In this document: positions 1 through 64,000 of the stretch, piece by piece
How positions within the stretch are numbered: position 1 is the first letter of the stretch
Layout: every line of letters begins with the position of its first letter
Assembly: GCA_963204815.1 (NCBI GenBank)
Contig: CAUJHQ010000115.1
Coordinates: 62,001 to 126,000 of the forward strand
Direction of reading: 5' to 3'
DNA: 64,000 bases
Origin: Pseudomonadota bacterium
GTDB taxonomy: Bacteria; Pseudomonadota; Gammaproteobacteria; Burkholderiales; Burkholderiaceae_C
The notes under the pieces: generated by a model
Told to the model about the DNA's origin: nothing
Database searches by the model: none
The model's input: the letters and a program-made list of their open reading frames with translations, nothing else
Position numbers and translations under genes: made by a program

Positions 1-901
1 TGATCTCGTCCATCGTCGAGACCACCTCGGCAACGACGCGGCCGCCGCGCTGCGCGACTTCGGCGGCCGAGCTGGCGAGCTGGTTGGCCTGGCGCGCCGA
101 GTCGGCGCTCTGCGTGACGGTGCTGGTCAACTGCTCCATCGACGACGCGGTCTGCTGCAGCGAGCTGGCGGTCTGTTCGGTGCGGCGGCTCAGGTCGTCG
201 TTGCCGCTGGCGATCTCGGTCGAGCCGGTGCGGATCGAGTCGGCGCTGCTGCGCACCTGGCCGAGCACCTGCTCGATGTGCGCCAGCGCCCGCTGCAGCT
301 GCCGCGTCTGCGCCGAGTTCACGGTGCCGTGCGTCGCCGTGAAGTCGATCGCCCCGTGCTCGTCGATCAAGCGGTCGGCGATGCGGGCCAGTTCCTGGCC
401 GGCGGCGGCGTCCTTGTGGGCGCGCGCGGCCAGCAGGATCAGGATGCCGGCCTCGGCGACGACGTAGCTCGCGTGCTCGATGACGACGCCCAGCCCCGGC
501 TTCGTGAAGCAGATCGGGCCCCAGCCCCACTCCTGGAAGAAGTTGAAGCTCAGGTGGTGCACGGCGATCGTCGCCGCGCCGGCGACCACGGCGTCCCAGC
601 GCCGGTAGACGGAGGTGACGGCGAGGAAGGCGAAGACGGCGAAGTGCGCCTCGGCCTGGCCGCGCGCGGCGTGGATCAGCAGGCCGACCATCGCCATGCC
701 CAGCACCGGCAGGCCGAGTGCGGCGCCGGTGCCGCCGCGCGACGCCGCCGCCACCGCGAAGGCGACGCCGAGCAGCGGCAGCCCGACCATCAGGATGGTG
801 CCCAGGCCGGCGTTCGCCGCGCCGTAGGCCAGCGCACCGACCAGCGTGACGCCGATGGCGACGAGCACGAGCCGGTCGTCGTGTGCAAGGACTGCCTTCA
901 T
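1..901 (-). CDS. Methyl-accepting chemotaxis protein with membrane-embedded N-terminus (3' end cut by window edge)
   Basis: About 300 residues are present; the C-terminal half of the signalling hairpin lies outside the window. Residues 10-160 are almost all hydrophobic and form about five or six membrane segments with no sizeable periplasmic domain, so sensing is probably within or at the membrane. This part carries several histidines (H77, H86, H115, H116, H143). From residue 205 the sequence is a typical receptor cytoplasmic domain, with the [18 protein letters not shown] adaptation-helix pattern. It is the last gene of the che operon and follows the second receptor by 28 bases. The start at 901 gives a sensible membrane N-terminus. 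Family is clear, ligand unknown. Confidence 0.9.
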
Positions 902-929
902 GGAGGCGCTCTCTTTCGGGTGAGGTGGA

Positions 930-2510
930 CTACGCGGCCTGGGTGCCGCTCTGGAGACGGAAGGTGGCCACCAGCGTCGACAGCCGCGCGGCCTGTTCCT
1001 TCAGCGATTCGGCGGCGGCGGCGCTCTGCTCGACGAGGGCGGCGTTCTGCTGCGTCATCTGGTCGAGCTGGGTGACGGCGCCGTTGACCTGGCCGATGCC
1101 GCTGCTCTGTTCGCCGGCAGCGGCGCTGATCTCGCCGATGATGTCGCTCACGCGCTGCACGCTGGCGACGATCTCGCCCATCGTGCTGCCGGCGTCGGCG
1201 ACCAGGCGCGAGCCCGACTCGACCTTGTCGACCGAGTTGCCGATGAGCGCCTTGATCTCGCGCGCCGCCTCGGCGCTGCGGCCGGCCAGCGAGCGCACCT
1301 CGCTGGCGACGACGGCGAAGCCGCGGCCCTGCTCGCCGGCACGCGCCGCCTCCACCGCGGCGTTGAGCGCGAGGATGTTGGTCTGGAACGCGATGCCGTC
1401 GATGACGCCGATGATGTCGGCGATCTTCTTGGAGCTGGCGGTGATCTCGTCCATCGTCGAGACCACCTCGGCGACGACGCGGCCGCCGCGCTGCGCGACT
1501 TCGGCGGCGGAGCTGGCGAGCTGGCTGGCCTGGCGTGCCGAGTCGGCACTCTGCGTGACGGTGCCGGTGAGTTGCGTCATCGAGCTCGCCGTCTGCTGCA
1601 GCGAGCCGGCGGCCTGCTCCGTGCGGTGGCTGAGGTCGACGTTGCCGGACGCCACCTCGCTGCTGGCGGCCTGGATGCTCTGCGACGACGCGTGCACCTC
1701 GCGCACCACGCGCGCCAGGCTGGACTGCATGGTCTGCAGCGCGGCCAGCAGGTCGCTCGCCTCGTCGCGACCCTCGACGCGGATCGGCCGCGTCAGGTCG
1801 CCACCGGCGATGGCCTGCGCCACCGTGCGCGCGTAGCCGATCGGCCCGGTGATCGACACCGAGTTCAACGCCGTCAGCGGCGCCACGACCACCACGACGG
1901 CGACGACGATGGCGACGAAGACGATGAACAGCGTCTTCATCATCGACGTGAAGGCGGCCTGCGTGGCGCCGACCTCGTCGTGCACGATGGTGTTGATCTT
2001 CTCGATCAGGCCTTCGAGCGCGCTCATCTCGGCCTTCGCGCGCGCCAGCATGCGGTCGGCCACGCGCGCGTTGTCGTAGCCGCCGTTCTGCAGGTTCGAC
2101 AGCACCGGCTGGGCGCCGGCCGCGTAGGCGTCCAGGTGCTTCACGGCGTCGCGGGCGATCGGGTTGTCCGCGTCCTCGTCGCCTTCGATCAGCGACGCCA
2201 GCGTCTTGCGCGTGGCCGCGATGGCCGCCGTCCAGGCCTCGCGCTGCTGGAGCACGGCGACGCCGTCCTCGTAGTCGATGACCATCTGCTTCTCGGTGAT
2301 GCGCACCACCGCCAGCTGCTGGCGTAGCTGCGCGATCGTCTCCATCTCGTGCACCGAGTGCGACATGAACGACTCGTTCAGGCTCTGGATGCGCGTGCCG
2401 GCCAGCACGCCGGCGATGCCGATGAGCGCGAACATCGCCAGCACGACGGCGACCGCGCCGACCATGCGGGTGCGGATCGTGAAGCCGCGCAGGATCTGGG
2501 TGAGGTTCAT
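930..2510 (-). CDS. Methyl-accepting chemotaxis protein (526 aa)
   Basis: A complete transmembrane chemoreceptor. An N-terminal membrane segment (about residues 14-36) is followed by a helical periplasmic four-helix-bundle type sensor (40-185), a second membrane segment (about 190-215), a HAMP domain with the P-I-G turn, then the cytoplasmic hairpin. The conserved hairpin tip ([22 protein letters not shown]) is complete and would contact CheA/CheW. The C-terminus (SGTQAA) has no WETF-type docking peptide. The start at 2510 is preceded by a GGAGG ribosome site. It lies between two other receptor genes and shares near-identical hairpin DNA with both, so the three arose by duplication or are kept alike by gene conversion. 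Confidence 0.95.
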
Positions 2511-2532
2511 GGCGACCTCCAGGGGTTCGGGC

Positions 2533-4257
2533 TCAGAAGGTTTCCCAGTCGGCGCTCGCGACGGCGGGGGCAGGGGCGGGCGCCGGGGCGGCCGCCTTCG
2601 GGACGATCGGCTTCGGTGCGGCGGGGCGGGGCGGGGCGCTGCGCACCGGCGCCGCGGCCTTGGCGAGCGCGCGCGCGGCCACCTTCGCCGGCGCGGCCGG
2701 CGCGCTGGCGGGGTCGAGGCGGAAGCGGTTCACCAGCGCTTCGAGGCGCGCCGCCTGGTCCTTCATCGCCTCGGCGGCCGCGGCCGTCTCTTCGACGAGG
2801 GCGGCGTTCTGCTGCGTCATCTGGTCGAGCTGGGTGACGGCGCCGTTGACCTGGCCGATGCCGCGGCTCTGCTCGTCGGCGGCGGCACGCACCTCGCCGA
2901 TGATGTCGGCCACGCGCTGCACGCTGGCGACGATCTCGCCCATCGTGCTGCCGGCGTCGGCCACCAGGCGCGCGCCCGATTCGACCCTGTCGACCGAGTT
3001 GCCGATGAGCGCCTTGATCTCGCGCGCCGCCTCGGCGCTGCGGCCGGCCAGCGAGCGCACCTCGCTGGCGACGACCGCGAAGCCGCGGCCCTGCTCGCCG
3101 GCACGCGCCGCCTCGACTGCGGCATTGAGCGCCAGGATGTTGGTCTGGAACGCGATGCCGTCGATGACGCCGATGATGTCGGCGATCTTCTTCGAGCTGG
3201 CGTTGATCTCGTCCATCGTCGAGACCACCTGGGAGACGACCTGGCCGCCGCGCTGCGCGACGTCGTTCGCCGACGAGACGAGCTGGTTCGCGGTGCGCGC
3301 GGCGTCGGCGGTCTGGCCGACGGCGGCGGTGATCTCTTCCATCGCGCTGGCGGTCTGCTGCAGCGAGCCGGCGGTCTGCTCGGTGCGCGCCGACAGGTCG
3401 CTGCCGGCGCTGGCGATCTCGCCGCTGGCGTGCGCCACCGATGAAGTGCCGTCGCGGATCTCCTGCACCATGCCATTCAGGTTGCCCTGCATCGTGCGCA
3501 GCGAGCGCATCAGCTGGCCGATCTCGTCGCCGCGGCCGGCGTCGGGCACCGGCTGCGACAGGTCGTTCGCGGCGATGCGCTCGGCCGCCGCGATGGCGCG
3601 GCCCATCGGCCGCGTCACCGACTGCGTGATGCGCCACGCCAGCACCGTGCCGACCAGCAACGCCGCCAGCCCCAGGCCGGCCAGCAGCCACTGCGCGGCC
3701 TGCGCGCGCTGCGCCATGTCGGCGGTCAGCGCGTCGCTCTCCTGCTGGGCGGCCGCCTTCAGCTGGCCGATGGCGTCCAGGTAGGCGGCGGCGCCGGGCG
3801 CCATCGTGCTGTCGACGAGCCTGGAGGCCTCTTCCGCGCGGCCGGCCTTGAAGGTCTCGGCGACCTTGGCGCGGGCGTCGACGTAGGCCTTGCGGCGGGC
3901 GCCGACGGCGTCGAACAGGGCTTTCGCCTCCGGCGTGCCGACGTCGGCCTCGACGTCCTTCTGCAGCACGCTGATCTGCTCGCTCGTCGCCTTCATCAGC
4001 GGGTCGAGGTAGGCGCTGGCCGCGGGCGGGTAGCCGGCGGCGGCCAGCGTCATCGCGCGGGTCAGGTTGACCTGCACCGCGCCGCTCCAGCGTTCGAGGT
4101 GGGCGACGCGGCCGGCGGCGGCGTCGCTGCGCGCGTTGAGCGCGGTCAGGCCGCGCATCTGGGTGACGCCGACGGCCACCATGCCGAGCGAGATGGCGAG
4201 TACGGCCGCGAAGGCCATGCCCAGGCGCGCGCCGATGCGCAGGTTCGTGCTGTTCAT
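2533..4257 (-). CDS. Methyl-accepting chemotaxis protein with C-terminal WETF peptide (574 aa)
   Basis: Complete chemoreceptor: N-terminal membrane segment (about 10-32), periplasmic helical domain to about residue 185, second membrane segment (about 190-210), HAMP, then a signalling hairpin identical at its tip to the neighbouring receptor. After the hairpin comes an Ala/Pro-rich flexible linker of about 60 residues ending in DWETF. In enteric receptors the terminal NWETF peptide tethers CheR and CheB, so this receptor is probably the docking receptor of the set. It sits directly behind cheA (37-base gap) in the che operon. Confidence 0.95.
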
Positions 4258-4294
4258 GTCGGGCGCCCTGGGGCGGCGTTCGCCGCGTGAGGTG

Positions 4295-6409
4295 TCAGTG
4301 ACGGGAGTGGCGCACCAGCGAGCCGATGTCCAGGATCAGCGCGACGCGGCCGTCGCCCATGATGGTGGCGCCGGACACGTCGGACACCTTGCGGTAGTTC
4401 GACTCCAGGTTCTTCACCACCACCTGCTGCTGGCCGAGCAATTCGTCGACGAGCAGCGCGACGCGCCCGCCCTCGGCCTCCACCACCACCATGATGTTGG
4501 AGACGTGTTCGAAGTCGAAGCGCGGCACGTCGAACACGCGCTCGAGGTCGACGACCGGCATGTACTCGTCGCGCACCTCGACGACGCGGCCGCTGCCGCC
4601 GATCGTCTTGACCATGCCTGGCTGCACCTGGAACGACTCGACGACGGACGACAGCGGCAGGATGTAGACCTCCTCGCCGACGCCGACCGACATGCCGTCC
4701 ATGATGGCCAGCGTGAGCGGCAGGCGCACGCGCACCGTCATGCCGTAGCCTTCGGCGCTGTCGATCTCGACCGTGCCGCCGAGCGCGGTGATGTTCTTCT
4801 TGACCACGTCCATGCCGACGCCGCGGCCGGAGACGTCGGTCACCTGCTCGGCGGTGCTGAAGCCGGGCGCGAAGATGAGGCCGTAGACCTCCTGGTCGGT
4901 CATCGTGTCGGGCGCGTCGAGGCCGCGTTCGCGCGCCTTGGCCAGCAGCTTGGCCCGGTTCAGGCCCTTGCCGTCGTCGCGCACCTCGATGACGATGCTG
5001 CCGCCCTGGTGGCTGGCGATCAGCGTGATCGTGCCGGTCTCCGGCTTGCCCTTGGCCAGCCGTTCGGCCGGCAGCTCGATGCCGTGGTCGCAGCTGTTGC
5101 GCACCAGGTGCGTCAGCGGGTCGGTGATCTTCTCGACCAGGCCCTTGTCGAGCTCGGTCGCCTCGCCCACCTGCACCAGCTCGACCTTCTTGCCGAGCTT
5201 GTTCGCCAGGTCGCGCAGCATGCGCGGGAAGCGGTTGAACACCAGCGACATCGGGATCATGCGGATCGACATCACCGCTTCCTGCAGGTCGCGCGTGTTG
5301 CGTTCCAGGTCCGCGAGGCCGGCCGACAGCTGCTGGTACAGGCCGGCGTCGATGCCCTTGCCGTTCTGCGCCAGCATGGCCTGCGTGATGACGAGCTCGC
5401 CGACCAGGTTGATCAGCTGGTCGACCTTGTCGACCGAGACGCGCAGCGTGCTCGACTCGGCGGCGGCGGTGGCCTTCACCTCGGCCTTCGGCGCGGGCGG
5501 GCGCACGGCCGCGGCCGGGGCGGCAACCGCGGCCGGGGCCGGCGCGGCGGCGGCAGGGCCGTCGGCGGGGGCGCCGGGGGCGTCGTCGAAGAAGCCGTAG
5601 CCGGGGTCTTGCGCGGCGGCCGGCTTTTCCGGCGCGCCGGGCGCGCCTTCGTGGAAGCCGTAGCCCGGGCCGAGCGGGGTGATGCGCATCGCCTCGCGGG
5701 CGACGTGGAACGTGAACAGGTCCAGCAGCTCGTTGTCGGGCGTCGCCGTCACGACCTTGAAGCGACGCATGCCGTCGGCGGACTTGCCGGCGTCCAGCGG
5801 CTCGATCGTGCCGAGGTCGGTGATTTCCTTGAACAGCTCGGCCAGGTTGTCGGCCTGCGACGGGTTCTCCAGTGGGCCGACGGTGAGCTCCAGCGCGCGC
5901 GCCGCCGGCTTGGCAGGTGCGGCCGGCGCCGGGGCAGCGGCGGCGGCCGGCGCGGCGGCGGGGCGCGGTGCCGCCGGGGCAGGGGCCTGGCCGGCGGACA
6001 GCGCGCTGATCGTCGTCAGCAGGTCGCCGGTCTCGATGGCGTCGGCGCCGTTGCCCTGGTGGCGCGCCAGCATGGCCTTCAGCGCGTCGCCCGAGGCGAG
6101 CAGCACGTCGACCATCGCCGCGGTCGGCTGCAGCTCGTGGCGGCGCAGCTTGTCCAGCAGCGTCTCCATCTGGTGCGTCAGCTCGGCGACGTCGCTGAAG
6201 CCGAAGGTGGCGGCGCCGCCCTTCACGCTGTGCGCGCAGCGGAAGATGGCGTTGAGCTGCTCGTCGTCGGCGTTCTCGAGGTCGACTTCGAGCAGCATCT
6301 GCTCCATCGACTCGAGGTTCTCGCCGGCCTCCTCGAAGAAGACCTGGAAGAACTGCGAGAGGTCGATCCCGGCGGACAGGTGTGCGCCTTCGTTCGTCAT
6401 GTCGGCCAT
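4295..6409 (-). CDS. cheA: Chemotaxis histidine kinase CheA (704 aa)
   Basis: CheA passes receptor signals to CheY by autophosphorylation and phosphotransfer. The N-terminal Hpt domain has the phospho-histidine H60 in CAHSVKGG. An Ala/Pro-rich linker (about 140-180 and 250-320) surrounds a P2-like region. Dimerisation (P3), ATPase (P4, with [16 protein letters not shown] and the [11 protein letters not shown]2 box) and CheW-like regulatory (P5) domains follow in order. The start at 6409 has a GAGGAG site 6 bases upstream; an in-frame ATG at 6400 is the alternative. Upstream is cheY (28-base gap), downstream three receptors. No cheW, cheR or cheB is seen; they may lie left of the window. Confidence 0.97.
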
Positions 6410-6437
6410 GCCGTGCTCCTCGAATCCTGGTTCGCGC

Positions 6438-6800
6438 TCAGCGGATCACCTTGCCGATGACTTCCACCAGCTTGGCCGGGTCGAAGGGCTTGACGAGCCA
6501 GCCGGTGGCACCGGCGGCGCGCCCGGCCTGCTTCATCTGGTCGCTCGACTCGGTGGTCAGGATCAGGATCGGGGTGCTCTTGAACTTGGGGTTCTCGCGC
6601 AGCTTCTTCGTCAGGCTGATGCCGTCCATGCGGGGCATGTTCTGGTCGGTCAGCACGAGGTTGAAGTCACGGCTGTTGGCCTTCTCGAAGGCGTCCTGGC
6701 CGTCGACCGCCTCGACGACATTGAAGCCGGCGTTCTTCAGCGTGAAGGACACCATCTGGCGCATCGAGGCGCTGTCGTCAACGGCAAGGATCGAGTGCAT
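6438..6800 (-). CDS. cheY: Chemotaxis response regulator CheY (120 aa)
   Basis: A single receiver domain of the usual CheY length. The acidic pocket D8/D9, phospho-acceptor D52 (in VLTDQNMP), switch threonine T82 or T83 and lysine K104 (in LVKPF) are all present. Phosphorylated by CheA, it would bind the flagellar switch. It lies between cheA and a CheZ-like gene, which fits an operon that makes the kinase, its target and the phosphatase together. Confidence 0.96.
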   Translation of the reverse strand: MHSILAVDDSASMRQMVSFTLKNAGFNVVEAVDGQDAFEKANSRDFNLVLTDQNMPRMDGISLTKKLRENPKFKSTPILILTTESSDQMKQAGRAAGATGWLVKPFDPAKLVEVIGKVIR

Positions 6801-6852
6801 GTTTCTCTCCGGGGAATTTGAAGCTGCGGTGGCTGAGGGCGGGGCGGCGGGT

Positions 6853-7326
6853 TCAGAACAGTTCGATGGAACCCGCGTCCATCTCGTCCTGGGTCACGGG
6901 ATTCGGTCGTAGCGGCGCGAGTTCGACGACGGCGTCGCCCTCACCTTCGTCCTCGTCGCCGGCGAAGGCGTCGCGGGCGAGGCGGTCGGCGCAGTGGCGC
7001 AGGCGGCGCGAGGTGTGCGTCACGAGCTGCGAGGCCATGTCCTGGAACTGCATCGCGGTGATCGCGCCGGCCATGTGCTCCATCGCGACGTGCAGCTGGT
7101 GCAGGTCGACGCCAGGCTGCGCCGTGGCGCCGTGCAGCAGCTGCTTGAGTTCGCCGGTGGCGCCGTAGAAGTGCGCGAGCAGTGAATCGCAGGCGTCGCT
7201 CAGCAGGCGTTGCAGGCGTTCGAGGTCGTTGCTGGCCACCATCAGGTCGTCCTGGAGGTCGGCGGCGGCGAGCAGCGGCATGCCGCCACCGTCGGGCACC
7301 GGGTCTGGGGCTTCCTGCAAGAGCAT
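6853..7326 (-). CDS. Short CheZ-like phosphatase (157 aa)
   Basis: First gene of the che operon. The core QFQDMASQLV resembles the CheZ active-site helix (enteric FQDLTGQV), including Asp followed four residues later by Gln, the pair that dephosphorylates CheY in CheZ. The C-terminus (QDEMDAGSIELF) resembles the CheY-binding tail of CheZ, acidic and ending in a phenylalanine. The protein is about 50 residues shorter than enteric CheZ (about 214 aa), with less of the long hairpin before the active site. Position next to cheY supports the role. Similar short proteins in other betaproteobacteria may be only CheZ-related, so the family call is stronger than the activity. Confidence 0.75.
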   Translation of the reverse strand: MLLQEAPDPVPDGGGMPLLAAADLQDDLMVASNDLERLQRLLSDACDSLLAHFYGATGELKQLLHGATAQPGVDLHQLHVAMEHMAGAITAMQFQDMASQLVTHTSRRLRHCADRLARDAFAGDEDEGEGDAVVELAPLRPNPVTQDEMDAGSIELF

Positions 7327-7414
7327 CGGAGGTCCTGTCTTGTTCGGGTTTTGCGGGCGTCCGGTGTCCCGTCACGGAACCTCCGGCGACCCGCGCGGGG
7401 TCTCTTCCGACCCA

Positions 7415-7442
7415 TTTTCGGCAGCTGAAACACAAACATTGA
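7415..7442 (-). promoter_or_regulatory. Possible sigma-28 (FliA) promoter for the che operon
   Basis: Read on the minus strand, TCAATGTTT (from 7442) is followed after 16 bases from TCAA by GCCGAAAA (7422-7415). The flagellar sigma factor consensus is TAAA, 15 bases, GCCGATAA. The -10 element matches 7 of 8, the -35 element 3 of 4, and spacing is one base long. It lies 89 bases before the cheZ-like start, as expected for a flagellar class 3 operon. Confidence 0.45.
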
Positions 7443-7518
7443 GCCGATGACGTGCCAAATCGGACCTCATTTCCGTGCTGCCGGCTCACCCCTGGCCGCT
7501 CGGGCGATACTTCGGCCG

Positions 7519-8655
7519 ATGAGCGGACCCCCGCGGGCGATACGCCTGCTGCACCTCGAGGATTCCGAACCCGACCACGCGCTGGCGATGGCGCAGCTGC
7601 AGCGCGCCGGCCTGCGCGTGCAGGCGCTGCGCATCGAGACGCGCGAGCAGTTCGCGCTCGCGCTGTCGCAGCCCTGGGACCTGATCCTGTCGGACTACAA
7701 CCTGCCCGGCTTCTCCGGCCTGCAGGCGCTGAAGATGCTGCGCGAGAGCGGGCGCCCGCTGCCCTTCATCCTGGTCTCCGGCGAGATCGGCGAGGAGACG
7801 GCGGTGGCGGCCATGCGCGGCGGCGCTTCCGACTACCTGCTGAAGAACAACCTGGCGCGGCTGGCGCCGGCGGTCGAGCACGCCATCTCGGCAGCCGAAA
7901 CGCTACGTGCGAAAGTTCACGCCGACCGCGAGCTGCAGGCCTCGCAGCAGCGCCTGTCCGAACTGGCGCAGCACCTGCAGACCAGCGTCGAGGCCGAGCG
8001 CCACGCGATCGCACGCGAGATCCACGATGACGTCGGCGGTTCGCTGACGGCGCTCAAGTTCGACCTCGACTGGATCGGCCGCCGCGTCACGCAGCCCGAG
8101 GTGCGCCAGCGCGTGATCACCGCGCTGGACACGGTGACGCACGCGATCGAGGCCAGCCAGCGCATCATGCACAACCTGCGCCCGGCGATCCTCGAGCAGG
8201 GCCTGGTGGCCGCGCTGCAGTGGATGGCCAGCCGCTTCGAGCGCCGCAGCGGCGTCGTCTGCGTCTTCCGCACCAGCCACGACCGGCCGGTGCTGCCGGT
8301 CGGCGTGCCGCTGGTGGCCTACCGCACGGCGCAGGAGGCGCTGACCAACATCAGCAAGCACGCGAACGCCTCGCGCGTGAGCATCGACCTGTCGATCGCG
8401 CGCGGCGTGCTGTCGCTGGAGATCAGCGACAACGGCCAGGGCCTGTCGAGCGCCGACCTCGCGAAGGCGCAGAGCTTCGGCATCCGCGGCCTGCGCGAGC
8501 GTGCGCTCACCGTCGGTGGCTGGATCGACCTGTCCAGCAGCAGCCGCGGCACGACGGTGATCCTGTCGGTGCCGCTGGAACGCGCGCCGCGCGACGCCGG
8601 CCCGTCCACGCGCGACAACCTCGAGCACGACCCCTCGGCCTGGGGCCAGCTCTGA
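7519..8655 (+). CDS. Soluble receiver-histidine kinase, DesK/NarX type (378 aa)
   Basis: Residues 8-125 form a receiver domain (D15, phospho-acceptor D59 in LSDYNLPG, K109). A coiled segment (128-160) leads to a HisKA_3 dimerisation domain with H169 in REIHDDVGGSL, then an ATPase domain with EALTN, DNGQGL and GIRGLRERA boxes. There is no membrane segment, so input probably comes through the receiver. I chose the ATG at 7519 because the receiver starts there; an in-frame ATG at 7447 adds 24 residues unlike the family. It is followed after 25 bases by a NarL-type regulator, its likely partner, and is divergent from the che operon. Confidence 0.9.
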   Translation: MSGPPRAIRLLHLEDSEPDHALAMAQLQRAGLRVQALRIETREQFALALSQPWDLILSDYNLPGFSGLQALKMLRESGRPLPFILVSGEIGEETAVAAMRGGASDYLLKNNLARLAPAVEHAISAAETLRAKVHADRELQASQQRLSELAQHLQTSVEAERHAIAREIHDDVGGSLTALKFDLDWIGRRVTQPEVRQRVITALDTVTHAIEASQRIMHNLRPAILEQGLVAALQWMASRFERRSGVVCVFRTSHDRPVLPVGVPLVAYRTAQEALTNISKHANASRVSIDLSIARGVLSLEISDNGQGLSSADLAKAQSFGIRGLRERALTVGGWIDLSSSSRGTTVILSVPLERAPRDAGPSTRDNLEHDPSAWGQL

Positions 8656-8680
8656 CCCACCCTCCAACACGGCAACGGCG

Positions 8681-9316
8681 ATGATCCAGGTGATCCTGTG
8701 CGACGACCATGCGCTGATCCGGCGCGGCATCCGCGACACGCTGGCCGACGCGCCCGACATCCAGGTCGTCGGCGAGGCGGGCGACTACGCCGAGCTGCGC
8801 GGCCTGATGCGAACGACCGCGTGCGACGTGCTCGTGCTCGACATCAACCTGCCCGGCCGCAGCGGCCTGGACGCACTGCATGCACTGAAGGACGAGGGCT
8901 CGCCGGTTAAGGTGCTGGTCGTCAGCATGTACCCGGAGGACCAGTACGCGATCCGCGCGCTGCGCGCCGGCGCCTTCGGCTACGTCAACAAGGGCGGCGA
9001 CCCGCAGATCCTGGTGCAGGCGGTGCGCACGGTGGCGCAGGGCCGCAAGTACGTGACGCCGGAGATCGCGCAGATGCTCGTCGAGAGCCTGACGACGCCG
9101 GCGGTCGAGAACCCGCACCAGAAGCTGTCCGACCGCGAGCTGCAGACGCTGGTGATGATCGCCAGCGGCAAGCGCCTGTCGGACATTGCCGAGGCGCTGA
9201 TGCTGAGCCCGAAGACGGTGTCGGTCTACCGCGCCCGCGTGCTGGAGAAGCTGCAGCTCGCGAACAACTCGGAGCTCACGGTCTACGCCATCCGCAACGG
9301 CCTGGTCGGCGAGTGA
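8681..9316 (+). CDS. NarL/LuxR-family response regulator (211 aa)
   Basis: Receiver domain (D8, D9, phospho-acceptor D54 in LVLDINLPG, K104) followed by a LuxR-type DNA-binding domain at about 145-205 (LSDRELQTLVMIASG and the recognition helix region SPKTVSVYRARVLEKL). The length is standard. It is probably phosphorylated by the HisKA_3 kinase just upstream. Targets are not evident; the adjacent EgtB/SenA-like gene 31 bases downstream may be cotranscribed. Confidence 0.93.
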   Translation: MIQVILCDDHALIRRGIRDTLADAPDIQVVGEAGDYAELRGLMRTTACDVLVLDINLPGRSGLDALHALKDEGSPVKVLVVSMYPEDQYAIRALRAGAFGYVNKGGDPQILVQAVRTVAQGRKYVTPEIAQMLVESLTTPAVENPHQKLSDRELQTLVMIASGKRLSDIAEALMLSPKTVSVYRARVLEKLQLANNSELTVYAIRNGLVGE

Positions 9317-9347
9317 ACCGGCAGACGAAGGGGCAGGTGAGGCGGCC

Positions 9348-10526
9348 GTGAGCAGCAGCGCCGACGACCCCTACGCGATCCGCGCCGCGAATGCCGAGCT
9401 GCTGTCGCTGGCGCTGATCGACGCGCGCAACCACACGCTGCGCTGGTTCGCGGCGTTTGCCGACCGCGACGCCGTCGACTACACGGTCGTCGACATCGTC
9501 GAGCGCGCCGGGCAGTACCAGGACGACTGGATCGCGCGCAATCTGCAGCGCAGCCGCGGCGAGTCCTGCGCCGCCGACGCGCCGCGCCTGCCACCGGTCA
9601 ACGACCGCCTGATGGTGGACGGCGGCCGCCAGCACCACATGCCGCTGTTCGACGACCTTCAGGCCTGGCTGGTGCAGACGCTGGAGACCACGCTCGACCT
9701 GCTGCACACCGCCACGCCGGACGACGCCGGCCTGCACTTCTTCCGCCTCGCGCTTCGTCACGAGGACCGCCTGGGCGAGGCGCTGGCCGAACTCGCGGCC
9801 GAGCGCCAGCTGCCCGACGCCGCGCCGGCCGGCGTGCCGCCGCCGCCCTGGCGCACGCTGGCCGCGCGGCCGCCGCGCGAGCCGCTGTGGCTGCCGTCTC
9901 AGCGCCACTGGCTGGGTTCGCGCATGGGCGGCACGGTGCCCGAAGGTGAGCGCTGGGCACACGAGGTGCTGCTGCCCGAGTTCGAGATCGACGCCCAGCC
10001 GGTGAGCTGGGCGCGCTACGTCGAGTTCGCCGAGGACGCCGGCTACGACCGCCGCGAGCTCTGGTCCGACGCCGGCTGGGCCTGGGTCCAGAACACGTCG
10101 CGGCGCGCGCCGCGGCACATCGAGCAACTGCGCGGCGCCGTGCTGGTGCAGCGGCGCGGCCAGATGCAGCGCGTGGCCGCCAACCAGCCGGTGCTGCACG
10201 TGAGCCGCCACGAGGCCGAGGCCTGGTGCCGCTGGGCCGGCCGCCGCCTGCCCACCGAGCCCGAATGGGAGCTCGCCGCCATGGTGGGTGCCTCGCGCGG
10301 CTTCGTCTGGGGCGACGTGTTCGAGTGGGTCGCCGGCAGCGCGCGCGCCTGGCCGGGCCACGAGGCGGGCCCCGGCGCGCTCGACCGCGTGCCGCGCGGC
10401 GCGGCCGGCGTGCTGCGCGGCGCTTCGTGGATGACCCGCGCGCGCGAGCGCCATCCGAAGGCGCGCCGCTTCGCCCTCCCGGACCAAGATACGATGTTCA
10501 GCGGCTTCCGAAGCTGCGCCCTCTAG
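9348..10526 (+). CDS. EgtB/SenA-like protein of the SUMF1 family (392 aa)
   Basis: The layout is that of ergothioneine or selenoneine synthases: an N-terminal DinB-like helical domain (to about 160) and a C-terminal SUMF1-type domain (about 195-392), with the family ending VLRGASW ... FSGFRSC. The NHTLRW box (H29) and LALRHED (H138) look most like SenA of Burkholderiales. These enzymes use an iron triad, with the last two His in the pattern HX3HXE; here the motif reads H138-E-D-R-L142-G-E144, so the third ligand seems to be Leu. No senB glycosyltransferase or senC (selD-like) gene is adjacent. The GTG start at 9348 is the first of the frame. It may be an inactive or altered paralogue. Confidence 0.65.
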
Positions 10527-10550
10527 AAGAACCGTCCCGCAGGAGACCCC

Positions 10551-11024
10551 GTGACCCGTCTATCCCTCACCGTGAACGGCCGCGCGACCGACGTCGACGT
10601 CGAGCCGCAGACCCTGCTCGTCGAACTGCTGCGCGACCGCCTGCAGCTCACCGGCACGCATGTCGGCTGCGACACCAGCCAGTGCGGTGCCTGCACGGTG
10701 CAGGTCGATGGCCGCGCGGTGAAGAGCTGCACGATGCTCGCGGTGCAGGCCGCCGGCCGCAGCGTGACCACGATCGAAGGGCTCGCGCAGGGCGAGCGGC
10801 TGCACCCGCTGCAGGACGCCTTCGTCGCCTGCCACGGCCTGCAGTGCGGCTTCTGCACGCCGGGCATGATCATGGCGGCGAACTGCCTGCTGTCGCAGAA
10901 CAAGGCGCCGAGCGACGACGAGGTCGCGCACGCGCTCGAAGGCAACCTGTGCCGCTGCACCGGCTACGTCAACATCGTCGCCGCCGTGCAGACGGCCGCC
11001 AAGACGCTGCGGGGAGAAGGCTGA
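10551..11024 (+). CDS. coxS: [2Fe-2S] subunit of a CO-dehydrogenase/xanthine-oxidase family enzyme (157 aa)
   Basis: The small iron-sulfur subunit of a three-subunit molybdenum hydroxylase, carrying electrons from the Mo site to FAD. The plant-type cluster ligands are C40, C45, C48 and C60; the second cluster has C99, C102, C134 and C136 (QCGFC and CRCTGY). GTG start with an AGGAG ribosome site 6 bases before it. Its stop overlaps the start of the large subunit gene (TGATG). The FAD subunit is encoded at 22663-23448 on the other strand. Confidence 0.92.
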
Positions 11025-13354
11025 TGGACACGCTTCGATTCGGCAGCGGCCTCGCGGTACGCCGCGTGGAAGACCCGGCGCTCGTGCGCGGCCAGGGCCA
11101 GTTCACGGACGACGTGCAGCCCGCCGGCCAGCTCTTCCTGCGCTTCGTGCGCAGCACGGTGGCGCATGCGCGCATCACCGGCCTGGACGTCGACGCCGCG
11201 CGTGCGCTGCCCGGCGTCGTCGCCGTCTACACCGGCGCCGACCTCGAGGCCGCCGGCGTCAAGCCCTTCGTGTTCCCGCCCGCGTTCCCGCGGCCGGACG
11301 GCAAGCCGATGGCGTCGCCCACCAAGCGCGTGCTCGCGGTCGGCCACGTGCACTACGTGGGCGACCCGGTGGCGATGGTCGTCGCGCAGAGCCGCGACGC
11401 CGCGCGCGCCGCCGCCGACGCGGTGATGGTCGAGTACGACGAACTGCCGGCGGTGGTCGACGCCGTCGCCGCCGCCCAGCCGGGCGCGCCGGCGGTCTAC
11501 GCCGGCGCGGCCGACAACATCTGCGCCGAGATGCGCCACGGCGACCGCGCCGCCACCGACGCCGCCTTCGCGCAGGCGGCGCACACGGTGTCGCTGGAGA
11601 TCGTCAACCAGCGCCTGGCGCCGAGCCCGATGGAGCCGCGCAGCGTGCTCGCCTGGGTGGCCGACGACGGCCGCCTCACGCTGCGCGCGTCGAGCCAGAT
11701 GCCGACCGCGGTGCGTGACGGCGTGGCCGGCGTCATCCCCGGCCTGTCGGCCGCGAACGTGCGCGTGCTGGTGGGCGACGTCGGCGGCGGCTTCGGCATG
11801 AAGACCGGCTGCTACCCGGAAGACGTGGCCGTGGCGTTCGCCGCCTGGACGCTGAAGCGGCCCGTGAAGTGGCAGGCCGAGCGCCTGGACGACTTCCTCG
11901 GCGCCGTGCACGGCCGCGACCTGACGAGCAAGGCCGAGATGGCGCTCGACGCGAACGGCAAGGTGCTGGCGCTGCGCGTGCGCTCGTGGGCCAACGTGGG
12001 CGCCTACCCGGGCGTGGCCGGCGTCGCCATCCAGGTGCTGATCGGCCCCTGGGTCACGACCAGCATCTACGACATCCGCACGATCGACCTGCAGATCACG
12101 GCGATGCTCACCAACACCACGCCCACCGGCCCGTACCGCGGCGCCGGCCGGCCGGAGGCGATCTACACCACCGAGCGCCTGTTCGACGCCGCCGCGCGCA
12201 AGATGGGGCTCGACCCCGCCGAGCTGCGCCGCCGCAACATGATCCGCCCCGAGCAGTTCCCGTACACGAACGCGATGGGCCAGGTCTACGACGTCGGCGC
12301 GTTCGAGAAGGTGCTCGACCAGGGCCTGGCGCTCGCCGACTGGCAGGGTTTCGACGCGCGGCGCGCGGCATCGAAGGCCAGAGGCAAGCTGCGCGGCCGC
12401 GGCATCGCCACCTTCCTGGAATGGACCGGCGGCAACGCGCTCGAAGAGAACGTCACCGTCGACGTCACCGCCGACGGCTTCATCGAGCTCACGTCGGCGA
12501 CGCAGGCGATGGGCCAGGGCATCGCCACAAGCTACGTGCAGCTGGCGCACGACGTCTTCGGCGTGCCGCCGGAGAAGATCCGCGTGCTGCAGGGCGACAC
12601 CGACCGCGCCAACGGCTTCGGCAGCGCCGGCAGCCGGTCGCTCTTCACCGGCGGCGCGGCGGTGCGCGTGGCCGCCGAGCGCACGGTCGACGAAGGCCGG
12701 CAGCTCGCTGCCACCGCGCTGGAGGCACCGGCCGCCGACATCGAATACAAGGCCGGCCGCTTCACGGTGGCGGGCACCGACCTCGGCATCGGCCTCTTCG
12801 ACCTGGCGGCCAAGCAGCCGGCCACGCGCATCACCGTCAGCGGCAAGGCGGCGGCGAGCGCGCCCAGCTGGCCCAACGGCTGCCACATCTGCGAAGTCGA
12901 GGTCGACCCGGCCACCGGCGAGACCACGCTGGTCGCCTACGCGTCGGTCAACGACATCGGCCGCATCGTCAGCCCCGACATCGTCAAAGGCCAGGTCGAG
13001 GGCGGCGCGGTGCAGGGCATCGGCCAGGCGCTGTGCGAGCGCATCGCCTACGACCGCGAGAGCGGCCAGCTGCTGAGCGCCAGCTACATGGACTACGCGA
13101 TGCCGCACGCCGACGGTTTCCGCGCCTTCAAGACCGCGTTCGACCAGAGCGTGCCTTGCAAGACCAACGGGCTGGGCGCCAAGGGCGTGGGCGAGCTCGG
13201 CACCATCGGCGCCACGCCGGCGGTGGTGAACGCGGTGATCGACGCGCTCGCCTCGGCCGGCCTCGGCCGCGACGCCGAACGCGTGCAGATGCCGCTCACC
13301 GGCGAGCAGGTCTGGCGCGCGCTGCGGCGCGAGTTCGACGCGCCGTTCGCCTGA
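11024..13354 (+). CDS. coxL: Molybdopterin-binding large subunit, form II CoxL-like (776 aa)
   Basis: Catalytic subunit of a xanthine-oxidase family molybdenum enzyme. Cofactor-binding segments are visible (VGGGFGMK, AYPGVAG-type, QAMGQGI, GSAGSR), as is the catalytic Glu in GVGELG near the C-terminus. True (form I) CO dehydrogenase has an AYXCSFR loop; the matching loop here is PYRGAGR, the form II type, whose substrate is generally not established to be CO. It overlaps coxS by one base and is followed by a strong hairpin shared with the convergent TIR-globin gene. Confidence 0.92.
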   Translation: MDTLRFGSGLAVRRVEDPALVRGQGQFTDDVQPAGQLFLRFVRSTVAHARITGLDVDAARALPGVVAVYTGADLEAAGVKPFVFPPAFPRPDGKPMASPTKRVLAVGHVHYVGDPVAMVVAQSRDAARAAADAVMVEYDELPAVVDAVAAAQPGAPAVYAGAADNICAEMRHGDRAATDAAFAQAAHTVSLEIVNQRLAPSPMEPRSVLAWVADDGRLTLRASSQMPTAVRDGVAGVIPGLSAANVRVLVGDVGGGFGMKTGCYPEDVAVAFAAWTLKRPVKWQAERLDDFLGAVHGRDLTSKAEMALDANGKVLALRVRSWANVGAYPGVAGVAIQVLIGPWVTTSIYDIRTIDLQITAMLTNTTPTGPYRGAGRPEAIYTTERLFDAAARKMGLDPAELRRRNMIRPEQFPYTNAMGQVYDVGAFEKVLDQGLALADWQGFDARRAASKARGKLRGRGIATFLEWTGGNALEENVTVDVTADGFIELTSATQAMGQGIATSYVQLAHDVFGVPPEKIRVLQGDTDRANGFGSAGSRSLFTGGAAVRVAAERTVDEGRQLAATALEAPAADIEYKAGRFTVAGTDLGIGLFDLAAKQPATRITVSGKAAASAPSWPNGCHICEVEVDPATGETTLVAYASVNDIGRIVSPDIVKGQVEGGAVQGIGQALCERIAYDRESGQLLSASYMDYAMPHADGFRAFKTAFDQSVPCKTNGLGAKGVGELGTIGATPAVVNAVIDALASAGLGRDAERVQMPLTGEQVWRALRREFDAPFA

Positions 13355-13364
13355 TCGCGGCGGC

Positions 13365-13395
13365 GGCGCACGCGCGCGTCAGCCGCGCGTGCGCC
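13365..13395. terminator. Perfect 12-bp hairpin between convergent genes
   Basis: GGCGCACGCGCG (13365-13376) and CGCGCGTGCGCC (13384-13395) are perfect inverted arms around a 7-base loop. It starts 10 bases past the coxL stop and covers the last codons and stop of the convergent gene. No T-run follows on either side, so it may be a pausing or RNA-stability structure rather than a classical intrinsic terminator. Confidence 0.45.
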
Positions 13396-15271
13396 GCGCC
13401 GCGGTGGCCAGCATCTCGGCGCGCACCGGCGCGAACAGCGCGCGCCACGCCGCCGCGATCTCGGCGCGCTCGCTTTCGCTGTCGCCAGCGGCGACGAGCG
13501 CCTGGTCCAGCGTCGTCAGGAACGCGGCCTCGAAGTCGGCGAAGTGCGTCGCGTCGAGGCCGAAGCCGGCGTGCGACGCGGCCAGCGAGTCGATCGCCGA
13601 CGGCTCGGCGCCGGGGGCGAAGTTCAGCACCGCCTTCAGGCCGTCGAGCAGCTTGCGGTGGTGCGTCTCGTCGGGCACCGGACCGTGGCTGCCGCCGCGT
13701 GCGCGGCGCGCCCGCTCGAAGATTTCGCGCGACGCCGGCGAGCGCGTGAAGAAGGCGTCGTAGAAGGCGTGCGAGAACGCCAGGCTCGCCGCCACGCCTT
13801 CCCACGCCGGCGTGACGACGCGGCGGTAGGCGTACTTCGCGAGCGCGCGGTCGGCGCTTTCCAGCGTGCGCAGGTGCGCCAGCACCTCGCGCATCGGCGC
13901 CCGCGCGCGTTGCGCGGCGTCGGCCGACGCGAGCTCGGCGGGGTCGCCCTGGAAGCGGTCTTCCGGCTTCGGCGCCAGCAGCCGGCGCACCAGCCGCGCC
14001 AGCTGCACGTGGCGCGGCGCCCAGGCAGCCTGCGCCAGCACCGCGAGCGGGTCGACCGGCTGTTCCTTCTCGCCGACGATGAACAGCGTGCGCCCCTCCA
14101 AAAGCTCCAGCGCCAGCAGGCCCAGGAAGTACTGGTCGCCGCGCACATCGGCCTCGCCGCCGGCCAGCTTCTCCGGCAGCAGGTAGGTGCCGTTCTTCGG
14201 GCCGACGATGTGGCGGAAGGTCTGCGGCTCGAAGAAGTGCCAGAGGAAGTTGGTGACGCCCACCAGCGACACCTGCGGCCGCATCGTCGCCGCGTCGTAG
14301 TAGATGTTGCCCGGCACCAGCGGGCCCATCAGGTGCTGGTAGGGCCGGTCGGCGCCGCCGTCCCACGGCACCGGCGGCAGGCCGTGCAGCAGCGCCAGCG
14401 CCTCGGCGACGCGCCGCAGCACGATGCGCACGGTGTCGGCCGTGAAGTGGCGCTCGGCCGGCGCGCGCGTGGCGTCGGCGCGCAGTTCGTCGGCCAGCGG
14501 CGTGCCACGCGCCAGCTCGCTGAGGATGACGATGCGCGCCTCGTAGCTCTCGCCGTCGATGAAGACGTCGGTGGTGCGGATGATGGACGGCGAGTTCAGC
14601 TCGCGGCAGGCCCGGCTGACGTCGAAGAACAGCTGCCGCATGCGGTGCAGCGGCGTGTTCGTCAGCACCTTGATGACGACGTCGTCGCCGTTCGGGTAGA
14701 GGCCGCGGCAGACGATGGAGAAGTCGCCGGCGTCGAGCGCCTGGATCGGCGTGATCAGCGCGCCCGAGCTCGAGCGCGCCAGGATCGGCCGCACCGCGGC
14801 GACCACCGGGTCCTCGGTCTTCAGGCGCGGCAGCAGGTCGCCGGCGACGACCTCGCAGCAGCGCAGCAGGTGGGCGTCGCGCGCCGGGCCCTCGGGCAGG
14901 TCGGAGATGGCGCGTGTCACCGGTTCCTGCACGGCCTGCAGGTCGGCGAGTTCGGACCACTGCCAGCCGCAGGGTTCGACGAGGATCCAGTGCACCGCCA
15001 CCAGCTCGTTCAGGTGGCGTGCCTTCGCCAGCGCGGCCAGCTCGCGCCGGCACCAGGCCGACACCAGGTAGTCGGGGCTCACCAGCACCACCGCCGCGGC
15101 GGCCTGGCGCAGCTGGCCGCGCAGCGTGTCCTGCCAGTTGCTGCCAGCGGCGATGTCCTCGTCGGTCCAGACCTCGCAGCGGTCCAGCAGCATGCCTTCG
15201 AGGTGCTTCTTCACACGCCGCATCACGGGCTGGTCGAGGTGCGAGTAGCTGATGAACAACGAACCCTTCAT
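13379..15271 (-). CDS. TIR - pseudokinase - globin fusion protein (630 aa)
   Basis: Three domains are visible. Residues 1-150 are a TIR domain (FISYSHLD, WTDEDI) with a candidate catalytic Glu at E77 in SAWCRREL. Residues 180-445 follow a Ser/Thr kinase plan: VVIK lysine K201 is kept, but the HRD motif reads MGP before LVPGN (D replaced by P317) and DFG reads GVT, so it is probably a pseudokinase. Residues 473-622 are globin-like: B-helix FYDAFF with Y504, H538 in the distal position exactly 29 residues before the proximal H567 in LAASHAGFGLDATHF, and an H-helix AWRALFAPVRAEM, close to Vitreoscilla haemoglobin in pattern. No membrane segment. The start at 15271 begins right at the TIR fold. 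Function unknown; a haem-gated TIR protein is an inference. Confidence 0.85.
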   Translation of the reverse strand: MKGSLFISYSHLDQPVMRRVKKHLEGMLLDRCEVWTDEDIAAGSNWQDTLRGQLRQAAAAVVLVSPDYLVSAWCRRELAALAKARHLNELVAVHWILVEPCGWQWSELADLQAVQEPVTRAISDLPEGPARDAHLLRCCEVVAGDLLPRLKTEDPVVAAVRPILARSSSGALITPIQALDAGDFSIVCRGLYPNGDDVVIKVLTNTPLHRMRQLFFDVSRACRELNSPSIIRTTDVFIDGESYEARIVILSELARGTPLADELRADATRAPAERHFTADTVRIVLRRVAEALALLHGLPPVPWDGGADRPYQHLMGPLVPGNIYYDAATMRPQVSLVGVTNFLWHFFEPQTFRHIVGPKNGTYLLPEKLAGGEADVRGDQYFLGLLALELLEGRTLFIVGEKEQPVDPLAVLAQAAWAPRHVQLARLVRRLLAPKPEDRFQGDPAELASADAAQRARAPMREVLAHLRTLESADRALAKYAYRRVVTPAWEGVAASLAFSHAFYDAFFTRSPASREIFERARRARGGSHGPVPDETHHRKLLDGLKAVLNFAPGAEPSAIDSLAASHAGFGLDATHFADFEAAFLTTLDQALVAAGDSESERAEIAAAWRALFAPVRAEMLATAARRTRG

Positions 15272-15338
15272 CGCGGTTCCCTTCGCGCGGCGCGTCGCCG
15301 CAGAATCGCCGGACGCCGCACCCTACGCCGCCCGCACC

Positions 15339-16082
15339 ATGCCGTCAGCCCCTAGCACCCCCCCGCGCGCCGTGCTCGTCGTCGGCGCCGGCGACGCCAC
15401 CGGCGGCGCCATCGCGCGCCGCTTCGCCCGCGAGGGCTACATCGCCTGCGTCACGCGGCGCACGGCCGACAAGCTGCAGCCGCTGGTCGAGCGCATCCGC
15501 GCCGACGGCGGCCAGGCGCACGGCTTCGCGTCGGACGCGCGCGACGAGGCCGCGGTGGCGGCGCTGTTCGCGCAGATCGAGCGCGACATCGCGCCGCTCG
15601 ACGTGGTCGTGTTCAACATCGGCGCCAACGTGCGCTTCGCCGTCACCGAGACGACCGAGCGCGTCTACCGCAAGGTCTGGGAGATGGGCGCGCTCGCCGG
15701 CTTCCTGGTCGGCCGCGAGGCGGCGCGCCCGATGGCGCCGCGCGGCCGCGGCACCATCCTCTTCACCGGCGCCACCGCCAGCCTGCGCGGCGGCAAGGGC
15801 TTCGCCGCCTTCGCCGGCGCCAAGCACGCGCTGCGCGCGCTGGCGCAGAGCATGGCGCGCGAACTCGGGCCGCAGGGGCTGCACGTGGCGCACGTGGTGA
15901 TCGACGGCGCGATCGACACCGAGTTCATCGCGACGAACTTCCCCGAGCGCTATGCGCTGAAGGCCGAAGGCGGCATCCTCGATCCCGAGGCCATCGCCGA
16001 GGCCTACTGGCAGCTGCACCGCCAGCCGAAGAACGCGTGGACGCACGAGATAGACCTGCGACCCTGGATGGAGACCTTCTGA
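15339..16082 (+). CDS. Short-chain dehydrogenase/reductase-like protein with Phe in place of the catalytic Tyr (247 aa)
   Basis: Rossmann-fold SDR protein with the nucleotide loop VGAGDATG (residues 15-22) and NIG (93-95). The catalytic serine S148 is present, but the YxxxK motif reads F158-A-G-A-K162, so the proton-donating tyrosine is missing. Similar proteins with this change are known in proteobacteria, so it may be a stable subfamily. I chose the ATG at 15339; an earlier in-frame ATG (15252) would overlap the divergent TIR gene and add 29 non-family residues. The stop overlaps the next start (TGATG). Confidence 0.85.
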   Translation: MPSAPSTPPRAVLVVGAGDATGGAIARRFAREGYIACVTRRTADKLQPLVERIRADGGQAHGFASDARDEAAVAALFAQIERDIAPLDVVVFNIGANVRFAVTETTERVYRKVWEMGALAGFLVGREAARPMAPRGRGTILFTGATASLRGGKGFAAFAGAKHALRALAQSMARELGPQGLHVAHVVIDGAIDTEFIATNFPERYALKAEGGILDPEAIAEAYWQLHRQPKNAWTHEIDLRPWMETF

Positions 16083-16672
16083 TGGCCAAGACGGTGGAGT
16101 TCTTCTACGACTTCGGCAGCCCGGCGAGCTACCTCGCCTTCAAGCGCCTGCCGGGCATCGCCGCCGAGCGCGGCGCCACCATCGTCTGGCGGCCGATGCT
16201 GCTGGGCGGCGTGTTCAAGGCCAGCGGCAACACGAGCCCGGTGACGGTGCCGGCGAAGGGCAAGTGGATGGCGGGCGACCTGCAGCGCTGGGCCGCGAAG
16301 TCCGGCGTGCCGTTCGCGTTCAACCCCTTCTTCCCCGTCAACACGCTGACGCTGATGCGTGGCGCCACCGGCCTGCAGATGCGCCAGCCGGCCGACTTCG
16401 CGCGCTTCAACGACATCGTGTTCGACGCCATGTGGCGCACGCCGCGCAACCTGGGCGACGCCGCCGTGCTGGCCGCGCTGCTCGCCGAGCACGGCTTCGA
16501 CGCGGACGCGTTCGCCGCGCTGGTGGCCGACCCCGAGGTGAAGGCACGCCTGGTCGCGACGACCGACGAAGCGGTGCAGCGTGGCGTGTTCGGCGCGCCG
16601 ACCTTCTTCGTCGGCGGCGAGATGCATTTCGGTCAGGACCGGCTGGACTTCGTGCGCGACGCGCTGGCCTGA
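16082..16672 (+). CDS. DsbA-family 2-hydroxychromene-2-carboxylate isomerase-like protein (196 aa)
   Basis: Thioredoxin-fold protein of the kappa-GST/HCCA isomerase family. The N-terminus FFYDFGSPASYLA has the active-site serine (S13) in place of the CXXC cysteines, and the C-terminal GVFGAPTFFVGGE motif holds the cis-proline. In the family it isomerises 2-hydroxychromene-2-carboxylate in naphthalene breakdown using glutathione; many homologues have unknown substrates. It is translationally coupled to the SDR gene upstream and overlaps the convergent coxE end by 40 bases. Confidence 0.88.
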   Translation: MAKTVEFFYDFGSPASYLAFKRLPGIAAERGATIVWRPMLLGGVFKASGNTSPVTVPAKGKWMAGDLQRWAAKSGVPFAFNPFFPVNTLTLMRGATGLQMRQPADFARFNDIVFDAMWRTPRNLGDAAVLAALLAEHGFDADAFAALVADPEVKARLVATTDEAVQRGVFGAPTFFVGGEMHFGQDRLDFVRDALA

Positions 16673-17835
16673 TCGACACCGGCCAGCACCGCGGCCAGCG
16701 CCTCCAGGCTGGCGAGGTTGTGCGCCGGCAGGAAGGCGTCGACGTGCGGCAGCATCGCCTTGATGCCGCCGGCCTTCGGCTCGAAGGCGTCGAAGCGCAG
16801 CAGCGGGTTCAGCCAGACCAGCCGCCGGCAGCTCTTGTGCAGGCGCTCCATCTCGAAGGACAGCGCACGCGTGTCGCCGGCTTCCAGGCCGTCGGTCACC
16901 AGCAGCACGGTGGCGCGGCCGCCGAGCACGCGGCGCGCCCAGTGGTGGTTGAAGTCGTGCAGGCACTCGCTGATGCGGGTGCCGCCGGACCAGTCTTCCA
17001 CGTCGCGCACGACCTGCGCGATGGCGAGGTCGGGGTCGCGCTGGCGCAGCGCGCGCGTGGTGCGCGTGAGGCGGGTGCCGAAAACGAAGCTCTCCACGCG
17101 CGCCTCGGCATGGCCGAGCGCGTGCGTGAAGTGCAGCAGCATGCGCGAGTAGCGGCTCATCGAGCCCGAGATGTCGGCCAGCACCACCAGCGGCGCCGGC
17201 CGCACGCGGGCGCGGCGCCAGCGCAGGTCCCACAGTTCGCCGCCGTGGCGCGCCATCGCCTGCAGCGTGGCGCGGCCGTCGACGCGGCCGGGTTGGGCGG
17301 CACGTGCGAAGCGGCGTGTCGGCAGCCGCTCGAAGAAGGGCGCGATGCGGTGCAGCAGGCGCTGCGCGGTGCGCCACTCGTCGGCGCTCATGCGGTCGAA
17401 GTCGGCCTTGCGCAGCGCTTCCTGGGCGGTGCCGGCGGTGAGCGCAGGCTCGGTGTCCGGCTCGGCGGCGGCGCCCGAGGCGTCGGCCTGCTGCGCGGCC
17501 TGTGCGTCGGCCAGGCGCCGGTTCTCAGGTGCGGCGTCGGTCGCGTCGGCCACGCCGGCCGGCAGCGCGGCGGCGGCGACGGGCGCCTGCCAGAAGAGGT
17601 CGAAGGCGGCGTCGAACAGCTCACGGTGCTCGACGCGGTCGACGAAGCAGGCCGCCAGCGTGTCGCGGAAGTCGGCGCGCGAGGCCAGCCCCGCCACCGG
17701 CAGCGCCAACAGCGCGAGCTGTATGCGGTCGGTGCCCACCGGCAGGCCGGCGCCGCGCAGCAGGCGGCCGAAGTGCATCACGTGCTGGGCGAGGTGGCCG
17801 GAAGCGGGCAGGGTGGTCATGGCGTGGCCGGTCAT
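16633..17835 (-). CDS. coxE: CoxE-like VWA-domain protein (400 aa)
   Basis: A protein of the CoxE family, which works with the AAA ATPase CoxD in maturing the active site of CO-dehydrogenase-type enzymes. The C-terminal half is a von Willebrand A domain with the MIDAS motif DISGSMS, then T and D residues further on (GGTRISE, VTDGLEAGD). The N-terminal half holds the conserved start (HFGRLLRGAGLPVGTDRIQ) and an Ala-rich linker. An in-frame ATG at 17820 is an alternative start. Its partner coxD lies about 3.9 kb away on the same strand, with five plus-strand genes between. Confidence 0.9.
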   Translation of the reverse strand: MTGHAMTTLPASGHLAQHVMHFGRLLRGAGLPVGTDRIQLALLALPVAGLASRADFRDTLAACFVDRVEHRELFDAAFDLFWQAPVAAAALPAGVADATDAAPENRRLADAQAAQQADASGAAAEPDTEPALTAGTAQEALRKADFDRMSADEWRTAQRLLHRIAPFFERLPTRRFARAAQPGRVDGRATLQAMARHGGELWDLRWRRARVRPAPLVVLADISGSMSRYSRMLLHFTHALGHAEARVESFVFGTRLTRTTRALRQRDPDLAIAQVVRDVEDWSGGTRISECLHDFNHHWARRVLGGRATVLLVTDGLEAGDTRALSFEMERLHKSCRRLVWLNPLLRFDAFEPKAGGIKAMLPHVDAFLPAHNLASLEALAAVLAGVDQASASRTKSSRS

Positions 17836-17852
17836 TGTCGCGGCTCGACCCT

Positions 17853-19280
17853 ATGATCGCCGCCACCCCGACCCCGCCCGCGCCGATGTTCGAAGCCCCG
17901 TCACGCAATGCTGCCGACCACGGCCTGGCCACCGGCATCGACTGGGCCCGGGTCGCGCGCGACCTGCACGGCCTGAACCTCGTCACCGCGCCGCGCCCGC
18001 GCCAGCAGCTGTCGCGCGACTACTACTGGTACAGCCCGATCCTGCGCGCGCTGCTCGACGATTGCAGCGCCGACCTCGTCGTCAAGGCCAGCACCGAAGA
18101 GGACGTGATGCAGGTCGCGGCCACCGCCGCACGCCACCGCCTGCCGCTCACGGTGCGCGGCGGCGGCACCGGCAACTACGGCCAGTGCGTGCCGCTGGTG
18201 GGAGGGCTGGTGCTCGACATCACCGAGATGCAGCGCGTGCTGGACATCGGGCCCGGCCGCGTCGCCGTGCAGGGCGGCGCGAAGATGCGCGACATCGAGC
18301 TCGCGGTGCGCGAGACCGGCCAGGCGCTGCGCATGTGGCCCAGCACCTGGAAGGTGGCGACGATCGCCGGCTTCATCGCCGGCGGCTTCGGCGGCGTCGG
18401 CTCCACGCGCCACGGCGTGCTGCGCGACCCCGGCAACCTGCTGCGCTGCCGCGTCGTCACGGTCGAGCACGAGCCGCGGGTGATCGAGCTCGTCGGCGAC
18501 GAGATCCAGCAGGTGCACCATGCCTTCGGCACCAACGGCATCATCACCGAGGTGGAGGTGGCGCTGTCGCCGGCGGTGGAGTGGGTGCACGTGATCGCGC
18601 TCTTCCCGCGCTACCGCCAGGTGCTGGACTGCGCGCTGGCGGCCAGCACGCCGGCGATTCCCGCCTTCCTGCTGTCGGCGGTCGACCGCCGCTTCGCGCC
18701 GTACTACACGATGCTCGGCGAGCGTTTCCCGGCCGACCGCCACGCGCTCTTCGCGATGGTCGACCCGGCGGCGATGCCGGCCTTCGAGGCGCTGGTTCGC
18801 GCGCACGGCGGCGCCGTCACGCTGGCGCTGACCGAGCCCGCGCTCGACGCCGCCGGCCTGCCGCCGGCCTACGAGTGCGCCTACAACCACACCACGCTGC
18901 AGGCGCTGAAGGCCGACCTCGGCTGGACCTACCTGCAGGTGTCCTACCCGCAGCCCTTCGACCCCGCGATCATCGACCGCCAGATGGCGCGCTGGGGCGA
19001 CGAGGTGCTGCAGCACCAGGAGTTCGCGCGCATGCACGGCGACTGGGCGACCTTCGCGATCCTGCTGGTGCGCTGGACCACGGCCGAGCGCCAGGCCGAG
19101 CTGATCCGCGAGATCGAGGCCGACGGCTGCACCGTCTTCAACCCGCACGTCGTCACCATCGAGGACGGCGGCATGAAGACCATCGACGACGCGCAGATCG
19201 CCTTCAAGCGCCGCGCCGACCCGATGGGGCTGATGAACCCGGGCAAGACGCGCGGCTGGCACCCTTCGATGGCGCGGTGA
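17853..19280 (+). CDS. FAD-binding oxidase/dehydrogenase, GlcD/PCMH type (475 aa)
   Basis: A flavoenzyme with an N-terminal PCMH-type FAD-binding domain: VRGGGTGNYGQ (pyrophosphate loop), LDITEMQRVL and GGFGGVGSTRHG. The C-terminal part is the matching FAD-oxidase cap. No covalent flavin His pair is obvious. The substrate is unknown; family members oxidise glycolate, lactate, sugars and similar hydroxy compounds. ATG at 17853 is 18 bases from the divergent coxE start; ATG at 17886 is an alternative. It begins a plus-strand run ending at 20354. Confidence 0.85.
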   Translation: MIAATPTPPAPMFEAPSRNAADHGLATGIDWARVARDLHGLNLVTAPRPRQQLSRDYYWYSPILRALLDDCSADLVVKASTEEDVMQVAATAARHRLPLTVRGGGTGNYGQCVPLVGGLVLDITEMQRVLDIGPGRVAVQGGAKMRDIELAVRETGQALRMWPSTWKVATIAGFIAGGFGGVGSTRHGVLRDPGNLLRCRVVTVEHEPRVIELVGDEIQQVHHAFGTNGIITEVEVALSPAVEWVHVIALFPRYRQVLDCALAASTPAIPAFLLSAVDRRFAPYYTMLGERFPADRHALFAMVDPAAMPAFEALVRAHGGAVTLALTEPALDAAGLPPAYECAYNHTTLQALKADLGWTYLQVSYPQPFDPAIIDRQMARWGDEVLQHQEFARMHGDWATFAILLVRWTTAERQAELIREIEADGCTVFNPHVVTIEDGGMKTIDDAQIAFKRRADPMGLMNPGKTRGWHPSMAR

Positions 19281-19311
19281 CGCGGGCACGCGCGTTGCAT
19301 CCCCGCGGCCC

Positions 19312-19908
19312 ATGCGCATCCTCGCCGTCTACTGCCACCCGCTGCCCACCAGCTACGCCGCCGCGCTGAAGGACGCCGCGCTCGCGGCGCTGGCGCGCGC
19401 CGGCCACGAGGTGCGCTTGATCGACCTCTACACCGAGGGTTTCGACCCCGTGCTGTCGCCGCTGGAGCGCGAGCGCTACCTCACCGACGGCGACGCCAAC
19501 GTGGCCGGCGTGGCGCGCCACGTCGAGGCGCTGCGCTGGTGCGAGGGGCTGCTGTTCGTCTTCCCCACCTGGTACTTCGGCCCGCCGGCGATGCTGAAGG
19601 GCTGGCTCGAACGCGTCTGGCTGCCCGGCGTGACCTTCCGCGTGCCGCGCTTCAAGGGCGACAAGCAGGGGCCGCTGATGCAGCACGTGCGCTGGCTGGG
19701 CGTCATCACGACATCCGGTTCGCCGTGGTGGTGGCTGAAGGTGCTGGGCGACCCCGGCCGGCGGCTCTTCACGCGCGGGCTGCGCGCGCTGTTCGCGCCG
19801 CGCTGCAAGGTACAGTGGCTGCAGCTCTATTCGATGAACAACACCACCGCCGACGACCGCACGCGCTTCCTGGCGCGCGTGAGCCGCGTGCTCGGAGCCC
19901 TGTCATGA
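19312..19908 (+). CDS. NAD(P)H:quinone oxidoreductase-like flavodoxin-fold protein (198 aa)
   Basis: Flavodoxin-fold FMN or FAD protein of the KefF/DT-diaphorase family: N-terminal beta strand MRILAVYCHPLPTSY with the phosphate-binding loop, and FPTWYFGPPAMLKGWLERV, the family signature around the flavin ring. Length is typical. It probably performs two-electron reduction of quinones or similar compounds in the cytoplasm. Its stop overlaps the start of the RidA-like gene by 4 bases. Confidence 0.88.
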   Translation: MRILAVYCHPLPTSYAAALKDAALAALARAGHEVRLIDLYTEGFDPVLSPLERERYLTDGDANVAGVARHVEALRWCEGLLFVFPTWYFGPPAMLKGWLERVWLPGVTFRVPRFKGDKQGPLMQHVRWLGVITTSGSPWWWLKVLGDPGRRLFTRGLRALFAPRCKVQWLQLYSMNNTTADDRTRFLARVSRVLGALS

Positions 19909-20354
19909 CCACATCCGGCCAGCCGCTGGCGCGCTACGCCGCCGCCAAGCGCATCGGCGACCACGTGTACTTCAGCGGCGTGATCGCCGTCGACCCCGCG
20001 ACGCGCCACGTGATCGAGCGCTTCGACCAGCTGCCGGCCGACGTGCGCGCCGCGCTCGGCGAAACCGGCGAGATGTCGATCGACGTCTACCAGGCGCCGG
20101 TGCTGGTGCAGAGCTGGGTGGTGCTGGACCGCATCCGCCAGCTCGCGGTGGAGCATGGCGGCACGATGGACAGCGTGTTCAAGCTCGTCCAGTACTTCAC
20201 CGACCTGCGCGACTACCCGCTCTACGCGCGCGTGCGCCGCCTCTTCTATCCCGGCGAGCCGCCGGTGTCGACGGTGGTGGAAGTGAGCGGCATGCTGCCT
20301 TCGCGGCAGGTGCGCATCGAGGTCGAGGGGACGGCGTTCATTCCGTTGAAATGA
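19905..20354 (+). CDS. RidA/YjgF-family protein (149 aa)
   Basis: RidA-superfamily fold: YFSGVIAVDP, GTMDSVFKLVQYFTDL and PPVSTVVEVSGMLPSRQVRIEVEGTAF. RidA proteins hydrolyse reactive enamine or imine intermediates; many paralogues act on pathway-specific intermediates. The Arg of the RidA active site has a candidate in SRQVRIE. Overlaps the upstream flavodoxin gene (ATGA), so the two are translated together. Followed by 390 bases without a gene that hold the 328-bp repeat. Confidence 0.87.
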   Translation: MTTSGQPLARYAAAKRIGDHVYFSGVIAVDPATRHVIERFDQLPADVRAALGETGEMSIDVYQAPVLVQSWVVLDRIRQLAVEHGGTMDSVFKLVQYFTDLRDYPLYARVRRLFYPGEPPVSTVVEVSGMLPSRQVRIEVEGTAFIPLK

Positions 20355-20384
20355 GGCGGGGCGGCTTGTCTTCCGTTGCCGCCG

Positions 20385-20712
20385 TCGGCCCACTGCGGCC
20401 GTTCGCGTGCTTGTATCGGCGCGAAGGCCGAGGCCGCCGGGTGCCGGGCTCCGCTCATGTCCCCCGGCCCGGCCTGCGGCCGTGCCTCCTCCTTCACTTC
20501 GCTCCGCCCGGCACCCGACGTCCTCGGCCCGGCACCATCGAGGCGTGCCAGCAGATCGCACGCCACCAGCGGTGCCGGAGCGGGCGATTGGGGTGCCCCA
20601 CGGAGCGAAGTAAAGGAGGAGGGTCGGGCGAAGCCCGGCCCGGGGGACATGAGCGGAGTGGGGTACCCCAAGCGCCCGCGACCGCCAACGGCAGAAGAAC
20701 CGCTTCGGGCCA
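20385..20712 (+). repeat. 328-bp dispersed repeat, copy A
   Basis: Non-coding repeat that occurs again in reverse orientation at 48437-48764. By manual alignment the copies have the same length, no gaps and about 8 mismatches (about 97.6 percent identical). Inside are two inverted modules: 20439-20516 (78 bp) bounded by GGGTGCCGGGC and GCCCGGCACCC, and 20590-20669 (80 bp) bounded by GGGGTGCCCCAC and GTGGGGTACCCC. The modules are inverted copies of each other, share a CTCCTCCTTxACTTCGCTCCG core, and differ by paired changes in their stems. It fills most of the gap between the RidA-like and ferredoxin reductase genes. Confidence 0.93.
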
Positions 20713-20744
20713 TAGGCAGTCTGTCGATATCGAGAGTGTCTGAG

Positions 20745-21710
20745 ATGTCCGCCCGTACCCTGACCGTTCGCGTGGTGCGCATTGAAGCGATGACGCCCGA
20801 CGTGCGTGCCTTCGAACTCGTTCATCCGTGGGGCGGCATGCTGCCCGGCTACGCCGCGGGCGCCCACCTTGACGTGCACACGCCCGGTGGTTTCATGCGC
20901 CCGTACTCGCTGGCGCGCGCGGCCGCGCCGGGGCCGGTCGCGAGCTACGTGATCGGCGTGAAGCGCGAACCGGCGAGCCGCGGGGCTTCGGCAGCGCTGC
21001 ACGAACGCGTGCAGGAAGGCGACCTGCTCGCCGTCGGCACGCCGCGGGGCAGCTTCGGCCTGCAACCGGGCGCACGGCACCTGCTGCTGGCCGGCGGCAT
21101 CGGGCTCACGCCGCTGCTGGCGATGGCCGAGCAACTGCAGCAGGAAGGTCGCGATTTCACGCTCGCCGTCTTCGCGCGCAGCCGCGCGCACCTCGCGTTC
21201 GCCGACGCGCTGGCGGCGCTGGGCCCGCGCGTGCGGCTGCATTTCGACGATGCCGCGGTGCCGGAGAAGATCGACCTCGGCACGCTGCTCGCCGGCGCGC
21301 CGGGCGATGGCCGGCTCTACCTGTGCGGTCCCGCGGGCTTCATGCAGGCGGTGCGCCGCGCCGCCGCGCACTGGCCGGAAGACCGCGTGCACGCCGAGTA
21401 CTTCGCGCCCCCCGAAGGCGCGGGCGAAGCGCGTGCCGGCGAAGCCTTCACGCTGCGCCTGGCACGCCGCGGCGTCACGCTGCCCGTTGCGGCCGAGCAG
21501 AGCGCCGTCGAGGCGCTGGCCTCGGTCGGCATCGACATTCCCACCTCGTGCGAACAGGGCCTGTGCGGCACCTGCGTCGTCGGTTGGGATGCCGGCGGTG
21601 CGGCGCCCGAGCACCGCGACTTCTGCCTCACCGGCGCCGAGCGGCGCCACAAGGTGGCGCTGTGCTGTTCGCGCGCGCCGGCGGGCGGCACGCTGGTCGT
21701 CGACCTCTAG
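20745..21710 (+). CDS. Vanillate-demethylase-type ferredoxin oxidoreductase (321 aa)
   Basis: Reductase of the class IA oxygenase type (VanB/phthalate dioxygenase reductase): an N-terminal flavin-binding barrel (FMRPYSLA), an NAD-binding domain (LLLAGGIGLTPLLAMA, LYLCGPAGFM) and a C-terminal plant-type [2Fe-2S] domain with CEQGLCGTCVVG and a fourth Cys in DFCLTGAE. It would pass electrons from NADH to an oxygenase; no oxygenase gene is adjacent. Starts 32 bases after repeat copy A, so any promoter lies in or beside the repeat. Its end overlaps the convergent coxD by 4 bases. Confidence 0.9.
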   Translation: MSARTLTVRVVRIEAMTPDVRAFELVHPWGGMLPGYAAGAHLDVHTPGGFMRPYSLARAAAPGPVASYVIGVKREPASRGASAALHERVQEGDLLAVGTPRGSFGLQPGARHLLLAGGIGLTPLLAMAEQLQQEGRDFTLAVFARSRAHLAFADALAALGPRVRLHFDDAAVPEKIDLGTLLAGAPGDGRLYLCGPAGFMQAVRRAAAHWPEDRVHAEYFAPPEGAGEARAGEAFTLRLARRGVTLPVAAEQSAVEALASVGIDIPTSCEQGLCGTCVVGWDAGGAAPEHRDFCLTGAERRHKVALCCSRAPAGGTLVVDL

Positions 21711-22615
21711 ACCTGCGGCGCCGCCACCAGCCGCGCCGTCTCGGCGCCGCGCACGCGTTCGATGTCGTCCTGGTACTTCAGCAGCACGCCCAGCGTCTCG
21801 TCGGCGGTGCGCGCATCGAGCGCGGTCGCGTCCAGCGCCAGCAGCGCGCGCATCCACTCGATCGTTTCGGCGATGCCCGGTCGTTTGTAGAGCTCCAGTG
21901 CGCGCAGCCCCTGCACGAAGGCGACGACCTGCGCCGCCAGCGCGGCCGGCGCGCCGGGCACGCGGCGCGCCAGGATCTGCGCCTCGCGCGCGGCGTCGGG
22001 GAAGCCCACCCAGTGATACAGGCAACGGCGCTTCACGGCGTCGTGGATCTCGCGCGTGCGGTTGCTCGTCAGCACGACGATGGGCGGCTCCTTCGCCTTC
22101 ACCGTGCCGTATTCGGGAATCGTGATCTGGAAGTCGGACAGCACTTCCAGCAGGAAGGCCTCGAAGGGTTCGTCGGCGCGGTCGAGTTCGTCGATCAGCA
22201 GCACCGGTGGCACCGGTTGCGACGGGTCGATGGCCTGCAAGAGCGCGCGGCGGATCAGGAAACGTTCGCTGAAGAGGTCGTTCGCCAGCTGTTCGCGGCT
22301 CTGGCCTTCGCCTTCGGCGAGGCGGATCTCCAGCATCTGGCGCGCGTAGTTCCACTCGTAGGCGGCGCCGGCGAAGTCCAGGCCCTCGTGGCACTGCAGG
22401 CGGATCAGCGGCCGGCCCAGCATGGTGGCCAGCGTCTTCGCGATCTCGGTCTTGCCGGTGCCGGGCTCGCCTTCCAGGAACAGCGGGCGCTGCAGCTTCA
22501 GCGCCAGGAACACCGTGGTGGCGAGCGCGCGCTCGGGCACGTAGTCCAGCGCGAGCAGGCGCGCCGCGGTGTCGTCGATGCTCGTGGGCAGGGTGGGGTC
22601 GGTCACGGTGCGCAA
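21707..22615 (-). CDS. coxD: CoxD-like MoxR-family AAA ATPase (302 aa)
   Basis: AAA+ ATPase with Walker A EGEPGTGKTE, Walker B VLLIDELDRAD and sensor 1 VLTSNRTREIHDA, the arrangement of CoxD, the chaperone-like ATPase that with CoxE helps insert sulfur and copper or otherwise finish CO-dehydrogenase-type active sites. It follows coxM by 47 bases on the same strand. Because the large subunit here is form II, the exact maturation step is not known. Confidence 0.9.
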   Translation of the reverse strand: MRTVTDPTLPTSIDDTAARLLALDYVPERALATTVFLALKLQRPLFLEGEPGTGKTEIAKTLATMLGRPLIRLQCHEGLDFAGAAYEWNYARQMLEIRLAEGEGQSREQLANDLFSERFLIRRALLQAIDPSQPVPPVLLIDELDRADEPFEAFLLEVLSDFQITIPEYGTVKAKEPPIVVLTSNRTREIHDAVKRRCLYHWVGFPDAAREAQILARRVPGAPAALAAQVVAFVQGLRALELYKRPGIAETIEWMRALLALDATALDARTADETLGVLLKYQDDIERVRGAETARLVAAPQV

Positions 22616-22662
22616 GCTCGAGGCGCCCGCTGGTCGTGCGGGAGGCTCGAGGTTAAAGCGGT

Positions 22663-23448
22663 TCAGCCGACGGCGCGTGCCGCCAGCACCGGGATCAGCG
22701 CCGCGCGGTAGGCGGCGCTGGCGTGCAGGTCGCCGTTCAGGCCGTCGGCGCCGACCGTGGCGCCCTGCAGCGCCGCGGCGCTCCAGGCCTTGGCCAGCGC
22801 CGCTTCGAGCCCGGTGGCGCGGAACACGCCGTTCGAGCCCGCGCCGGTGACGGCCACGCGCGTGCCGGCCGGCCCTTGGCTCACGAACACGCCGACGAGC
22901 GAGAAGCGCGACGCCGGCTGCTTGAACTTCTGCCAGCCGGCCTTGGCGGGGATCGGGAAGCTCACCGCGGTGATGATCTCGCCCTCGCCGAGCGCGGTGG
23001 TGTAGACGCCCAGGAAGAAGTCGTCGGCGGCGATGCGGCGCAGGTTCGTCACCACCGTCGCGCCCAGGCCGAGCACGGCGGCCGGGTAGCAGGCGGCGGG
23101 GTCGTTGTTGGCGAGGCTGCCGCCCAGCGTGCCGCGGTGGCGCACCTGGCGGTCGCCGATGCGGCCGGCCAGGTCGGCGAGCGCGGGAATCGCCTTCTGC
23201 ACCGCCGCCGACGCGGCCACCTCGGCGTGCGTGGTGGCGGCGCCGATCGTCACCTGCGTGGCGTCGACCGTGATGCCCTTCAGCTCGGCGATGGCGGCCA
23301 GGTCGACCAGTGCCGACGGCGCCGCCAGCCCCAGCTTCATCGAGGGCAGCAGGCTCTGGCCACCGGCGAGCAGGCGCGCGTCCTCAGCCTTTGCGGCGCG
23401 GGCCGCATCGGCGAGCGTGGTCGGGGTCTGGTAGGCGAAGGCTTGCAT
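22663..23448 (-). CDS. coxM: FAD-binding medium subunit of a CO-dehydrogenase-like enzyme (261 aa)
   Basis: Molybdopterin dehydrogenase FAD-binding domain protein: LAGGQSLLPSMKLGL (FAD pyrophosphate loop) and RGTLGGSLANNDPAACYPAAVLGL (second FAD motif). It would take electrons from the CoxS clusters. It lies about 9.3 kb from coxSL and on the other strand, next to coxD, so the enzyme's three subunits are not in a single operon. Start at 23448 fits the family start MQAFAYQTP. Confidence 0.92.
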   Translation of the reverse strand: MQAFAYQTPTTLADAARAAKAEDARLLAGGQSLLPSMKLGLAAPSALVDLAAIAELKGITVDATQVTIGAATTHAEVAASAAVQKAIPALADLAGRIGDRQVRHRGTLGGSLANNDPAACYPAAVLGLGATVVTNLRRIAADDFFLGVYTTALGEGEIITAVSFPIPAKAGWQKFKQPASRFSLVGVFVSQGPAGTRVAVTGAGSNGVFRATGLEAALAKAWSAAALQGATVGADGLNGDLHASAAYRAALIPVLAARAVG

Positions 23449-23604
23449 GCGGTCTCCGGGCCGGTCGGGTTCGGGGGTGTGAAACGCATTGTGCGCGAAG
23501 CCCGCCGGCCGGAAACCCCGAGACCGATTCATGCTTTTCTGGAGGGGGTGCCTGCCTAGCATCGAAGCCAGAGGCGCGCGAACCGACGGCACGCCACCGA
23601 CCCC

Positions 23605-25734
23605 ATGGAAACCCCGATGCACACCCGATTCCCGCTCACCGGCGTGGCCCTGGCCGCGCTGCTCGCCCTGCAACCGGCCCTGGCCGAAGAGATCGTCGTC
23701 ACCGGCTCGATCGTCGAGCGCGCGGTGGTCGATGCACCGTACGCCATCGGCGTCGTCGGCCGCGACGTGCTGCGCGACAGCGGGCCGCAGATCAACCTCA
23801 GCGAGAGCCTGGCGCGGGTGCCCGGCCTGATGGTGGCCAACCGCAGCAACTTCGCCCAGGACCTGCAGATCGGCTCGCGCGGCTTCGGCGCGCGTGCCAC
23901 CTTCGGCGTGCGCGGCATCCGCCTGCTGTCCGACGGCATCCCGGCCAGCGGCCCCGACGGCCAGGGCCAGGTGTCGCAGTTCGACCTCGGCAGCGCCGAG
24001 CGCGTGGAAGTGCTGCGCGGGCCGTTTTCGGTGCTTTACGGCAACAGCTCGGGCGGCGTGATCTCGCTCGTCTCGGCGCCGGTGAAGAAGGGCGCCTACG
24101 AAGGCGAGGTCGACGCCGGCAGCTTCGGCCTGCGCCAGGTGCGCGCCAGCATCGCGTCGCCGCTGGGCGCCGGCTTCGACCTGCGCGTGTCGGGCTCGGC
24201 GATGCAGATCGACGGCTTCCGCCCGCAGAGCGAGGCCCGGCGCGGCCTGCTGAACGCGCGCCTGGGCTGGAAGGACGAGGACGACAGCGTCGTCGTGCTC
24301 GGCGGCCTCTACACCCAGCCGGCCGACGACCCGCTGGGCCTGACGCGCGCGCAGTTCGACGCCGACCCCTACCAGACCACGTCGCAGGCCACGCAGTTCG
24401 ACACCCGCAAGGAATCGACGCAGCAGAACATCGGCACGACCTGGAAGCACCGCTTCGGCGACGGCGCACTGCGCGACCTGCAGCTGATGGCCTACGCCGG
24501 CCGGCGCAGCGTCACGCAGTACCTGGCCATCATCGACACGACGCAGAACAACGTGCGCCACGGCGGCGGCGTGATCGACTTCGACCGCGACTTCAAGGGT
24601 GCCGAGGCGCGCCTGCGCTTCGGCTGGACGAGCGTCGACCTGCAGGTGGGCGCCGCGCTCGACGACCAGGCGGACGACCGCCGCGGCTACGAAAACTACC
24701 TGCGCGGCACCACGCCGCCGGTCTACGGCGTGATCGGCAACCTGCGCCGCGACGAGACGAACCGTGCCCGCTCGGCCGACGTCTTCGGCCAGGCCGAGTG
24801 GGCCGCCGGCGCCGGCCTCACCGTCAGCGGCGGCCTGCGCAGCGGCCGCGTCAAGCTGTCGACGGAAGACCGCTACTTCAACGGTGTGAACGGCGACGAC
24901 TCCGGCGCGGTCGAGTTCAGCTACACGAACCCGGTGCTCGGCCTGCGCTGGGAGGCGGCGCCCGGGCTGCAGCTGCACGCCAGCGCGGCGCGCGGCTTCG
25001 AGTCGCCGACGCTGGGCGAGATCGCCTACCGCGTGGACGGCAGCAACGGCATCAACTTCGATCTGAAACCGCAGAAGAGCCGCCAGTTCGAGCTCGGCGC
25101 GAAGTGGCGCGCCGGCGCCTTCGACGCCGATGTCGCGCTGTTCGACATCGCCACCGAGGACGAGATCGGCGTCGCCACCAACGCCGGCGGGCGCTCGGCG
25201 TTCCAGAACGTCGGCCGCACGCAGCGGCGCGGCCTGGAAGTGGGCGGTGCGGCGCGCCTGGGTGGCGGCTTCAGCGCGCGCGTGGCCTACACCTACCTGG
25301 ACGCGACCTACCGCGACCCCTTCGTCACCTGCGTCGCGATCCCCTGCAACCTGACCACCGGCGCGGGCACGGCGGCGGTGACGGCGGGCAACCGCATCGC
25401 CGGCACGCAGCGTCACAACGGCTTTGCCGAAGCGGCCTGGGCCACCGGCGTGGCGGGCACCTTCGGCCTCGAAGTGCGCGGCGTCAGCGGCACCACGGCC
25501 AACGACACCAACACCGCGTTCGCCGACAAGTACGCGCTGGCCGCGCTGCGCTGGGGCTACCGCATCCCGATCGGCGGTGCGCTCGACGCCGTCGAACTGC
25601 TGGCGCGCGTCGACAACCTGACCGACAAGCGGTATGCCGGCAGCGTGATCGTCAACGAGGCGAACGGCCGCTACTACGAGACCGGCGCGCCGCGCGCCGC
25701 GCTGCTGGCGGTGCGCCTGCTCGGCAACCTGTGA
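23605..25734 (+). CDS. TonB-dependent outer-membrane receptor (709 aa)
   Basis: Signal peptide ending near PALAEE, a TonB-box-like EEIVVTGS, a plug domain (SLARVPGLMV, RGPFSVLYGNSSGGVISLVSAP) and a 22-strand-type barrel ending in the C-terminal LLGNL. It actively takes up a scarce compound, typically an iron chelate, cobalamin or another metal complex. No siderophore, cobalamin or Fe-transport gene is nearby; instead it sits between a molybdenum hydroxylase subunit gene and a ModE-like regulator. An in-frame ATG at 23617 is an alternative start. Substrate unknown. Confidence 0.92.
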   Translation: METPMHTRFPLTGVALAALLALQPALAEEIVVTGSIVERAVVDAPYAIGVVGRDVLRDSGPQINLSESLARVPGLMVANRSNFAQDLQIGSRGFGARATFGVRGIRLLSDGIPASGPDGQGQVSQFDLGSAERVEVLRGPFSVLYGNSSGGVISLVSAPVKKGAYEGEVDAGSFGLRQVRASIASPLGAGFDLRVSGSAMQIDGFRPQSEARRGLLNARLGWKDEDDSVVVLGGLYTQPADDPLGLTRAQFDADPYQTTSQATQFDTRKESTQQNIGTTWKHRFGDGALRDLQLMAYAGRRSVTQYLAIIDTTQNNVRHGGGVIDFDRDFKGAEARLRFGWTSVDLQVGAALDDQADDRRGYENYLRGTTPPVYGVIGNLRRDETNRARSADVFGQAEWAAGAGLTVSGGLRSGRVKLSTEDRYFNGVNGDDSGAVEFSYTNPVLGLRWEAAPGLQLHASAARGFESPTLGEIAYRVDGSNGINFDLKPQKSRQFELGAKWRAGAFDADVALFDIATEDEIGVATNAGGRSAFQNVGRTQRRGLEVGGAARLGGGFSARVAYTYLDATYRDPFVTCVAIPCNLTTGAGTAAVTAGNRIAGTQRHNGFAEAAWATGVAGTFGLEVRGVSGTTANDTNTAFADKYALAALRWGYRIPIGGALDAVELLARVDNLTDKRYAGSVIVNEANGRYYETGAPRAALLAVRLLGNL

Positions 25735-25744
25735 TGCGCCGGCG

Positions 25745-26866
25745 CTAGCGCTTGCGCGCCGCCGTGCCCTGCGCCTTCGGCGAGCGGAAGCGCCACCACG
25801 GCAGCGCGCGGGTCAGCGAGAGCACCTCGCCGGCCTGTTCGCTGCGGTAGCCGGGCAGCGTGGCCACGGCCTGCGCCCAGGCGTTGCGTGCCAGCAGCTT
25901 GCGCAGGCGCTGCACGGCGTCGGTCTCCAGCGTGTCGTCCAGGCAGACGAGGAAGTAGTCCTCCTCGACGAGCGGCACGAAGTCGAGCCCGAAGGCCGCC
26001 GCGGCCGCCGCCACGCCGAGGCCGACGTCGCCGAGGTCGCTGGCGACCGCGGCCGCCACCGCGAGGTGGCTGTCCTCGACCAGCGCCTCGTGCAGCGGCG
26101 CGCCGGCCAGGCCGGCCTCGGCGAGCAGATACTCGGTGAGCAGCCGCGTGCCGGAACCCGGCTGGCGCTGCACCACGCGCACGCCGCGGCGCGCGAGGTC
26201 GGACACCGAGTGCAGCGCCAGCGGGTTGCCCTTGGGCACCAGCAGCCCCTGCTGGCGGCGCGTGCAGCCGATCAGCTTGTGGCGCCCCGGCTCGAGCAGC
26301 GGCTTGAGGCCGAGCGCGAACGGGTTGCGCGCGTCGGCCAGCGGCGGCACGTGGAAGCCCGCCACCGTGCAGCGGCCCTCGGCCAGCGCGCGCAGCGCGT
26401 CGATGCTGCCGGCGAACTTCAGCTCCAGGTGCAGCCCCTGTGCGGCCGCCTGGTCGCGCAGCAGCGGCAGCGCGAGGTCGTGGCTGGCCAGCACCGACAG
26501 CACCTGCTGGGTGCCGTCGAGCGCGTCGGCTAGCACGCGTTCGAGCTCGGCGCGCAGCGCCTCGATGTGCGGCACCAGGCGCACACGGGCGCGCGCCTCG
26601 GCCCACAGCAGGCGTTCGGCGAAGGGCGTCAGGCGCGCCGGCTGGCCCTGCGTCCAGGTGACGAGCGGCTCGCCGATGACGTCCTGCCAGTGCTTGAGCT
26701 GGCCCCAGGTGTGGCGGTACGACGTCCCCATCGCCTTCGCGGCGTGCTGGATCGAGCCGTGATCGCGCACCGCCGACAGCAGGTCGAACAGCGGGTTCTG
26801 CACGTCGGCGCCGCGCTGGCCGGCCTGCTCGAAGCTGTACTGGAGGTGGATGCCGCGCGCTTTCAT
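25745..26866 (-). CDS. ModE-like HTH regulator fused to a molybdate-binding-protein-like domain (373 aa)
   Basis: Residues 26-90 match the ModE DNA-binding domain (winged helix; HGSIQHAAKAMGTSYRHTWGQLKH, GEPLV, ARLTPFAERLL). Residues about 130-345 resemble a type 2 periplasmic-binding-protein fold (VLASHDLALPLL, GSIDALRALAEG, RQPGSGTRLLTEYLL, DLGDVGLGVAAAA) but there is no signal peptide, so it would sense its ligand in the cytoplasm. Family members control molybdate or tungstate genes. It lies among Mo/W enzyme genes and is a good candidate for binding the operators at 36639 and 38222. The start at 26866 was preferred to 26884, six codons upstream. Confidence 0.87.
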   Translation of the reverse strand: MKARGIHLQYSFEQAGQRGADVQNPLFDLLSAVRDHGSIQHAAKAMGTSYRHTWGQLKHWQDVIGEPLVTWTQGQPARLTPFAERLLWAEARARVRLVPHIEALRAELERVLADALDGTQQVLSVLASHDLALPLLRDQAAAQGLHLELKFAGSIDALRALAEGRCTVAGFHVPPLADARNPFALGLKPLLEPGRHKLIGCTRRQQGLLVPKGNPLALHSVSDLARRGVRVVQRQPGSGTRLLTEYLLAEAGLAGAPLHEALVEDSHLAVAAAVASDLGDVGLGVAAAAAAFGLDFVPLVEEDYFLVCLDDTLETDAVQRLRKLLARNAWAQAVATLPGYRSEQAGEVLSLTRALPWWRFRSPKAQGTAARKR

Positions 26867-26910
26867 GCCGCAATGATGACGCAAGCTGCGGTGGCTAGGA
26901 TGGCGGGGCC

Positions 26911-28293
26911 ATGAGCCTACCCACCGCCGAACGCCTGCGGGCGCTGATCGCCGCGCTCGAAGCCGGCCTTCTGGAGCGTGAAGCCGCCGTGCGGCTGGCC
27001 CTGCTGGCCGCGCTGGCCGGCGAGCACGTGCTGCTGATCGGCCCGCCCGGCACCGCCAAGAGCGAGCTGGCGCGCCGCCTGCACCGCGCGTTCGAGGGCG
27101 CGCCCTACTTCGAGCGCCTGCTGACGCGCTTCTCGACGCCCGAGGAGCTGTTCGGCCCGCTGTCGCTGAAGGCCCTGGAAGCCGACCGCTACGAGCGCCA
27201 GACCGCCGGCTTCCTGCCCACCGCCGGCATCGCCTTCCTCGACGAGGTGTTCAAGGCCAACTCGGCGATCCTCAACGCGCTGCTGACGCTGCTGAACGAG
27301 CGCGAGTTCGACAACGGCAGCGGCCGCGAGCGCACGCCGCTGATCAGCGTGGTCGGCGCCAGCAACGAGGTGCCGGCCGACGAGGCGCTGGTCGCCTTCT
27401 TCGACCGCTTCCTCGTGCGCGTGCCGGTGGCGCCGGTGGGCGACGAGAGCTTCGGCGCGCTGCTCGCGCTGGCGCCGCCGACCGCCGGCGCGGCCGTGCC
27501 GCTGTCGCCGGCCGACCGCGACGCCGTGGCCGCGGCCGCCGCACGGGTCGAGATCGGCGCCGACGCGCTGGCCGCGCTGCACGCGCTGCGCGCCTGGCTG
27601 CGCACGCAGTCGCTCGCCGTGTCCGACCGCCGCTGGCGCCAGTGCGTGGGCCTGCTGCGCACGGCAGCCGCCACCGAGGGCCGGCCCGCGCTCGACGCGC
27701 TGGACCTCTGGCTCGCGCCCTACGTGGCCGCCGCCGAGCCGGCCGACGTGCCGCGCATCGCCGCCTGGGTCGATGCCGAGATCGCGCGCGCGCTGCCGCA
27801 GGAAGCGCCGTGGCTCGCGCGCGCCGTCCAGGCCTTCGACAAGCAGCTGGAAGTCGAGCGGAGTGCGCCCACCGAAGAAGGCGATGACGGCGCCGGCAAG
27901 CTGGCGCTGGCGCGCGCCATCGGCATGACCGAAGAGGGCGAGGACGGCATGCTGCGCGTGGTGTCGGCGCGGCTCGAAGACCGGCTGCGCCGCCGCTGGA
28001 GCACGGTGCACATCGCCGCCCGCGTGGCGCAGGTCGACGAACTCGTGGCGCACGCCGCCGCGCAGCGCACCGCCGTGTCGGCCGAGGCCGATGCGCTGGC
28101 GGCGCGGCTGCGGAGCCGCGTGTGGCTGCCGCCGGCGCTGGCCGCACGCTGGCTCGGCGCGCACGCGCAGACGCTGGCCGTGCTCGACGGCCTGCTCGCC
28201 ACGCTGGCACGCACGCGCGAAGGCTTCGCCGCGCTGCCGGTGGACGACACGCTGCCGGCGGTGGAACCGGCGCCGGTGGCGCTGCCGGCATGA
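26911..28293 (+). CDS. ravA: RavA-like MoxR-family AAA ATPase (460 aa)
   Basis: AAA+ ATPase with the RavA-type Walker A GPPGTAKSELARR, Walker B IAFLDEVFKAN and arginine finger region FFDRFLVRVPV, then a helical C-terminal part of about 200 residues. In enterobacteria RavA works with ViaA and has been linked to assembly of respiratory iron-sulfur enzymes. Here it starts a three-gene operon with overlapping starts (ravA, viaA, DUF364 gene), 44 bases from the divergent ModE-like regulator, which suggests a part in Mo/W enzyme maturation. Confidence 0.9.
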   Translation: MSLPTAERLRALIAALEAGLLEREAAVRLALLAALAGEHVLLIGPPGTAKSELARRLHRAFEGAPYFERLLTRFSTPEELFGPLSLKALEADRYERQTAGFLPTAGIAFLDEVFKANSAILNALLTLLNEREFDNGSGRERTPLISVVGASNEVPADEALVAFFDRFLVRVPVAPVGDESFGALLALAPPTAGAAVPLSPADRDAVAAAAARVEIGADALAALHALRAWLRTQSLAVSDRRWRQCVGLLRTAAATEGRPALDALDLWLAPYVAAAEPADVPRIAAWVDAEIARALPQEAPWLARAVQAFDKQLEVERSAPTEEGDDGAGKLALARAIGMTEEGEDGMLRVVSARLEDRLRRRWSTVHIAARVAQVDELVAHAAAQRTAVSAEADALAARLRSRVWLPPALAARWLGAHAQTLAVLDGLLATLARTREGFAALPVDDTLPAVEPAPVALPA

Positions 28294-29759
28294 CCCACGC
28301 CATCGACCGCCCCTTCGACCGCCTGCAGGCGCTGCCGCGCGCCACCTGGCTGCCCGGCCTGACCTGCAGCGTCGGCGATCCGGGCACGCGCCTCGCCGAC
28401 GGCGCGCGCTGGCTGGCCGCGCTCGGCGCCGGCGCGCTGCCGCCGCCCGACGCCGACTTCGGCGACGCGCCGGCCGCGCGGCCGCTGCGCGGCACCGTCG
28501 GCGAGCTCGGCCTGCCGGCCTTGTGCCGCGCCACGCCGGCGCTGGCCGAGCAGGTGCTGCGCACGCTGCTCTGGCACCTGGACCGCATCGTCGACCACCA
28601 GCCGCGGCTCACGCGCGCCGAGGCCATCGCCGAGGTGGCGCGCGAGTTCCGCGCCGCCTGGGACGACGAGACCGCCGGCCTCGACGAGGACATCGCCTTG
28701 CTGCGCGACCTGGGCGACTTCGGCCACCTGCGCTGGGACCAGATTCGCGGCCGCCTGCGGTCGCGCCCCTGGCAGGCGGCGCGCCGCGCCGCCGAGCGGC
28801 TGGAGCGCCTGCCCGAGCTGGCGGCGCTGCTGCGCCGCCTCGGCCGCAGCGAGCGGTCCGTCGACCACGCGCCCGAGCCCACCACCACGCCGCGCGCTGC
28901 CGAAGCGCGCGCCGCCTTGCGCCCGGTGGAAACGCGGCTGCCCGACGCGCCGGGCGAGATCACCGGCGTGCGCTTCACGGCGCGCCCCGAGCGCATGCTG
29001 GCCGGCGAGGCGGTGATGCTGCGCCACCCGGTGCTGAAGAAACTCTGGCGCGCGCGCCACGCCGAAGCGCGGCTGCTCGGCTGGGAGACCGAGGCGGTGC
29101 TCGTCGACTGGCGGCCCGACCCCGAACACGCGCGCGTGCCGGTCGCCGCGGCCGTGCCCGAGACGCTGGAGCGCGGCCCCTTCCTGCTCGCGCTGGACAC
29201 CTCGGGCTCGATGCGCGGCGCGCCCGAGAACATCGCCAAGGCGGTGGTCATCGCCGCGCTGCGCGCCGCCCACGAAACCGGCCGCGCCTGCCGCCTGATC
29301 GCCTTCGGCGGCCCGGGCGAACTGCTCGAACGCGACCTGCACACCGGCGCCGCCGGCCTGGAAGCGCTGCTCGACCTGATGGGCCAGGGCTTCGACGGCG
29401 GCACCGACGTGCAGACGCCGATCGAACGCGCCATCGAGGCCGTGCACGACGCCCGCTGGGCCAGCGCCGACCTGCTGATCGTCAGCGACGGCGAATTCGG
29501 CTGCGTGCCCGCCACGCTGCAGCGGCTGGACGACGCGCGCCGCCGCTTCGGCCTGCGCGTGCAGGGCGTGCTCGTCGGCGACCGCGAGACGATGGGGCTG
29601 CTGGAGGTGTGCGACGCCATCCACTGGGTGCGCGACTGGCGCGCCCACGAGGACGGCGCCGACGCGCGGCCGGGCTTCTCGCCCGTGCACAGCAAGAGCC
29701 TGACGGCGCTGTACTTCCCGAACGCGCTGTCGCCGCGCGCGGCGAGGCACCCGAAATGA
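28290..29759 (+). CDS. viaA: ViaA-like VWA-domain protein (489 aa)
   Basis: Partner of RavA. The C-terminal part (about 285-470) is a VWA domain with the MIDAS motif DTSGSM, GGTDVQTPIE and IVSDGEFG. The N-terminal part is helical and typical of ViaA. Its start overlaps the ravA stop (ATGA), and its stop overlaps the start of the next gene in the same way, so the three proteins are probably made in fixed ratio. Confidence 0.88.
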   Translation: MTHAIDRPFDRLQALPRATWLPGLTCSVGDPGTRLADGARWLAALGAGALPPPDADFGDAPAARPLRGTVGELGLPALCRATPALAEQVLRTLLWHLDRIVDHQPRLTRAEAIAEVAREFRAAWDDETAGLDEDIALLRDLGDFGHLRWDQIRGRLRSRPWQAARRAAERLERLPELAALLRRLGRSERSVDHAPEPTTTPRAAEARAALRPVETRLPDAPGEITGVRFTARPERMLAGEAVMLRHPVLKKLWRARHAEARLLGWETEAVLVDWRPDPEHARVPVAAAVPETLERGPFLLALDTSGSMRGAPENIAKAVVIAALRAAHETGRACRLIAFGGPGELLERDLHTGAAGLEALLDLMGQGFDGGTDVQTPIERAIEAVHDARWASADLLIVSDGEFGCVPATLQRLDDARRRFGLRVQGVLVGDRETMGLLEVCDAIHWVRDWRAHEDGADARPGFSPVHSKSLTALYFPNALSPRAARHPK

Positions 29760-30586
29760 CCGGCTGGGCACTGGAGGCGCTCGCGCTGCTGGAGCAGTAC
29801 GCACAGCGTGCGCCGCTGCCGCGTGTGCGCCGCCTGCACCTGCCGCCCACGCCCGAGCCCGACCGCCAGCGCGGCGAGTTCTGCGCCCTCGAACTCGACG
29901 ACGGTGCGCTCGGGCTCAGCTACGTGCTGCTCGGCGACACGCTGCCGGTGCTGGCGCGTGGCGGCGTGCCGGTGGAGGGCGTCGACGCGCTCGCGCTGGC
30001 GCGCGGCTTCGTCGGCGGCGACACGCTGCGCCGCACGCTCGGCTTCGCGGCGATCAACGCGCTGACGCGCTCGCTCTTCGACCGCGCCGGCTTCGTCGTG
30101 CCCAAGGGCGCCGATTCGTTCGGCGGCCTGGACCCGCAGCCGGGCGACGTGATCGGCATGGTCGGCTACTTTGCACCGCTGATCGGCCGCATCGTCGAGC
30201 GCGGCGCGAAGCTGGTCGTGATCGAACTGCGCGAAGACCTGGTGCGCGACGACGGCACCGTGCGCGTGACCACCGACGCGCGCGAACTCGCCGGCTGCCG
30301 CAAGGTGATGGCCACCGGCACGATGCTGCTCAACGACTCGCTGGACGCGATGCTCGCGCACTGCCGCGGCGCGGCGCACCTGGCGCTCGTCGGCCCGAGC
30401 GTGGGCACGCCGCCGGACCCGCTGTTCGCGCGCGGCGTCACGCTGCTGGGCGGCACCTGGGTGAGCGACGGCGCCGGCTTCACCGACGCGCTGGTGCGCG
30501 GCGAGCCGACCGGCGCCTTCGGCTGGAAGTCGGCGCTCGCGGCGGCCGACTACCCCGGCTGGGCGGCGCTGCTGGCGCGGCTCTGA
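29756..30586 (+). CDS. DUF364/DUF4213 putative heavy-metal chelation protein (276 aa)
   Basis: The N-terminal part (about 1-110) matches the enolase-like DUF4213 fold and the C-terminal part (about 130-265) the Rossmann-like DUF364 domain, with GMVGYFAPLI, VATGTMLLNDSLD and LVGPSVGTPPDPLF, the last resembling a ligand loop. The family is named for putative metal chelation and its function is unproven. Tight coupling to viaA and nearness to Mo/W genes suggests it handles a metal or pterin cofactor with RavA-ViaA. Confidence 0.8.
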   Translation: MTGWALEALALLEQYAQRAPLPRVRRLHLPPTPEPDRQRGEFCALELDDGALGLSYVLLGDTLPVLARGGVPVEGVDALALARGFVGGDTLRRTLGFAAINALTRSLFDRAGFVVPKGADSFGGLDPQPGDVIGMVGYFAPLIGRIVERGAKLVVIELREDLVRDDGTVRVTTDARELAGCRKVMATGTMLLNDSLDAMLAHCRGAAHLALVGPSVGTPPDPLFARGVTLLGGTWVSDGAGFTDALVRGEPTGAFGWKSALAAADYPGWAALLARL

Positions 30587-30615
30587 AGCCGCGCCGCGGC
30601 GCGCTCAGCGCGGCT
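30587..30615. terminator. Hairpin between convergent genes
   Basis: AGCCGCGC (30587-30594) and GCGCGGCT (30608-30615) are perfect arms around a 13-base GC-rich loop, just after the DUF364 gene stop and over the end of the convergent cupin gene. There is no T-run, so terminator function is only suggested by place. Confidence 0.3.
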
Positions 30616-30964
30616 CGAACATGACCAGCCGGCAGTCGGCGCTGCCGATGTTCTCCACCGTGTGGCTGAGGATCGGGTTCTGCACCACCGCGTGGCCGGC
30701 CTTCGGGTTCACGTCGCGCGTGCTGCCGTCGGCACCGGTCAGGCGCATCGCGCAGTCGCTCAGGTAGTAGACGGCGGAGTCCGGGTGCCCGTGCGGCGCA
30801 TCCTTCTGGCCGGGCTTCCAGACGACCGAGATGACGCGGTACTTCGGGTTCTCGGCGATCACCTTGTAGACCTCGGGCGAGGCCTCGAACGAACGGGGCA
30901 CCGGGGCCTGCGCGGCCGCCGGCAGGGTGGCGGCGAACGCGAGCGCGGCGATGGTGGCCTTCAT
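30605..30964 (-). CDS. Exported small cupin-like protein (119 aa)
   Basis: Signal peptide (MKATIAALAFAATLPAAAQA) followed by a single cupin barrel: PGQKDAPHGHPDSAVYYL carries the first metal-binding His pair and Asp/Glu-type positions, and AGHAVVQNPILSHTVENIG the later His. Probably periplasmic. Substrate unknown. The ATG at 30964 begins at the signal peptide; an upstream ATG at 31009 would put 15 residues in front of it. It lies just beyond the end of the convergent DUF364 gene. Confidence 0.8.
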   Translation of the reverse strand: MKATIAALAFAATLPAAAQAPVPRSFEASPEVYKVIAENPKYRVISVVWKPGQKDAPHGHPDSAVYYLSDCAMRLTGADGSTRDVNPKAGHAVVQNPILSHTVENIGSADCRLVMFEPR

Positions 30965-31029
30965 GGCGTGAACTCCTCTTCGCAGGGCCGGCGCGGCGCC
31001 GTGCCGCACCGCAACCCGCAGGCACCAGC

Positions 31030-31608
31030 CTAGGCCGGCGGCGCGGCGGCGCCTTGCGTTGCCTCAAGCGGCCGGTCGCCCGGCAGGCGCGAGAACATCA
31101 GGTAGTCGCGCGGCTCGCCGCGCACCACGCGGAACGCGCGCAGCTTGCCTTCGAGCACGAAGCCGCAGTGCCGCAGCACCGCCTGCGAGGCGAGGTTGCT
31201 CTCCAGCGTCGTCGCCTGGACGCGGTGCCAGCCACGATCCGCGAAGCCCCAGCGCACGGCGGCCTCGCAGGCGGCGCGCGCCAGGCCCCGGCCCCAGCGC
31301 TCCGGGTGCACGTCGTAGGTGATCTCGGCGCTGCGGTTCAGCGGCGACACGGTGTGGAAGCCCACGTGGGCGACGAGCCGGCCGCCGTCGGTCTCGACGA
31401 TGGCGAAGTGCACCGGCGAGGCGGGCTCGCGCTCCAGCCCGCGTTCGATCACCGCCGCCACTTCGGCCACCGTGCTGGCGGTGGAACTGGTGTGGCGCAT
31501 CACCTCGGGCAGCGTGATGTAGGCGGCCCAGGCCTCGGCGTCTTCCAGCCGCAGCCGGCGCAGGCGCAGCCCCGGCAGGGCCAGTGCGGGCAGCGTGGTG
31601 GGCGTCAT
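31030..31608 (-). CDS. GNAT acetyltransferase, RimJ/RimL type (192 aa)
   Basis: GCN5-type N-acetyltransferase: LRLRRLRLEDAEAWAAY start, ITYDVHPERWGRGLARAAC with the acetyl-CoA pyrophosphate loop (RWGRGLA), and NLASQAVLRHCGFVLEGKLR at the end, the arrangement of RimJ/RimL-type enzymes that acetylate protein N-termini or small amines. Target unknown. It starts 5 bases before the end of the upstream lipoprotein gene on the same strand. Confidence 0.88.
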   Translation of the reverse strand: MTPTTLPALALPGLRLRRLRLEDAEAWAAYITLPEVMRHTSSTASTVAEVAAVIERGLEREPASPVHFAIVETDGGRLVAHVGFHTVSPLNRSAEITYDVHPERWGRGLARAACEAAVRWGFADRGWHRVQATTLESNLASQAVLRHCGFVLEGKLRAFRVVRGEPRDYLMFSRLPGDRPLEATQGAAAPPA

Positions 31609-31613
31609 GGCGC

Positions 31614-31928
31614 TCAGGGCGCGGGCGCCGGGTTGCAGCGGCCCTGCTTCTCGAACCAGTAGACGACGTTGCCGGCGATGACGATGCTGCCGGAGACCAC
31701 GGCGCTGGCCGCAGCGGTGGCGCCGGCGGCCACCAGCAGCGCGGCGCAGCCCTGGTTGTGGCAGCCCATCAGCGAGCCGATCTGCACCGGCTGCAGTTCC
31801 ATCTGCCGGGTGCGGATGCGGCACTCGGGGTCGTAGGTCTCGGTCGTGCGCGGCACCATCACGCAGCCTGCACCGACGGCGGCAAGGCCCAGGGCGGCGG
31901 CGTGGCGGGCGAGGGGGGCGAAGCGCAT
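31614..31928 (-). CDS. Small putative lipoprotein (104 aa)
   Basis: A short protein with a hydrophobic start and a lipobox-like GAGC at residues 19-22, a polar middle with several Cys, and one hydrophobic stretch (about 64-88, GCAALLVAAGATAAASAVVSG) that may be a membrane segment. I do not recognise the family. It ends the run of minus-strand genes behind the aor cluster, but its 29-base gap to the next gene leaves cotranscription open. Confidence 0.6.
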   Translation of the reverse strand: MRFAPLARHAAALGLAAVGAGCVMVPRTTETYDPECRIRTRQMELQPVQIGSLMGCHNQGCAALLVAAGATAAASAVVSGSIVIAGNVVYWFEKQGRCNPAPAP

Positions 31929-31957
31929 GGCGCCAGTATCGCCGCGCCGAACGCGGT

Positions 31958-32323
31958 TCAGCCCCGGGGGCGCCAGTGGCGCAGCCCCTTCGGCGCGTGC
32001 GAAATCAACGCCGACAGCGCGAGCACGGCCCAGAACAGCGGCAACGCGGCGGCCGGCCAGAGCGCCATCACGCCCACCAGCGCCAGCTTCAGCAGCACGG
32101 TGGCGCCGGCCACTTCGCCCAGGTGGATGCGGCGGTCGGCGAGTTCGCTGGCCAGCATGCCCAGGCCGGTCGCGAAGGTGGCCCAGGCGCCCCAGCGTGC
32201 CGTACCGCCGGCACCCATCAGTTGCGCGGCCAGCAGCGCGACGGCGGCGAGGTGCGCGCAACGCAGCCCGATGCCGAGCCAGCGGCGCCACTCGGCGGGC
32301 TTGCCTTCGGCGGCACCGGCCAT
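31958..32323 (-). CDS. Small membrane protein of the aor cluster (121 aa)
   Basis: Unrecognised protein with three or four hydrophobic segments (about residues 20-40, 46-60, 70-92, 94-112). Its start overlaps the stop of the preceding 99-residue gene (ATGA), which ties it to the aldehyde oxidoreductase operon. It may anchor or support the enzyme at the membrane, but nothing in the sequence proves this. Confidence 0.7.
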   Translation of the reverse strand: MAGAAEGKPAEWRRWLGIGLRCAHLAAVALLAAQLMGAGGTARWGAWATFATGLGMLASELADRRIHLGEVAGATVLLKLALVGVMALWPAAALPLFWAVLALSALISHAPKGLRHWRPRG

Positions 32324-32622
32324 CAGCCGCCGCCGCGTTGCAGGTGGAGGTCGAAGCGTTTCATGAAGCGCGTGCGTTCGTCGTCGGGGACACCGTCGAA
32401 AGCGTAGCGCACCTGCAGGCGCGGCAGGTTCAGCAGCGCGATGCGGCGCGGCGCGAGCACCCACCAGTCCAGCGTCAGCGTGCCGGGCCCGACCCGCACC
32501 ACGGCGCGCGTGGGCGCCGGGCGCTGCACTTCATGGCCGTGCACGGCATGCGGCAGCCAGCCGAGCCATTCGGCTTCGGTGCAGCCCTGCTCGCGTTCGA
32601 AACGCTCGGCCGGCGTTGCCAC
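32323..32622 (-). CDS. Small soluble protein of the aor cluster (99 aa)
   Basis: Unrecognised basic protein of 99 residues with a Trp-rich middle (AEWLGWLP, LDWWVLAPRRIALLNLPRLQVRYAF) and no signal peptide. Directly behind the MoaD-like gene (stop and start are adjacent) and overlapping the next gene by 4 bases. Clusters of this enzyme in betaproteobacteria carry small accessory genes, so a role in cofactor insertion or assembly is likely but unproven. Confidence 0.72.
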   Translation of the reverse strand: MATPAERFEREQGCTEAEWLGWLPHAVHGHEVQRPAPTRAVVRVGPGTLTLDWWVLAPRRIALLNLPRLQVRYAFDGVPDDERTRFMKRFDLHLQRGGG

Positions 32623-32877
32623 TCAGCCGCCGGCGATCGGGGGCCAGATGGCCAGCACGTCGCCGTCGACCAGCGCGCGTGTCGCGCGCTCGGCCGGCGG
32701 CACGTAGTGGCCGTTGACGAGCACCAGGTGCACGCTCTTGGGCGGCAGCGCGAAAGGCTCGACGATGCGCTCGATGGTCGAGCCTTCGGGCACGTCGAGC
32801 TCGACGAAGTTGACGGTGCGGCGGTCCAGCGGCAGGTGTTGCGTGAGGCTGGCGTAGAGCTTGAGCGTGATCTTCAT
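32623..32877 (-). CDS. MoaD/ThiS-like sulfur carrier of the aor cluster (84 aa)
   Basis: Ubiquitin-like beta-grasp protein starting MKITLKLYASL and ending in the di-glycine (IAGG) that is thiocarboxylated in MoaD-type carriers. In Mo/W pterin synthesis such proteins supply sulfur for the dithiolene; a copy inside an aor operon suggests a version devoted to the tungsten-bis-pyranopterin cofactor. I chose the start at 32877, the family start; the ATG at 32910 would overlap the aorC end. Confidence 0.88.
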   Translation of the reverse strand: MKITLKLYASLTQHLPLDRRTVNFVELDVPEGSTIERIVEPFALPPKSVHLVLVNGHYVPPAERATRALVDGDVLAIWPPIAGG

Positions 32878-32893
32878 CGAGGCCGATGCGGGG

Positions 32894-34153
32894 TCACCGA
32901 ACGTGGGCATGCTCGTGCTGCGCCTGCGCGCGCGCGAGGTAAGCCTCCATCAGCTTGGTCGGGTCCTTCAGCAGCGTGTCCTTCCACTCGCCCAGCTTCA
33001 CCTGGCCTTCGACCAGGCCGCGCATCACGCCGACATGCTCGGTCCAGCCGATGGCGTTGCAGCCGACGAGCCGGTCGCCTTCGAACTGCAGGCTCAGGTG
33101 GCGGTCGGCGGTGGTCAGCTCGGCATGCTCGCCGCCCTTCACGCCTTCCCAGAGGCCGAAGCTGGCGCTGATGAGGCCCAGCGTGTCGAGCACGTTGATC
33201 TGCGTGACGCCGCGAAGCTCGGCCGTGCGGCCCACCATGTTGAGCGCCGCCACGCGCGCCTGCTCGGCGGCGTTGGGCTGGATCGCGCTGACGATGGTCT
33301 TGCCGCTCACCTTGTCGAAGGCCTCGGCGCAGTCGCCGGCGGCGTAGACGCCCTCCACGTTCGTTTCCAGGTGCTCGTCGGTCAGCACGCCGACGAGGCA
33401 GCGGATGCCGCTGTCTTCCAGGAAGCCGATGTTGGGCTTGACGCCGGTGGCGCTGATCACGAGGTCGGCCTCCAGCACCTGGCCGGTCGACAGCTTCACG
33501 TTCATCGGCGCGCCGCCGGCGCGTTCGATCGCCTCGACGCGCGCGCCGGTGTGGACCTGCACGCCCTTCTTCTGGCACCAGGCCTTGATCATGCCGCCGG
33601 CGGTGGGGCCCATCATGCGCGGCACCATGCGGTCGCCCATCTCGACCACCGCCAGCTTCACGCCGCGCGCGGCCAGCGCTTCCATGATGATGCAGCCGAT
33701 GAAGCCGGCGCCCATCTGGACGACCCGCGCGCCGGGCTTGGCGAGCGCGAGGATGGCGCGCGCGTCGGCCAGCGTCCAGCACGCGTGCACGCCGGCGCCG
33801 GCGATGCCGGGGATGGGCGGCGTGGCGGGTGACGAGCCGGTGGCGATCAGCAGCCGGTCGTAGCCGAGCGTGCTGCCGTCTTCGAGCGCGATGCTCTTCC
33901 TTGCGCTGTCGATGCGCGTGGCGCGGCCGCGCCGCAGGTCGATCTTCAGGCGCTGGTAGTGGTCGCCGGCATGGCGCAGGTGAGTGCCCGACTCGCCGAT
34001 GTTGCCGATCAGCAGGTAGGGGATCGCCATGCGCGAGTAGGGCGCCTCGGGCTCGTCGCCGACGAGCACGATCTCGTCGGCGGGGGCGTGCTTGCGGATC
34101 GTCTCGGCGGCGATGACACCGGCCGGGCCGGCGCCGAGGATGACGTGTTTCAT
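32894..34153 (-). CDS. aorC: FAD-dependent NAD(P)H oxidoreductase subunit AorC-like (419 aa)
   Basis: Pyridine-nucleotide-disulfide type reductase: FAD loop GAGPAGVIAAETI at the N-terminus, NAD loop MGAGFIGCIIMEAL in the middle (about 148-175), and the second FAD motif VYAAGDCAEAF. In Aromatoleum-type aldehyde oxidoreductase the FAD subunit lets the enzyme reduce NAD+. It is the third gene of the aor operon, 95 bases after aorB. Confidence 0.9.
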   Translation of the reverse strand: MKHVILGAGPAGVIAAETIRKHAPADEIVLVGDEPEAPYSRMAIPYLLIGNIGESGTHLRHAGDHYQRLKIDLRRGRATRIDSARKSIALEDGSTLGYDRLLIATGSSPATPPIPGIAGAGVHACWTLADARAILALAKPGARVVQMGAGFIGCIIMEALAARGVKLAVVEMGDRMVPRMMGPTAGGMIKAWCQKKGVQVHTGARVEAIERAGGAPMNVKLSTGQVLEADLVISATGVKPNIGFLEDSGIRCLVGVLTDEHLETNVEGVYAAGDCAEAFDKVSGKTIVSAIQPNAAEQARVAALNMVGRTAELRGVTQINVLDTLGLISASFGLWEGVKGGEHAELTTADRHLSLQFEGDRLVGCNAIGWTEHVGVMRGLVEGQVKLGEWKDTLLKDPTKLMEAYLARAQAQHEHAHVR

Positions 34154-34248
34154 GGCAGCTTTCTCGGTGGCTGGAAACGGCGCGAGGCGGTGGTGGGCCG
34201 CCTCGCGCTTGCTCGACTCGCAGCGCCCCGCGGGGCGCCGGCGGGGAA

Positions 34249-36096
34249 CTACAGGCCCAGGCGCGCGCGCGTCTCGGGCTTCAGCGTGCCGTCGGCGTTC
34301 CAGCCGCGCACCTCGTAGTACTTCGGCAGCATCTCCGGCAGCTTGCTCACCAGGCCCTTCGCCGGGCCGGTCTTGGCCGGTTCGGTGAGCAGGCGCTTGG
34401 GCAGCGTGTCGTCCTTGGCGGTGAAGCCGGCGCGGTTGTTGAAGTCGCGCTCCATGTTCCAGATGCGCTCGCCGATCTCGCCCAGCTTCTCCATCGTGAA
34501 CTCGGGGCCGCAGGCGGCGGCCACCTGCGGCGCCACGTCGGCCAGCGTCCAGGCGAAGCTCGTGAAGATGCAGATGCCGGCGGAGTCGAACGCGGCGGTG
34601 GCGTCCTGGAAGGCCTTCACCAGGTCGGGCTTGCCTTCGCTGACCAGCGGGTCGGTCTTCACCGGGATGCCCAGCACCTCGGAGGCCACCGTGTAGCCGC
34701 GCAGGTGGCAGGCGCCGCGGTTGCTGGTGGCGTAGGCCAGGCCGATGCCCTGGATGCCGCGGCCGTCGTAGGCCGGGAACTCCTGGCTCTTGACAGTCAT
34801 GCTGAGGTCCGGGTGGCCGTACTTCCTGGTCAGCCGTGCCGAGCCCTGGCCGATCTCCTTGCCGAAGCCTTCGCCCTTGGCGGTGATCTCGGCGAAGTGC
34901 GCCAGCGCCTGCGCCGAGCCGAACTTGGCGTCGATGCCGATCTGCTCCTTCGTGAGCACGCCCATCTCGTAGAGCTCCATCACGGCGCCGATGGTGGCGC
35001 CGAAGCTGATGGGGTCCATGCCGTGCTCGTTGCAGAGCACGTTGGCGTACTGCAGGGCGTCGAGGTCGTTGACGCCGTTGGCCGCGCCCAGCGCCCAGGC
35101 CGCCTCGTACTCGAGGCCGCCGCTGGCGCCCCAGTACTCGGGCTTGTTCTGCACCGTGAAGTGGCCCTGGTCGATCTTCTGGATGCGTCCGCACGCGATC
35201 GTGCAGCCGAAGCAGGCCTGGTTCGTGACGAGCGGCTTCTTGCCGTCGGTGGCGCGCGGCGTGGCCATCGCCTCGGCGGAGATGTCCTTCGCGCCTTCGA
35301 ACTGGATGTCGCGGTGGTTGCGCGTGGGCAGCGCACCGATCTCGTTGATCACGTTCATCAGCACCTGGGTGCCGTAGGTGGGCAGGCCCTGGCCGGTGAC
35401 GGCGTTGTCGGCGAGCACCTTCTTGGCGGCGTAGGACGCCTTCATGAAGGCCTTGGCGTCGGCGAAGTTGCCCACGCCCTTGGTGCCGCGCACCGCGATC
35501 GCCTTCAGGTTCTTGCTGCCCATCACGGCGCCCACGCCCGAGCGGCCGGCGGCGCGGTGCAGGTCGTTGACGACGGCGGCGTAGAGCACCTGGTTCTCGC
35601 CCGCGCCGCCGATGCTGGAAATGCGCAGCAGCGGATCCTGGTGGCCCTTCTTCAGCATCTCCTCGGTCTGCCACACGGTCTTGCCCCACAGGTGGGCGGC
35701 ATCGCGCAGCTCGGCCTCGTCGTCGCTGATCGACAGGTAGACCGGCTTGGCCGACTTGCCTTCGAAGATGACCATGTCCCAGCCGGCCATCTTCAGCTCG
35801 GCGCCCCAGTAGCCGCCGGAGTTGCTGCACGCGATGGCGCCGGTGAGCGGGCCCTTCGTGATGACGGTGTAGCGGCCGCCGGTGGAGGCCATCGTGCCGG
35901 TCAGCGGGCCGGTGGCCCAGATGATCTTGTTCGCCGGCGACAGCGGGTCGACCTTGGCGTCGACTTCCTCGACGAGGTACTTGCTGCCGAGCCCGCGCGA
36001 GCCGAGGTATTCCCTGGCCCAGTCCATGCGGAGCGGTTCGCTCTTGACGGTGCCCGCGGTGAGATCAACGCGGAGAATCTTGCCTGCCCATGCCAT
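34249..36096 (-). CDS. aorB: Tungsten-type aldehyde:ferredoxin oxidoreductase catalytic subunit (615 aa)
   Basis: Catalytic subunit of the AOR family, which oxidises aldehydes to acids at a tungsten (or molybdenum) bis-pyranopterin. N-terminal domain GRYTVITKGPLTGAIACSNSGGYWG and the RSGVGAVMGSKNLKAI pterin segment are typical. The [4Fe-4S] ligands appear as CFGCTIAC plus a late Cys in DSAGIC. Length matches AOR (about 605-620). With aorA and aorC it forms the AorABC type known from Aromatoleum aromaticum, an aldehyde-oxidising, NAD-reducing enzyme. Confidence 0.94.
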   Translation of the reverse strand: MAWAGKILRVDLTAGTVKSEPLRMDWAREYLGSRGLGSKYLVEEVDAKVDPLSPANKIIWATGPLTGTMASTGGRYTVITKGPLTGAIACSNSGGYWGAELKMAGWDMVIFEGKSAKPVYLSISDDEAELRDAAHLWGKTVWQTEEMLKKGHQDPLLRISSIGGAGENQVLYAAVVNDLHRAAGRSGVGAVMGSKNLKAIAVRGTKGVGNFADAKAFMKASYAAKKVLADNAVTGQGLPTYGTQVLMNVINEIGALPTRNHRDIQFEGAKDISAEAMATPRATDGKKPLVTNQACFGCTIACGRIQKIDQGHFTVQNKPEYWGASGGLEYEAAWALGAANGVNDLDALQYANVLCNEHGMDPISFGATIGAVMELYEMGVLTKEQIGIDAKFGSAQALAHFAEITAKGEGFGKEIGQGSARLTRKYGHPDLSMTVKSQEFPAYDGRGIQGIGLAYATSNRGACHLRGYTVASEVLGIPVKTDPLVSEGKPDLVKAFQDATAAFDSAGICIFTSFAWTLADVAPQVAAACGPEFTMEKLGEIGERIWNMERDFNNRAGFTAKDDTLPKRLLTEPAKTGPAKGLVSKLPEMLPKYYEVRGWNADGTLKPETRARLGL

Positions 36097-36109
36097 GTGT
36101 GTGTGCTCC

Positions 36110-36583
36110 TCAGGCTGCGGTCTGGTTGCCGAGCTTGTCGGCCCAGGCCTTCATCTTGTCCAGCCCGGTCCAGTTCGAATCGATGAACGTGATGGCGCCG
36201 GTGGGGCAGGCTTCGGCACAGGCCGGCTCGCCACCGCACAGGTCGCACTTCTGCACCTTGCCGGTTTCCTGCACGTAGTTGATCGTGCCGAAGGGGCAGC
36301 TGATCGTGCAGACCTTGCAGCCGACGCAGGTGGTCTCGTTGACGACCTTGGCGCCGGTGGCCTTGTCGACCGTGATCGCCTCCACCGGGCAGGCGTGCAG
36401 GCACCAGGCCTCGTCGCACTGCGTGCAGGTGTAGGGCACCTTGCGCCCGGTCTCGTGGAAGTCGAACACCTTGATGCGCGACTTGGCCGGCACGAAGGCG
36501 CCGTAGTTCTCGTACGAACATGCCATTTCGCACTGCAGGCAGCCGGTGCATTTCTCGGCGTTGATGTGCAGGCTCTTCTGCAT
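36110..36583 (-). CDS. aorA: Four-cluster ferredoxin-like subunit AorA (157 aa)
   Basis: HycB/DmsB-type iron-sulfur protein with sixteen cysteines in four groups (CTGCLQCEMAC, CTQCDEAWCLHACP, CVGCKVCTISCP, CDLCGGEPACAEACP), enough for four [4Fe-4S] clusters. It is the electron-transfer subunit between AorB and the FAD subunit, and in Aromatoleum it can form chains. First gene of the aor operon; the start at 36583 begins at the family sequence MQKSLHINAEKCTGC. Confidence 0.93.
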   Translation of the reverse strand: MQKSLHINAEKCTGCLQCEMACSYENYGAFVPAKSRIKVFDFHETGRKVPYTCTQCDEAWCLHACPVEAITVDKATGAKVVNETTCVGCKVCTISCPFGTINYVQETGKVQKCDLCGGEPACAEACPTGAITFIDSNWTGLDKMKAWADKLGNQTAA

Positions 36584-36638
36584 GGATGTGGTCCTCGTGG
36601 TGATGGGGTGCGCGCCCACGTTCCGAGGGAAGCGCAGG

Positions 36639-36662
36639 CCCTATGCAATGATCTGCATAGGG
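36639..36662. promoter_or_regulatory. Inverted-repeat operator upstream of the aor operon
   Basis: CCCTATGCA and TGCATAGGG are perfect 9-bp inverted arms with a 6-base spacer, 56-79 bases before the aorA start. The same core (TATGCA, 6 bases, GCATA) recurs at 38222-38245. It is AT-rich compared with its surroundings. Best candidate for binding is the ModE-like regulator of this window, or another Mo/W-sensing regulator. Confidence 0.75.
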
Positions 36663-36758
36663 TGCCGCGAGTGAAACCTAGGCGAAACCCGCATTCGGAG
36701 TGCGGGTGTTCCAGACTGGAACGGTGGCGCGGCGTGGCGCGGCGAGGGTGCCGCCGCC

Positions 36759-37472
36759 TCAGGTCCAGGGCAGTTCGCCCTTCAGGAAGGCCGCGGCGGC
36801 GGCCGGCGGGTCGGCGGGGTCGAAGAAGCGCTCGGTCGGCAGGTCGGCCAGCAGGCGCCCGCCTTCCAGGTAGGCCACGCGGCTGGCCAGGCGCTTGGCC
36901 TGGCCGAGGTTGTGCGTGCTCATCACCAGCGTGACGCCGTCGGCCGCAAGCTGCTCGATCAGCGTCTCCACCTCGCGCTTGGCGGTCGGGTCCAGGCTCG
37001 CGGTGGGTTCGTCCAGCAGCATCAGGTCGGGCTCGAGCGCCCAGGCGCGTGCCAGCGCCAGGCGCTGCTGCTGGCCGCCGGAGAGCGCCCGTGCCGAGCG
37101 CTCGGCGATCGGCGCCAGCCCCACCCGTTCCAGCGCCCGCAGCGCACGCTCGCGCCGCCCGGCCGCCGGCACGCCGCGCAGCCAGAGCGCGAGCTCGACA
37201 TTGCGCCGCACCGACAGCCGCAGCAGGAAGGGCCGCTGGAACAGCATCGCGATGCGCAGCCGGCGCCCGGCCGGCGCGTGCTCCTGGCGGCCGGGGGCGT
37301 CGATCAGGCCGTGCAGCAGGCGCATCAGCGTCGTCTTGCCGGCCCCGTTGGCGCCGACGAGCGCGAGGCGGTCGCCGCGGTGCAGCGTGAGCGTCAGCCC
37401 GCGCAGCGCGGCAACGTCGCCGAAGGTGACGCTGGTGTCCGACAGCGAGATCAGCGCTTCGGGCGGTGTCAC
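36759..37472 (-). CDS. tupC: Tungstate-type ABC transporter ATPase TupC-like (237 aa)
   Basis: ABC ATPase: Walker A GANGAGKTT, Q-loop FQRPFLL, signature LSGGQQQR, Walker B LMLLDEPTASLD and switch His in STHN. It has no TOBE domain of the ModC type, and its pairing with a TupB-like permease points to tungstate/molybdate uptake of the Tup group. GTG start at 37472 overlaps the tupB stop (GTGA). Confidence 0.86.
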   Translation of the reverse strand: MTPPEALISLSDTSVTFGDVAALRGLTLTLHRGDRLALVGANGAGKTTLMRLLHGLIDAPGRQEHAPAGRRLRIAMLFQRPFLLRLSVRRNVELALWLRGVPAAGRRERALRALERVGLAPIAERSARALSGGQQQRLALARAWALEPDLMLLDEPTASLDPTAKREVETLIEQLAADGVTLVMSTHNLGQAKRLASRVAYLEGGRLLADLPTERFFDPADPPAAAAAFLKGELPWT

Positions 37473-38182
37473 GCCAGCGCCTCCCGCGTGTCCGCGCCGC
37501 GCGCCTGCAGCAGCGCGACGACCAGGTTCACCAGCCCCACCACCGACAGCAGCACGATGCCCAGCGCCAGCGCGAGCGGCAGGTCGCCCTTGCTCGTCTC
37601 GAGCGCGATGGCGGTCGTCATCACGCGCGTGGCGCCGTCGATGTTGCCGCCGACGATCATCACCGCGCCGACCTCGGCCACCGCGCGGCCGAAGGCCGTG
37701 AGCAGCACCGTCAGCACGCCGTGGCGCTGGTGCAGCAGCATCAGCAGCGCCGCGGTGACGGGGCCGGCGCCGAGCGAGCGCATCTGCTCGCCGCCGTCGG
37801 CCAGCGCGTCGACGACGAGGCGCCGTGCCAGCGCCGCCACCAGCGGCAGCAGCAGCACCGTCTGCGCCACCACCATCGCCGCCGGCGTGAAGAGGATGCC
37901 CAGCTGCCCCAGCGGCCCCGAGCGCGACAGCATCAGGTAGACGACCAGGCCCACCACCACCGGCGGCAGCGCGAGCATCGTGTTGACGAACCACACGGCG
38001 ACGCGCCGGCCCGGGAACTTCACCGCCGCCAGGAAGGCGCCGGCAAGCAGGCCGAGCAGCGCCGCGATCACGCAGGCGGACGCGCTCACGCGCAGCGACA
38101 ACCCCACGATGGCGAGCAGGCGGGCATCGAACTGCGCGATGAGGTCCAGGGCGAGCTTGAGGCTCTGCGCAATCGTGTCCAT
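37469..38182 (-). CDS. tupB: Tungstate-type ABC transporter permease TupB-like (237 aa)
   Basis: Inner-membrane permease with about five membrane segments and the coupling motif EVGAVMIVGGNIDGATRVMTTAI, the form seen in TupB/WtpB-like permeases. Divergent from moeA with 89 bases between, holding the operator. No tupA binding-protein gene is in the window, although tupABC is the usual order. Start at 38182; a longer in-frame start at 38263 would read through the operator. Confidence 0.87.
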   Translation of the reverse strand: MDTIAQSLKLALDLIAQFDARLLAIVGLSLRVSASACVIAALLGLLAGAFLAAVKFPGRRVAVWFVNTMLALPPVVVGLVVYLMLSRSGPLGQLGILFTPAAMVVAQTVLLLPLVAALARRLVVDALADGGEQMRSLGAGPVTAALLMLLHQRHGVLTVLLTAFGRAVAEVGAVMIVGGNIDGATRVMTTAIALETSKGDLPLALALGIVLLSVVGLVNLVVALLQARGADTREALA

Positions 38183-38221
38183 CGGCGGGGCGCGATTGTG
38201 GCCGAGGCGCCGTCGCCGCCG

Positions 38222-38245
38222 CGATATGCACGCTCGCGCATAGGT
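38222..38245. promoter_or_regulatory. Second copy of the aor-type operator, between tupB and moeA
   Basis: CGATATGCA, 6 bases, CGCATAGGT: the same half-sites, spacing and order as the perfect operator at 36639-36662, with two arm pairs imperfect. It lies 40 bases from the tupB start and 27 from the moeA start, so one protein here could control both directions. Confidence 0.7.
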
Positions 38246-38271
38246 GCGTGGCCGACGCCACAATCCCCGCC

Positions 38272-39543
38272 ATGGCTGAACTCGGACCTTCCCCTCTCGT
38301 CAGCGGCGACGAACTGCCCGTCGCCGAAGCGCAGGCGCGCATCGCCGGGCGCCTGCAGCCGGTGGCCGGCATCGAGCGCGTGGCGGTGGCCGCCGCGGTG
38401 GGCCGCGTGCTCGCCGCCGACGTGGTCTCGCCGATCGACGTGCCGGCGCACGACAACTCGGCGATGGACGGCTACGCCTTCCGCGGCGCCGACCTGCCGG
38501 CCGAAGGCCGGGCGCGGCTGGCCGCGGTGGAGGGCACCGTGTTCGCCGGCGCCCGCTTCGACACCCCCGTGCCGCCGGGTCGCTGCGTGCGCATCATGAC
38601 CGGCGCCGTGATGCCGCCCGGGCTGGACACCGTGGTGCCGATCGAACTGGCCAAGGTCGACGCCGGCAGCGTCGACTTCGCGGCCACCGCCGTGCGCACC
38701 GGCGAGAACCGCCGCAAGCGCGGCGAGGACCTGGCGCAGGGCCAGCCCGCGCTGGCCGCCGGCCGCGTGCTGCGGCCCGCCGACCTGGGGCTGATCGCGT
38801 CGCTCGGCATGGCCGAGGTCGCGGTGCGGCGGCGCCTGAAGGTGGCGCTCTTTTCCACCGGCGACGAGGTCGTCGCGCCGGGCCAGCCGCTGCCCGAAGG
38901 CTGCATCTACGACAGCAACCGCTTCGGCCTCATCGGCGCGCTGCAGCGCCTGGGCGTCGAGGTGCTCGACCTGGGCCTCGTGCGCGACGACCCGGCGGCG
39001 CTGTCGGCCACGATCGACCGCGCCATCGCCGAGGCCGATGCGGTGGTCACGAGCGGCGGCGTCAGCATGGGCGATGCCGACTACACGCGCGACCTGCTGG
39101 CCGCGCGCGGCGAGGTCGCGTTCTGGAAGGTCGCGATGCGGCCGGGGCGGCCGTTCGCGTTCGGCCCGCTGCACGGCGCCGGCGGCAAGTCCGCCTTCCT
39201 GTTCGCGCTGCCCGGCAACCCGGTGGCCGCGCTCGTCACGTTCTACGTCTTCGTGCGCGACGGGCTGCTGAAGCTGGCCGGCGCCACGCCCCACCCGGTG
39301 CCTTCGCTCACCGCGCGCAGCGCGGTGGCCATCCGCAAGCGGCCGGGCCGCAGCGAGTACCAGCGCGGCATCGTCGAGCGCGCGGCCGACGGCCAGTGGA
39401 GCGTGCGCCTCACCGGCGCGCAGGGCGCCGGCATCCTGCGCAGCCTGACGGTGGCCAACGCGCTCGTCGTGCTGGGGCCGCAGCAGGGCAGCGTGGCCGA
39501 GGGCGACGCGGTCGAGGTCTGGCTGTTCGACGGCCTGGCCTGA
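38272..39543 (+). CDS. moeA: Molybdopterin molybdenumtransferase MoeA (423 aa)
   Basis: MoeA inserts molybdate (or tungstate) into adenylylated molybdopterin. Signatures: DVPAHDNSAMDGYAF (domain 1/2), PIELAKVD, the MoaB-like TGDEVV ... GGVSMGDADY and LPGNPVAAL, then the C-terminal barrel. The length is normal. ATG at 38272 chosen; an in-frame GTG at 38248 is 3 bases beyond the operator. Given its neighbours it may serve the tungsten enzyme in particular. Confidence 0.93.
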   Translation: MAELGPSPLVSGDELPVAEAQARIAGRLQPVAGIERVAVAAAVGRVLAADVVSPIDVPAHDNSAMDGYAFRGADLPAEGRARLAAVEGTVFAGARFDTPVPPGRCVRIMTGAVMPPGLDTVVPIELAKVDAGSVDFAATAVRTGENRRKRGEDLAQGQPALAAGRVLRPADLGLIASLGMAEVAVRRRLKVALFSTGDEVVAPGQPLPEGCIYDSNRFGLIGALQRLGVEVLDLGLVRDDPAALSATIDRAIAEADAVVTSGGVSMGDADYTRDLLAARGEVAFWKVAMRPGRPFAFGPLHGAGGKSAFLFALPGNPVAALVTFYVFVRDGLLKLAGATPHPVPSLTARSAVAIRKRPGRSEYQRGIVERAADGQWSVRLTGAQGAGILRSLTVANALVVLGPQQGSVAEGDAVEVWLFDGLA

Positions 39544-39635
39544 GGCGCCGCACCACGCCCGCGCTTGGTGACCGCGGCGCCGCACTTCGTCGCTCGACCC
39601 CCCTCGCGGCGTCCCGCCGGCCCTAGCATGGCGCC

Positions 39636-40730
39636 ATGGCCCAGCCGCTGCCGAACCCCGCCCGCCCAGCGCCCGACCGCGGCCTGTGGCTCGGCTACGC
39701 CGGCCTGTGCCTGCTGTGCTGGGTGCTCTACGCGATGGCCGGCACCGAAGGCCAGCGCGGCGGCTGGCGGCTGGCGCAGGGCGTGTTCGACGCCACCTGG
39801 ACGCTCGGCCCGCCGATGCTGCTGGGCTGCGCCGGGCTGCCCTGGGTGCGCTGGCTGCGCGCACGACCGCGTGGCGCCGGTGCTCGCCTGGCGCTGCACG
39901 GGGCCGGCGCGCTCGCGCTCGTCGTCGCCTGGCAGGCGCTGGACTACGCGGCGGCGCGCCTGTTCTTCGGTGCCGAGCATGCCGGCGCCACCTTCGAGCA
40001 ATACGTGCTGTGGCGCGCGATGTGGGGCGTGTTCTTCTACGTCGCGCTCGTGCTCGGCTTTGGCGGTGCGCTGGAAGCGCGGCGCGCCAACGCCGCCGCG
40101 CTGGGCGCCGCGCGTGCCGAAGCGGCCCTGGTGCGCGCCGAACTGGCCGCCATCAGCGGCAAGCTGAACCCGCATTTCCTGTTCAACACGCTGAACTCGC
40201 TGCAGGTGCTGACGCGGCGCGACGCCGCGGCGGCCGAACAGGCGCTGCTGCGCTTCTCGCGCCTGATGCGCTACGTGCTGGACACCACCCGCGGCGCCCA
40301 CGACCGTGTCGCGCTGCAGGACGAGCTGGACTTCGTGCGCGACTACCTCGAACTGGAAGCCTTGCGCCTGGGGCCGCGCCTGCGCGTGGAGTGGCAGGTC
40401 GATCCAGCCACCGTCCAGCACGCGATCCCGCCGCTGACGCTGCAGCCGCTGGTCGAGAACAGCATCGTGCACGGCATCGCGCCGCAGGTCGGCGGCGGCA
40501 CGGTGCGCATCCAGAGCGCGTTCGTCGGTGCCGGCGAGACGCTGGCGCTGCGCGTCGCCGACGACGGCGCCGGCTGTCGCTGGCCGCCGGCGCGCCAGGG
40601 CGTCGGCCTGGCGGCGCTGATGCGGCGCTTCGAACTCGACTTCGGCGGCCGCGCGCGGCTGGACGTGCAGAGCGCACCCGGCGCCGGCTTCCGCGTCGAG
40701 ATCCTGATTCCGCGCTCGGAGCTCGCATGA
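39636..40730 (+). CDS. LytS/YehU-type sensor histidine kinase (364 aa)
   Basis: Four N-terminal membrane segments (about 17-35, 55-76, 86-106, 128-146) with no large external domain, a short coil, then the His_kinase domain with H180 in LNPHFLFNTLNSLQ and an ATPase domain (VENSIVHGI, DDGAGC, GVGLAALMRR). It would phosphorylate the LytTR regulator whose start overlaps its stop by 4 bases. Confidence 0.92.
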   Translation: MAQPLPNPARPAPDRGLWLGYAGLCLLCWVLYAMAGTEGQRGGWRLAQGVFDATWTLGPPMLLGCAGLPWVRWLRARPRGAGARLALHGAGALALVVAWQALDYAAARLFFGAEHAGATFEQYVLWRAMWGVFFYVALVLGFGGALEARRANAAALGAARAEAALVRAELAAISGKLNPHFLFNTLNSLQVLTRRDAAAAEQALLRFSRLMRYVLDTTRGAHDRVALQDELDFVRDYLELEALRLGPRLRVEWQVDPATVQHAIPPLTLQPLVENSIVHGIAPQVGGGTVRIQSAFVGAGETLALRVADDGAGCRWPPARQGVGLAALMRRFELDFGGRARLDVQSAPGAGFRVEILIPRSELA

Positions 40731-41497
40731 ACCACCGCACGCCGCGCATCCGCACGCTGATCGCCGAGGACGAGCCGCTGTCGCGCGAAGGCCTGGCCGA
40801 GTGGGTGGCCGACACGCCCGCGCTCGAGCTCGTCGGCGCCGTCGCCGACGGCCCGCAGGCGCTGGCCGCCATCCGCACGCTGCAGCCGGCGCTGGTGCTG
40901 ATGGACATCCACATGCCCGGCCTGAGCGGGCTGGACGTGCTGCGCGCGCTGGCCGCCGAACCGCCGCCGGCGATGCCGGTGGTGATCTTCACCACCGCCC
41001 ACGACACGCACGCCGTCACCGCCTTCGAACTGCACGCGGTGGACTACCTGCTGAAGCCCTATGCGCGCGAGCGTTTCGACGAGGCGGTGCGCCACGCGCT
41101 GCAGCCGGCCGGCGCATCCGGGCTGCGGACCCTGGATGCGGCGGCGCTGGCCGATGGCGAAGACACCACGCCGATCACGCGCATCATCGTGCGCGACCAG
41201 GGGCGGCTGTTCCCGGTGCACGTCGACGCCATCGAGCACCTGCGCTCGGACACCAAGTACACGGCGATCGCCAGCAAGGGCAGGAGCTATCTCGTGCGCC
41301 TGCCCATCACGAGCTTCGAACGCCGGCTCGACCCGGCGCGCTTCCTGAAGATCAGCCGCTCGTGCATCGTCAACCTCGATTTCGTCGAGTCGATGACACC
41401 CGACGACAGCTCGCAGTTCGTGGTGCAGATGCGCGACGGCACGCGCGTCACCGCGAGCCGCGAGGTCAGCAAGCAGCTGCGGGCGGACTCGGTATGA
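40727..41497 (+). CDS. LytTR-family response regulator (256 aa)
   Basis: Receiver domain (E14/D15, phospho-acceptor D60 in LVLMDIHMPG, K112 in LLKPY) and a C-terminal LytTR DNA-binding domain (about 150-255: ITRIIVRDQGRLFPV, EHLRSDTKYTAI, FLKISRSCIVNLDFV). The middle gene of a three-gene operon with 4-base overlaps on both sides; its targets may include this operon. Confidence 0.93.
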   Translation: MNHRTPRIRTLIAEDEPLSREGLAEWVADTPALELVGAVADGPQALAAIRTLQPALVLMDIHMPGLSGLDVLRALAAEPPPAMPVVIFTTAHDTHAVTAFELHAVDYLLKPYARERFDEAVRHALQPAGASGLRTLDAAALADGEDTTPITRIIVRDQGRLFPVHVDAIEHLRSDTKYTAIASKGRSYLVRLPITSFERRLDPARFLKISRSCIVNLDFVESMTPDDSSQFVVQMRDGTRVTASREVSKQLRADSV

Positions 41498-42195
41498 CCC
41501 GCTTCGCGCTGATTGCGCTGCTGCTGCCGGTCGCCGCCTTCGCGCAGGCGCCGGAAGGGCGCGTGTACACGCCGGGCGCGTTCGACGCCATCGAGGTGTC
41601 GGGTGCCGCCGCCGTGCGCTTCGTGCAGGGCGAGGTCGACGAGGTCTTCGTCGAAGGCGGCGCCGACGCGCAGCGCGCGGTCGACCTGGAGGTGCGCGAC
41701 GGCCAGCTCCTCATCCGCTCCAGCGGCGGCTGGAAGTTCTGGAGCGCGCAGCGCACGCAACTGCAGGTGACGGCGCGCGACCTGCGCCGGCTGTCGATCA
41801 GCGGCGCGGCCGACGTCGTCGCCGGCGCGCCGGTGCAGGTGCGCCAGCTCGCGATCAGCATCTCGGGCGCCGGTCTCGCGCGCTTCGAGCGGCTGCGCGC
41901 CGGCCAGCTGATCTTCAGCGTGTCCGGCGCCGGCAGCGGCGAGATCGGCGGCGCCGTGCAGCAGCTGGACATCAACGTCTCCGGCCGCGGCGAGTTCCGC
42001 GGCGAGCAGCTGCTGAGCGAGCGCGCCACCGTGCAGGTCAGCGGCATCGGCGATGTCAAGGTCTGGGCGCAGCAGCAGCTGAACATCACCGTCTCCGGCG
42101 TCGGCACGGTCGACCACTGGGGCTCGGCGCAGGTGCGGCGGCGCACGTCGGGCATCGCGAAGGTGAACGACCATGGGCCGAAGGCGGCGCCGTGA
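41494..42195 (+). CDS. Exported DUF2807 (head GIN) protein (233 aa)
   Basis: Signal peptide (MTRFALIALLLPVAAFAQ) followed by a DUF2807 beta-helix: repeated strands with VSGAA, ISGAADV, ISGAGLARF, VSGAGSGEI, VSGRGEFRG, VSGIGDV and VSGVGTVDHWG, the regular ladder of the putative auto-transporter adhesin head GIN domain. Surface or periplasmic, function unknown. Overlap with the LytTR gene suggests the two-component system governs or senses it. Confidence 0.87.
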   Translation: MTRFALIALLLPVAAFAQAPEGRVYTPGAFDAIEVSGAAAVRFVQGEVDEVFVEGGADAQRAVDLEVRDGQLLIRSSGGWKFWSAQRTQLQVTARDLRRLSISGAADVVAGAPVQVRQLAISISGAGLARFERLRAGQLIFSVSGAGSGEIGGAVQQLDINVSGRGEFRGEQLLSERATVQVSGIGDVKVWAQQQLNITVSGVGTVDHWGSAQVRRRTSGIAKVNDHGPKAAP

Positions 42196-42222
42196 CGAAC
42201 GCCGACGCGCGCGGCGCTCGGC

Positions 42223-43602
42223 TCAGAGTTCCTCCAGCGCCTTGCCGCCCTTGCCGGCCTTCCACTCGGTGCCCCCCAGCGCATCGAAGATGCGCCGCTG
42301 CACCACCGGAAAGTCCATCGCGTTGTTGCCGGCGGCGTAGGCGGCGTCCCAGCGCTGGCGCCGCTGCGTGCGCCCTTCGGGCCCGAGCTTGACGAGCAGC
42401 GCATTGACGCGCGCCATGCCGTCCCGGAAGGCGGTGCGGGTGCCGCCTTCGAGCTTGGCCCACTGCAGTTCCTGGCTCTTGACCTGCGCCAGCGCGTCGG
42501 TGCCCAGCACCTCGTAGGCCACGCCGGTGGCGACGCCGTCGCGCTCGGCCAGCACTTCCATCGCGCGCAGCCCCTCGGCGCGGGCCGACTGCGCCAGCAG
42601 CGCGGTGCCGCCGTTGATCACCGCGGCGGCCGCGATCACCCCGGCCACCGCGCCCGCCTGCGTCATGGCCAGCCGCAGCGCGGTGGCCTCCGAAGGGCCG
42701 GCCTCGAGCCGCACCTTGCCGGCAAAGCGCGTCGCGATGCGCACGCCCTTGAAGGTGAATTCGGTCAACGGCGTCTGTGCCACCTGGAACTCGATGTAGA
42801 TGAACTTCTGCCCGGCCTGCACGCCGATCTCGGGTTCGCCGGCCAGGCATTCGAGCTGCGCGCCGATCTTGAGCCCGGGCGGGCGCCCGTCTTCGCCCGG
42901 GTTCACGCCGACGACGCCCTTGACGCCGTTGACGATCAGGCCCTTGGCCTCCGGTGACAACTTGCCCCCCTGCACGGCGGCCTCGATCGCACGCTCGCCT
43001 CCGCCGGACTGCGCGCTCAGCTCGATCTCGCCGATCAGGCGCAAGTCGACCGCGACGCCGCCAACGCGGATCGGGATCGGCGGCGTCTCGAACGGCCGCT
43101 TCACGGCCAGGCCCCAGCCGCCCGACCCCGTCGGCGCGGCCGGCTCGCCCGGCACCGGCTGCCGCGGCACCACCTTCGACGTCGGCTCCGGGCGGAACCG
43201 GCCGAGCTCGACGCGCCGGTTGCGCGCATGGGCCAGGCCGGTCGCCGAGTCGTCGAGCGGGGTTTCCGAGCCCGCCCAGGTGGCCGAGACCTGGCGCGCG
43301 CCGAGCCGCTTCAGGAAGGCGGCCACCGCCTCGGCACGCTGTTCCGACAGCGCCATGTTGCCGCCTTCGCTGCCAGAGCGGCTGGCGTGGCCGATGGCGT
43401 GGAACTGGGTGCGGCAGAGCGCGGGGCTCAGGCCCAGGTCGACCGCCACGAAGCGCCGGATCGCGTCCTGGTGCTCGGGGCCGAGCGTGCTGCCCGCGAC
43501 CGGGAAGTTCCACAGCGTCAGCACCTCTTCGGTGGCGCTGGCCCGCGGCTGCGGGTTCGCCCGCGCCCACTCGCGTTCGACGTCCTTGGCCATCGGGGGC
43601 AC
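42223..43602 (-). CDS. OmpA-like-domain protein without signal peptide (459 aa)
   Basis: Residues about 25-135 form an OmpA-type peptidoglycan-binding-like domain (FHAIGHASRSGS, NMALSEQRAEAVAAFL, NRRVEL), but there is no signal peptide or lipobox and the domain is at the N-terminus, so it may not act in the periplasm by the usual route. The middle (170-290) is beta-rich; a hydrophobic stretch at about 307-332 (AGAVAGVIAAAAVINGG) could enter a membrane. I do not recognise the rest. It directly follows the 950-residue gene (adjacent stop and start), so the two likely work together. ATG at 43593 is an alternative start. Confidence 0.75.
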   Translation of the reverse strand: MPPMAKDVEREWARANPQPRASATEEVLTLWNFPVAGSTLGPEHQDAIRRFVAVDLGLSPALCRTQFHAIGHASRSGSEGGNMALSEQRAEAVAAFLKRLGARQVSATWAGSETPLDDSATGLAHARNRRVELGRFRPEPTSKVVPRQPVPGEPAAPTGSGGWGLAVKRPFETPPIPIRVGGVAVDLRLIGEIELSAQSGGGERAIEAAVQGGKLSPEAKGLIVNGVKGVVGVNPGEDGRPPGLKIGAQLECLAGEPEIGVQAGQKFIYIEFQVAQTPLTEFTFKGVRIATRFAGKVRLEAGPSEATALRLAMTQAGAVAGVIAAAAVINGGTALLAQSARAEGLRAMEVLAERDGVATGVAYEVLGTDALAQVKSQELQWAKLEGGTRTAFRDGMARVNALLVKLGPEGRTQRRQRWDAAYAAGNNAMDFPVVQRRIFDALGGTEWKAGKGGKALEEL

Positions 43603-46455
43603 TCAGGCGGCGGCTTCGGGCTTGGCGGCACTCGTGACGCGGATGTCCAGCGGCGGGCACTTCGCGCTGCCGTCGCGGTCGAGCATCGGCGGCACGGCCG
43701 CCAGCCGGGCGGCGAGCCGCTGCACTTCGAGCGCGGCGGCCTGGTTGTCGATCGCGAGCCGCCAGGTCTGCAACTGTTCGCGCGCCAGCGCCTGCGCTTC
43801 GCTGCACGAGCATTCGCCCACGATCGCCTCGCTGTGCAGGGCCGCGGTCGGCAGCAGGTGGCGCTGCACCTGCGCCTGCAACTGCGGGCGCAGGTCGGCC
43901 AGCGTCCGCTCGACGAAGGCGGCGAGCACGCTGTCGGCCTGCGCGCGCACCGGCACCGCCAGCCGGTCGCCGACGACGCCCACCGGCGTCGGGTCGACCA
44001 GGCCCTGCAGCGCCATGCTCATCACCGCGTCGTCGCTCGAGCCGGCGCGTTCGTTCCAGACCGCGAAGCGGTAGTGGTCGAGGTTGCGGTCGTCGTTCAG
44101 GTGGTCCAGCAGCGCCTGCAGGCGCTCCTGCGCGTCGGCCGTCTCGCGCAGGCCGAAGGCTTCGAGCACGCGGGCCTCGCGCTCTTCCTTGGCGATGCGC
44201 GCGAGCTCGGCCTTCTTCTCGTCGGCCTGGCGCGCCGCCTCGCGGTTCTTGGCCCAGGTGTCGTAGTGCGACACGAAGGCAATGGCCCGCCCCACGAGCC
44301 CGGCGTCGTCGAACGACGTGAAGCCGCCGCACCTGTTCTTGATGTCGTCGGCGCGCTTGCAGGCGATGCCGTAGTTGATGGCGAAGGAGATCGGGTCTCC
44401 GCTCGGCAGCGTGCCGAGGATCGCGTCGCGGATCTGGCTCCACACCGAGTTGGCCACCGCTTCGTCGAAGCGCAGCTTGGCCACGGCGTCGGGCGGCAGG
44501 GTGGCGAGCATCAGGTGCACCGCCTCGACCTGCGCGGCGCTGGGTGGCAAGGCACCGCTGGTGTCGAGGCCCAGCCCGGCGATGTCCTGCACCAGCCGCG
44601 GCGCGTTGCGCTTGAGCGACTGCGCGAACAGGTAGGCGTTGATGTCCGCGATGCCTTCGGCCTTGCCCGCTTCGGCCTGTGGGACGGAGAACGGAAACCG
44701 CAGTTGCCGGGCCTGGATCTCGGCCACCGACTTGGCGGCGCCCGTGGCGTCGACCAGCAGCGCCGCCCAGTCGGGCGAGCCGGCGTCGACCACGGTGCCG
44801 CCGCAGTCGCAGCCCTGGCACAGCACGGCGCAGGCGCGGTCGCGCGCGTCGAGCAGCCGGGCGGCGTCGAAGCCGCCGGCCAGCGCGCGGTCCAGCAGCG
44901 CCAGCCGCAGCGTGGTCTCGTGCGCGCGCACCAGGCGGCCGTCGAAGCGGCCGATGCCGGACAACTGCGCGCTCGGGATCAGCACCACGAGGCGCACGCC
45001 GTCGGCGTCGAGCCGGGTCGTGATCTCGTAGTTGGCCAGGATCTCGAAGAACGCGACCGTCAGCGTGTGGTGCGCGTTCGGGTTGCGCAGCTTGCGCGTC
45101 ACGCGCTCTTCGCTGCCGGTCTCGCGGGATTCGCTCACTTTCAGCGTGCGGCTGCTGCGCACCTTCTGCGTCGCCCGGCTCGTGGCCTCGACGATGGCGT
45201 TGCGGGTGCTCTTCTCCGCCTCGGTCAGCGAGGTCTTGCCGACCGTGTCGGTCTTCAGGTCGACGTTGACGACACCGACCTGGAAGCCCACCTTGCCCTG
45301 GGTCGTCATCTCGAAGCCGTTCTGGCGCGCGACGTCGCGGGTGACATCGCTGGCGTCGCGGCGGGTCGACGAGGCCTCGGTCGACTGTTCCTGCTCGAAC
45401 GACAGCGTCGACTCGAGGCTGCTCTTCAGGCGGTCCCAGGTGAAGACGTCGACCGTCTGCTCCTCGCCCGGCGCCAGCGCGAACGAGTTGACCATGCGGC
45501 CGCGGGTGTAGCCCTCGAGCTTCCAGGTCTGCGTGAACGGCAGGTGGAAGGCCAGCGGCAGGCTGCGGATGTCCAGCGGGTTGGGCGCCGCCTCGGGCTC
45601 GACGGGCTGCGGCGTGCCGGGCTGCGGCGGCAGGTTGATGACCACGGGCGGGGGCTTGTCCATCAGGTCGCCGTAGGCCGCGTTCAGGCGGAAGAAGCGC
45701 TCGAACTCCATGCGGTCGACGACGTCGTCGCTCGGCAGGTCGAGGTGGCACTGGTCGACCAGCCGGCCGGGCACGCCGGCGGCCGGCCGCCAAGGCTTGC
45801 CGAGCACGATGTCGACGGCGGCGTCGGCGCGGGGCGGCACCTGCGTGCCGGTGCTGGCCAGCACGGCGCCCAGTGGGTCGGAGACCTGCACGACGATGGA
45901 CATCGGATCGCCCGGCCGCTCGTCGTCGGGGCGGTCGGCCAGCGCCAGCACGTAGCGGCCTTCGGGGTCGGTCAGCACCTCGCCGAGCAAACGGCGCTCG
46001 CCGTTGCGCACTTCGTGGGCCTGCACGCGCAACTGCAGGGCCGGCGCGCCGTCGGCGCCGCGCACGCTGCCGACGACGCGGCGCGGCGGCGCAGCCGCCG
46101 GTGTCTCGACGGTGGCCAGCCGGTCCACCAGGATCTCGACCTCGACGACGACCTCGTGCGCCGCGCCGCGCGGCCGGCCGAGGCGGCGCACCATCGGCGC
46201 CGTGCGCGCCAGCAGCGCGCCGCCGTCGAAGATGCGGAAGTACAGGTCCGGGTTGCGCTCGCCGAACAGGCCCTCGAAGTAGCTGTCCTCGAGCCGGATC
46301 GTGAAGCGCCCGTCGGCGTCGGTGCGCTCGGCGCGGCCGACGAAGTCGTCGACCAGCATGTCCTGGTCCCAGGCCTCGATGCGCAGGCCCTCGATGGGGC
46401 GGCGGCTCGCCCGGTCGATGGTGCGGCCGGAGATGCGGATCGATCTGTTCGTCAT
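43603..46455 (-). CDS. Large protein with N-terminal transthyretin-like repeats (950 aa)
   Basis: Two carboxypeptidase-regulatory/transthyretin-like domains are visible at about 6-78 (GRTIDRASRRPIEGLRIEAWD ... DADGRFTI) and 125-200 (GSVRGADG ... DPEGRYVL); the first resembles the N-terminal domain of some Tc-toxin/neuraminidase-like proteins. A Pro-rich spacer (265-295) leads to a long Ser/Thr/Glu-rich stretch (about 340-460) that looks like extended amphipathic strands or coils, then a Cys-rich loop (C542, C546, C549, C551) and a coiled helical region (about 690-760). There is no signal peptide or membrane segment. I cannot assign a function; secretion or injection-system cargo is possible. 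Confidence 0.7.
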   Translation of the reverse strand: MTNRSIRISGRTIDRASRRPIEGLRIEAWDQDMLVDDFVGRAERTDADGRFTIRLEDSYFEGLFGERNPDLYFRIFDGGALLARTAPMVRRLGRPRGAAHEVVVEVEILVDRLATVETPAAAPPRRVVGSVRGADGAPALQLRVQAHEVRNGERRLLGEVLTDPEGRYVLALADRPDDERPGDPMSIVVQVSDPLGAVLASTGTQVPPRADAAVDIVLGKPWRPAAGVPGRLVDQCHLDLPSDDVVDRMEFERFFRLNAAYGDLMDKPPPVVINLPPQPGTPQPVEPEAAPNPLDIRSLPLAFHLPFTQTWKLEGYTRGRMVNSFALAPGEEQTVDVFTWDRLKSSLESTLSFEQEQSTEASSTRRDASDVTRDVARQNGFEMTTQGKVGFQVGVVNVDLKTDTVGKTSLTEAEKSTRNAIVEATSRATQKVRSSRTLKVSESRETGSEERVTRKLRNPNAHHTLTVAFFEILANYEITTRLDADGVRLVVLIPSAQLSGIGRFDGRLVRAHETTLRLALLDRALAGGFDAARLLDARDRACAVLCQGCDCGGTVVDAGSPDWAALLVDATGAAKSVAEIQARQLRFPFSVPQAEAGKAEGIADINAYLFAQSLKRNAPRLVQDIAGLGLDTSGALPPSAAQVEAVHLMLATLPPDAVAKLRFDEAVANSVWSQIRDAILGTLPSGDPISFAINYGIACKRADDIKNRCGGFTSFDDAGLVGRAIAFVSHYDTWAKNREAARQADEKKAELARIAKEEREARVLEAFGLRETADAQERLQALLDHLNDDRNLDHYRFAVWNERAGSSDDAVMSMALQGLVDPTPVGVVGDRLAVPVRAQADSVLAAFVERTLADLRPQLQAQVQRHLLPTAALHSEAIVGECSCSEAQALAREQLQTWRLAIDNQAAALEVQRLAARLAAVPPMLDRDGSAKCPPLDIRVTSAAKPEAAA

Positions 46456-46561
46456 GGTGCGGCTACCTCGGAAACCGTCCGGAGGTTCACGGTAGCCCTG
46501 CGGCCGCGCGATGTCGTTGCGCGCGATCAAGCGGGCGCGCTTCGCGCCCGTGCGGCCGTCT

Positions 46562-47554
46562 TCAGGATCCGGGCACGTTCTTCACCAGCCCGAGCCGGTC
46601 GACCGAGCGCTTTTCCGCTGCGTAGGCCTCGCGCATCGCGCGCCCGTAGTCTTCGGGGCCCAGGTAGGCCAGTTCCTGGTCGTACTTCTCCAGTTCGGCG
46701 AGGTGGATGGGGTCGTTCATGGCGGCGCGGAAGGCGTCGTGAAGCACGCGCACCACTTCGGGCGTCATGCCGCGTGGCCCGGCCAGGCCGTAGGGCGAGG
46801 TGGCGACGATGCCCAGCCCCAGTTCGCGCAGCGTGGGCACGCTGGGCCAGCGCTTGGTGCGGTGCTCGCCGAAGGTGGCCAGCAGGCGCAGCTGGCCGTT
46901 GTCGACGAAGGGCGCGAAGCCGTTCGAGTTGACGCCCACCATCACCTGGCCGGACGACACCGCGATCATCTGCTCGGCGGTGCCCTTGTACGGCACGTGG
47001 ATCCAGTCGACCTTGCGGCGCGCGAAGAGCTCGTCGAGCACCAGGTGCGGCGTGGTGCCGACGCCGTTCGTCGCCACCGTCAGCTGGCCGGGGTTCTGGC
47101 GCGCGTAGGTGACGACGTCTTCCACGCTGCGCAGCTTGCTCGCCGTCGGCACCACCATGCCGAAGGTGACGCCGCTCACCTGGATGATGGGCGTGGTGTC
47201 GCGGATCGGGTCCCAGGTCAGCTTCTGCAGCAGCGGCGCGCGGAACACCGGCTGCGGCATCTGCGCGATCGTGTAGCCGTCGGGCTGCGCCTGCTGCAGC
47301 ACCGGCATGGCCAGCGTGCCGCCGGCGCCGGGGCGGTTCTCGACCAGCACCTTCTGGCCGAGCTGCTTGCCGGCCAGCTCGGCCAGCAGGCGCATCGTCA
47401 GGTCGGTGCCGCCGCCGGGCGGCCACGGCACCCACAGCGCGATCGGCCGCAGCGGAAAGCGGTCGGCCGCGCGCGCGGCGCTCATGCCGAACACGGGGCC
47501 GGCGCCGAGCGCGGCGGTGGCGGCCAGGAAGCGGCGGCGGGGGGTCATGTCCAT
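46562..47554 (-). CDS. Bug/TctC-family periplasmic solute-binding protein (330 aa)
   Basis: Tripartite tricarboxylate-type binding protein, a family hugely expanded in Burkholderiales. An RRRF twin-arginine-like signal peptide ends near SAARAAD; VPWPPGGGTDLTMRLLAE and VENRPGAGGTLAM are the family ligand loops, and VPYKGTAEQMIAVSSGQV the later one. Ligand unknown. No TctA/TctB permease genes are nearby. It starts 36 bases after the pedC-like permease gene and may share its transcript. Confidence 0.93.
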   Translation of the reverse strand: MDMTPRRRFLAATAALGAGPVFGMSAARAADRFPLRPIALWVPWPPGGGTDLTMRLLAELAGKQLGQKVLVENRPGAGGTLAMPVLQQAQPDGYTIAQMPQPVFRAPLLQKLTWDPIRDTTPIIQVSGVTFGMVVPTASKLRSVEDVVTYARQNPGQLTVATNGVGTTPHLVLDELFARRKVDWIHVPYKGTAEQMIAVSSGQVMVGVNSNGFAPFVDNGQLRLLATFGEHRTKRWPSVPTLRELGLGIVATSPYGLAGPRGMTPEVVRVLHDAFRAAMNDPIHLAELEKYDQELAYLGPEDYGRAMREAYAAEKRSVDRLGLVKNVPGS

Positions 47555-47590
47555 GAAGCGGGGTCCATCGTCGGGGAGGGCGTGAGCGCG

Positions 47591-48409
47591 TCAGGCCGGC
47601 GCGCCGGGCCGCTTCGTCAGGGCGCCGAAGCCACGCTGCGGGTCGTAGCCCCAGCTCGCGAGCGCGAAGCACACCAGCAGCGTGCCGATCACCACGTAGG
47701 GCGCGAGGCCGGGGTCCTTGCCGTAGAGCGCGAAGCGCATCCACTCCACCGCGTACGTGAAGGGGTTGAAGCGGGCGATCTGGTAGACCCAGGCCGCGCC
47801 CGATTCCTCCAGCTTCCACAGCGGGTAGAGCGCGGTGGACATGAAGTACATCGGGAAGATGACGAAGTTCATCGTGCCGGCGAAGTTCTCGAGCTGCTTG
47901 ATGTGCACGCTGAGCAGCAGCCCCAGCGCGCCGAGCATCAGCGCCGAGGCCACCGCCGCCAGCAGCACCTGGGGCGTCTGCGGCCCGAACACCGGCAGCG
48001 TGGTGCCCAGCAGCGCCGCGACGATGACGAAGGCCGCCGCCTGCGCGAGCGACAGCACCGCGGTGGCCACGAGCTTGGAGAACAGGATCCACGGCCGCGG
48101 CAGCGGCGCCGTCAGCAGCAGCCGCATCAGCCCCATCTCGCGGTCGTAGACCATCGCCAGGCTGCTCTGCATGCCGTTGAACAGCAGCACCATGCCGACG
48201 AGACCCGGCGCGATGTACACGTCGTACGGAATGTAGGTGTCGTACGGTTCGACGATCGCGACGCCGAACACGTTGCGGAAGCCGGCCGCGAACACCGCCA
48301 GCCAGAGCAGCGGCCGCACCAGCGCGCTGACGAGCCGGCCGTACTGGCGGCCGAACTTCACCAGCTCGCGCTGGACGATGGCCCACAGGGCGCGCAGGGC
48401 GTGGGTCAT
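47591..48409 (-). CDS. pedC: PedC-like ABC-2 permease of the PQQ-linked set (272 aa)
   Basis: ABC-2 type inner-membrane permease with six hydrophobic segments (for example LLWLAVFAAGFRNVFG, IAPGLVGMVLLFNGM and FVIFPMYFMSTALYPLW). It matches the PedC group found next to PQQ-dependent alcohol oxidation genes. It belongs with the ATPase, beta-propeller and binding-protein genes upstream, but is separated from them by 364 bases filled by repeat copy B, so its expression may have been uncoupled. Confidence 0.88.
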   Translation of the reverse strand: MTHALRALWAIVQRELVKFGRQYGRLVSALVRPLLWLAVFAAGFRNVFGVAIVEPYDTYIPYDVYIAPGLVGMVLLFNGMQSSLAMVYDREMGLMRLLLTAPLPRPWILFSKLVATAVLSLAQAAAFVIVAALLGTTLPVFGPQTPQVLLAAVASALMLGALGLLLSVHIKQLENFAGTMNFVIFPMYFMSTALYPLWKLEESGAAWVYQIARFNPFTYAVEWMRFALYGKDPGLAPYVVIGTLLVCFALASWGYDPQRGFGALTKRPGAPA

Positions 48410-48436
48410 GGGGAGGATCTCTTCGAAGGCTGCGGT

Positions 48437-48764
48437 TGGCCCGAAGCGGTTCTTCTGCCGTTGGTGGTCGCGGGCGCTTGGGGTACCCCACTCCGCTCAC
48501 GTCCCCCGGGCCGGGCTTCGCCCGCCCCTCCTCCTTTACTTCGCTCCGTGGGGCACCCCAATCGCCCGCTCCGGCACCGCTGGTGGCGTGCGATCTGCTG
48601 GCACGCCTCGATGGTGCCGGGCCGAGGACGTCGGGTGCCGGGCGGAGCGAAGTAAAGGAGGAGGCACGGCCGCAGGCCGGGCCGGGGGACATGAGCGGAG
48701 CCCGGCACCCGGCGGCCTCGGCCTGCGCGCCGATGCAAGAACGCGAACGACCGCAGTGGGCCGA
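48437..48764 (-). repeat. 328-bp dispersed repeat, copy B (reverse orientation)
   Basis: Reverse complement of the repeat at 20385-20712, same length, about 8 differences. Its two modules lie at 48480-48559 (GGGGTACCCCAC ... GTGGGGCACCCC) and 48633-48710 (GGGTGCCGGGC ... GCCCGGCACCC). It sits between the binding-protein gene (10 bases after its stop) and the pedC-like gene (28 bases before its start), within what should be one operon. Confidence 0.93.
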
Positions 48765-48773
48765 ATGCCGGCA

Positions 48774-49931
48774 TCACGATCTCGCCTTGCACAGCTTCTC
48801 CGGTGCGTCGTTGCCGAGCGTGTCGAGGTTGTTCTTCGGGTGCAGCAGGCCGTCGATCGGCGCCGTGCCGATGACCGCCTGGCCGTCGCTCAGCAGGACC
48901 GGCTGGCGCAACTGGCCATCCCAGGGGCGGAAGCTCATCTCGACGCCCTTGGAGCCGTCGAGCTCGACCTCGACCAGCGCCTTCTGGAACGCGGCGGCCG
49001 GGCCCTTCGGCGCGGCCGTGGCGGCGGCGACGAGGGCCTTGCCGGCCATCCACGACGCCCAGTCGGGCGCGGCCATCGGGCGCTTCGCGGCCTTCGCGAA
49101 GCGGCGCGCCACCTGCGGCGCGCCGAAGCGTTCGAACTTCGGTGACCAGGCCACCGGCACCAGCCCGCCGTCGCCCACCACCGGCCGCGGCAGCGCGATG
49201 CGGTAGGGCAGCATCTGCGCGAACTCGCCGTCGCTGTCGACGACCCAGACGACGTCGTAGGTGCCGCCCGAAGGGTTGGTCAGCAGCAGCGGGTTGGCGA
49301 GGTCGCGCTCGCGCGGGTCGGCCGACAGCTTGAAGGGCTTGCTGCCCACCAGCTTGAGGCCGTAGCGCTTGATCGCGGCCTGCGCCACCGCGCCGCGCGC
49401 CTGGTCGGCCGCGCTCGGGCCGGTGAGCAGCAGCACGCCGGACCACTTGCGCGCCACCAGCGACTGCGCCAGCGCGTCGGCCCGCATGCGCTCCGACGGG
49501 ATCAGGTGGTACAGGTTGCGCCGGCAGTCGGCGCCGCGCAGCGCGTCGCTGGTCTCGCTAAGGTTCAGCGCCGGCAGCTTGGGCGCCGCATCGGCGGCGG
49601 CCAGCGCCCAGGCGGCCGGCAGGTCGGTGAGCAGCGCGACGGCACCTGCCTTCTCGGCCGCCACGGCGGCGGTGCGTGCGGCGGCGGCGTCGGCCACCTC
49701 GACCGTGGCGAGCTCGACCTTCGCGCCGGCCGACTCGAGCTCGAACTTGCCGTCGGCCAGTGCCATGCCCAGGCCGTCGGTCGCCGGCCCGCCGGGCTGC
49801 CCGAGCACCGCGCGTTCGACGCGGCTGCGCTCCAGCCGCGTGTCGTCGGCCGGTACCAGCAGCGTGACCTTGAAGGTGGCGGCGGCGGCGGGCAACGCCG
49901 CCAGCAGCGCCAGCGCGCCGATCGACTTCAT
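48774..49931 (-). CDS. PQQ-linked ABC transporter binding-protein-like subunit (385 aa)
   Basis: Signal peptide (MKSIGALALLAALPAAAA) then a periplasmic-binding-protein type 1 fold like branched-chain amino acid binding proteins, with VALLTDLPAAWALAAAD, RNLYHLIPSERMRADALAQSLV and WDGQLRQPVLLSDG near the end. It matches the binding-protein family that accompanies PQQ-dependent catabolism genes. Start overlaps the beta-propeller gene stop by 4 bases. Confidence 0.86.
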   Translation of the reverse strand: MKSIGALALLAALPAAAATFKVTLLVPADDTRLERSRVERAVLGQPGGPATDGLGMALADGKFELESAGAKVELATVEVADAAAARTAAVAAEKAGAVALLTDLPAAWALAAADAAPKLPALNLSETSDALRGADCRRNLYHLIPSERMRADALAQSLVARKWSGVLLLTGPSAADQARGAVAQAAIKRYGLKLVGSKPFKLSADPRERDLANPLLLTNPSGGTYDVVWVVDSDGEFAQMLPYRIALPRPVVGDGGLVPVAWSPKFERFGAPQVARRFAKAAKRPMAAPDWASWMAGKALVAAATAAPKGPAAAFQKALVEVELDGSKGVEMSFRPWDGQLRQPVLLSDGQAVIGTAPIDGLLHPKNNLDTLGNDAPEKLCKARS

Positions 49932-50883
49932 TCGACGACCACCGCCATGTACGGCACGCGGCCGACCTTCACGGTCTTCAGCGCCTTCGCGGCGGCGACG
50001 TCGACGATGGTCATGTCGTCGGACAGGCCGTTGACGGCATACAGCCGCGCCTCGGCCTTGTCGAGCGACACCGCCCACACGCGCTTGCCCACCAGCACCA
50101 GCTTCTCGGTCTTGCGCGTGGCGACGTCGACGAAGGCGACGTGGTTGGCCTTGCCGAGCGCGACGAAGGCGCGCTTGCCGTCCTTCGTCATCGCGATGCC
50201 GACCGGCGTGATGTCGGCCGCGCGCGCGCCCGGCACCTCGAACTTGACGGTGGCGGTGACCTTGTTCGTCTTCGGGTCGATGATGGACACGCTGGCGTCG
50301 AGCTCGTTGGTCACCCACAGCTGGCTGCCGTCGGGCGTGAGCGCGAAGCGGCGCGGCCGCTTGCCGACCTTGATGTTGGTGACCTTGCCGCTGGCGACGT
50401 CCACCGAGTGCACCATGTTCGCGACCTCGGAGGTCACCCACACGGTCTTGCCGTCGGGCGAGGTCTTCACGCCTTCGGGTTCCTTGCCGACCTCGATGGT
50501 CTTGATGGTCTTGCCGGTGGCCATGTCGACGATGCCGAGCGCGCCTTCGTCCTCCAGCGAGATGTAGGCCGTCTTGCCGTCGGGCGACAGGTCGAAGGCC
50601 TCGGGCTCTTCGCCGAAGGGGATGCGGCGGACCGACTTCTTCGTCGCCAGGTCGATGATGTCGGCCTGGTTCGACTCGGTGCAGGCGACCAGCATCTCCT
50701 TGCCGCCGGGCAGCACCTGCATGTGGCGCGGGCGCTTGCAGGTGGCGACGGTGCCGGTGATTTCCTGCTTGGCGATGTCGAGCACGCTCAGCGCGTGGTC
50801 CTTCTCGCTGGACACGAAGACGCTGCCCTGGGCGAAGGCCAGCGCGGGGCAGGCGGCGAGGAGGGCGATCGACTGCTTCAGGT

Positions 50884-50887
<4 letters not shown>
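49928..50887 (-). CDS. PQQ-associated YVTN beta-propeller protein (319 aa)
   Basis: Signal peptide (MNLKQSIALLAACPALAFAQ) and seven YVTN-type beta-propeller blades (for example FDLSPDGKTAYISLEDEGALGIVD, VKTSPDGKTVWVTSEV, FALTPDGSQLWVTNELDASVSIID). This propeller family is found with the PQQ-linked ABC genes; its function is unclear, possibly binding a product or cofactor in the periplasm. Both ends overlap the neighbouring genes by 4 bases. Confidence 0.9.
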
Positions 50888-51636
<749 letters not shown>

Positions 51637-51821
51637 AGAGCGAAGTCCATCCCGGCGAGCTTGCCACGCCCGCCGCGGCGCGCGACATCGCCGAAAGTCA
51701 CCTTGTGCCGCAGCGGCATCTGCGGCAGCGGCCCGGCGGCAGTGTCGGCAGGTCGGGGGCGGTGAGCGGGCATGTCGGACGTTTCTTCCTGGGTTGCGTG
51801 GGGCACGGTGCGGCCTGCCGC

Positions 51822-51837
51822 AGCAAGTCACATGCCG
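51822..51837 (-). promoter_or_regulatory. Sigma-54 (-24/-12) promoter of the PQQ-linked ABC operon
   Basis: Read on the minus strand: CGGCATGTGACTTGCT. The invariant GG and GC are exactly 10 bases apart and GGCA, G and TTGCT match the consensus TGGCACG-N4-TTGCW. It faces the ABC operon and lies between it and the gene of a sigma-54 activator. Confidence 0.72.
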
Positions 51838-51888
51838 CTGCGCTGCAGGGGGTTTCGACGCACGCCCCGGGGCGCGGCGGCGGGCCAG

Positions 51889-51917
51889 GCGAACAGCCTG
51901 TCACGCGCGCTGTTCGC
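51889..51917. promoter_or_regulatory. Inverted repeat, candidate activator site
   Basis: GCGAACAG and CTGTTCGC are perfect 8-bp arms around a 13-base spacer, 52 bases upstream of the -24 element. A second palindrome, AGGGATATCCCT, is at 51927-51938. Position and symmetry suit an enhancer site for the sigma-54 activator encoded from 51973; the 336 bases of this gap otherwise hold no gene. Confidence 0.45.
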
Positions 51918-51972
51918 TGGCGGCACAGGGATATCCCTCGGTGCGCACCCGCCGGCCCGCGGGTCCGACCCC

Positions 51973-53964
51973 TCAGCGCGCGGGTTGGTTCCAGCGCAGC
52001 TTGCGATAGATGGTGTTGCGGCTGATGCCCAGCCGCTTCGACGCCGCGCTGATGTTGCCGCCGGCCTGCTCGACGGCGCTGCGGATCGCCTCCGTCTCCA
52101 GGTCGCCCAGCGTCTGCGCGTTGCGCGGCACGGGCGCCGCTGGCGCGGCGGCGGGCGCTGCGGCGGGTGCGGCGGGTGCGGCGGCCTGGGGCAAGCGGGC
52201 GTGCGCGTCCTCGAGGAAGTCGTCGGACAGGTGCTCGCGCGTGATCGTCGGGTCGCCGGCCGCCATCACGCAGGCGGTGCGCAGCACGTTGAAGAGCTGG
52301 CGCACGTTGCCCGGCCAGTGGTAGTGCTCGAAGAGCGCCATCACCTCGGGCGCCACCTGGTGGCGGCGGCCGGCGCACTGGCGGTCGAGGATGCGCCGCA
52401 CCAGCGGCGCGAGGTCGCTGCGCTCGCGCAGCGGCGGCAGCTTCACGGCCAGGCCGTTCAGCCGGTAGTACAGGTCTTCGCGGAAGCCGCCGGCGCCGAT
52501 CATCTCGCGCAGGTTGCGGTGCGTGGCGCAGACGATGGACACGTCCACCGCCACGCTCTTGTTGCTGCCCAGCGGCGTGACCTGGCGCTCCTGCAGCACG
52601 CGCAGCAGGTGCGCCTGCAGCGCCACCGGCATGTCGCCGATCTCGTCGAGGAAGAGCGTGCCGCCGTTGGCCTGCACGATCTTGCCGACCGCGCCCTTGC
52701 GGCGCGCACCGGTGAAGGCGCCGTCCTCGTAGCCGAACAGCTCGGCCTCGATCAGCGTCTCGGGGATCGACGCGCAGTTCAACGCCACGAAGGGCTGCTT
52801 GCCGCGTTCTGAATCGGCGTGGATGGCGCGCGCCAGCAGCTCCTTGCCGGTGCCCGTCTCGCCCAGGATCAGGATCGGGATGTCGCGGTTCAGCACCCGG
52901 CGTACCTTGTCGACGACGGCGTCGAGCTGGGCGTCGCCGGTGCGCATCTGGGCCAGCGCCGAAACCGCGGGGTCGGTGGGCGGCTCGGCGGGGCGCGGCG
53001 CGGCCGCATCGGTGGCGGCCGCCGCCGGCGGTGCGGCCATCGCCTCGGCGAGGCTGGTCCACACCGGCCAGTTGAAACGCGCGACGGCGTGGAAGGCGCG
53101 CCCGTCGGCCAGCGTCAACTTCGTCGGCGTGGCCAGCGGCGAGCGGAAGCGGTCGACGAGCGCGTTGACGCTGGTGCCCAGCAGCGTGGTCAGCGTGTGC
53201 ATGCGCAGCGCCGCGCCCGACAGGCCCAGCTGCTCGAGCGCGCCGCGGTTGGCGCCGACGATCTTGCCGTCGGCGGCGACCGCGAGGATGCCCTCCATCA
53301 GCGTGCCGATGAACTCGACGCGGCCGTGGAAGTGCAGGCGCAGCACGTTGCGGTAGTCGTCCGTGAGCCAGCGGTTCTCGATCATGCGCGCCGACATCTT
53401 CACCAGCGCCATCGTGTGCTGGTGGTAGCTGCGGTGGTCGCCGGAGACGTCGAGCACGCCCAGGATGTTGCCGCGCGGGTCGAGGATGGGCGCCGCGCTG
53501 CAGGTGAGGAAGTGGTTCGCGTGCACGTAGTGCTCGTCGGCGTGCACGAGCGTGGGCGTTTCCTCGACGAGCGCGGTGCCGATCGCGTTCGTGCCCTTGG
53601 CCGTCTCGGACCAGACGGCGCCGGGCTTCAGCGCCACCTTGCTGGCGCGCTCGAGGAAGTCGTCGTCGCCGACCGAATGGATGATGGTGCCGGTGGCGTC
53701 GGTCAGCACGACCATGCTGTCGCTGCGCACGATCTGCTCGTACAGCATCTCCATCACCGGCGCGGCCTGGTCGTGCAGGCGCAGGTTGCGCTCGCGCGCG
53801 ACGGCGAGGTCGGGGCGGCCGAGCGGCGAGTGGTCGGGCCGCTCGATGCGCGACACGCCCAGCGCCACGCAGCGCTCGTGCGACTGCTCGATGGCGTCGA
53901 GGTGGTCCTCGCTGAGCTTCAGCCCGGCCGCCAGCGGGCGCGGCGGCTCTTCGGTTCGGCGCAT
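51973..53964 (-). CDS. AcoR-like sigma-54-dependent transcriptional activator (663 aa)
   Basis: GAF-type sensor domain (about 60-205), a PAS-like segment (about 215-300), an Ala/Pro linker, then the AAA+ domain with Walker A GETGTGKE (368-375), the sigma-54 contact motif GAFTGA (415-420) and Walker [11 protein letters not shown], and a Fis-type HTH at the C-terminus ([22 protein letters not shown]). This is the AcoR arrangement, used for small alcohols, aldehydes and acetoin. The sigma-54 promoter just downstream makes the PQQ-linked ABC operon the likely target. Start at 53964; the 234-base gap beyond it shows no clear element. Confidence 0.92.
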
Positions 53965-54198
53965 CGCGTGTCTCCTGTGCCGGTCTTCAGGGCCGGTGTG
54001 TCTGCTGCCCCGGGGCGCCGCGCGAGCGCGGGCAGGGCGCGGCTCGATGGTACGCCCGCAACCCCAACCGGAGCTTGCACGCCGCCCGGCGGGGCAGGCC
54101 TTGTCCCCACCGGGTGCTCGGATACCGCGCGGCATGGCGGCCGGGGGGGCTTCGGCCGGGAGAATCGGGGCCCCGCCCCCGACCGAGGCCGCGCGCCG

Positions 54199-55872
54199 AT
54201 GCACGCCCACATGCCGCTGATCGTGACCCTCGCCGCCGCGCTCGGGCTGGCGCTGGTGTTCGGCTTCGTGGCGTCGCGCCTGAAGCTGCCGGCGCTGGTG
54301 GGCTACCTGCTGGCCGGCGTGCTGCTCGGGCCGCACACGCCGGGCTTCGTGGCCGACGTCGACCTCGCGGCGCAGCTGGCCGAGATCGGCGTCATGCTGC
54401 TGATGTTCGGCGTCGGCCTGCACTTCTCGCTCGCCGACCTGATGGCGGTGCGCCGCATCGCGGTGCCCGGCGCGGTGGTGCAGATGGCGGTGGCCACCAC
54501 GATGGGCGCCGCGCTTGCGCTCGGCTGGGGCTGGCCGGTGGGCGGCGCGCTGGTGTTCGGCATCTCGCTGTCGGTGGCCAGCACGGTGGTGCTGCTGCGC
54601 GCGCTCGAATCGCGTGGCGCGCTGGAGTCGCACAACGGCCGCATCGCCGTCGGCTGGCTCGTCGTCGAGGACCTCGCGATGGTGCTGGTGCTGGTGCTGC
54701 TGCCGGCCATCGTCGGCGCCGCGCCGGGCGCCGACGGCGGCGGCCTGTGGCTCACGCTGGCCAAGACGCTGCTCGCGGTGACGGCGTTCGTGGCGATCAT
54801 GCTCGTCGGCGGCCGCCGCGTGCTGCCGTGGGTGCTGTGGCAGATCTCGAAGACCGGTTCGCGCGAGCTGTTCACGCTGTGCGTGATGGCGGTGTCGGTC
54901 AGCATCGCGTTCGGCGCGTCGGCGCTGTTCGGCGTCTCGGTCGCGCTGGGCGCGTTCTTCGCCGGCCTGGTGCTGCGCGAGTCGGAGTTCGCGCACCGCG
55001 CGGCCGAGGAGTCGCTGCCCTTCCGCGATGCCTTCGCGGTGCTGTTCTTCGTCTCGGTGGGCATGCTGTTCGACCCCATGGTGCTGCTCGACCGGCCGCT
55101 GCAGGTGCTGGCGGTGGCGGCGGTCATCATGGTGGGCAAGTCGGTCGCCGCCGCGCTGCTGGTGCTGGCGCTGCGCTACCCGCTGAATTCGGCGCTGACG
55201 GTGTCGGTGAGCCTGGCGCAGATCGGCGAGTTCTCCTTCATCCTCGTCGCGCTGGGCGACGGCCTGCGCGTGCTGCCGCCGGAGGCCAAGAGCCTGGTGG
55301 TGGCGGGCGCGCTGCTGTCGATCGCGCTCAACCCGCTGCTGTTCTCGCTCGTCGAGCCGGCGCGGCGCTGGGTGCTCGCGCGCTCGGCCGTCGCGCGGCG
55401 GCTCGAGGCGCGCGACGACCCGCTGGCCGAGCTGCCGCTGTCCACCGACCGTCGTTTCCTCGCGAAACAGGTGGTGCTGGTGGGTTACGGCGCGGTCGGC
55501 CAGCGCATCGCCGAAGCCCTGGCGGCGCGCGACCTGCCGTTCGTCGTCGTCGAGCAGAACCGCGAGCGCGTCGGCGCGCTGCGCGCCGCCGGCCTGCAGG
55601 CGGTGTCGGGCGACGCGGCCGACCCCGCCACGCTGGTGCAGGCGCACATCGCCGATGCCGGGCTGCTCGTCGTCGCCACCGCCGACATCACCGACGTGCG
55701 GCCGTTGATCCGCACCGCGCGTGCGCTGAACCCGGGCATCCCGGTGATCGTGCGCGCGCCGAACGCCGAGGAAGCCGCGCTGCTGCTGCAGGACGGCGCG
55801 CAGACCGCGCGCCACGCGAAGGAGGCGCTCGCCGACGCGATGGCGCGCGACGTGCTCGCCGCCATCACCTGA
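54199..55872 (+). CDS. KefB-type CPA2 monovalent cation:proton antiporter (557 aa)
   Basis: Twelve or so membrane segments to about residue 385 with the CPA2 pattern (LKLPALVGYLLAGVLLGPHTPGF, VEDLAMVLVLVLLP, GAFFAGLVLRESEF, FFVSVGMLFDP), then a cytoplasmic RCK/TrkA-N domain (VVLVGYGAVGQRIAEAL) that binds a nucleotide and gates the protein. It probably exports K+ in exchange for H+. The frame is open far upstream, but the start at 54199 is where the family begins. Confidence 0.92.
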   Translation: MHAHMPLIVTLAAALGLALVFGFVASRLKLPALVGYLLAGVLLGPHTPGFVADVDLAAQLAEIGVMLLMFGVGLHFSLADLMAVRRIAVPGAVVQMAVATTMGAALALGWGWPVGGALVFGISLSVASTVVLLRALESRGALESHNGRIAVGWLVVEDLAMVLVLVLLPAIVGAAPGADGGGLWLTLAKTLLAVTAFVAIMLVGGRRVLPWVLWQISKTGSRELFTLCVMAVSVSIAFGASALFGVSVALGAFFAGLVLRESEFAHRAAEESLPFRDAFAVLFFVSVGMLFDPMVLLDRPLQVLAVAAVIMVGKSVAAALLVLALRYPLNSALTVSVSLAQIGEFSFILVALGDGLRVLPPEAKSLVVAGALLSIALNPLLFSLVEPARRWVLARSAVARRLEARDDPLAELPLSTDRRFLAKQVVLVGYGAVGQRIAEALAARDLPFVVVEQNRERVGALRAAGLQAVSGDAADPATLVQAHIADAGLLVVATADITDVRPLIRTARALNPGIPVIVRAPNAEEAALLLQDGAQTARHAKEALADAMARDVLAAIT

Positions 55873-55917
55873 GCACCGGGTTACCGGCGGCGCGCCGCGC
55901 GGTGGTAGCTTCGCGCC

Positions 55918-56379
55918 ATGAAGACGATCGTTCGCCCGCTGCTCGCCGCCCTCTTCGCCACCCTGTTCGCGGCCGCGCCGCCGGCGCGCGCCGGTGCGTA
56001 CGCCGACGCGATGGGCCACTGCCTCGTCGAGGCCACCAACGAGCGCGAGCGCGCCGAGCTCGCACGCTGGGTCTTCGGCACCGCCGCGCTGCACCCCGAC
56101 GTGGCCGCGGTGTCGGCGCTGACGCCGGCGCAGCGCGACGCCCAGAACCGCGCCGCGGCGGCGCTGATCCAGCGCCTGATCACCGAGAACTGCCGCAAGC
56201 CGACGCAGGACGCGCTGCGCGCCGAGGGGCCGGCGTCGGTGCAGCTCGGCTTCCAGGCCCTGGGCCAGGCGGCGATGCAGGAACTGCTGCAGCACCCGCA
56301 GGTGCTGCGCGGCTTCGCCGACACCGCGCGCCACCTCGACGCGGCGAAACTGCTGGAACTGTCGCTCGGCCTGCGCTGA
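55918..56379 (+). CDS. Small exported protein (153 aa)
   Basis: Signal peptide (MKTIVRPLLAALFATLFAAAPPARA) followed by an all-helical domain of about 125 residues with two cysteines (C35 and C92) that could form a disulfide. I do not recognise a named family. It follows the KefB-type gene by 45 bases and may be cotranscribed. Confidence 0.75.
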   Translation: MKTIVRPLLAALFATLFAAAPPARAGAYADAMGHCLVEATNERERAELARWVFGTAALHPDVAAVSALTPAQRDAQNRAAAALIQRLITENCRKPTQDALRAEGPASVQLGFQALGQAAMQELLQHPQVLRGFADTARHLDAAKLLELSLGLR

Positions 56380-56393
56380 AGGCTCACGCCTTC
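56378..56393 (+). terminator. Short hairpin after the exported-protein gene
   Basis: GAAGGC-TCAC-GCCTTC: six perfect pairs with a four-base loop, starting within the stop codon, but with no T-run after it. Terminator function is a weak inference from position between convergent genes. Confidence 0.35.
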
Positions 56394-56418
56394 CCGTGGC
56401 AGGCCGGGCGGCGTGCGC

Positions 56419-57027
56419 TCAGCCGGGCAGGCCTTCGGCCTTGATGGCCTGCTGCACCGCCGGCCGCGCGCCGACGCGGGCCATGTAGGCCGCCAGGTTC
56501 TTCAGCGCCGACACGTCGACGCCGACGAAACCGCACCAGCGCGTGACGACGAACAGGTAGCCGTCGGCCACCGTGAAGTCGCTGCCCATCAGGTAGTCCT
56601 TGCCCTCGAGCTGCTGGTCGACGTACTTGAAGCGGTCGGCCAGGCGGGCGCGGTAGACGGCCTTGCCTTCCTCGGGCATGGCGGGGTTGAACAGCGGGCT
56701 GAAGCTCTTGTGCAGCTCGCTGGTGATGAAGTTCAGCCACTCCATCAGGTGGTAGCGCGCCATCGTGCCGGCGGGCGGCGCGAGCTTCTTCGCCGGCGCC
56801 TGGTCGGCGATCCACTGCACGATGGCCGGGCCTTCGGACAGGCGCTCGCCGCTGTCCAGCTCGAGCAGCGGCACGTAGCCCTTCGGGTTGATCGTCGTGT
56901 AGTCGGTGCCGTCCTGCAGCTTCTTCGTCTTCGTGCTGGCGAGCACCGCGGTGAACGGCAGGCCGGCTTCGTACAGGGCGATGTGCGGCGACAGCGAGCA
57001 GGCGCCGGGGCTGTAGTAGAGCTTCAT
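56419..57027 (-). CDS. Beta-class glutathione S-transferase (202 aa)
   Basis: N-terminal thioredoxin-fold domain with the beta-class start MKLYYSPGACSLSPHIAL (C10 is the mixed-disulfide cysteine) and NPKGYVPLLEL holding the cis-proline, then the helical C-terminal domain (GSDFTVADGYLFVV). The start, length and cysteine agree with bacterial beta GSTs. Acts in the cytoplasm on electrophiles or in redox roles. Behind the pilus gene set but with an 81-base gap, so probably independent. Confidence 0.93.
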   Translation of the reverse strand: MKLYYSPGACSLSPHIALYEAGLPFTAVLASTKTKKLQDGTDYTTINPKGYVPLLELDSGERLSEGPAIVQWIADQAPAKKLAPPAGTMARYHLMEWLNFITSELHKSFSPLFNPAMPEEGKAVYRARLADRFKYVDQQLEGKDYLMGSDFTVADGYLFVVTRWCGFVGVDVSALKNLAAYMARVGARPAVQQAIKAEGLPG

Positions 57028-57108
57028 GGAGGTCTCTGCACGGTGGAACTAAGGGGGCGCCGGTTGTAGCACAGCACGCGATCGCGTGCAGGCGACGCGC
57101 CGCGACGC

Positions 57109-59640
57109 TCAGTTCGCGACCGTGCGCACCTCGTCGAAGGTGGTGATGCCGGCCAGCACCTTCTCGATGCCGTCCTGGCGCAGCGTGCGCAGGCCTTCGC
57201 CGAGCGCCTGCTGCAGCAGTTCGTCGGCGCGCGTGCCGGTCTGGATCATCTGCCGCAGCGCGCGGCTCATCGTCAACAGCTCGTGCACGCCGGCGCGGCC
57301 GCGGAAGCCGGTGCCGTCGCACTTCGGGCAGCCCACCGGGCGGTACAGCGTGAGCCGGCCCAGGCTGTTGCCGAAGCGGCGCTTCCAGTCGGCCAGCACG
57401 TCGGCCTCGGTCGGCGTGCCGGGCACGCCGTCCATCGGGTGGTGATGTTCGCGCAGCAGTTCGGCGACCTCGGCCTCGCCGGCCTCGTGCGGCGCGCGGC
57501 AGTCCGTGCACAGGCGCCGCACCAGCCGCTGCGCCAGCACGGCGAGCAGCGAGTCGGCGAAGTTGAACGGGTCCATGCCCATGTCGAGCAGGCGCGTCAC
57601 CGTCTCCGGCGCGCTGTTCGTGTGCAGCGTCGACAGCACGAGGTGGCCGGTGAGCGAGGCCTCGATCGACACCTGCGCCGTCTCCTGGTCGCGGATCTCG
57701 CCGACCATCACGACGTCGGGGTCGGCGCGCAGGAAGGCGCGCAGCGCCTTCGCGAAGGTCCAGTCGATCTTCGTGTTCACCTGCACCTGGCGCAGGCCGG
57801 CCTGGGTGATCTCGATCGGGTCCTCGGCGGTCCAGATCTTCCGGTCCGGCCGGTTGATGTGGCCCAAGAGCGAGTGCAGCGTGGTCGTCTTGCCCGACCC
57901 GGTGGGGCCGACGCAGAGGATCATGCCGTAGGGCCGCTCGACCAGGTCCTTCAGGCGCGCCAGGTTGTCCGGGCTGAAGTTCAGCTTGTCCACCGGCAGC
58001 GGCCTGGCGCTCGTCAACAGGCGCAGCACCGCGTCCTCGAGGCCGTTGTTGGTGGGGATCGTCGCCACCCGCAGCTCGAGCCGCTGGCCCGGCACGAAGC
58101 GCGCGAAGTTGATCTTGCCGTCCTGCGGCTTGCGGCGCTCGCTGATGTCGAGGTCGCACATGATCTTCAGGCGTGCGATCAGCGCGCTGCGGTAGGTGTG
58201 CGGCAGCTCCAGGTAGGGGCGCAGCAGGCCGTCCTTGCGGAAGCGGATCTTCACCTTGTCGCGGCCGGGCTGGGTCTCGACGTGGATGTCGGACACGCCC
58301 TGCGCGTGCGCCTCCAGGATCATCGAGTTGATGAGCCGCACGAGCGAGTTGTCGCTCTGCTCGATGGCGGATTCGTCCTCGTCGGCGATGCGCAGGTCGC
58401 CGGTGTTCTGCAGCTCCAGGCTGGCGAGCAGCTTGCCGGCGTCCTCGGCCTCGAACTCGAGCGCCATGCCGGGCTCGCCCGGCGTGCGCAGGCGGAAGTC
58501 GATGCCGCCGATCTTCTCGTACTGGCGGTCGATGGCGCTGGCCAGCAGGCTGGCGCGCGCCAGCACCGGCACCACCTTGATCTGCGCCGCGAACTCGACC
58601 TCGTCGACCGATTGCCGGCGCGACGGGTCCTCCATCGCGACGACGAGACGGCCGCCGTGCACCATCAGCGGCAGCGCCGGCGTGCGCGCGGCGGCGGCGT
58701 GCGGCAGCCGGGCGAGCGCCTGCGCGTCGCAGGGGAACTGGGTCACGTCGACGAGCGGGTAGCCCATCTTGCGCGCGAGCGCGGTCTGCAGGTCGTCGCG
58801 CGAGACCACGCCCTTGCGCACCAGCAGCTCGCCGAGCGCGACGCCGCGGTCCTGCCGCTGCTGGGCCAGCGCCTCCTGCAGCTGCTCCTCGGTGATGAAG
58901 CCGAGCGCGACCAGCGCCTCGCCGATGCGCACCATCGGCATCTTCGCCTGCTGGTCGATCGCGGCGGCGAGCTCGTCGGGCGTGATGATCTGGCGCACGA
59001 CGAGCATGTCGCCCAGGCGCTGCGCGCGCAGCTGTTCCTGCTCGGCCAGCGCGGCCTGCACCTGCTCGGGCGTGGCCGCGTTCTGCTCGACCAGCGCCTC
59101 GCCCAGGCGGGGGCCGACGCGCGCGTCCTCGTAGGCGGCGCGCGGGAAGAAGCTGCGCCGCACGTGGCCGGCACGGTCCATCGGCTCGAAGACGAAGAGC
59201 CCGTTGTCGGTCTCGGCATGGCCGACCGTGAAGCCGTCGATCGGCTCGCCGTTCTTCAGCCGCACGCGGAACGGCAGCGCCGGGCGCTCGGACAGCACCT
59301 CGGCCTGCGGCACGTCGGGCAGCGGGCCGACCACGCCCAGCGGCTGCAGCAGCCGCAGGCGGCGGAACTGGTCGAAGCGCAGCGTGACGGTGGTGCGCGT
59401 CGGCGCCACGCGCAGCCGCACCAGGCCGGCGGCGGCGTCGAAGTGGATCAGGCGGCCGACCATCGCCTTGCCGTTCAGGCCCTCGACCTCGCAGCCCTCG
59501 GGCGCGATCGCCGGCGTCGGCGCGGGGTAGCAGGCATAGGGCGGCGTCGGCCATTCGAAGCGGCCGGTCGCGTCGGCGGGCGCACCGTCGCCGGTGGCGG
59601 CGGTGATGACCTTGAACGGCGGCGTGGACAGGTCGGACAT
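57109..59640 (-). CDS. mshE: MshE/GspE-type pilus assembly ATPase with extended N-terminus (843 aa)
   Basis: Assembly ATPase of type IV/MSHA pili or type II secretion: Walker A GPTGSGKTTTLHSLL, Asp box, Walker B DPDVVMVGEIRDQET, His box and a zinc-type CXXC pair (CTDC and CPKC). The N-terminus is unusual. After about 170 residues with two PilZ-like beta segments come four MshEN-type motifs starting at 178, 208, 238 and 268, exactly 30 residues apart (RLGEALV, RLGDMLV, RIGEALV, ALGELLV). MshEN motifs bind c-di-GMP; the last two keep the key glycine, the first two do not. MshE itself is about 575 residues, so this one is much longer. Confidence 0.9.
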   Translation of the reverse strand: MSDLSTPPFKVITAATGDGAPADATGRFEWPTPPYACYPAPTPAIAPEGCEVEGLNGKAMVGRLIHFDAAAGLVRLRVAPTRTTVTLRFDQFRRLRLLQPLGVVGPLPDVPQAEVLSERPALPFRVRLKNGEPIDGFTVGHAETDNGLFVFEPMDRAGHVRRSFFPRAAYEDARVGPRLGEALVEQNAATPEQVQAALAEQEQLRAQRLGDMLVVRQIITPDELAAAIDQQAKMPMVRIGEALVALGFITEEQLQEALAQQRQDRGVALGELLVRKGVVSRDDLQTALARKMGYPLVDVTQFPCDAQALARLPHAAAARTPALPLMVHGGRLVVAMEDPSRRQSVDEVEFAAQIKVVPVLARASLLASAIDRQYEKIGGIDFRLRTPGEPGMALEFEAEDAGKLLASLELQNTGDLRIADEDESAIEQSDNSLVRLINSMILEAHAQGVSDIHVETQPGRDKVKIRFRKDGLLRPYLELPHTYRSALIARLKIMCDLDISERRKPQDGKINFARFVPGQRLELRVATIPTNNGLEDAVLRLLTSARPLPVDKLNFSPDNLARLKDLVERPYGMILCVGPTGSGKTTTLHSLLGHINRPDRKIWTAEDPIEITQAGLRQVQVNTKIDWTFAKALRAFLRADPDVVMVGEIRDQETAQVSIEASLTGHLVLSTLHTNSAPETVTRLLDMGMDPFNFADSLLAVLAQRLVRRLCTDCRAPHEAGEAEVAELLREHHHPMDGVPGTPTEADVLADWKRRFGNSLGRLTLYRPVGCPKCDGTGFRGRAGVHELLTMSRALRQMIQTGTRADELLQQALGEGLRTLRQDGIEKVLAGITTFDEVRTVAN

Positions 59641-59761
59641 GGTGGTGGCGGATCGGGAGTCGGTCGGGGCCGGCGGCGCGCAGCGCCCCGTGGGCACGAT
59701 GCTAGGAAGCCGGTGCCGCCGCCATCGGCCGATGTGGGCGGCGTTCCGGGGCCAGTTCGTC

Positions 59762-61489
59762 TCAGGGCTTGGGCGGCGGGCCGACCTTCACGGTGCGGGT
59801 CGAGACCTCGCCCAGCCCGGCCAGTGCGGCGTTCGTCGTGCGCTGCCAGTCGTCGGCGTTGTGGATGATGGTCGGCTTGATCAGCACGACGAGCTCCTTC
59901 TTGCGCCCGACGGCGTCCTGGTTGCCCAGCAGGTTGCGCGTGAAGAAGTTGCCGCTGGTGCCGGGCATGCCGGAACGGCTGCGGCTCGTCTCGGCCTGCA
60001 TCAGGCCGCCGATGGCGACGATGTTGCCGTTGGGCACGCGCACCACGGTGTCGGTCTCGTTGACGCTGGAGCTCGCCAGCGGCAGCCGGTAGTTGCCGAT
60101 GGTGCCGAGGTCGATCTGCTTCGTGCGCTCGCTCACCGAGGTCACCGACGGCCGCAGGTGCAGCGTGATCATGTCGGCCTCGTCGATCTGCGGCGTCACG
60201 TCGAGCGCGACGCCGCTGAAGAACGAGGTCAGCGTCACCGTCGGCAGCGTCGTCGTCGTGTTGGCGTTGGTGTTGCCCGGCGTCACCGAGCCGCCCGAGA
60301 CGGCGGTGACGAAGTACTCGTCGGTGCCGACCTTCAGCACCGCCTTCTGGTTGTTCAGCGTCGCCACGCGCGGGCTCGACAGGATCTGCAGGTCGCCGTG
60401 CGTTTCCAGGAAGCCGAGCACGGCCTGGAAGCCCTTGGTGGCGAGCGACAGGCCCAGCGTGCCGCCGGCCGCCGCCGGCAGCGCCACGCTGTCGATCACG
60501 AGCCCGGCCACCGCCTCGGGCAGCGTCGGCACGCCATTGCCGTTGGACACCAGCGCGTTGCCCGGCAGGCCGCTCGCCTGGCCGACGGCGCCGCGGCTGC
60601 GCAGCAGGCTCCAGTCGATGCCGCTCTGGAAGCCGTCGCGCAGCTCGACTTCGACGATCTTCGCCTCCAGCATCACCTGGCGCTCGATGGCCAGCCGCGA
60701 GGCACGCAGGAACTGCTCCACCTGGCGCAGGTCGTCGGGCATCGCGCGCACGGCGATCGTGCCGGCGTGCGGGCTGGCGGTGACGGTGCCGCCCTTGCCG
60801 ACGATGCTGCGCAGCGCGTCCACCACCTCGAGCCAGTAGTCGCTGTTGGAGGTGGTGGTGATCTGCGAGCTTTCCGGCGCCGTGCCGCCGGCGCCCGCGG
60901 CGGGCGTGCCGCTGCTGCCGCCCGCGCCGTTGCTGCTGCTGCCGTTGCCGGTGCCGCCGACGCCGCCGCCGCTGACCCGCATCTCGCTGCGGCCCTTGCG
61001 CTGGCCGGTCAGGTAGTTGACGCTGAAGATGCGCGTCTGCAGCGTCGGCGGGTAGACGGTGATGCGGCGGCCGTCGATGCGGAAGTCGTAGCCGTAGACG
61101 TCGCGGATCGACTCCAGCGCCTCGCGCACGGTCACCGCGCGCAGCGTCACCGAGATCGTGCCGTGGACCTCGGGGTGCATCAGCATGCTGTAGCGCGTGT
61201 CGGCCACCATCGACAGGAAGACCTCGCGCACGTTGGCGCCGTTGACGATGAGGTCGAAGCGCGCCTCGGTCGGCGCTGCGGGCGCGGCCGGCGCCGGCGG
61301 TGCGGCCGGCGCGCGCAGCGTGTCGGGCGCCGGCGGGCCGGGCGGGGCCAGGGCCAGCAGCGCGGCCTGCTCGGCGCGCAGGCGGCCGATGAGGTCGTCG
61401 CGTTGCAGGGCGGGCTGGTCGGCGCAGGCGGCGAGCAGCGCGCTGCAGGCCAGGGCCGGCAGCCAGGGGCGGGGGGTCGGGCGGATCAT
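59762..61489 (-). CDS. mshL: MshL/PilQ-type outer-membrane secretin (575 aa)
   Basis: Secretin forming the outer-membrane channel of an MSHA-type pilus. A lipoprotein-type signal (LLAACADQ) is followed by an N-domain (about 75-150: FDLIVNGANVREVFLSMV), a Gly/Ser-rich linker (about 175-205), and the secretin domain with the VPNGNIVAIGGLM and ELVVLIKPTII motifs near the end. In the MSHA order mshJ-K-L-(M-N)-E it directly precedes mshE here; mshM and mshN are absent between them. ATG at 61504 is an alternative start. Confidence 0.9.
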   Translation of the reverse strand: MIRPTPRPWLPALACSALLAACADQPALQRDDLIGRLRAEQAALLALAPPGPPAPDTLRAPAAPPAPAAPAAPTEARFDLIVNGANVREVFLSMVADTRYSMLMHPEVHGTISVTLRAVTVREALESIRDVYGYDFRIDGRRITVYPPTLQTRIFSVNYLTGQRKGRSEMRVSGGGVGGTGNGSSSNGAGGSSGTPAAGAGGTAPESSQITTTSNSDYWLEVVDALRSIVGKGGTVTASPHAGTIAVRAMPDDLRQVEQFLRASRLAIERQVMLEAKIVEVELRDGFQSGIDWSLLRSRGAVGQASGLPGNALVSNGNGVPTLPEAVAGLVIDSVALPAAAGGTLGLSLATKGFQAVLGFLETHGDLQILSSPRVATLNNQKAVLKVGTDEYFVTAVSGGSVTPGNTNANTTTTLPTVTLTSFFSGVALDVTPQIDEADMITLHLRPSVTSVSERTKQIDLGTIGNYRLPLASSSVNETDTVVRVPNGNIVAIGGLMQAETSRSRSGMPGTSGNFFTRNLLGNQDAVGRKKELVVLIKPTIIHNADDWQRTTNAALAGLGEVSTRTVKVGPPPKP

Positions 61490-61500
61490 GGTGGGGTTCC

Positions 61501-61941
61501 TCACGGGCGAGGGCGGCCGGCGCCGGTGGCGCCGGCCAGCGCGGTGCGCGGCTCGGGTTTCGGGGCCGGCACGGCGGCGGACGCCGGCGCAGCGGGGGCT
61601 TGCTTGACGACGCCGGCGTACAGCGGCAGGCGCTGCAGCGTGGCGCCCTGGCGCACGAAGACGGCGGCGTCCTCGATGCGCTCGATGCGCGCACCGCCGA
61701 GCAGGTCGCCGACGGCGCGCCGGCGGCCGTTGTCGACGACCCAGCGCTGGTCGCCGATGACCAGCAGGTGGCGCACCACCGGCGCCGACGCCGGCTCGGC
61801 CGGCGCCACGGCGGCGGCCGGCGCGCTGCGGGCGGCGGCGGGCGGCAGCATCGGGTCGCGCGGCGCCTGCGCCTGTGTCTGCGCCGGTGCGTTCGCGCCG
61901 GCGGCGGCGAGGCCGAAGAGGGTGATGGCCAGGCGCTTCAT
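61501..61941 (-). CDS. mshK: MshK-like pilus biogenesis protein (146 aa)
   Basis: Signal-like N-terminus (MKRLAITLFGLAAAGANA), then a Pro/Ala-rich segment starting DPMLPP and a compact core (HLLVIGDQRWVVDNGRRRAVGDLLGGARIERIEDAAVFV), the pattern of MshK/PilP-type periplasmic proteins that join the inner-membrane complex to the secretin. Called mainly from order between mshJ-like and mshL-like genes. Overlaps the upstream gene by 4 bases. Confidence 0.75.
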   Translation of the reverse strand: MKRLAITLFGLAAAGANAPAQTQAQAPRDPMLPPAAARSAPAAAVAPAEPASAPVVRHLLVIGDQRWVVDNGRRRAVGDLLGGARIERIEDAAVFVRQGATLQRLPLYAGVVKQAPAAPASAAVPAPKPEPRTALAGATGAGRPRP

Positions 61942-62549
61942 GGCGTGTCCCCCAGCAGCGCGACGCGCGCGCGCAGCTCGCTGCCGGCGTCGCCGCGCGT
62001 CACCGCGAGCTCGTCCCAGCGCAGGCCGGGCAGCGTGCGCTCGATGTCGGCCACGTACTGCGTCAGGTCGGGGTAGGCGCCGCGCACCGCGATCTCCACG
62101 CCCTGCAGCGGCAGCGCGGCGGCGGCCGACGCGGCCGGCGCCGGCCCGGTCGCCAGGCGCAGCAGCGTCAGGCGCTCGTGGCGGCGGAGCACGCGTTCCA
62201 GCAGTTCCTGCAGGCGCGCACCGGCGCTGCCGTCGGCGAGCCGGCGCGCGATCTCGGCATCGACCGTGGCCTGCTCGGCGCGCAGGGCGGCGAGCGCTTG
62301 CGCCAGCCGGCCGGCCGGCGTGTCCGCCGCCGCGGCGCCGCCGCCGAGCTGCCCGCGCAGCGCCATCAGCTCGGTGGCCTGGGCGCGCAGGCGCGTCGCC
62401 ACCGCCTTCTGCTCGGCGCTGCGCGGCGACAGCACCAGCGCGTCGGTCGCCGCGACCAGGGCCACCGCGAGCGACGCGAACATGATCGCGCGCTCGCGCA
62501 GCGACAGCGCGTCGATGCGCCGCGCCTGGCGTTTCCAGAAGTCCTTCAT
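61938..62549 (-). CDS. mshJ: MshJ/PilO-like pilus biogenesis protein (203 aa)
   Basis: One membrane segment near the N-terminus (about 22-42, IMFASLAVALVAATDALVL), a coiled-coil region (50-110) and a periplasmic ferredoxin-like fold (about 120-200). This is the PilO/GspM/MshJ plan. It overlaps both neighbours by 4 bases, in the usual order behind the PilN-like gene. Confidence 0.82.
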   Translation of the reverse strand: MKDFWKRQARRIDALSLRERAIMFASLAVALVAATDALVLSPRSAEQKAVATRLRAQATELMALRGQLGGGAAAADTPAGRLAQALAALRAEQATVDAEIARRLADGSAGARLQELLERVLRRHERLTLLRLATGPAPAASAAAALPLQGVEIAVRGAYPDLTQYVADIERTLPGLRWDELAVTRGDAGSELRARVALLGDTP

Positions 62550-63160
62550 CGGGTGTCTCCCTCGGCGGCGCCGCTGACGACGCGGAAGCTCCAGGCCTCG
62601 GCGCCGCCGGGCTCGTCGCTGCGCTCGACCTTCACCGCGCGCAGCGCCTGGCCGGCGGCCACCGGGTGCGCGGCCAGCTGCGCCAGCCAGGGGCGCAGCG
62701 CCTCCGGCTGCTGCGTGATGCCGGCGATCTCCAGCCGGCCGGGGCGGCGGCGCACCTCGGTCAGCCACATGCGCGGCGGCAGCGTCTGCGCCAGCAGGCG
62801 CAGCAGCGTCGCGTTGTCGGTGCCGGGCGCGAAGCGGCCGGCGGACAGCTCGTCGCGCAGCGCCCGCCGCGCGGCCAGCGCGCCGCGCGCGGCGGCCAGC
62901 TCCTGCTCGAGCGCGGCGGTGTCCTTCGGTGCCGCCGGGCGGCGCGCCAGTTCGGCGGCCACCGCCTGCTTCTCGCGTTCGTTGGCCTGCTCGGCGGCGC
63001 TGAAGCCGTCCTTCAGGCGTGCCGTCGACCAGGCCGACCAGGCCGCGAAGGCGACCAGCCCGGCCGCCAGCACGGCGAGCGCCTGCGCCATCGCGAGCGC
63101 CGAGAAGTGGCGCCGGGGGGCCAGCAGGATGGGGCTGTAGAGGTTGATCTGTTGGGCCAT
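62546..63160 (-). CDS. PilN-like pilus biogenesis protein (204 aa)
   Basis: Starts MAQQINLYSP, the conserved PilN/GspL-C motif (the INLxP tail that binds PilM), then one membrane segment (about 22-44), a coiled coil (48-100) and a periplasmic domain (about 112-195). It would join the cytoplasmic PilM/MshI protein to the MshJ/PilO protein in the inner-membrane platform. Confidence 0.85.
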   Translation of the reverse strand: MAQQINLYSPILLAPRRHFSALAMAQALAVLAAGLVAFAAWSAWSTARLKDGFSAAEQANEREKQAVAAELARRPAAPKDTAALEQELAAARGALAARRALRDELSAGRFAPGTDNATLLRLLAQTLPPRMWLTEVRRRPGRLEIAGITQQPEALRPWLAQLAAHPVAAGQALRAVKVERSDEPGGAEAWSFRVVSGAAEGDTR

Positions 63161-63173
63161 GGCGTTCGCCTCC

Positions 63174-64000
63174 TCAGAGCTTTCGCGTTTCGCTGCGCAG
63201 CAGCGCGCCCAGGATCGGCAGCACCGCGGCGCGTACCGCCGGCGTGCGCGCCAGGCGGTCGAAGCCGGGGAAGGCGGCGCCGGCGTCCAGCGGCGCCACC
63301 TGCTGCGCCAGCGTGCCGGCGAGCACGTCGATCAACGCGTCGCTCTCGGCGCCGACGTCGACCCACAGCACCGCCAGCGGCAGGTCGGGCCAGGAGCGTT
63401 CCCAGAGGTCGAACGAGCGTTGCAGCTCGATGACGAGGCGCGGCGCGTCGCCGGGCGGCGCGGCGTCGACCGGCAGGCGCGAGTCGGCACCGTAGTCGAC
63501 GAAGTCGGCGCTCTCGAAGGCGAGGGCGGCCACCGGCCGGGGCGCCGGCTTCGGTGCCGGCGGCGCGGCGAGCGGCGCGTCCCAGTCGATGCGGCGCGCG
63601 TAGTAGAGCTCGCCGCCGGCGCAGATCGTCAGCAGCACGACGGCACCGTGGCGCACCAGCGCGGCGGTGGCGCGTTTCGCGAGCCCGGCGGCCAGCGCCA
63701 GCTCGGACTGCAGGTTGCGCTGCGCGGTCTCGGCGATGTCGACCACCGCGACCTCGACGCCGGCGCTGCGCGCGCGCTCCACGCACTGCTGGATCGTCGC
63801 GTTCGCCGCCGCGGCGACGAACAGCTGGCGGTTCGGCCGCGGCCGTTCGTCGCCGACCACCATGACGTCGATCGTCATGTCGTCGAGCCGGCCGTCGACC
63901 TGGTCCTTCACGCGCCAGCGCGCGGCGGCCTTCAGCTCCTCGGCCTTGACGGCGGGCGCCTCCACCTGCAGCAGCTGCGCATCGGCCAGCGGCAGCACCG
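63174..64000 (-). CDS. mshI: MshI/PilM-like pilus biogenesis protein (5' end beyond window)
   Basis: About 275 residues; the true N-terminus lies to the right of the window. It shows an actin-fold (PilM/MshI) plan: AEELKAAARWRVKDQV, VVDIAETAQRNL, AALVRHGAVVLLTICAGGELYYAR with a nucleotide-binding-type strand, and FDRLARTPAVRAAVLPILGALLR at the end. Cytoplasmic partner of the PilN-like protein encoded 13 bases downstream. Confidence 0.82.
   Translation of the reverse strand, partial: VLPLADAQLLQVEAPAVKAEELKAAARWRVKDQVDGRLDDMTIDVMVVGDERPRPNRQLFVAAAANATIQQCVERARSAGVEVAVVDIAETAQRNLQSELALAAGLAKRATAALVRHGAVVLLTICAGGELYYARRIDWDAPLAAPPAPKPAPRPVAALAFESADFVDYGADSRLPVDAAPPGDAPRLVIELQRSFDLWERSWPDLPLAVLWVDVGAESDALIDVLAGTLAQQVAPLDAGAAFPGFDRLARTPAVRAAVLPILGALLRSETRKL

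What the first reader, a model, noticed from the sequence alone, without database searches (positions are those of the whole stretch)
13379..15271. TIR, pseudokinase and globin domains fused in one protein
A single 630-residue reading frame joins a TIR domain with a candidate catalytic Glu (E77), a kinase fold that has kept the VAIK lysine but lost HRD and DFG acids, and a C-terminal globin with B10-type Tyr504, distal-type His538 and proximal-type His567 (29 residues apart, as in myoglobin). TIR domains often make or break NAD-derived signals, and globins sense or bind O2 or NO. I know of no described protein with this order. A haem-gated TIR enzyme, perhaps in stress, NO or phage response, is inference. 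It lies convergent with a molybdenum hydroxylase and has no typical defence partner beside it.
Basis: partly seen in the sequence, partly recalled or inferred. Interest (0 to 1): 0.85.

Follow-up and report, generated by a model that had tools for sequence, protein, structure and literature searches.

The report
Immune-type TIR enzyme fused to globin
A bacterium carries one protein that joins an immune-type TIR domain, a dead kinase and a haemoglobin-like domain, an arrangement also found in a few relatives, which suggests a defence or stress enzyme switched by a gas or redox signal bound to haem.

Summary
A 630-residue gene on the minus strand (13379-15271) encodes TIR, kinase-like and globin domains, each above Pfam's cut-off. 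It is no assembly artefact: three other genomes encode the same architecture at 48-56% identity, with TIR and globin over cut-off in all four. Conserved in 4 of 4: TIR residues S8, D37, S71, E77, which align with NAD-site residues of the TIR enzyme Cat1; the VAIK lysine K201, with Pro for the HRD Asp; and globin Tyr-B10 504, Phe-CD1 518, His-E7 537, His-F8 567. Correction: the distal His is H537, not H538. The 26 single-domain globin rows compared (25 distinct) all have Gln at E7. In more distant relatives (clades B, C) the C-terminal domain is barely globin-like. The gene is rare (3 of 80 genus genomes), accessory, and no defence partner was found among the neighbours checked. Best reading: haem ligand or redox state gates an NAD+-consuming TIR, with the pseudokinase as transducer. 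Haem binding, NADase activity and gating are untested. The listings of ten paper searches showed no such architecture.

The parts
13379..15271 (-). whole gene, 630 aa TIR-pseudokinase-globin protein (P0002)
   Evidence: orthologues
14930..15256 (-). TIR domain, residues 6-114; W73-E77 WxxxE motif (motif name recalled; E77 codon 15041-15043)
   Evidence: Pfam TIR_2 2.9e-17; profile match to Cat1; conservation
13904..14746 (-). kinase-like domain, residues 176-456, lacking HRD and DFG acids, K201 kept
   Evidence: Pfam Pkinase 2.6e-8 and PK_Tyr_Ser-Thr, PADLOC PD-T4-6/mad6 partial matches, motif table
13415..13768 (-). globin domain, residues 502-619; Y504 (B10), F518 (CD1), H537 (E7), H567 (F8)
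   Evidence: Pfam Globin 1.2e-8; 4 of 4 clade-A members over cut-off; hhalign with a single-domain globin prob 96.9; model and fold search
11024..13354 (+). neighbour, not part of the system: large subunit of a molybdenum hydroxylase, convergent
15336..16082 (+). neighbour, not part of the system: SDR oxidoreductase, divergent (start 15336 is my choice; the open frame begins at 15252)
   Evidence: Pfam adh_short on the frame 15252-16082

Best explanation
A single-chain effector. The C-terminal globin, of the single-domain/flavohaemoglobin lineage, binds haem b through His567, with Tyr504 and His537 on the distal side, and reads O2, NO, CO or haem redox state. The pseudokinase, which keeps the nucleotide-contacting lysine, relays that state. 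The N-terminal TIR, once relieved or oligomerised, uses Glu77 to cleave NAD+ (or make an NAD-derived signal), arresting the cell under a gas, redox or phage-linked stress. Shown by computation: the three-domain architecture, its conservation in four genomes, a complete set of haem-pocket residues and four Cat1-like NAD-site residues, loss of kinase catalytic acids, accessory distribution. Inferred: haem binding, NAD+ cleavage, gating and its direction, biological trigger.
For: TIR_2, Pkinase and Globin over cut-off; TIR_2 and Globin over cut-off also in G253, G1218 and G1239. S8, D37, S71, E77 in 8 of 8 members align in the HMMER output (positions counted by hand) with Cat1 S7, D33, S68, E74, which line the Cat1 NAD site (PMC12162218, passages). 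Y504, F518, H537, H567 in 4 of 4 clade-A members. The E7 His sets the fused globins apart: 26 of 26 single-domain rows (25 distinct) have Gln. HRD Asp replaced in 8 of 8, VAIK Lys kept in 8 of 8. Among the best PADLOC matches of the parts of this protein are ThsB, SAVED_TIR, PD-T4-6 and mad6, all partial. Accessory gene: 3 of 80 genus genomes, absent from the corresponding sites in relatives.
Against: No assay of haem or NAD. Cat1 also needs residues K121 and Y122 of the partner TIR; no equivalent was mapped here, and Cat1 H8, N9, N10 correspond to Y9, S10, H11, not identities. Many TIR domains are only adaptors (recalled). In distant relatives the C-terminal domain is barely recognisable as globin (hhalign prob 0.4) and clade C lacks the proximal His, so haem may not be essential to the wider family. 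No FNR-like box upstream of any of the 8 members (3 or more mismatches), and no defence partner. The full-length structure model failed (pLDDT 41), so domain contacts are unknown.
Confidence: 0.45

Rival explanations
1. The TIR is a protein-protein assembly module, not an enzyme; the protein is a gas- or redox-regulated scaffold for an unlinked partner.
For: Pseudokinases and many TIR domains scaffold (recalled); no neighbour is shared by all clade-A members.
Against: NAD-site residues S8, D37, S71, E77 are invariant in 8 of 8 members, although overall identity falls to 23%.
Confidence: 0.25
2. The globin is an NO dioxygenase, oxygen store or haem sink joined for stability, not a switch for the TIR.
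For: It is related to ordinary single-domain bacterial globins; Tyr-B10 is shared with all 26 of those rows.
Against: No reductase domain in the protein; the E7 residue differs from all 26 single-domain rows; the fusion is kept in four diverged genomes.
Confidence: 0.15
3. The C-terminal domain is a haem-free globin fold that senses protein or small-molecule partners, as in non-haem sensor globins (recalled: RsbR).
For: Clade C has Phe, Met, Gln, Asp at B10, CD1, E7, F8, and clade B has Leu at CD1.
Against: Clade A, which holds this protein, keeps the full pocket in 4 of 4.
Confidence: 0.12
4. Artefact: frameshift or misassembly joining separate genes.
For: Draft genome, 82.8% complete, 192 contigs.
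Against: Same order and similar spacing in three other genomes, with no stops inside.
Confidence: 0.01

Closest known systems
Cat1 (CRISPR-associated CARF-TIR NADase)
   Same: N-terminal TIR; best PDB match of the TIR profile (E 1.7e-5); four NAD-site residues shared with Cat1 as read in PMC12162218 passages; sensor and TIR in one chain
   Different: Sensor is CARF reading cyclic oligo-adenylate, not a globin; CRISPR-linked; no pseudokinase or globin named in the passages seen
Globin-coupled sensors (HemAT, globin-diguanylate cyclases)
   Same: Globin joined to a signalling output
   Different: In the 2006 census chimeric globins generally have the globin at the N terminus (PMC1457004 passages); here it is C-terminal and matches Pfam Globin, with no Protoglobin match listed; the output is a TIR
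Flavohaemoglobin and single-domain bacterial globins
   Same: Globin lineage, Tyr-B10, Phe-CD1, His-F8
   Different: No FAD/NAD reductase; His rather than Gln at E7; insertion before the E helix
Globin fused to Roadblock/LC7 (PDB 3wfw, listed) and globin-NO synthase (PMC6104048, passages)
   Same: Bacterial globins joined to other domains
   Different: Different partner domains; no TIR or kinase named
Thoeris ThsB, SAVED-TIR, PD-T4-6 and MADS6 kinases (PADLOC)
   Same: Defence-library relatives of the single domains
   Different: Only partial matches for this protein; NCBIfam cut-offs for ThcB4 and MADS6 missed by far; no partner genes found

Membership tests
TIR domain proteins | Pfam TIR_2 over curated cut-off | tested here: met
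   63.7 bits against 28; 34.4 to 64.6 bits in the other 7 proteins tested
TIR NADases | catalytic Glu and neighbouring NAD-site residues | tested here: met
   S8, D37, S71, E77 in 8 of 8, aligned with Cat1 S7, D33, S68, E74; the residues for Cat1 H8, N9, N10 differ and the partner-chain pair was not mapped
TIR NADases | NAD+ cleavage | not testable with these tools
   needs an assay
Single-domain/flavohaemoglobin-lineage globins | Pfam Globin over cut-off and globin fold | tested here: met
Single-domain/flavohaemoglobin-lineage globins | haem-pocket residues His-F8, Phe-CD1 | tested here: met
   H567 and F518 in 4 of 4 clade-A members
Single-domain/flavohaemoglobin-lineage globins | haem binding | not testable with these tools
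   needs spectra
Globin-coupled sensors | N-terminal globin | tested here: not met
   the globin is C-terminal; PF00042 matched and no Protoglobin model was listed up to E 5
Flavohaemoglobins | FAD/NAD reductase domain | tested here: not met
   no such domain in the Pfam scan
Active Ser/Thr kinases | HRD and DFG aspartates | tested here: not met
   Pro in clade A and Asn in B/C at the HRD Asp; LVG in place of DFG in clade A
Thoeris | NCBIfam Thoeris TIR model over cut-off, and a partner gene | tested here: not met
   ThcB4 22.0 bits against 220; no PADLOC match in 6 own neighbours; 1 weak partial (mad8) in 7 neighbours of orthologues
MADS6 defence kinase | NCBIfam MAD6 over cut-off | tested here: not met
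   18.5 bits against 460

The most novel reading that the evidence does not exclude
A haem-gated TIR enzyme: an oxygen, NO, CO or redox signal bound by a C-terminal globin switches NAD+ destruction or NAD-derived signalling through a pseudokinase, which would be the first gas- or redox-sensing member of the immune TIR effectors.
Probability: 0.4. Interest if true: 0.9.

Novelty: new variant of a known kind. Interest (0 to 1): 0.72.

Why it matters
Known bacterial TIR effectors are switched by cyclic nucleotides, phage proteins or oligomerisation (recalled, apart from Cat1). A globin in the sensor position would tie NAD+-based growth arrest to gas or redox state, link haem sensing to immune-type signalling, and give a single-gene system in which ligand, haem and enzyme activity can be measured in one purified protein. 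The differences in haem residues between clades A, B and C also offer a natural series for asking what the globin adds.

Tried and rejected
Wider spread: no match in phages or viral contigs; plasmids held only partial matches, 19 records covering 16-22% of the query at the TIR end, none covering 80%. The genome-contig scan gave three loci, all kinases with HRD and DFG motifs. Profile A4 beyond the family found a full-length match only in the own genome: 399 genomes of the order, 369 of the class, 90 of the phylum; 5 and 2 further genomes in the first two matched only the kinase part. These searches score only the best few candidates per genome, so misses are possible.

Haem/NO regulation: best FNR-like box within 300 bases upstream has 3 or more mismatches in 8 of 8; other regulators were not tested.

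Clade B/C globin identity: hhalign of A7 against B gave prob 0.4, against C 10.0 over 22 columns, and of B against a single-domain globin 1.1. Custom HMMs against 500 shuffles each (G011, G1165, G1159 fragment, G1214; number of shuffles reaching the score): fused plus single-domain globins 0, 0, 120, 0; single-domain alone 1, 28, 271, 7; fused alone 0, 32, 300, 0. I treat B and C as doubtful globins.

Full-length structure prediction failed (pLDDT 41.2, pTM 0.27). Homologues were not handed to the structure tool because its stated rule does not list loci of the genome search.

Mistakes mended: searches used an out-of-frame translation of the Mo hydroxylase; one search repeats the synteny test in frame with the same picture (the matches of that gene stand uncorrected). 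One search read some loci on the wrong strand; one search repeats it in six frames. One search was a useless alignment. L032 and L050 are the same globin, so 26 rows are 25 distinct; L009 and L030, also tried, gave no globin; loci L069-L071 were not used.

Full report
WHAT IS THERE. The frame 13379-15271 lies on the minus strand and encodes 630 residues. Pfam places TIR_2 at 6-114 (2.9e-17, 63.7 bits, cut-off 28), Pkinase with its best stretch at 179-296 (2.6e-8, 34.0 bits, cut-off 31.7) and Globin at 502-619 (1.2e-8, 35.9 bits, cut-off 22). The kinase C-lobe is seen separately at about 362-456 by PADLOC models and PDB kinases. The gene is convergent with a molybdenum hydroxylase (stop at 13354) and divergent from an SDR gene.

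IT IS NOT AN ARTEFACT. Searches of whole genomes found the same three-part protein in G253 (L043:172-1983), G1218 (L129:8062-9921) and G1239 (L130:5474-7339), at 48, 52 and 56% identity. Pfam Globin is over its cut-off in all four (35.9, 35.2, 30.7, 33.4 bits), and so is TIR_2; Pkinase is over its cut-off in two of the four (own and G1218) and below it in G253 and G1239, as expected for a decayed kinase. I call these four clade A. Three genomes of another genus (G011, G1165 and G1159, the last split over two contigs) carry TIR-pseudokinase proteins at 27% identity (clade B), and G1214, of the own genus, one at 23% (clade C).

THE TIR. A profile of the four clade-A TIR domains has Cat1, a CARF-TIR NADase, as best solved relative (E 1.7e-5), then plant and animal TIRs. 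[quoted passage not shown] From the alignment, counted by hand, the seven correspond to S8, Y9, S10, H11, D37, S71, E77. S8, D37, S71 and E77 are identical to Cat1 and present in 8 of 8 members; Y9 and H11 are invariant but differ from Cat1; S10 varies. The partner-chain pair was not mapped. This fits an enzyme but does not show activity.

THE PSEUDOKINASE. The VAIK lysine (K201), APE Glu (E367) and D379 are kept in 8 of 8. The HRD Asp is Pro in clade A and Asn in B and C; DFG is LVG in clade A, which has an invariant block SLVGVT-FLWHFF where the activation segment would begin, so the region looks repurposed rather than decaying at random.

CLADES B AND C. Clade B has Tyr, Leu, Gln at B10, CD1, E7 in 3 of 3, and His at F8 in two of two that reach it in the alignment; the second contig piece of G1159 also has it. 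Clade C has Phe, Met, Gln, Asp. Sequence evidence that their C-terminal domain is a globin is weak. B and C share with each other a CDPxC stretch before the last helix. Whether the haem function was gained in clade A or lost towards C I cannot tell; the family is not rooted.

SPREAD AND CONTEXT. Full-length matches: 3 of 80 genomes of the own genus (own, G1218, G1239), 1 of 6 in the genus of G253, 2 of 21 plus one split gene in the genus of G011 (all clade B), 3 of 399 in the family (own, G253 and the clade B G011), and only the own genome in samples of 399 of the order, 369 of the class and 90 of the phylum. The samples overlap and the own genome is counted in each. By contrast the FGE-type gene three genes away is found in 75 of 80 genomes of the genus. 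In the own genome the TIR-globin gene, with SDR and DsbA-like genes, lies between the Mo hydroxylase and a VWA/CoxE gene; in G1218 these two neighbours lie within 70 bases of each other by match ends, and the TIR-globin gene is on another contig (L168, L129). In G1239 the gene lies between FGE and a T2SSE-type ATPase gene; in G1201 the same neighbours lie without it (L172). So it is an accessory gene that sits in different places. It is not always solitary: in G1218 a DMFA2_C-type gene follows on the same strand about 100 bases downstream, and in G1239 the T2SSE gene lies about 90 bases upstream on the same strand, so co-transcription is possible, but with different genes. The GC content (0.727) equals that of the window (0.728). 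PADLOC at 1e-3 matches 0 of 6 own neighbours and 1 of 7 neighbours of orthologues, a weak partial mad8 match of the T2SSE ATPase.

MECHANISM. I think it most likely that haem ligand or redox state in the globin is passed through the pseudokinase to the TIR, which then consumes NAD+. Steps shown by sequence: the domains and their active-site residues. Steps inferred: haem loading, ligand identity, transduction, NAD+ cleavage, benefit to the cell. I put 0.45 on this mechanism, 0.25 on a non-enzymatic TIR scaffold, 0.15 on a globin with its own chemistry and 0.12 on a haem-free globin sensor.

KNOWN OR NEW. TIR effectors fused to sensors are a known kind (Cat1 and TIR-STING in the passages; SAVED_TIR as a PADLOC model), and so are globins fused to outputs. 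In the 2006 census chimeric globins generally have the globin first (PMC1457004, passages). Bacterial globins joined to other domains are known: a Roadblock/LC7 fusion (PDB listing) and NO synthase (PMC6104048, passages). A 2005 survey of prokaryotic kinase architectures has no occurrence of TIR or globin in its main text (PMC1262709, term search). The listings of ten full-text searches of open-licence papers showed no TIR-globin protein (I opened only the four papers named; one search was aimed at Cat1). Subscription journals and protein databases were not searched. I rate it a new variant of a known kind: a TIR effector with a new kind of sensor.

Noticed in passing
L036, L131, L134, L133 (clades B and C): TIR-pseudokinase proteins whose C-terminal domain carries a CDPxC stretch before the last helix (first Cys is Arg in L134); the domain is barely globin-like, and clade C has Asp at the proximal His position.
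   Followed up: partly
L133:4070-6092: Beside the clade C gene lie two phage-integrase-family genes, suggesting a mobile element.
   Followed up: partly
L036:9082-11315, L131:9738-10805, L132:4914-5882: Clade B genes lie divergent from a CorA-type transporter in all three genomes, followed in L036 by an extracellular solute-binding protein.
   Followed up: partly
window 7447-13354: Histidine kinase with receiver, LuxR-type regulator, FGE-like gene, then 2Fe-2S and Mo hydroxylase genes; the FGE gene is in 75 of 80 genus genomes and the arrangement recurs in many of the loci seen.
   Followed up: partly
L041:6146-7111 (G000:C110): A second TIR protein (321 aa) of the same genome, with a stronger TIR_2 match (99.6 bits).
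   Followed up: no
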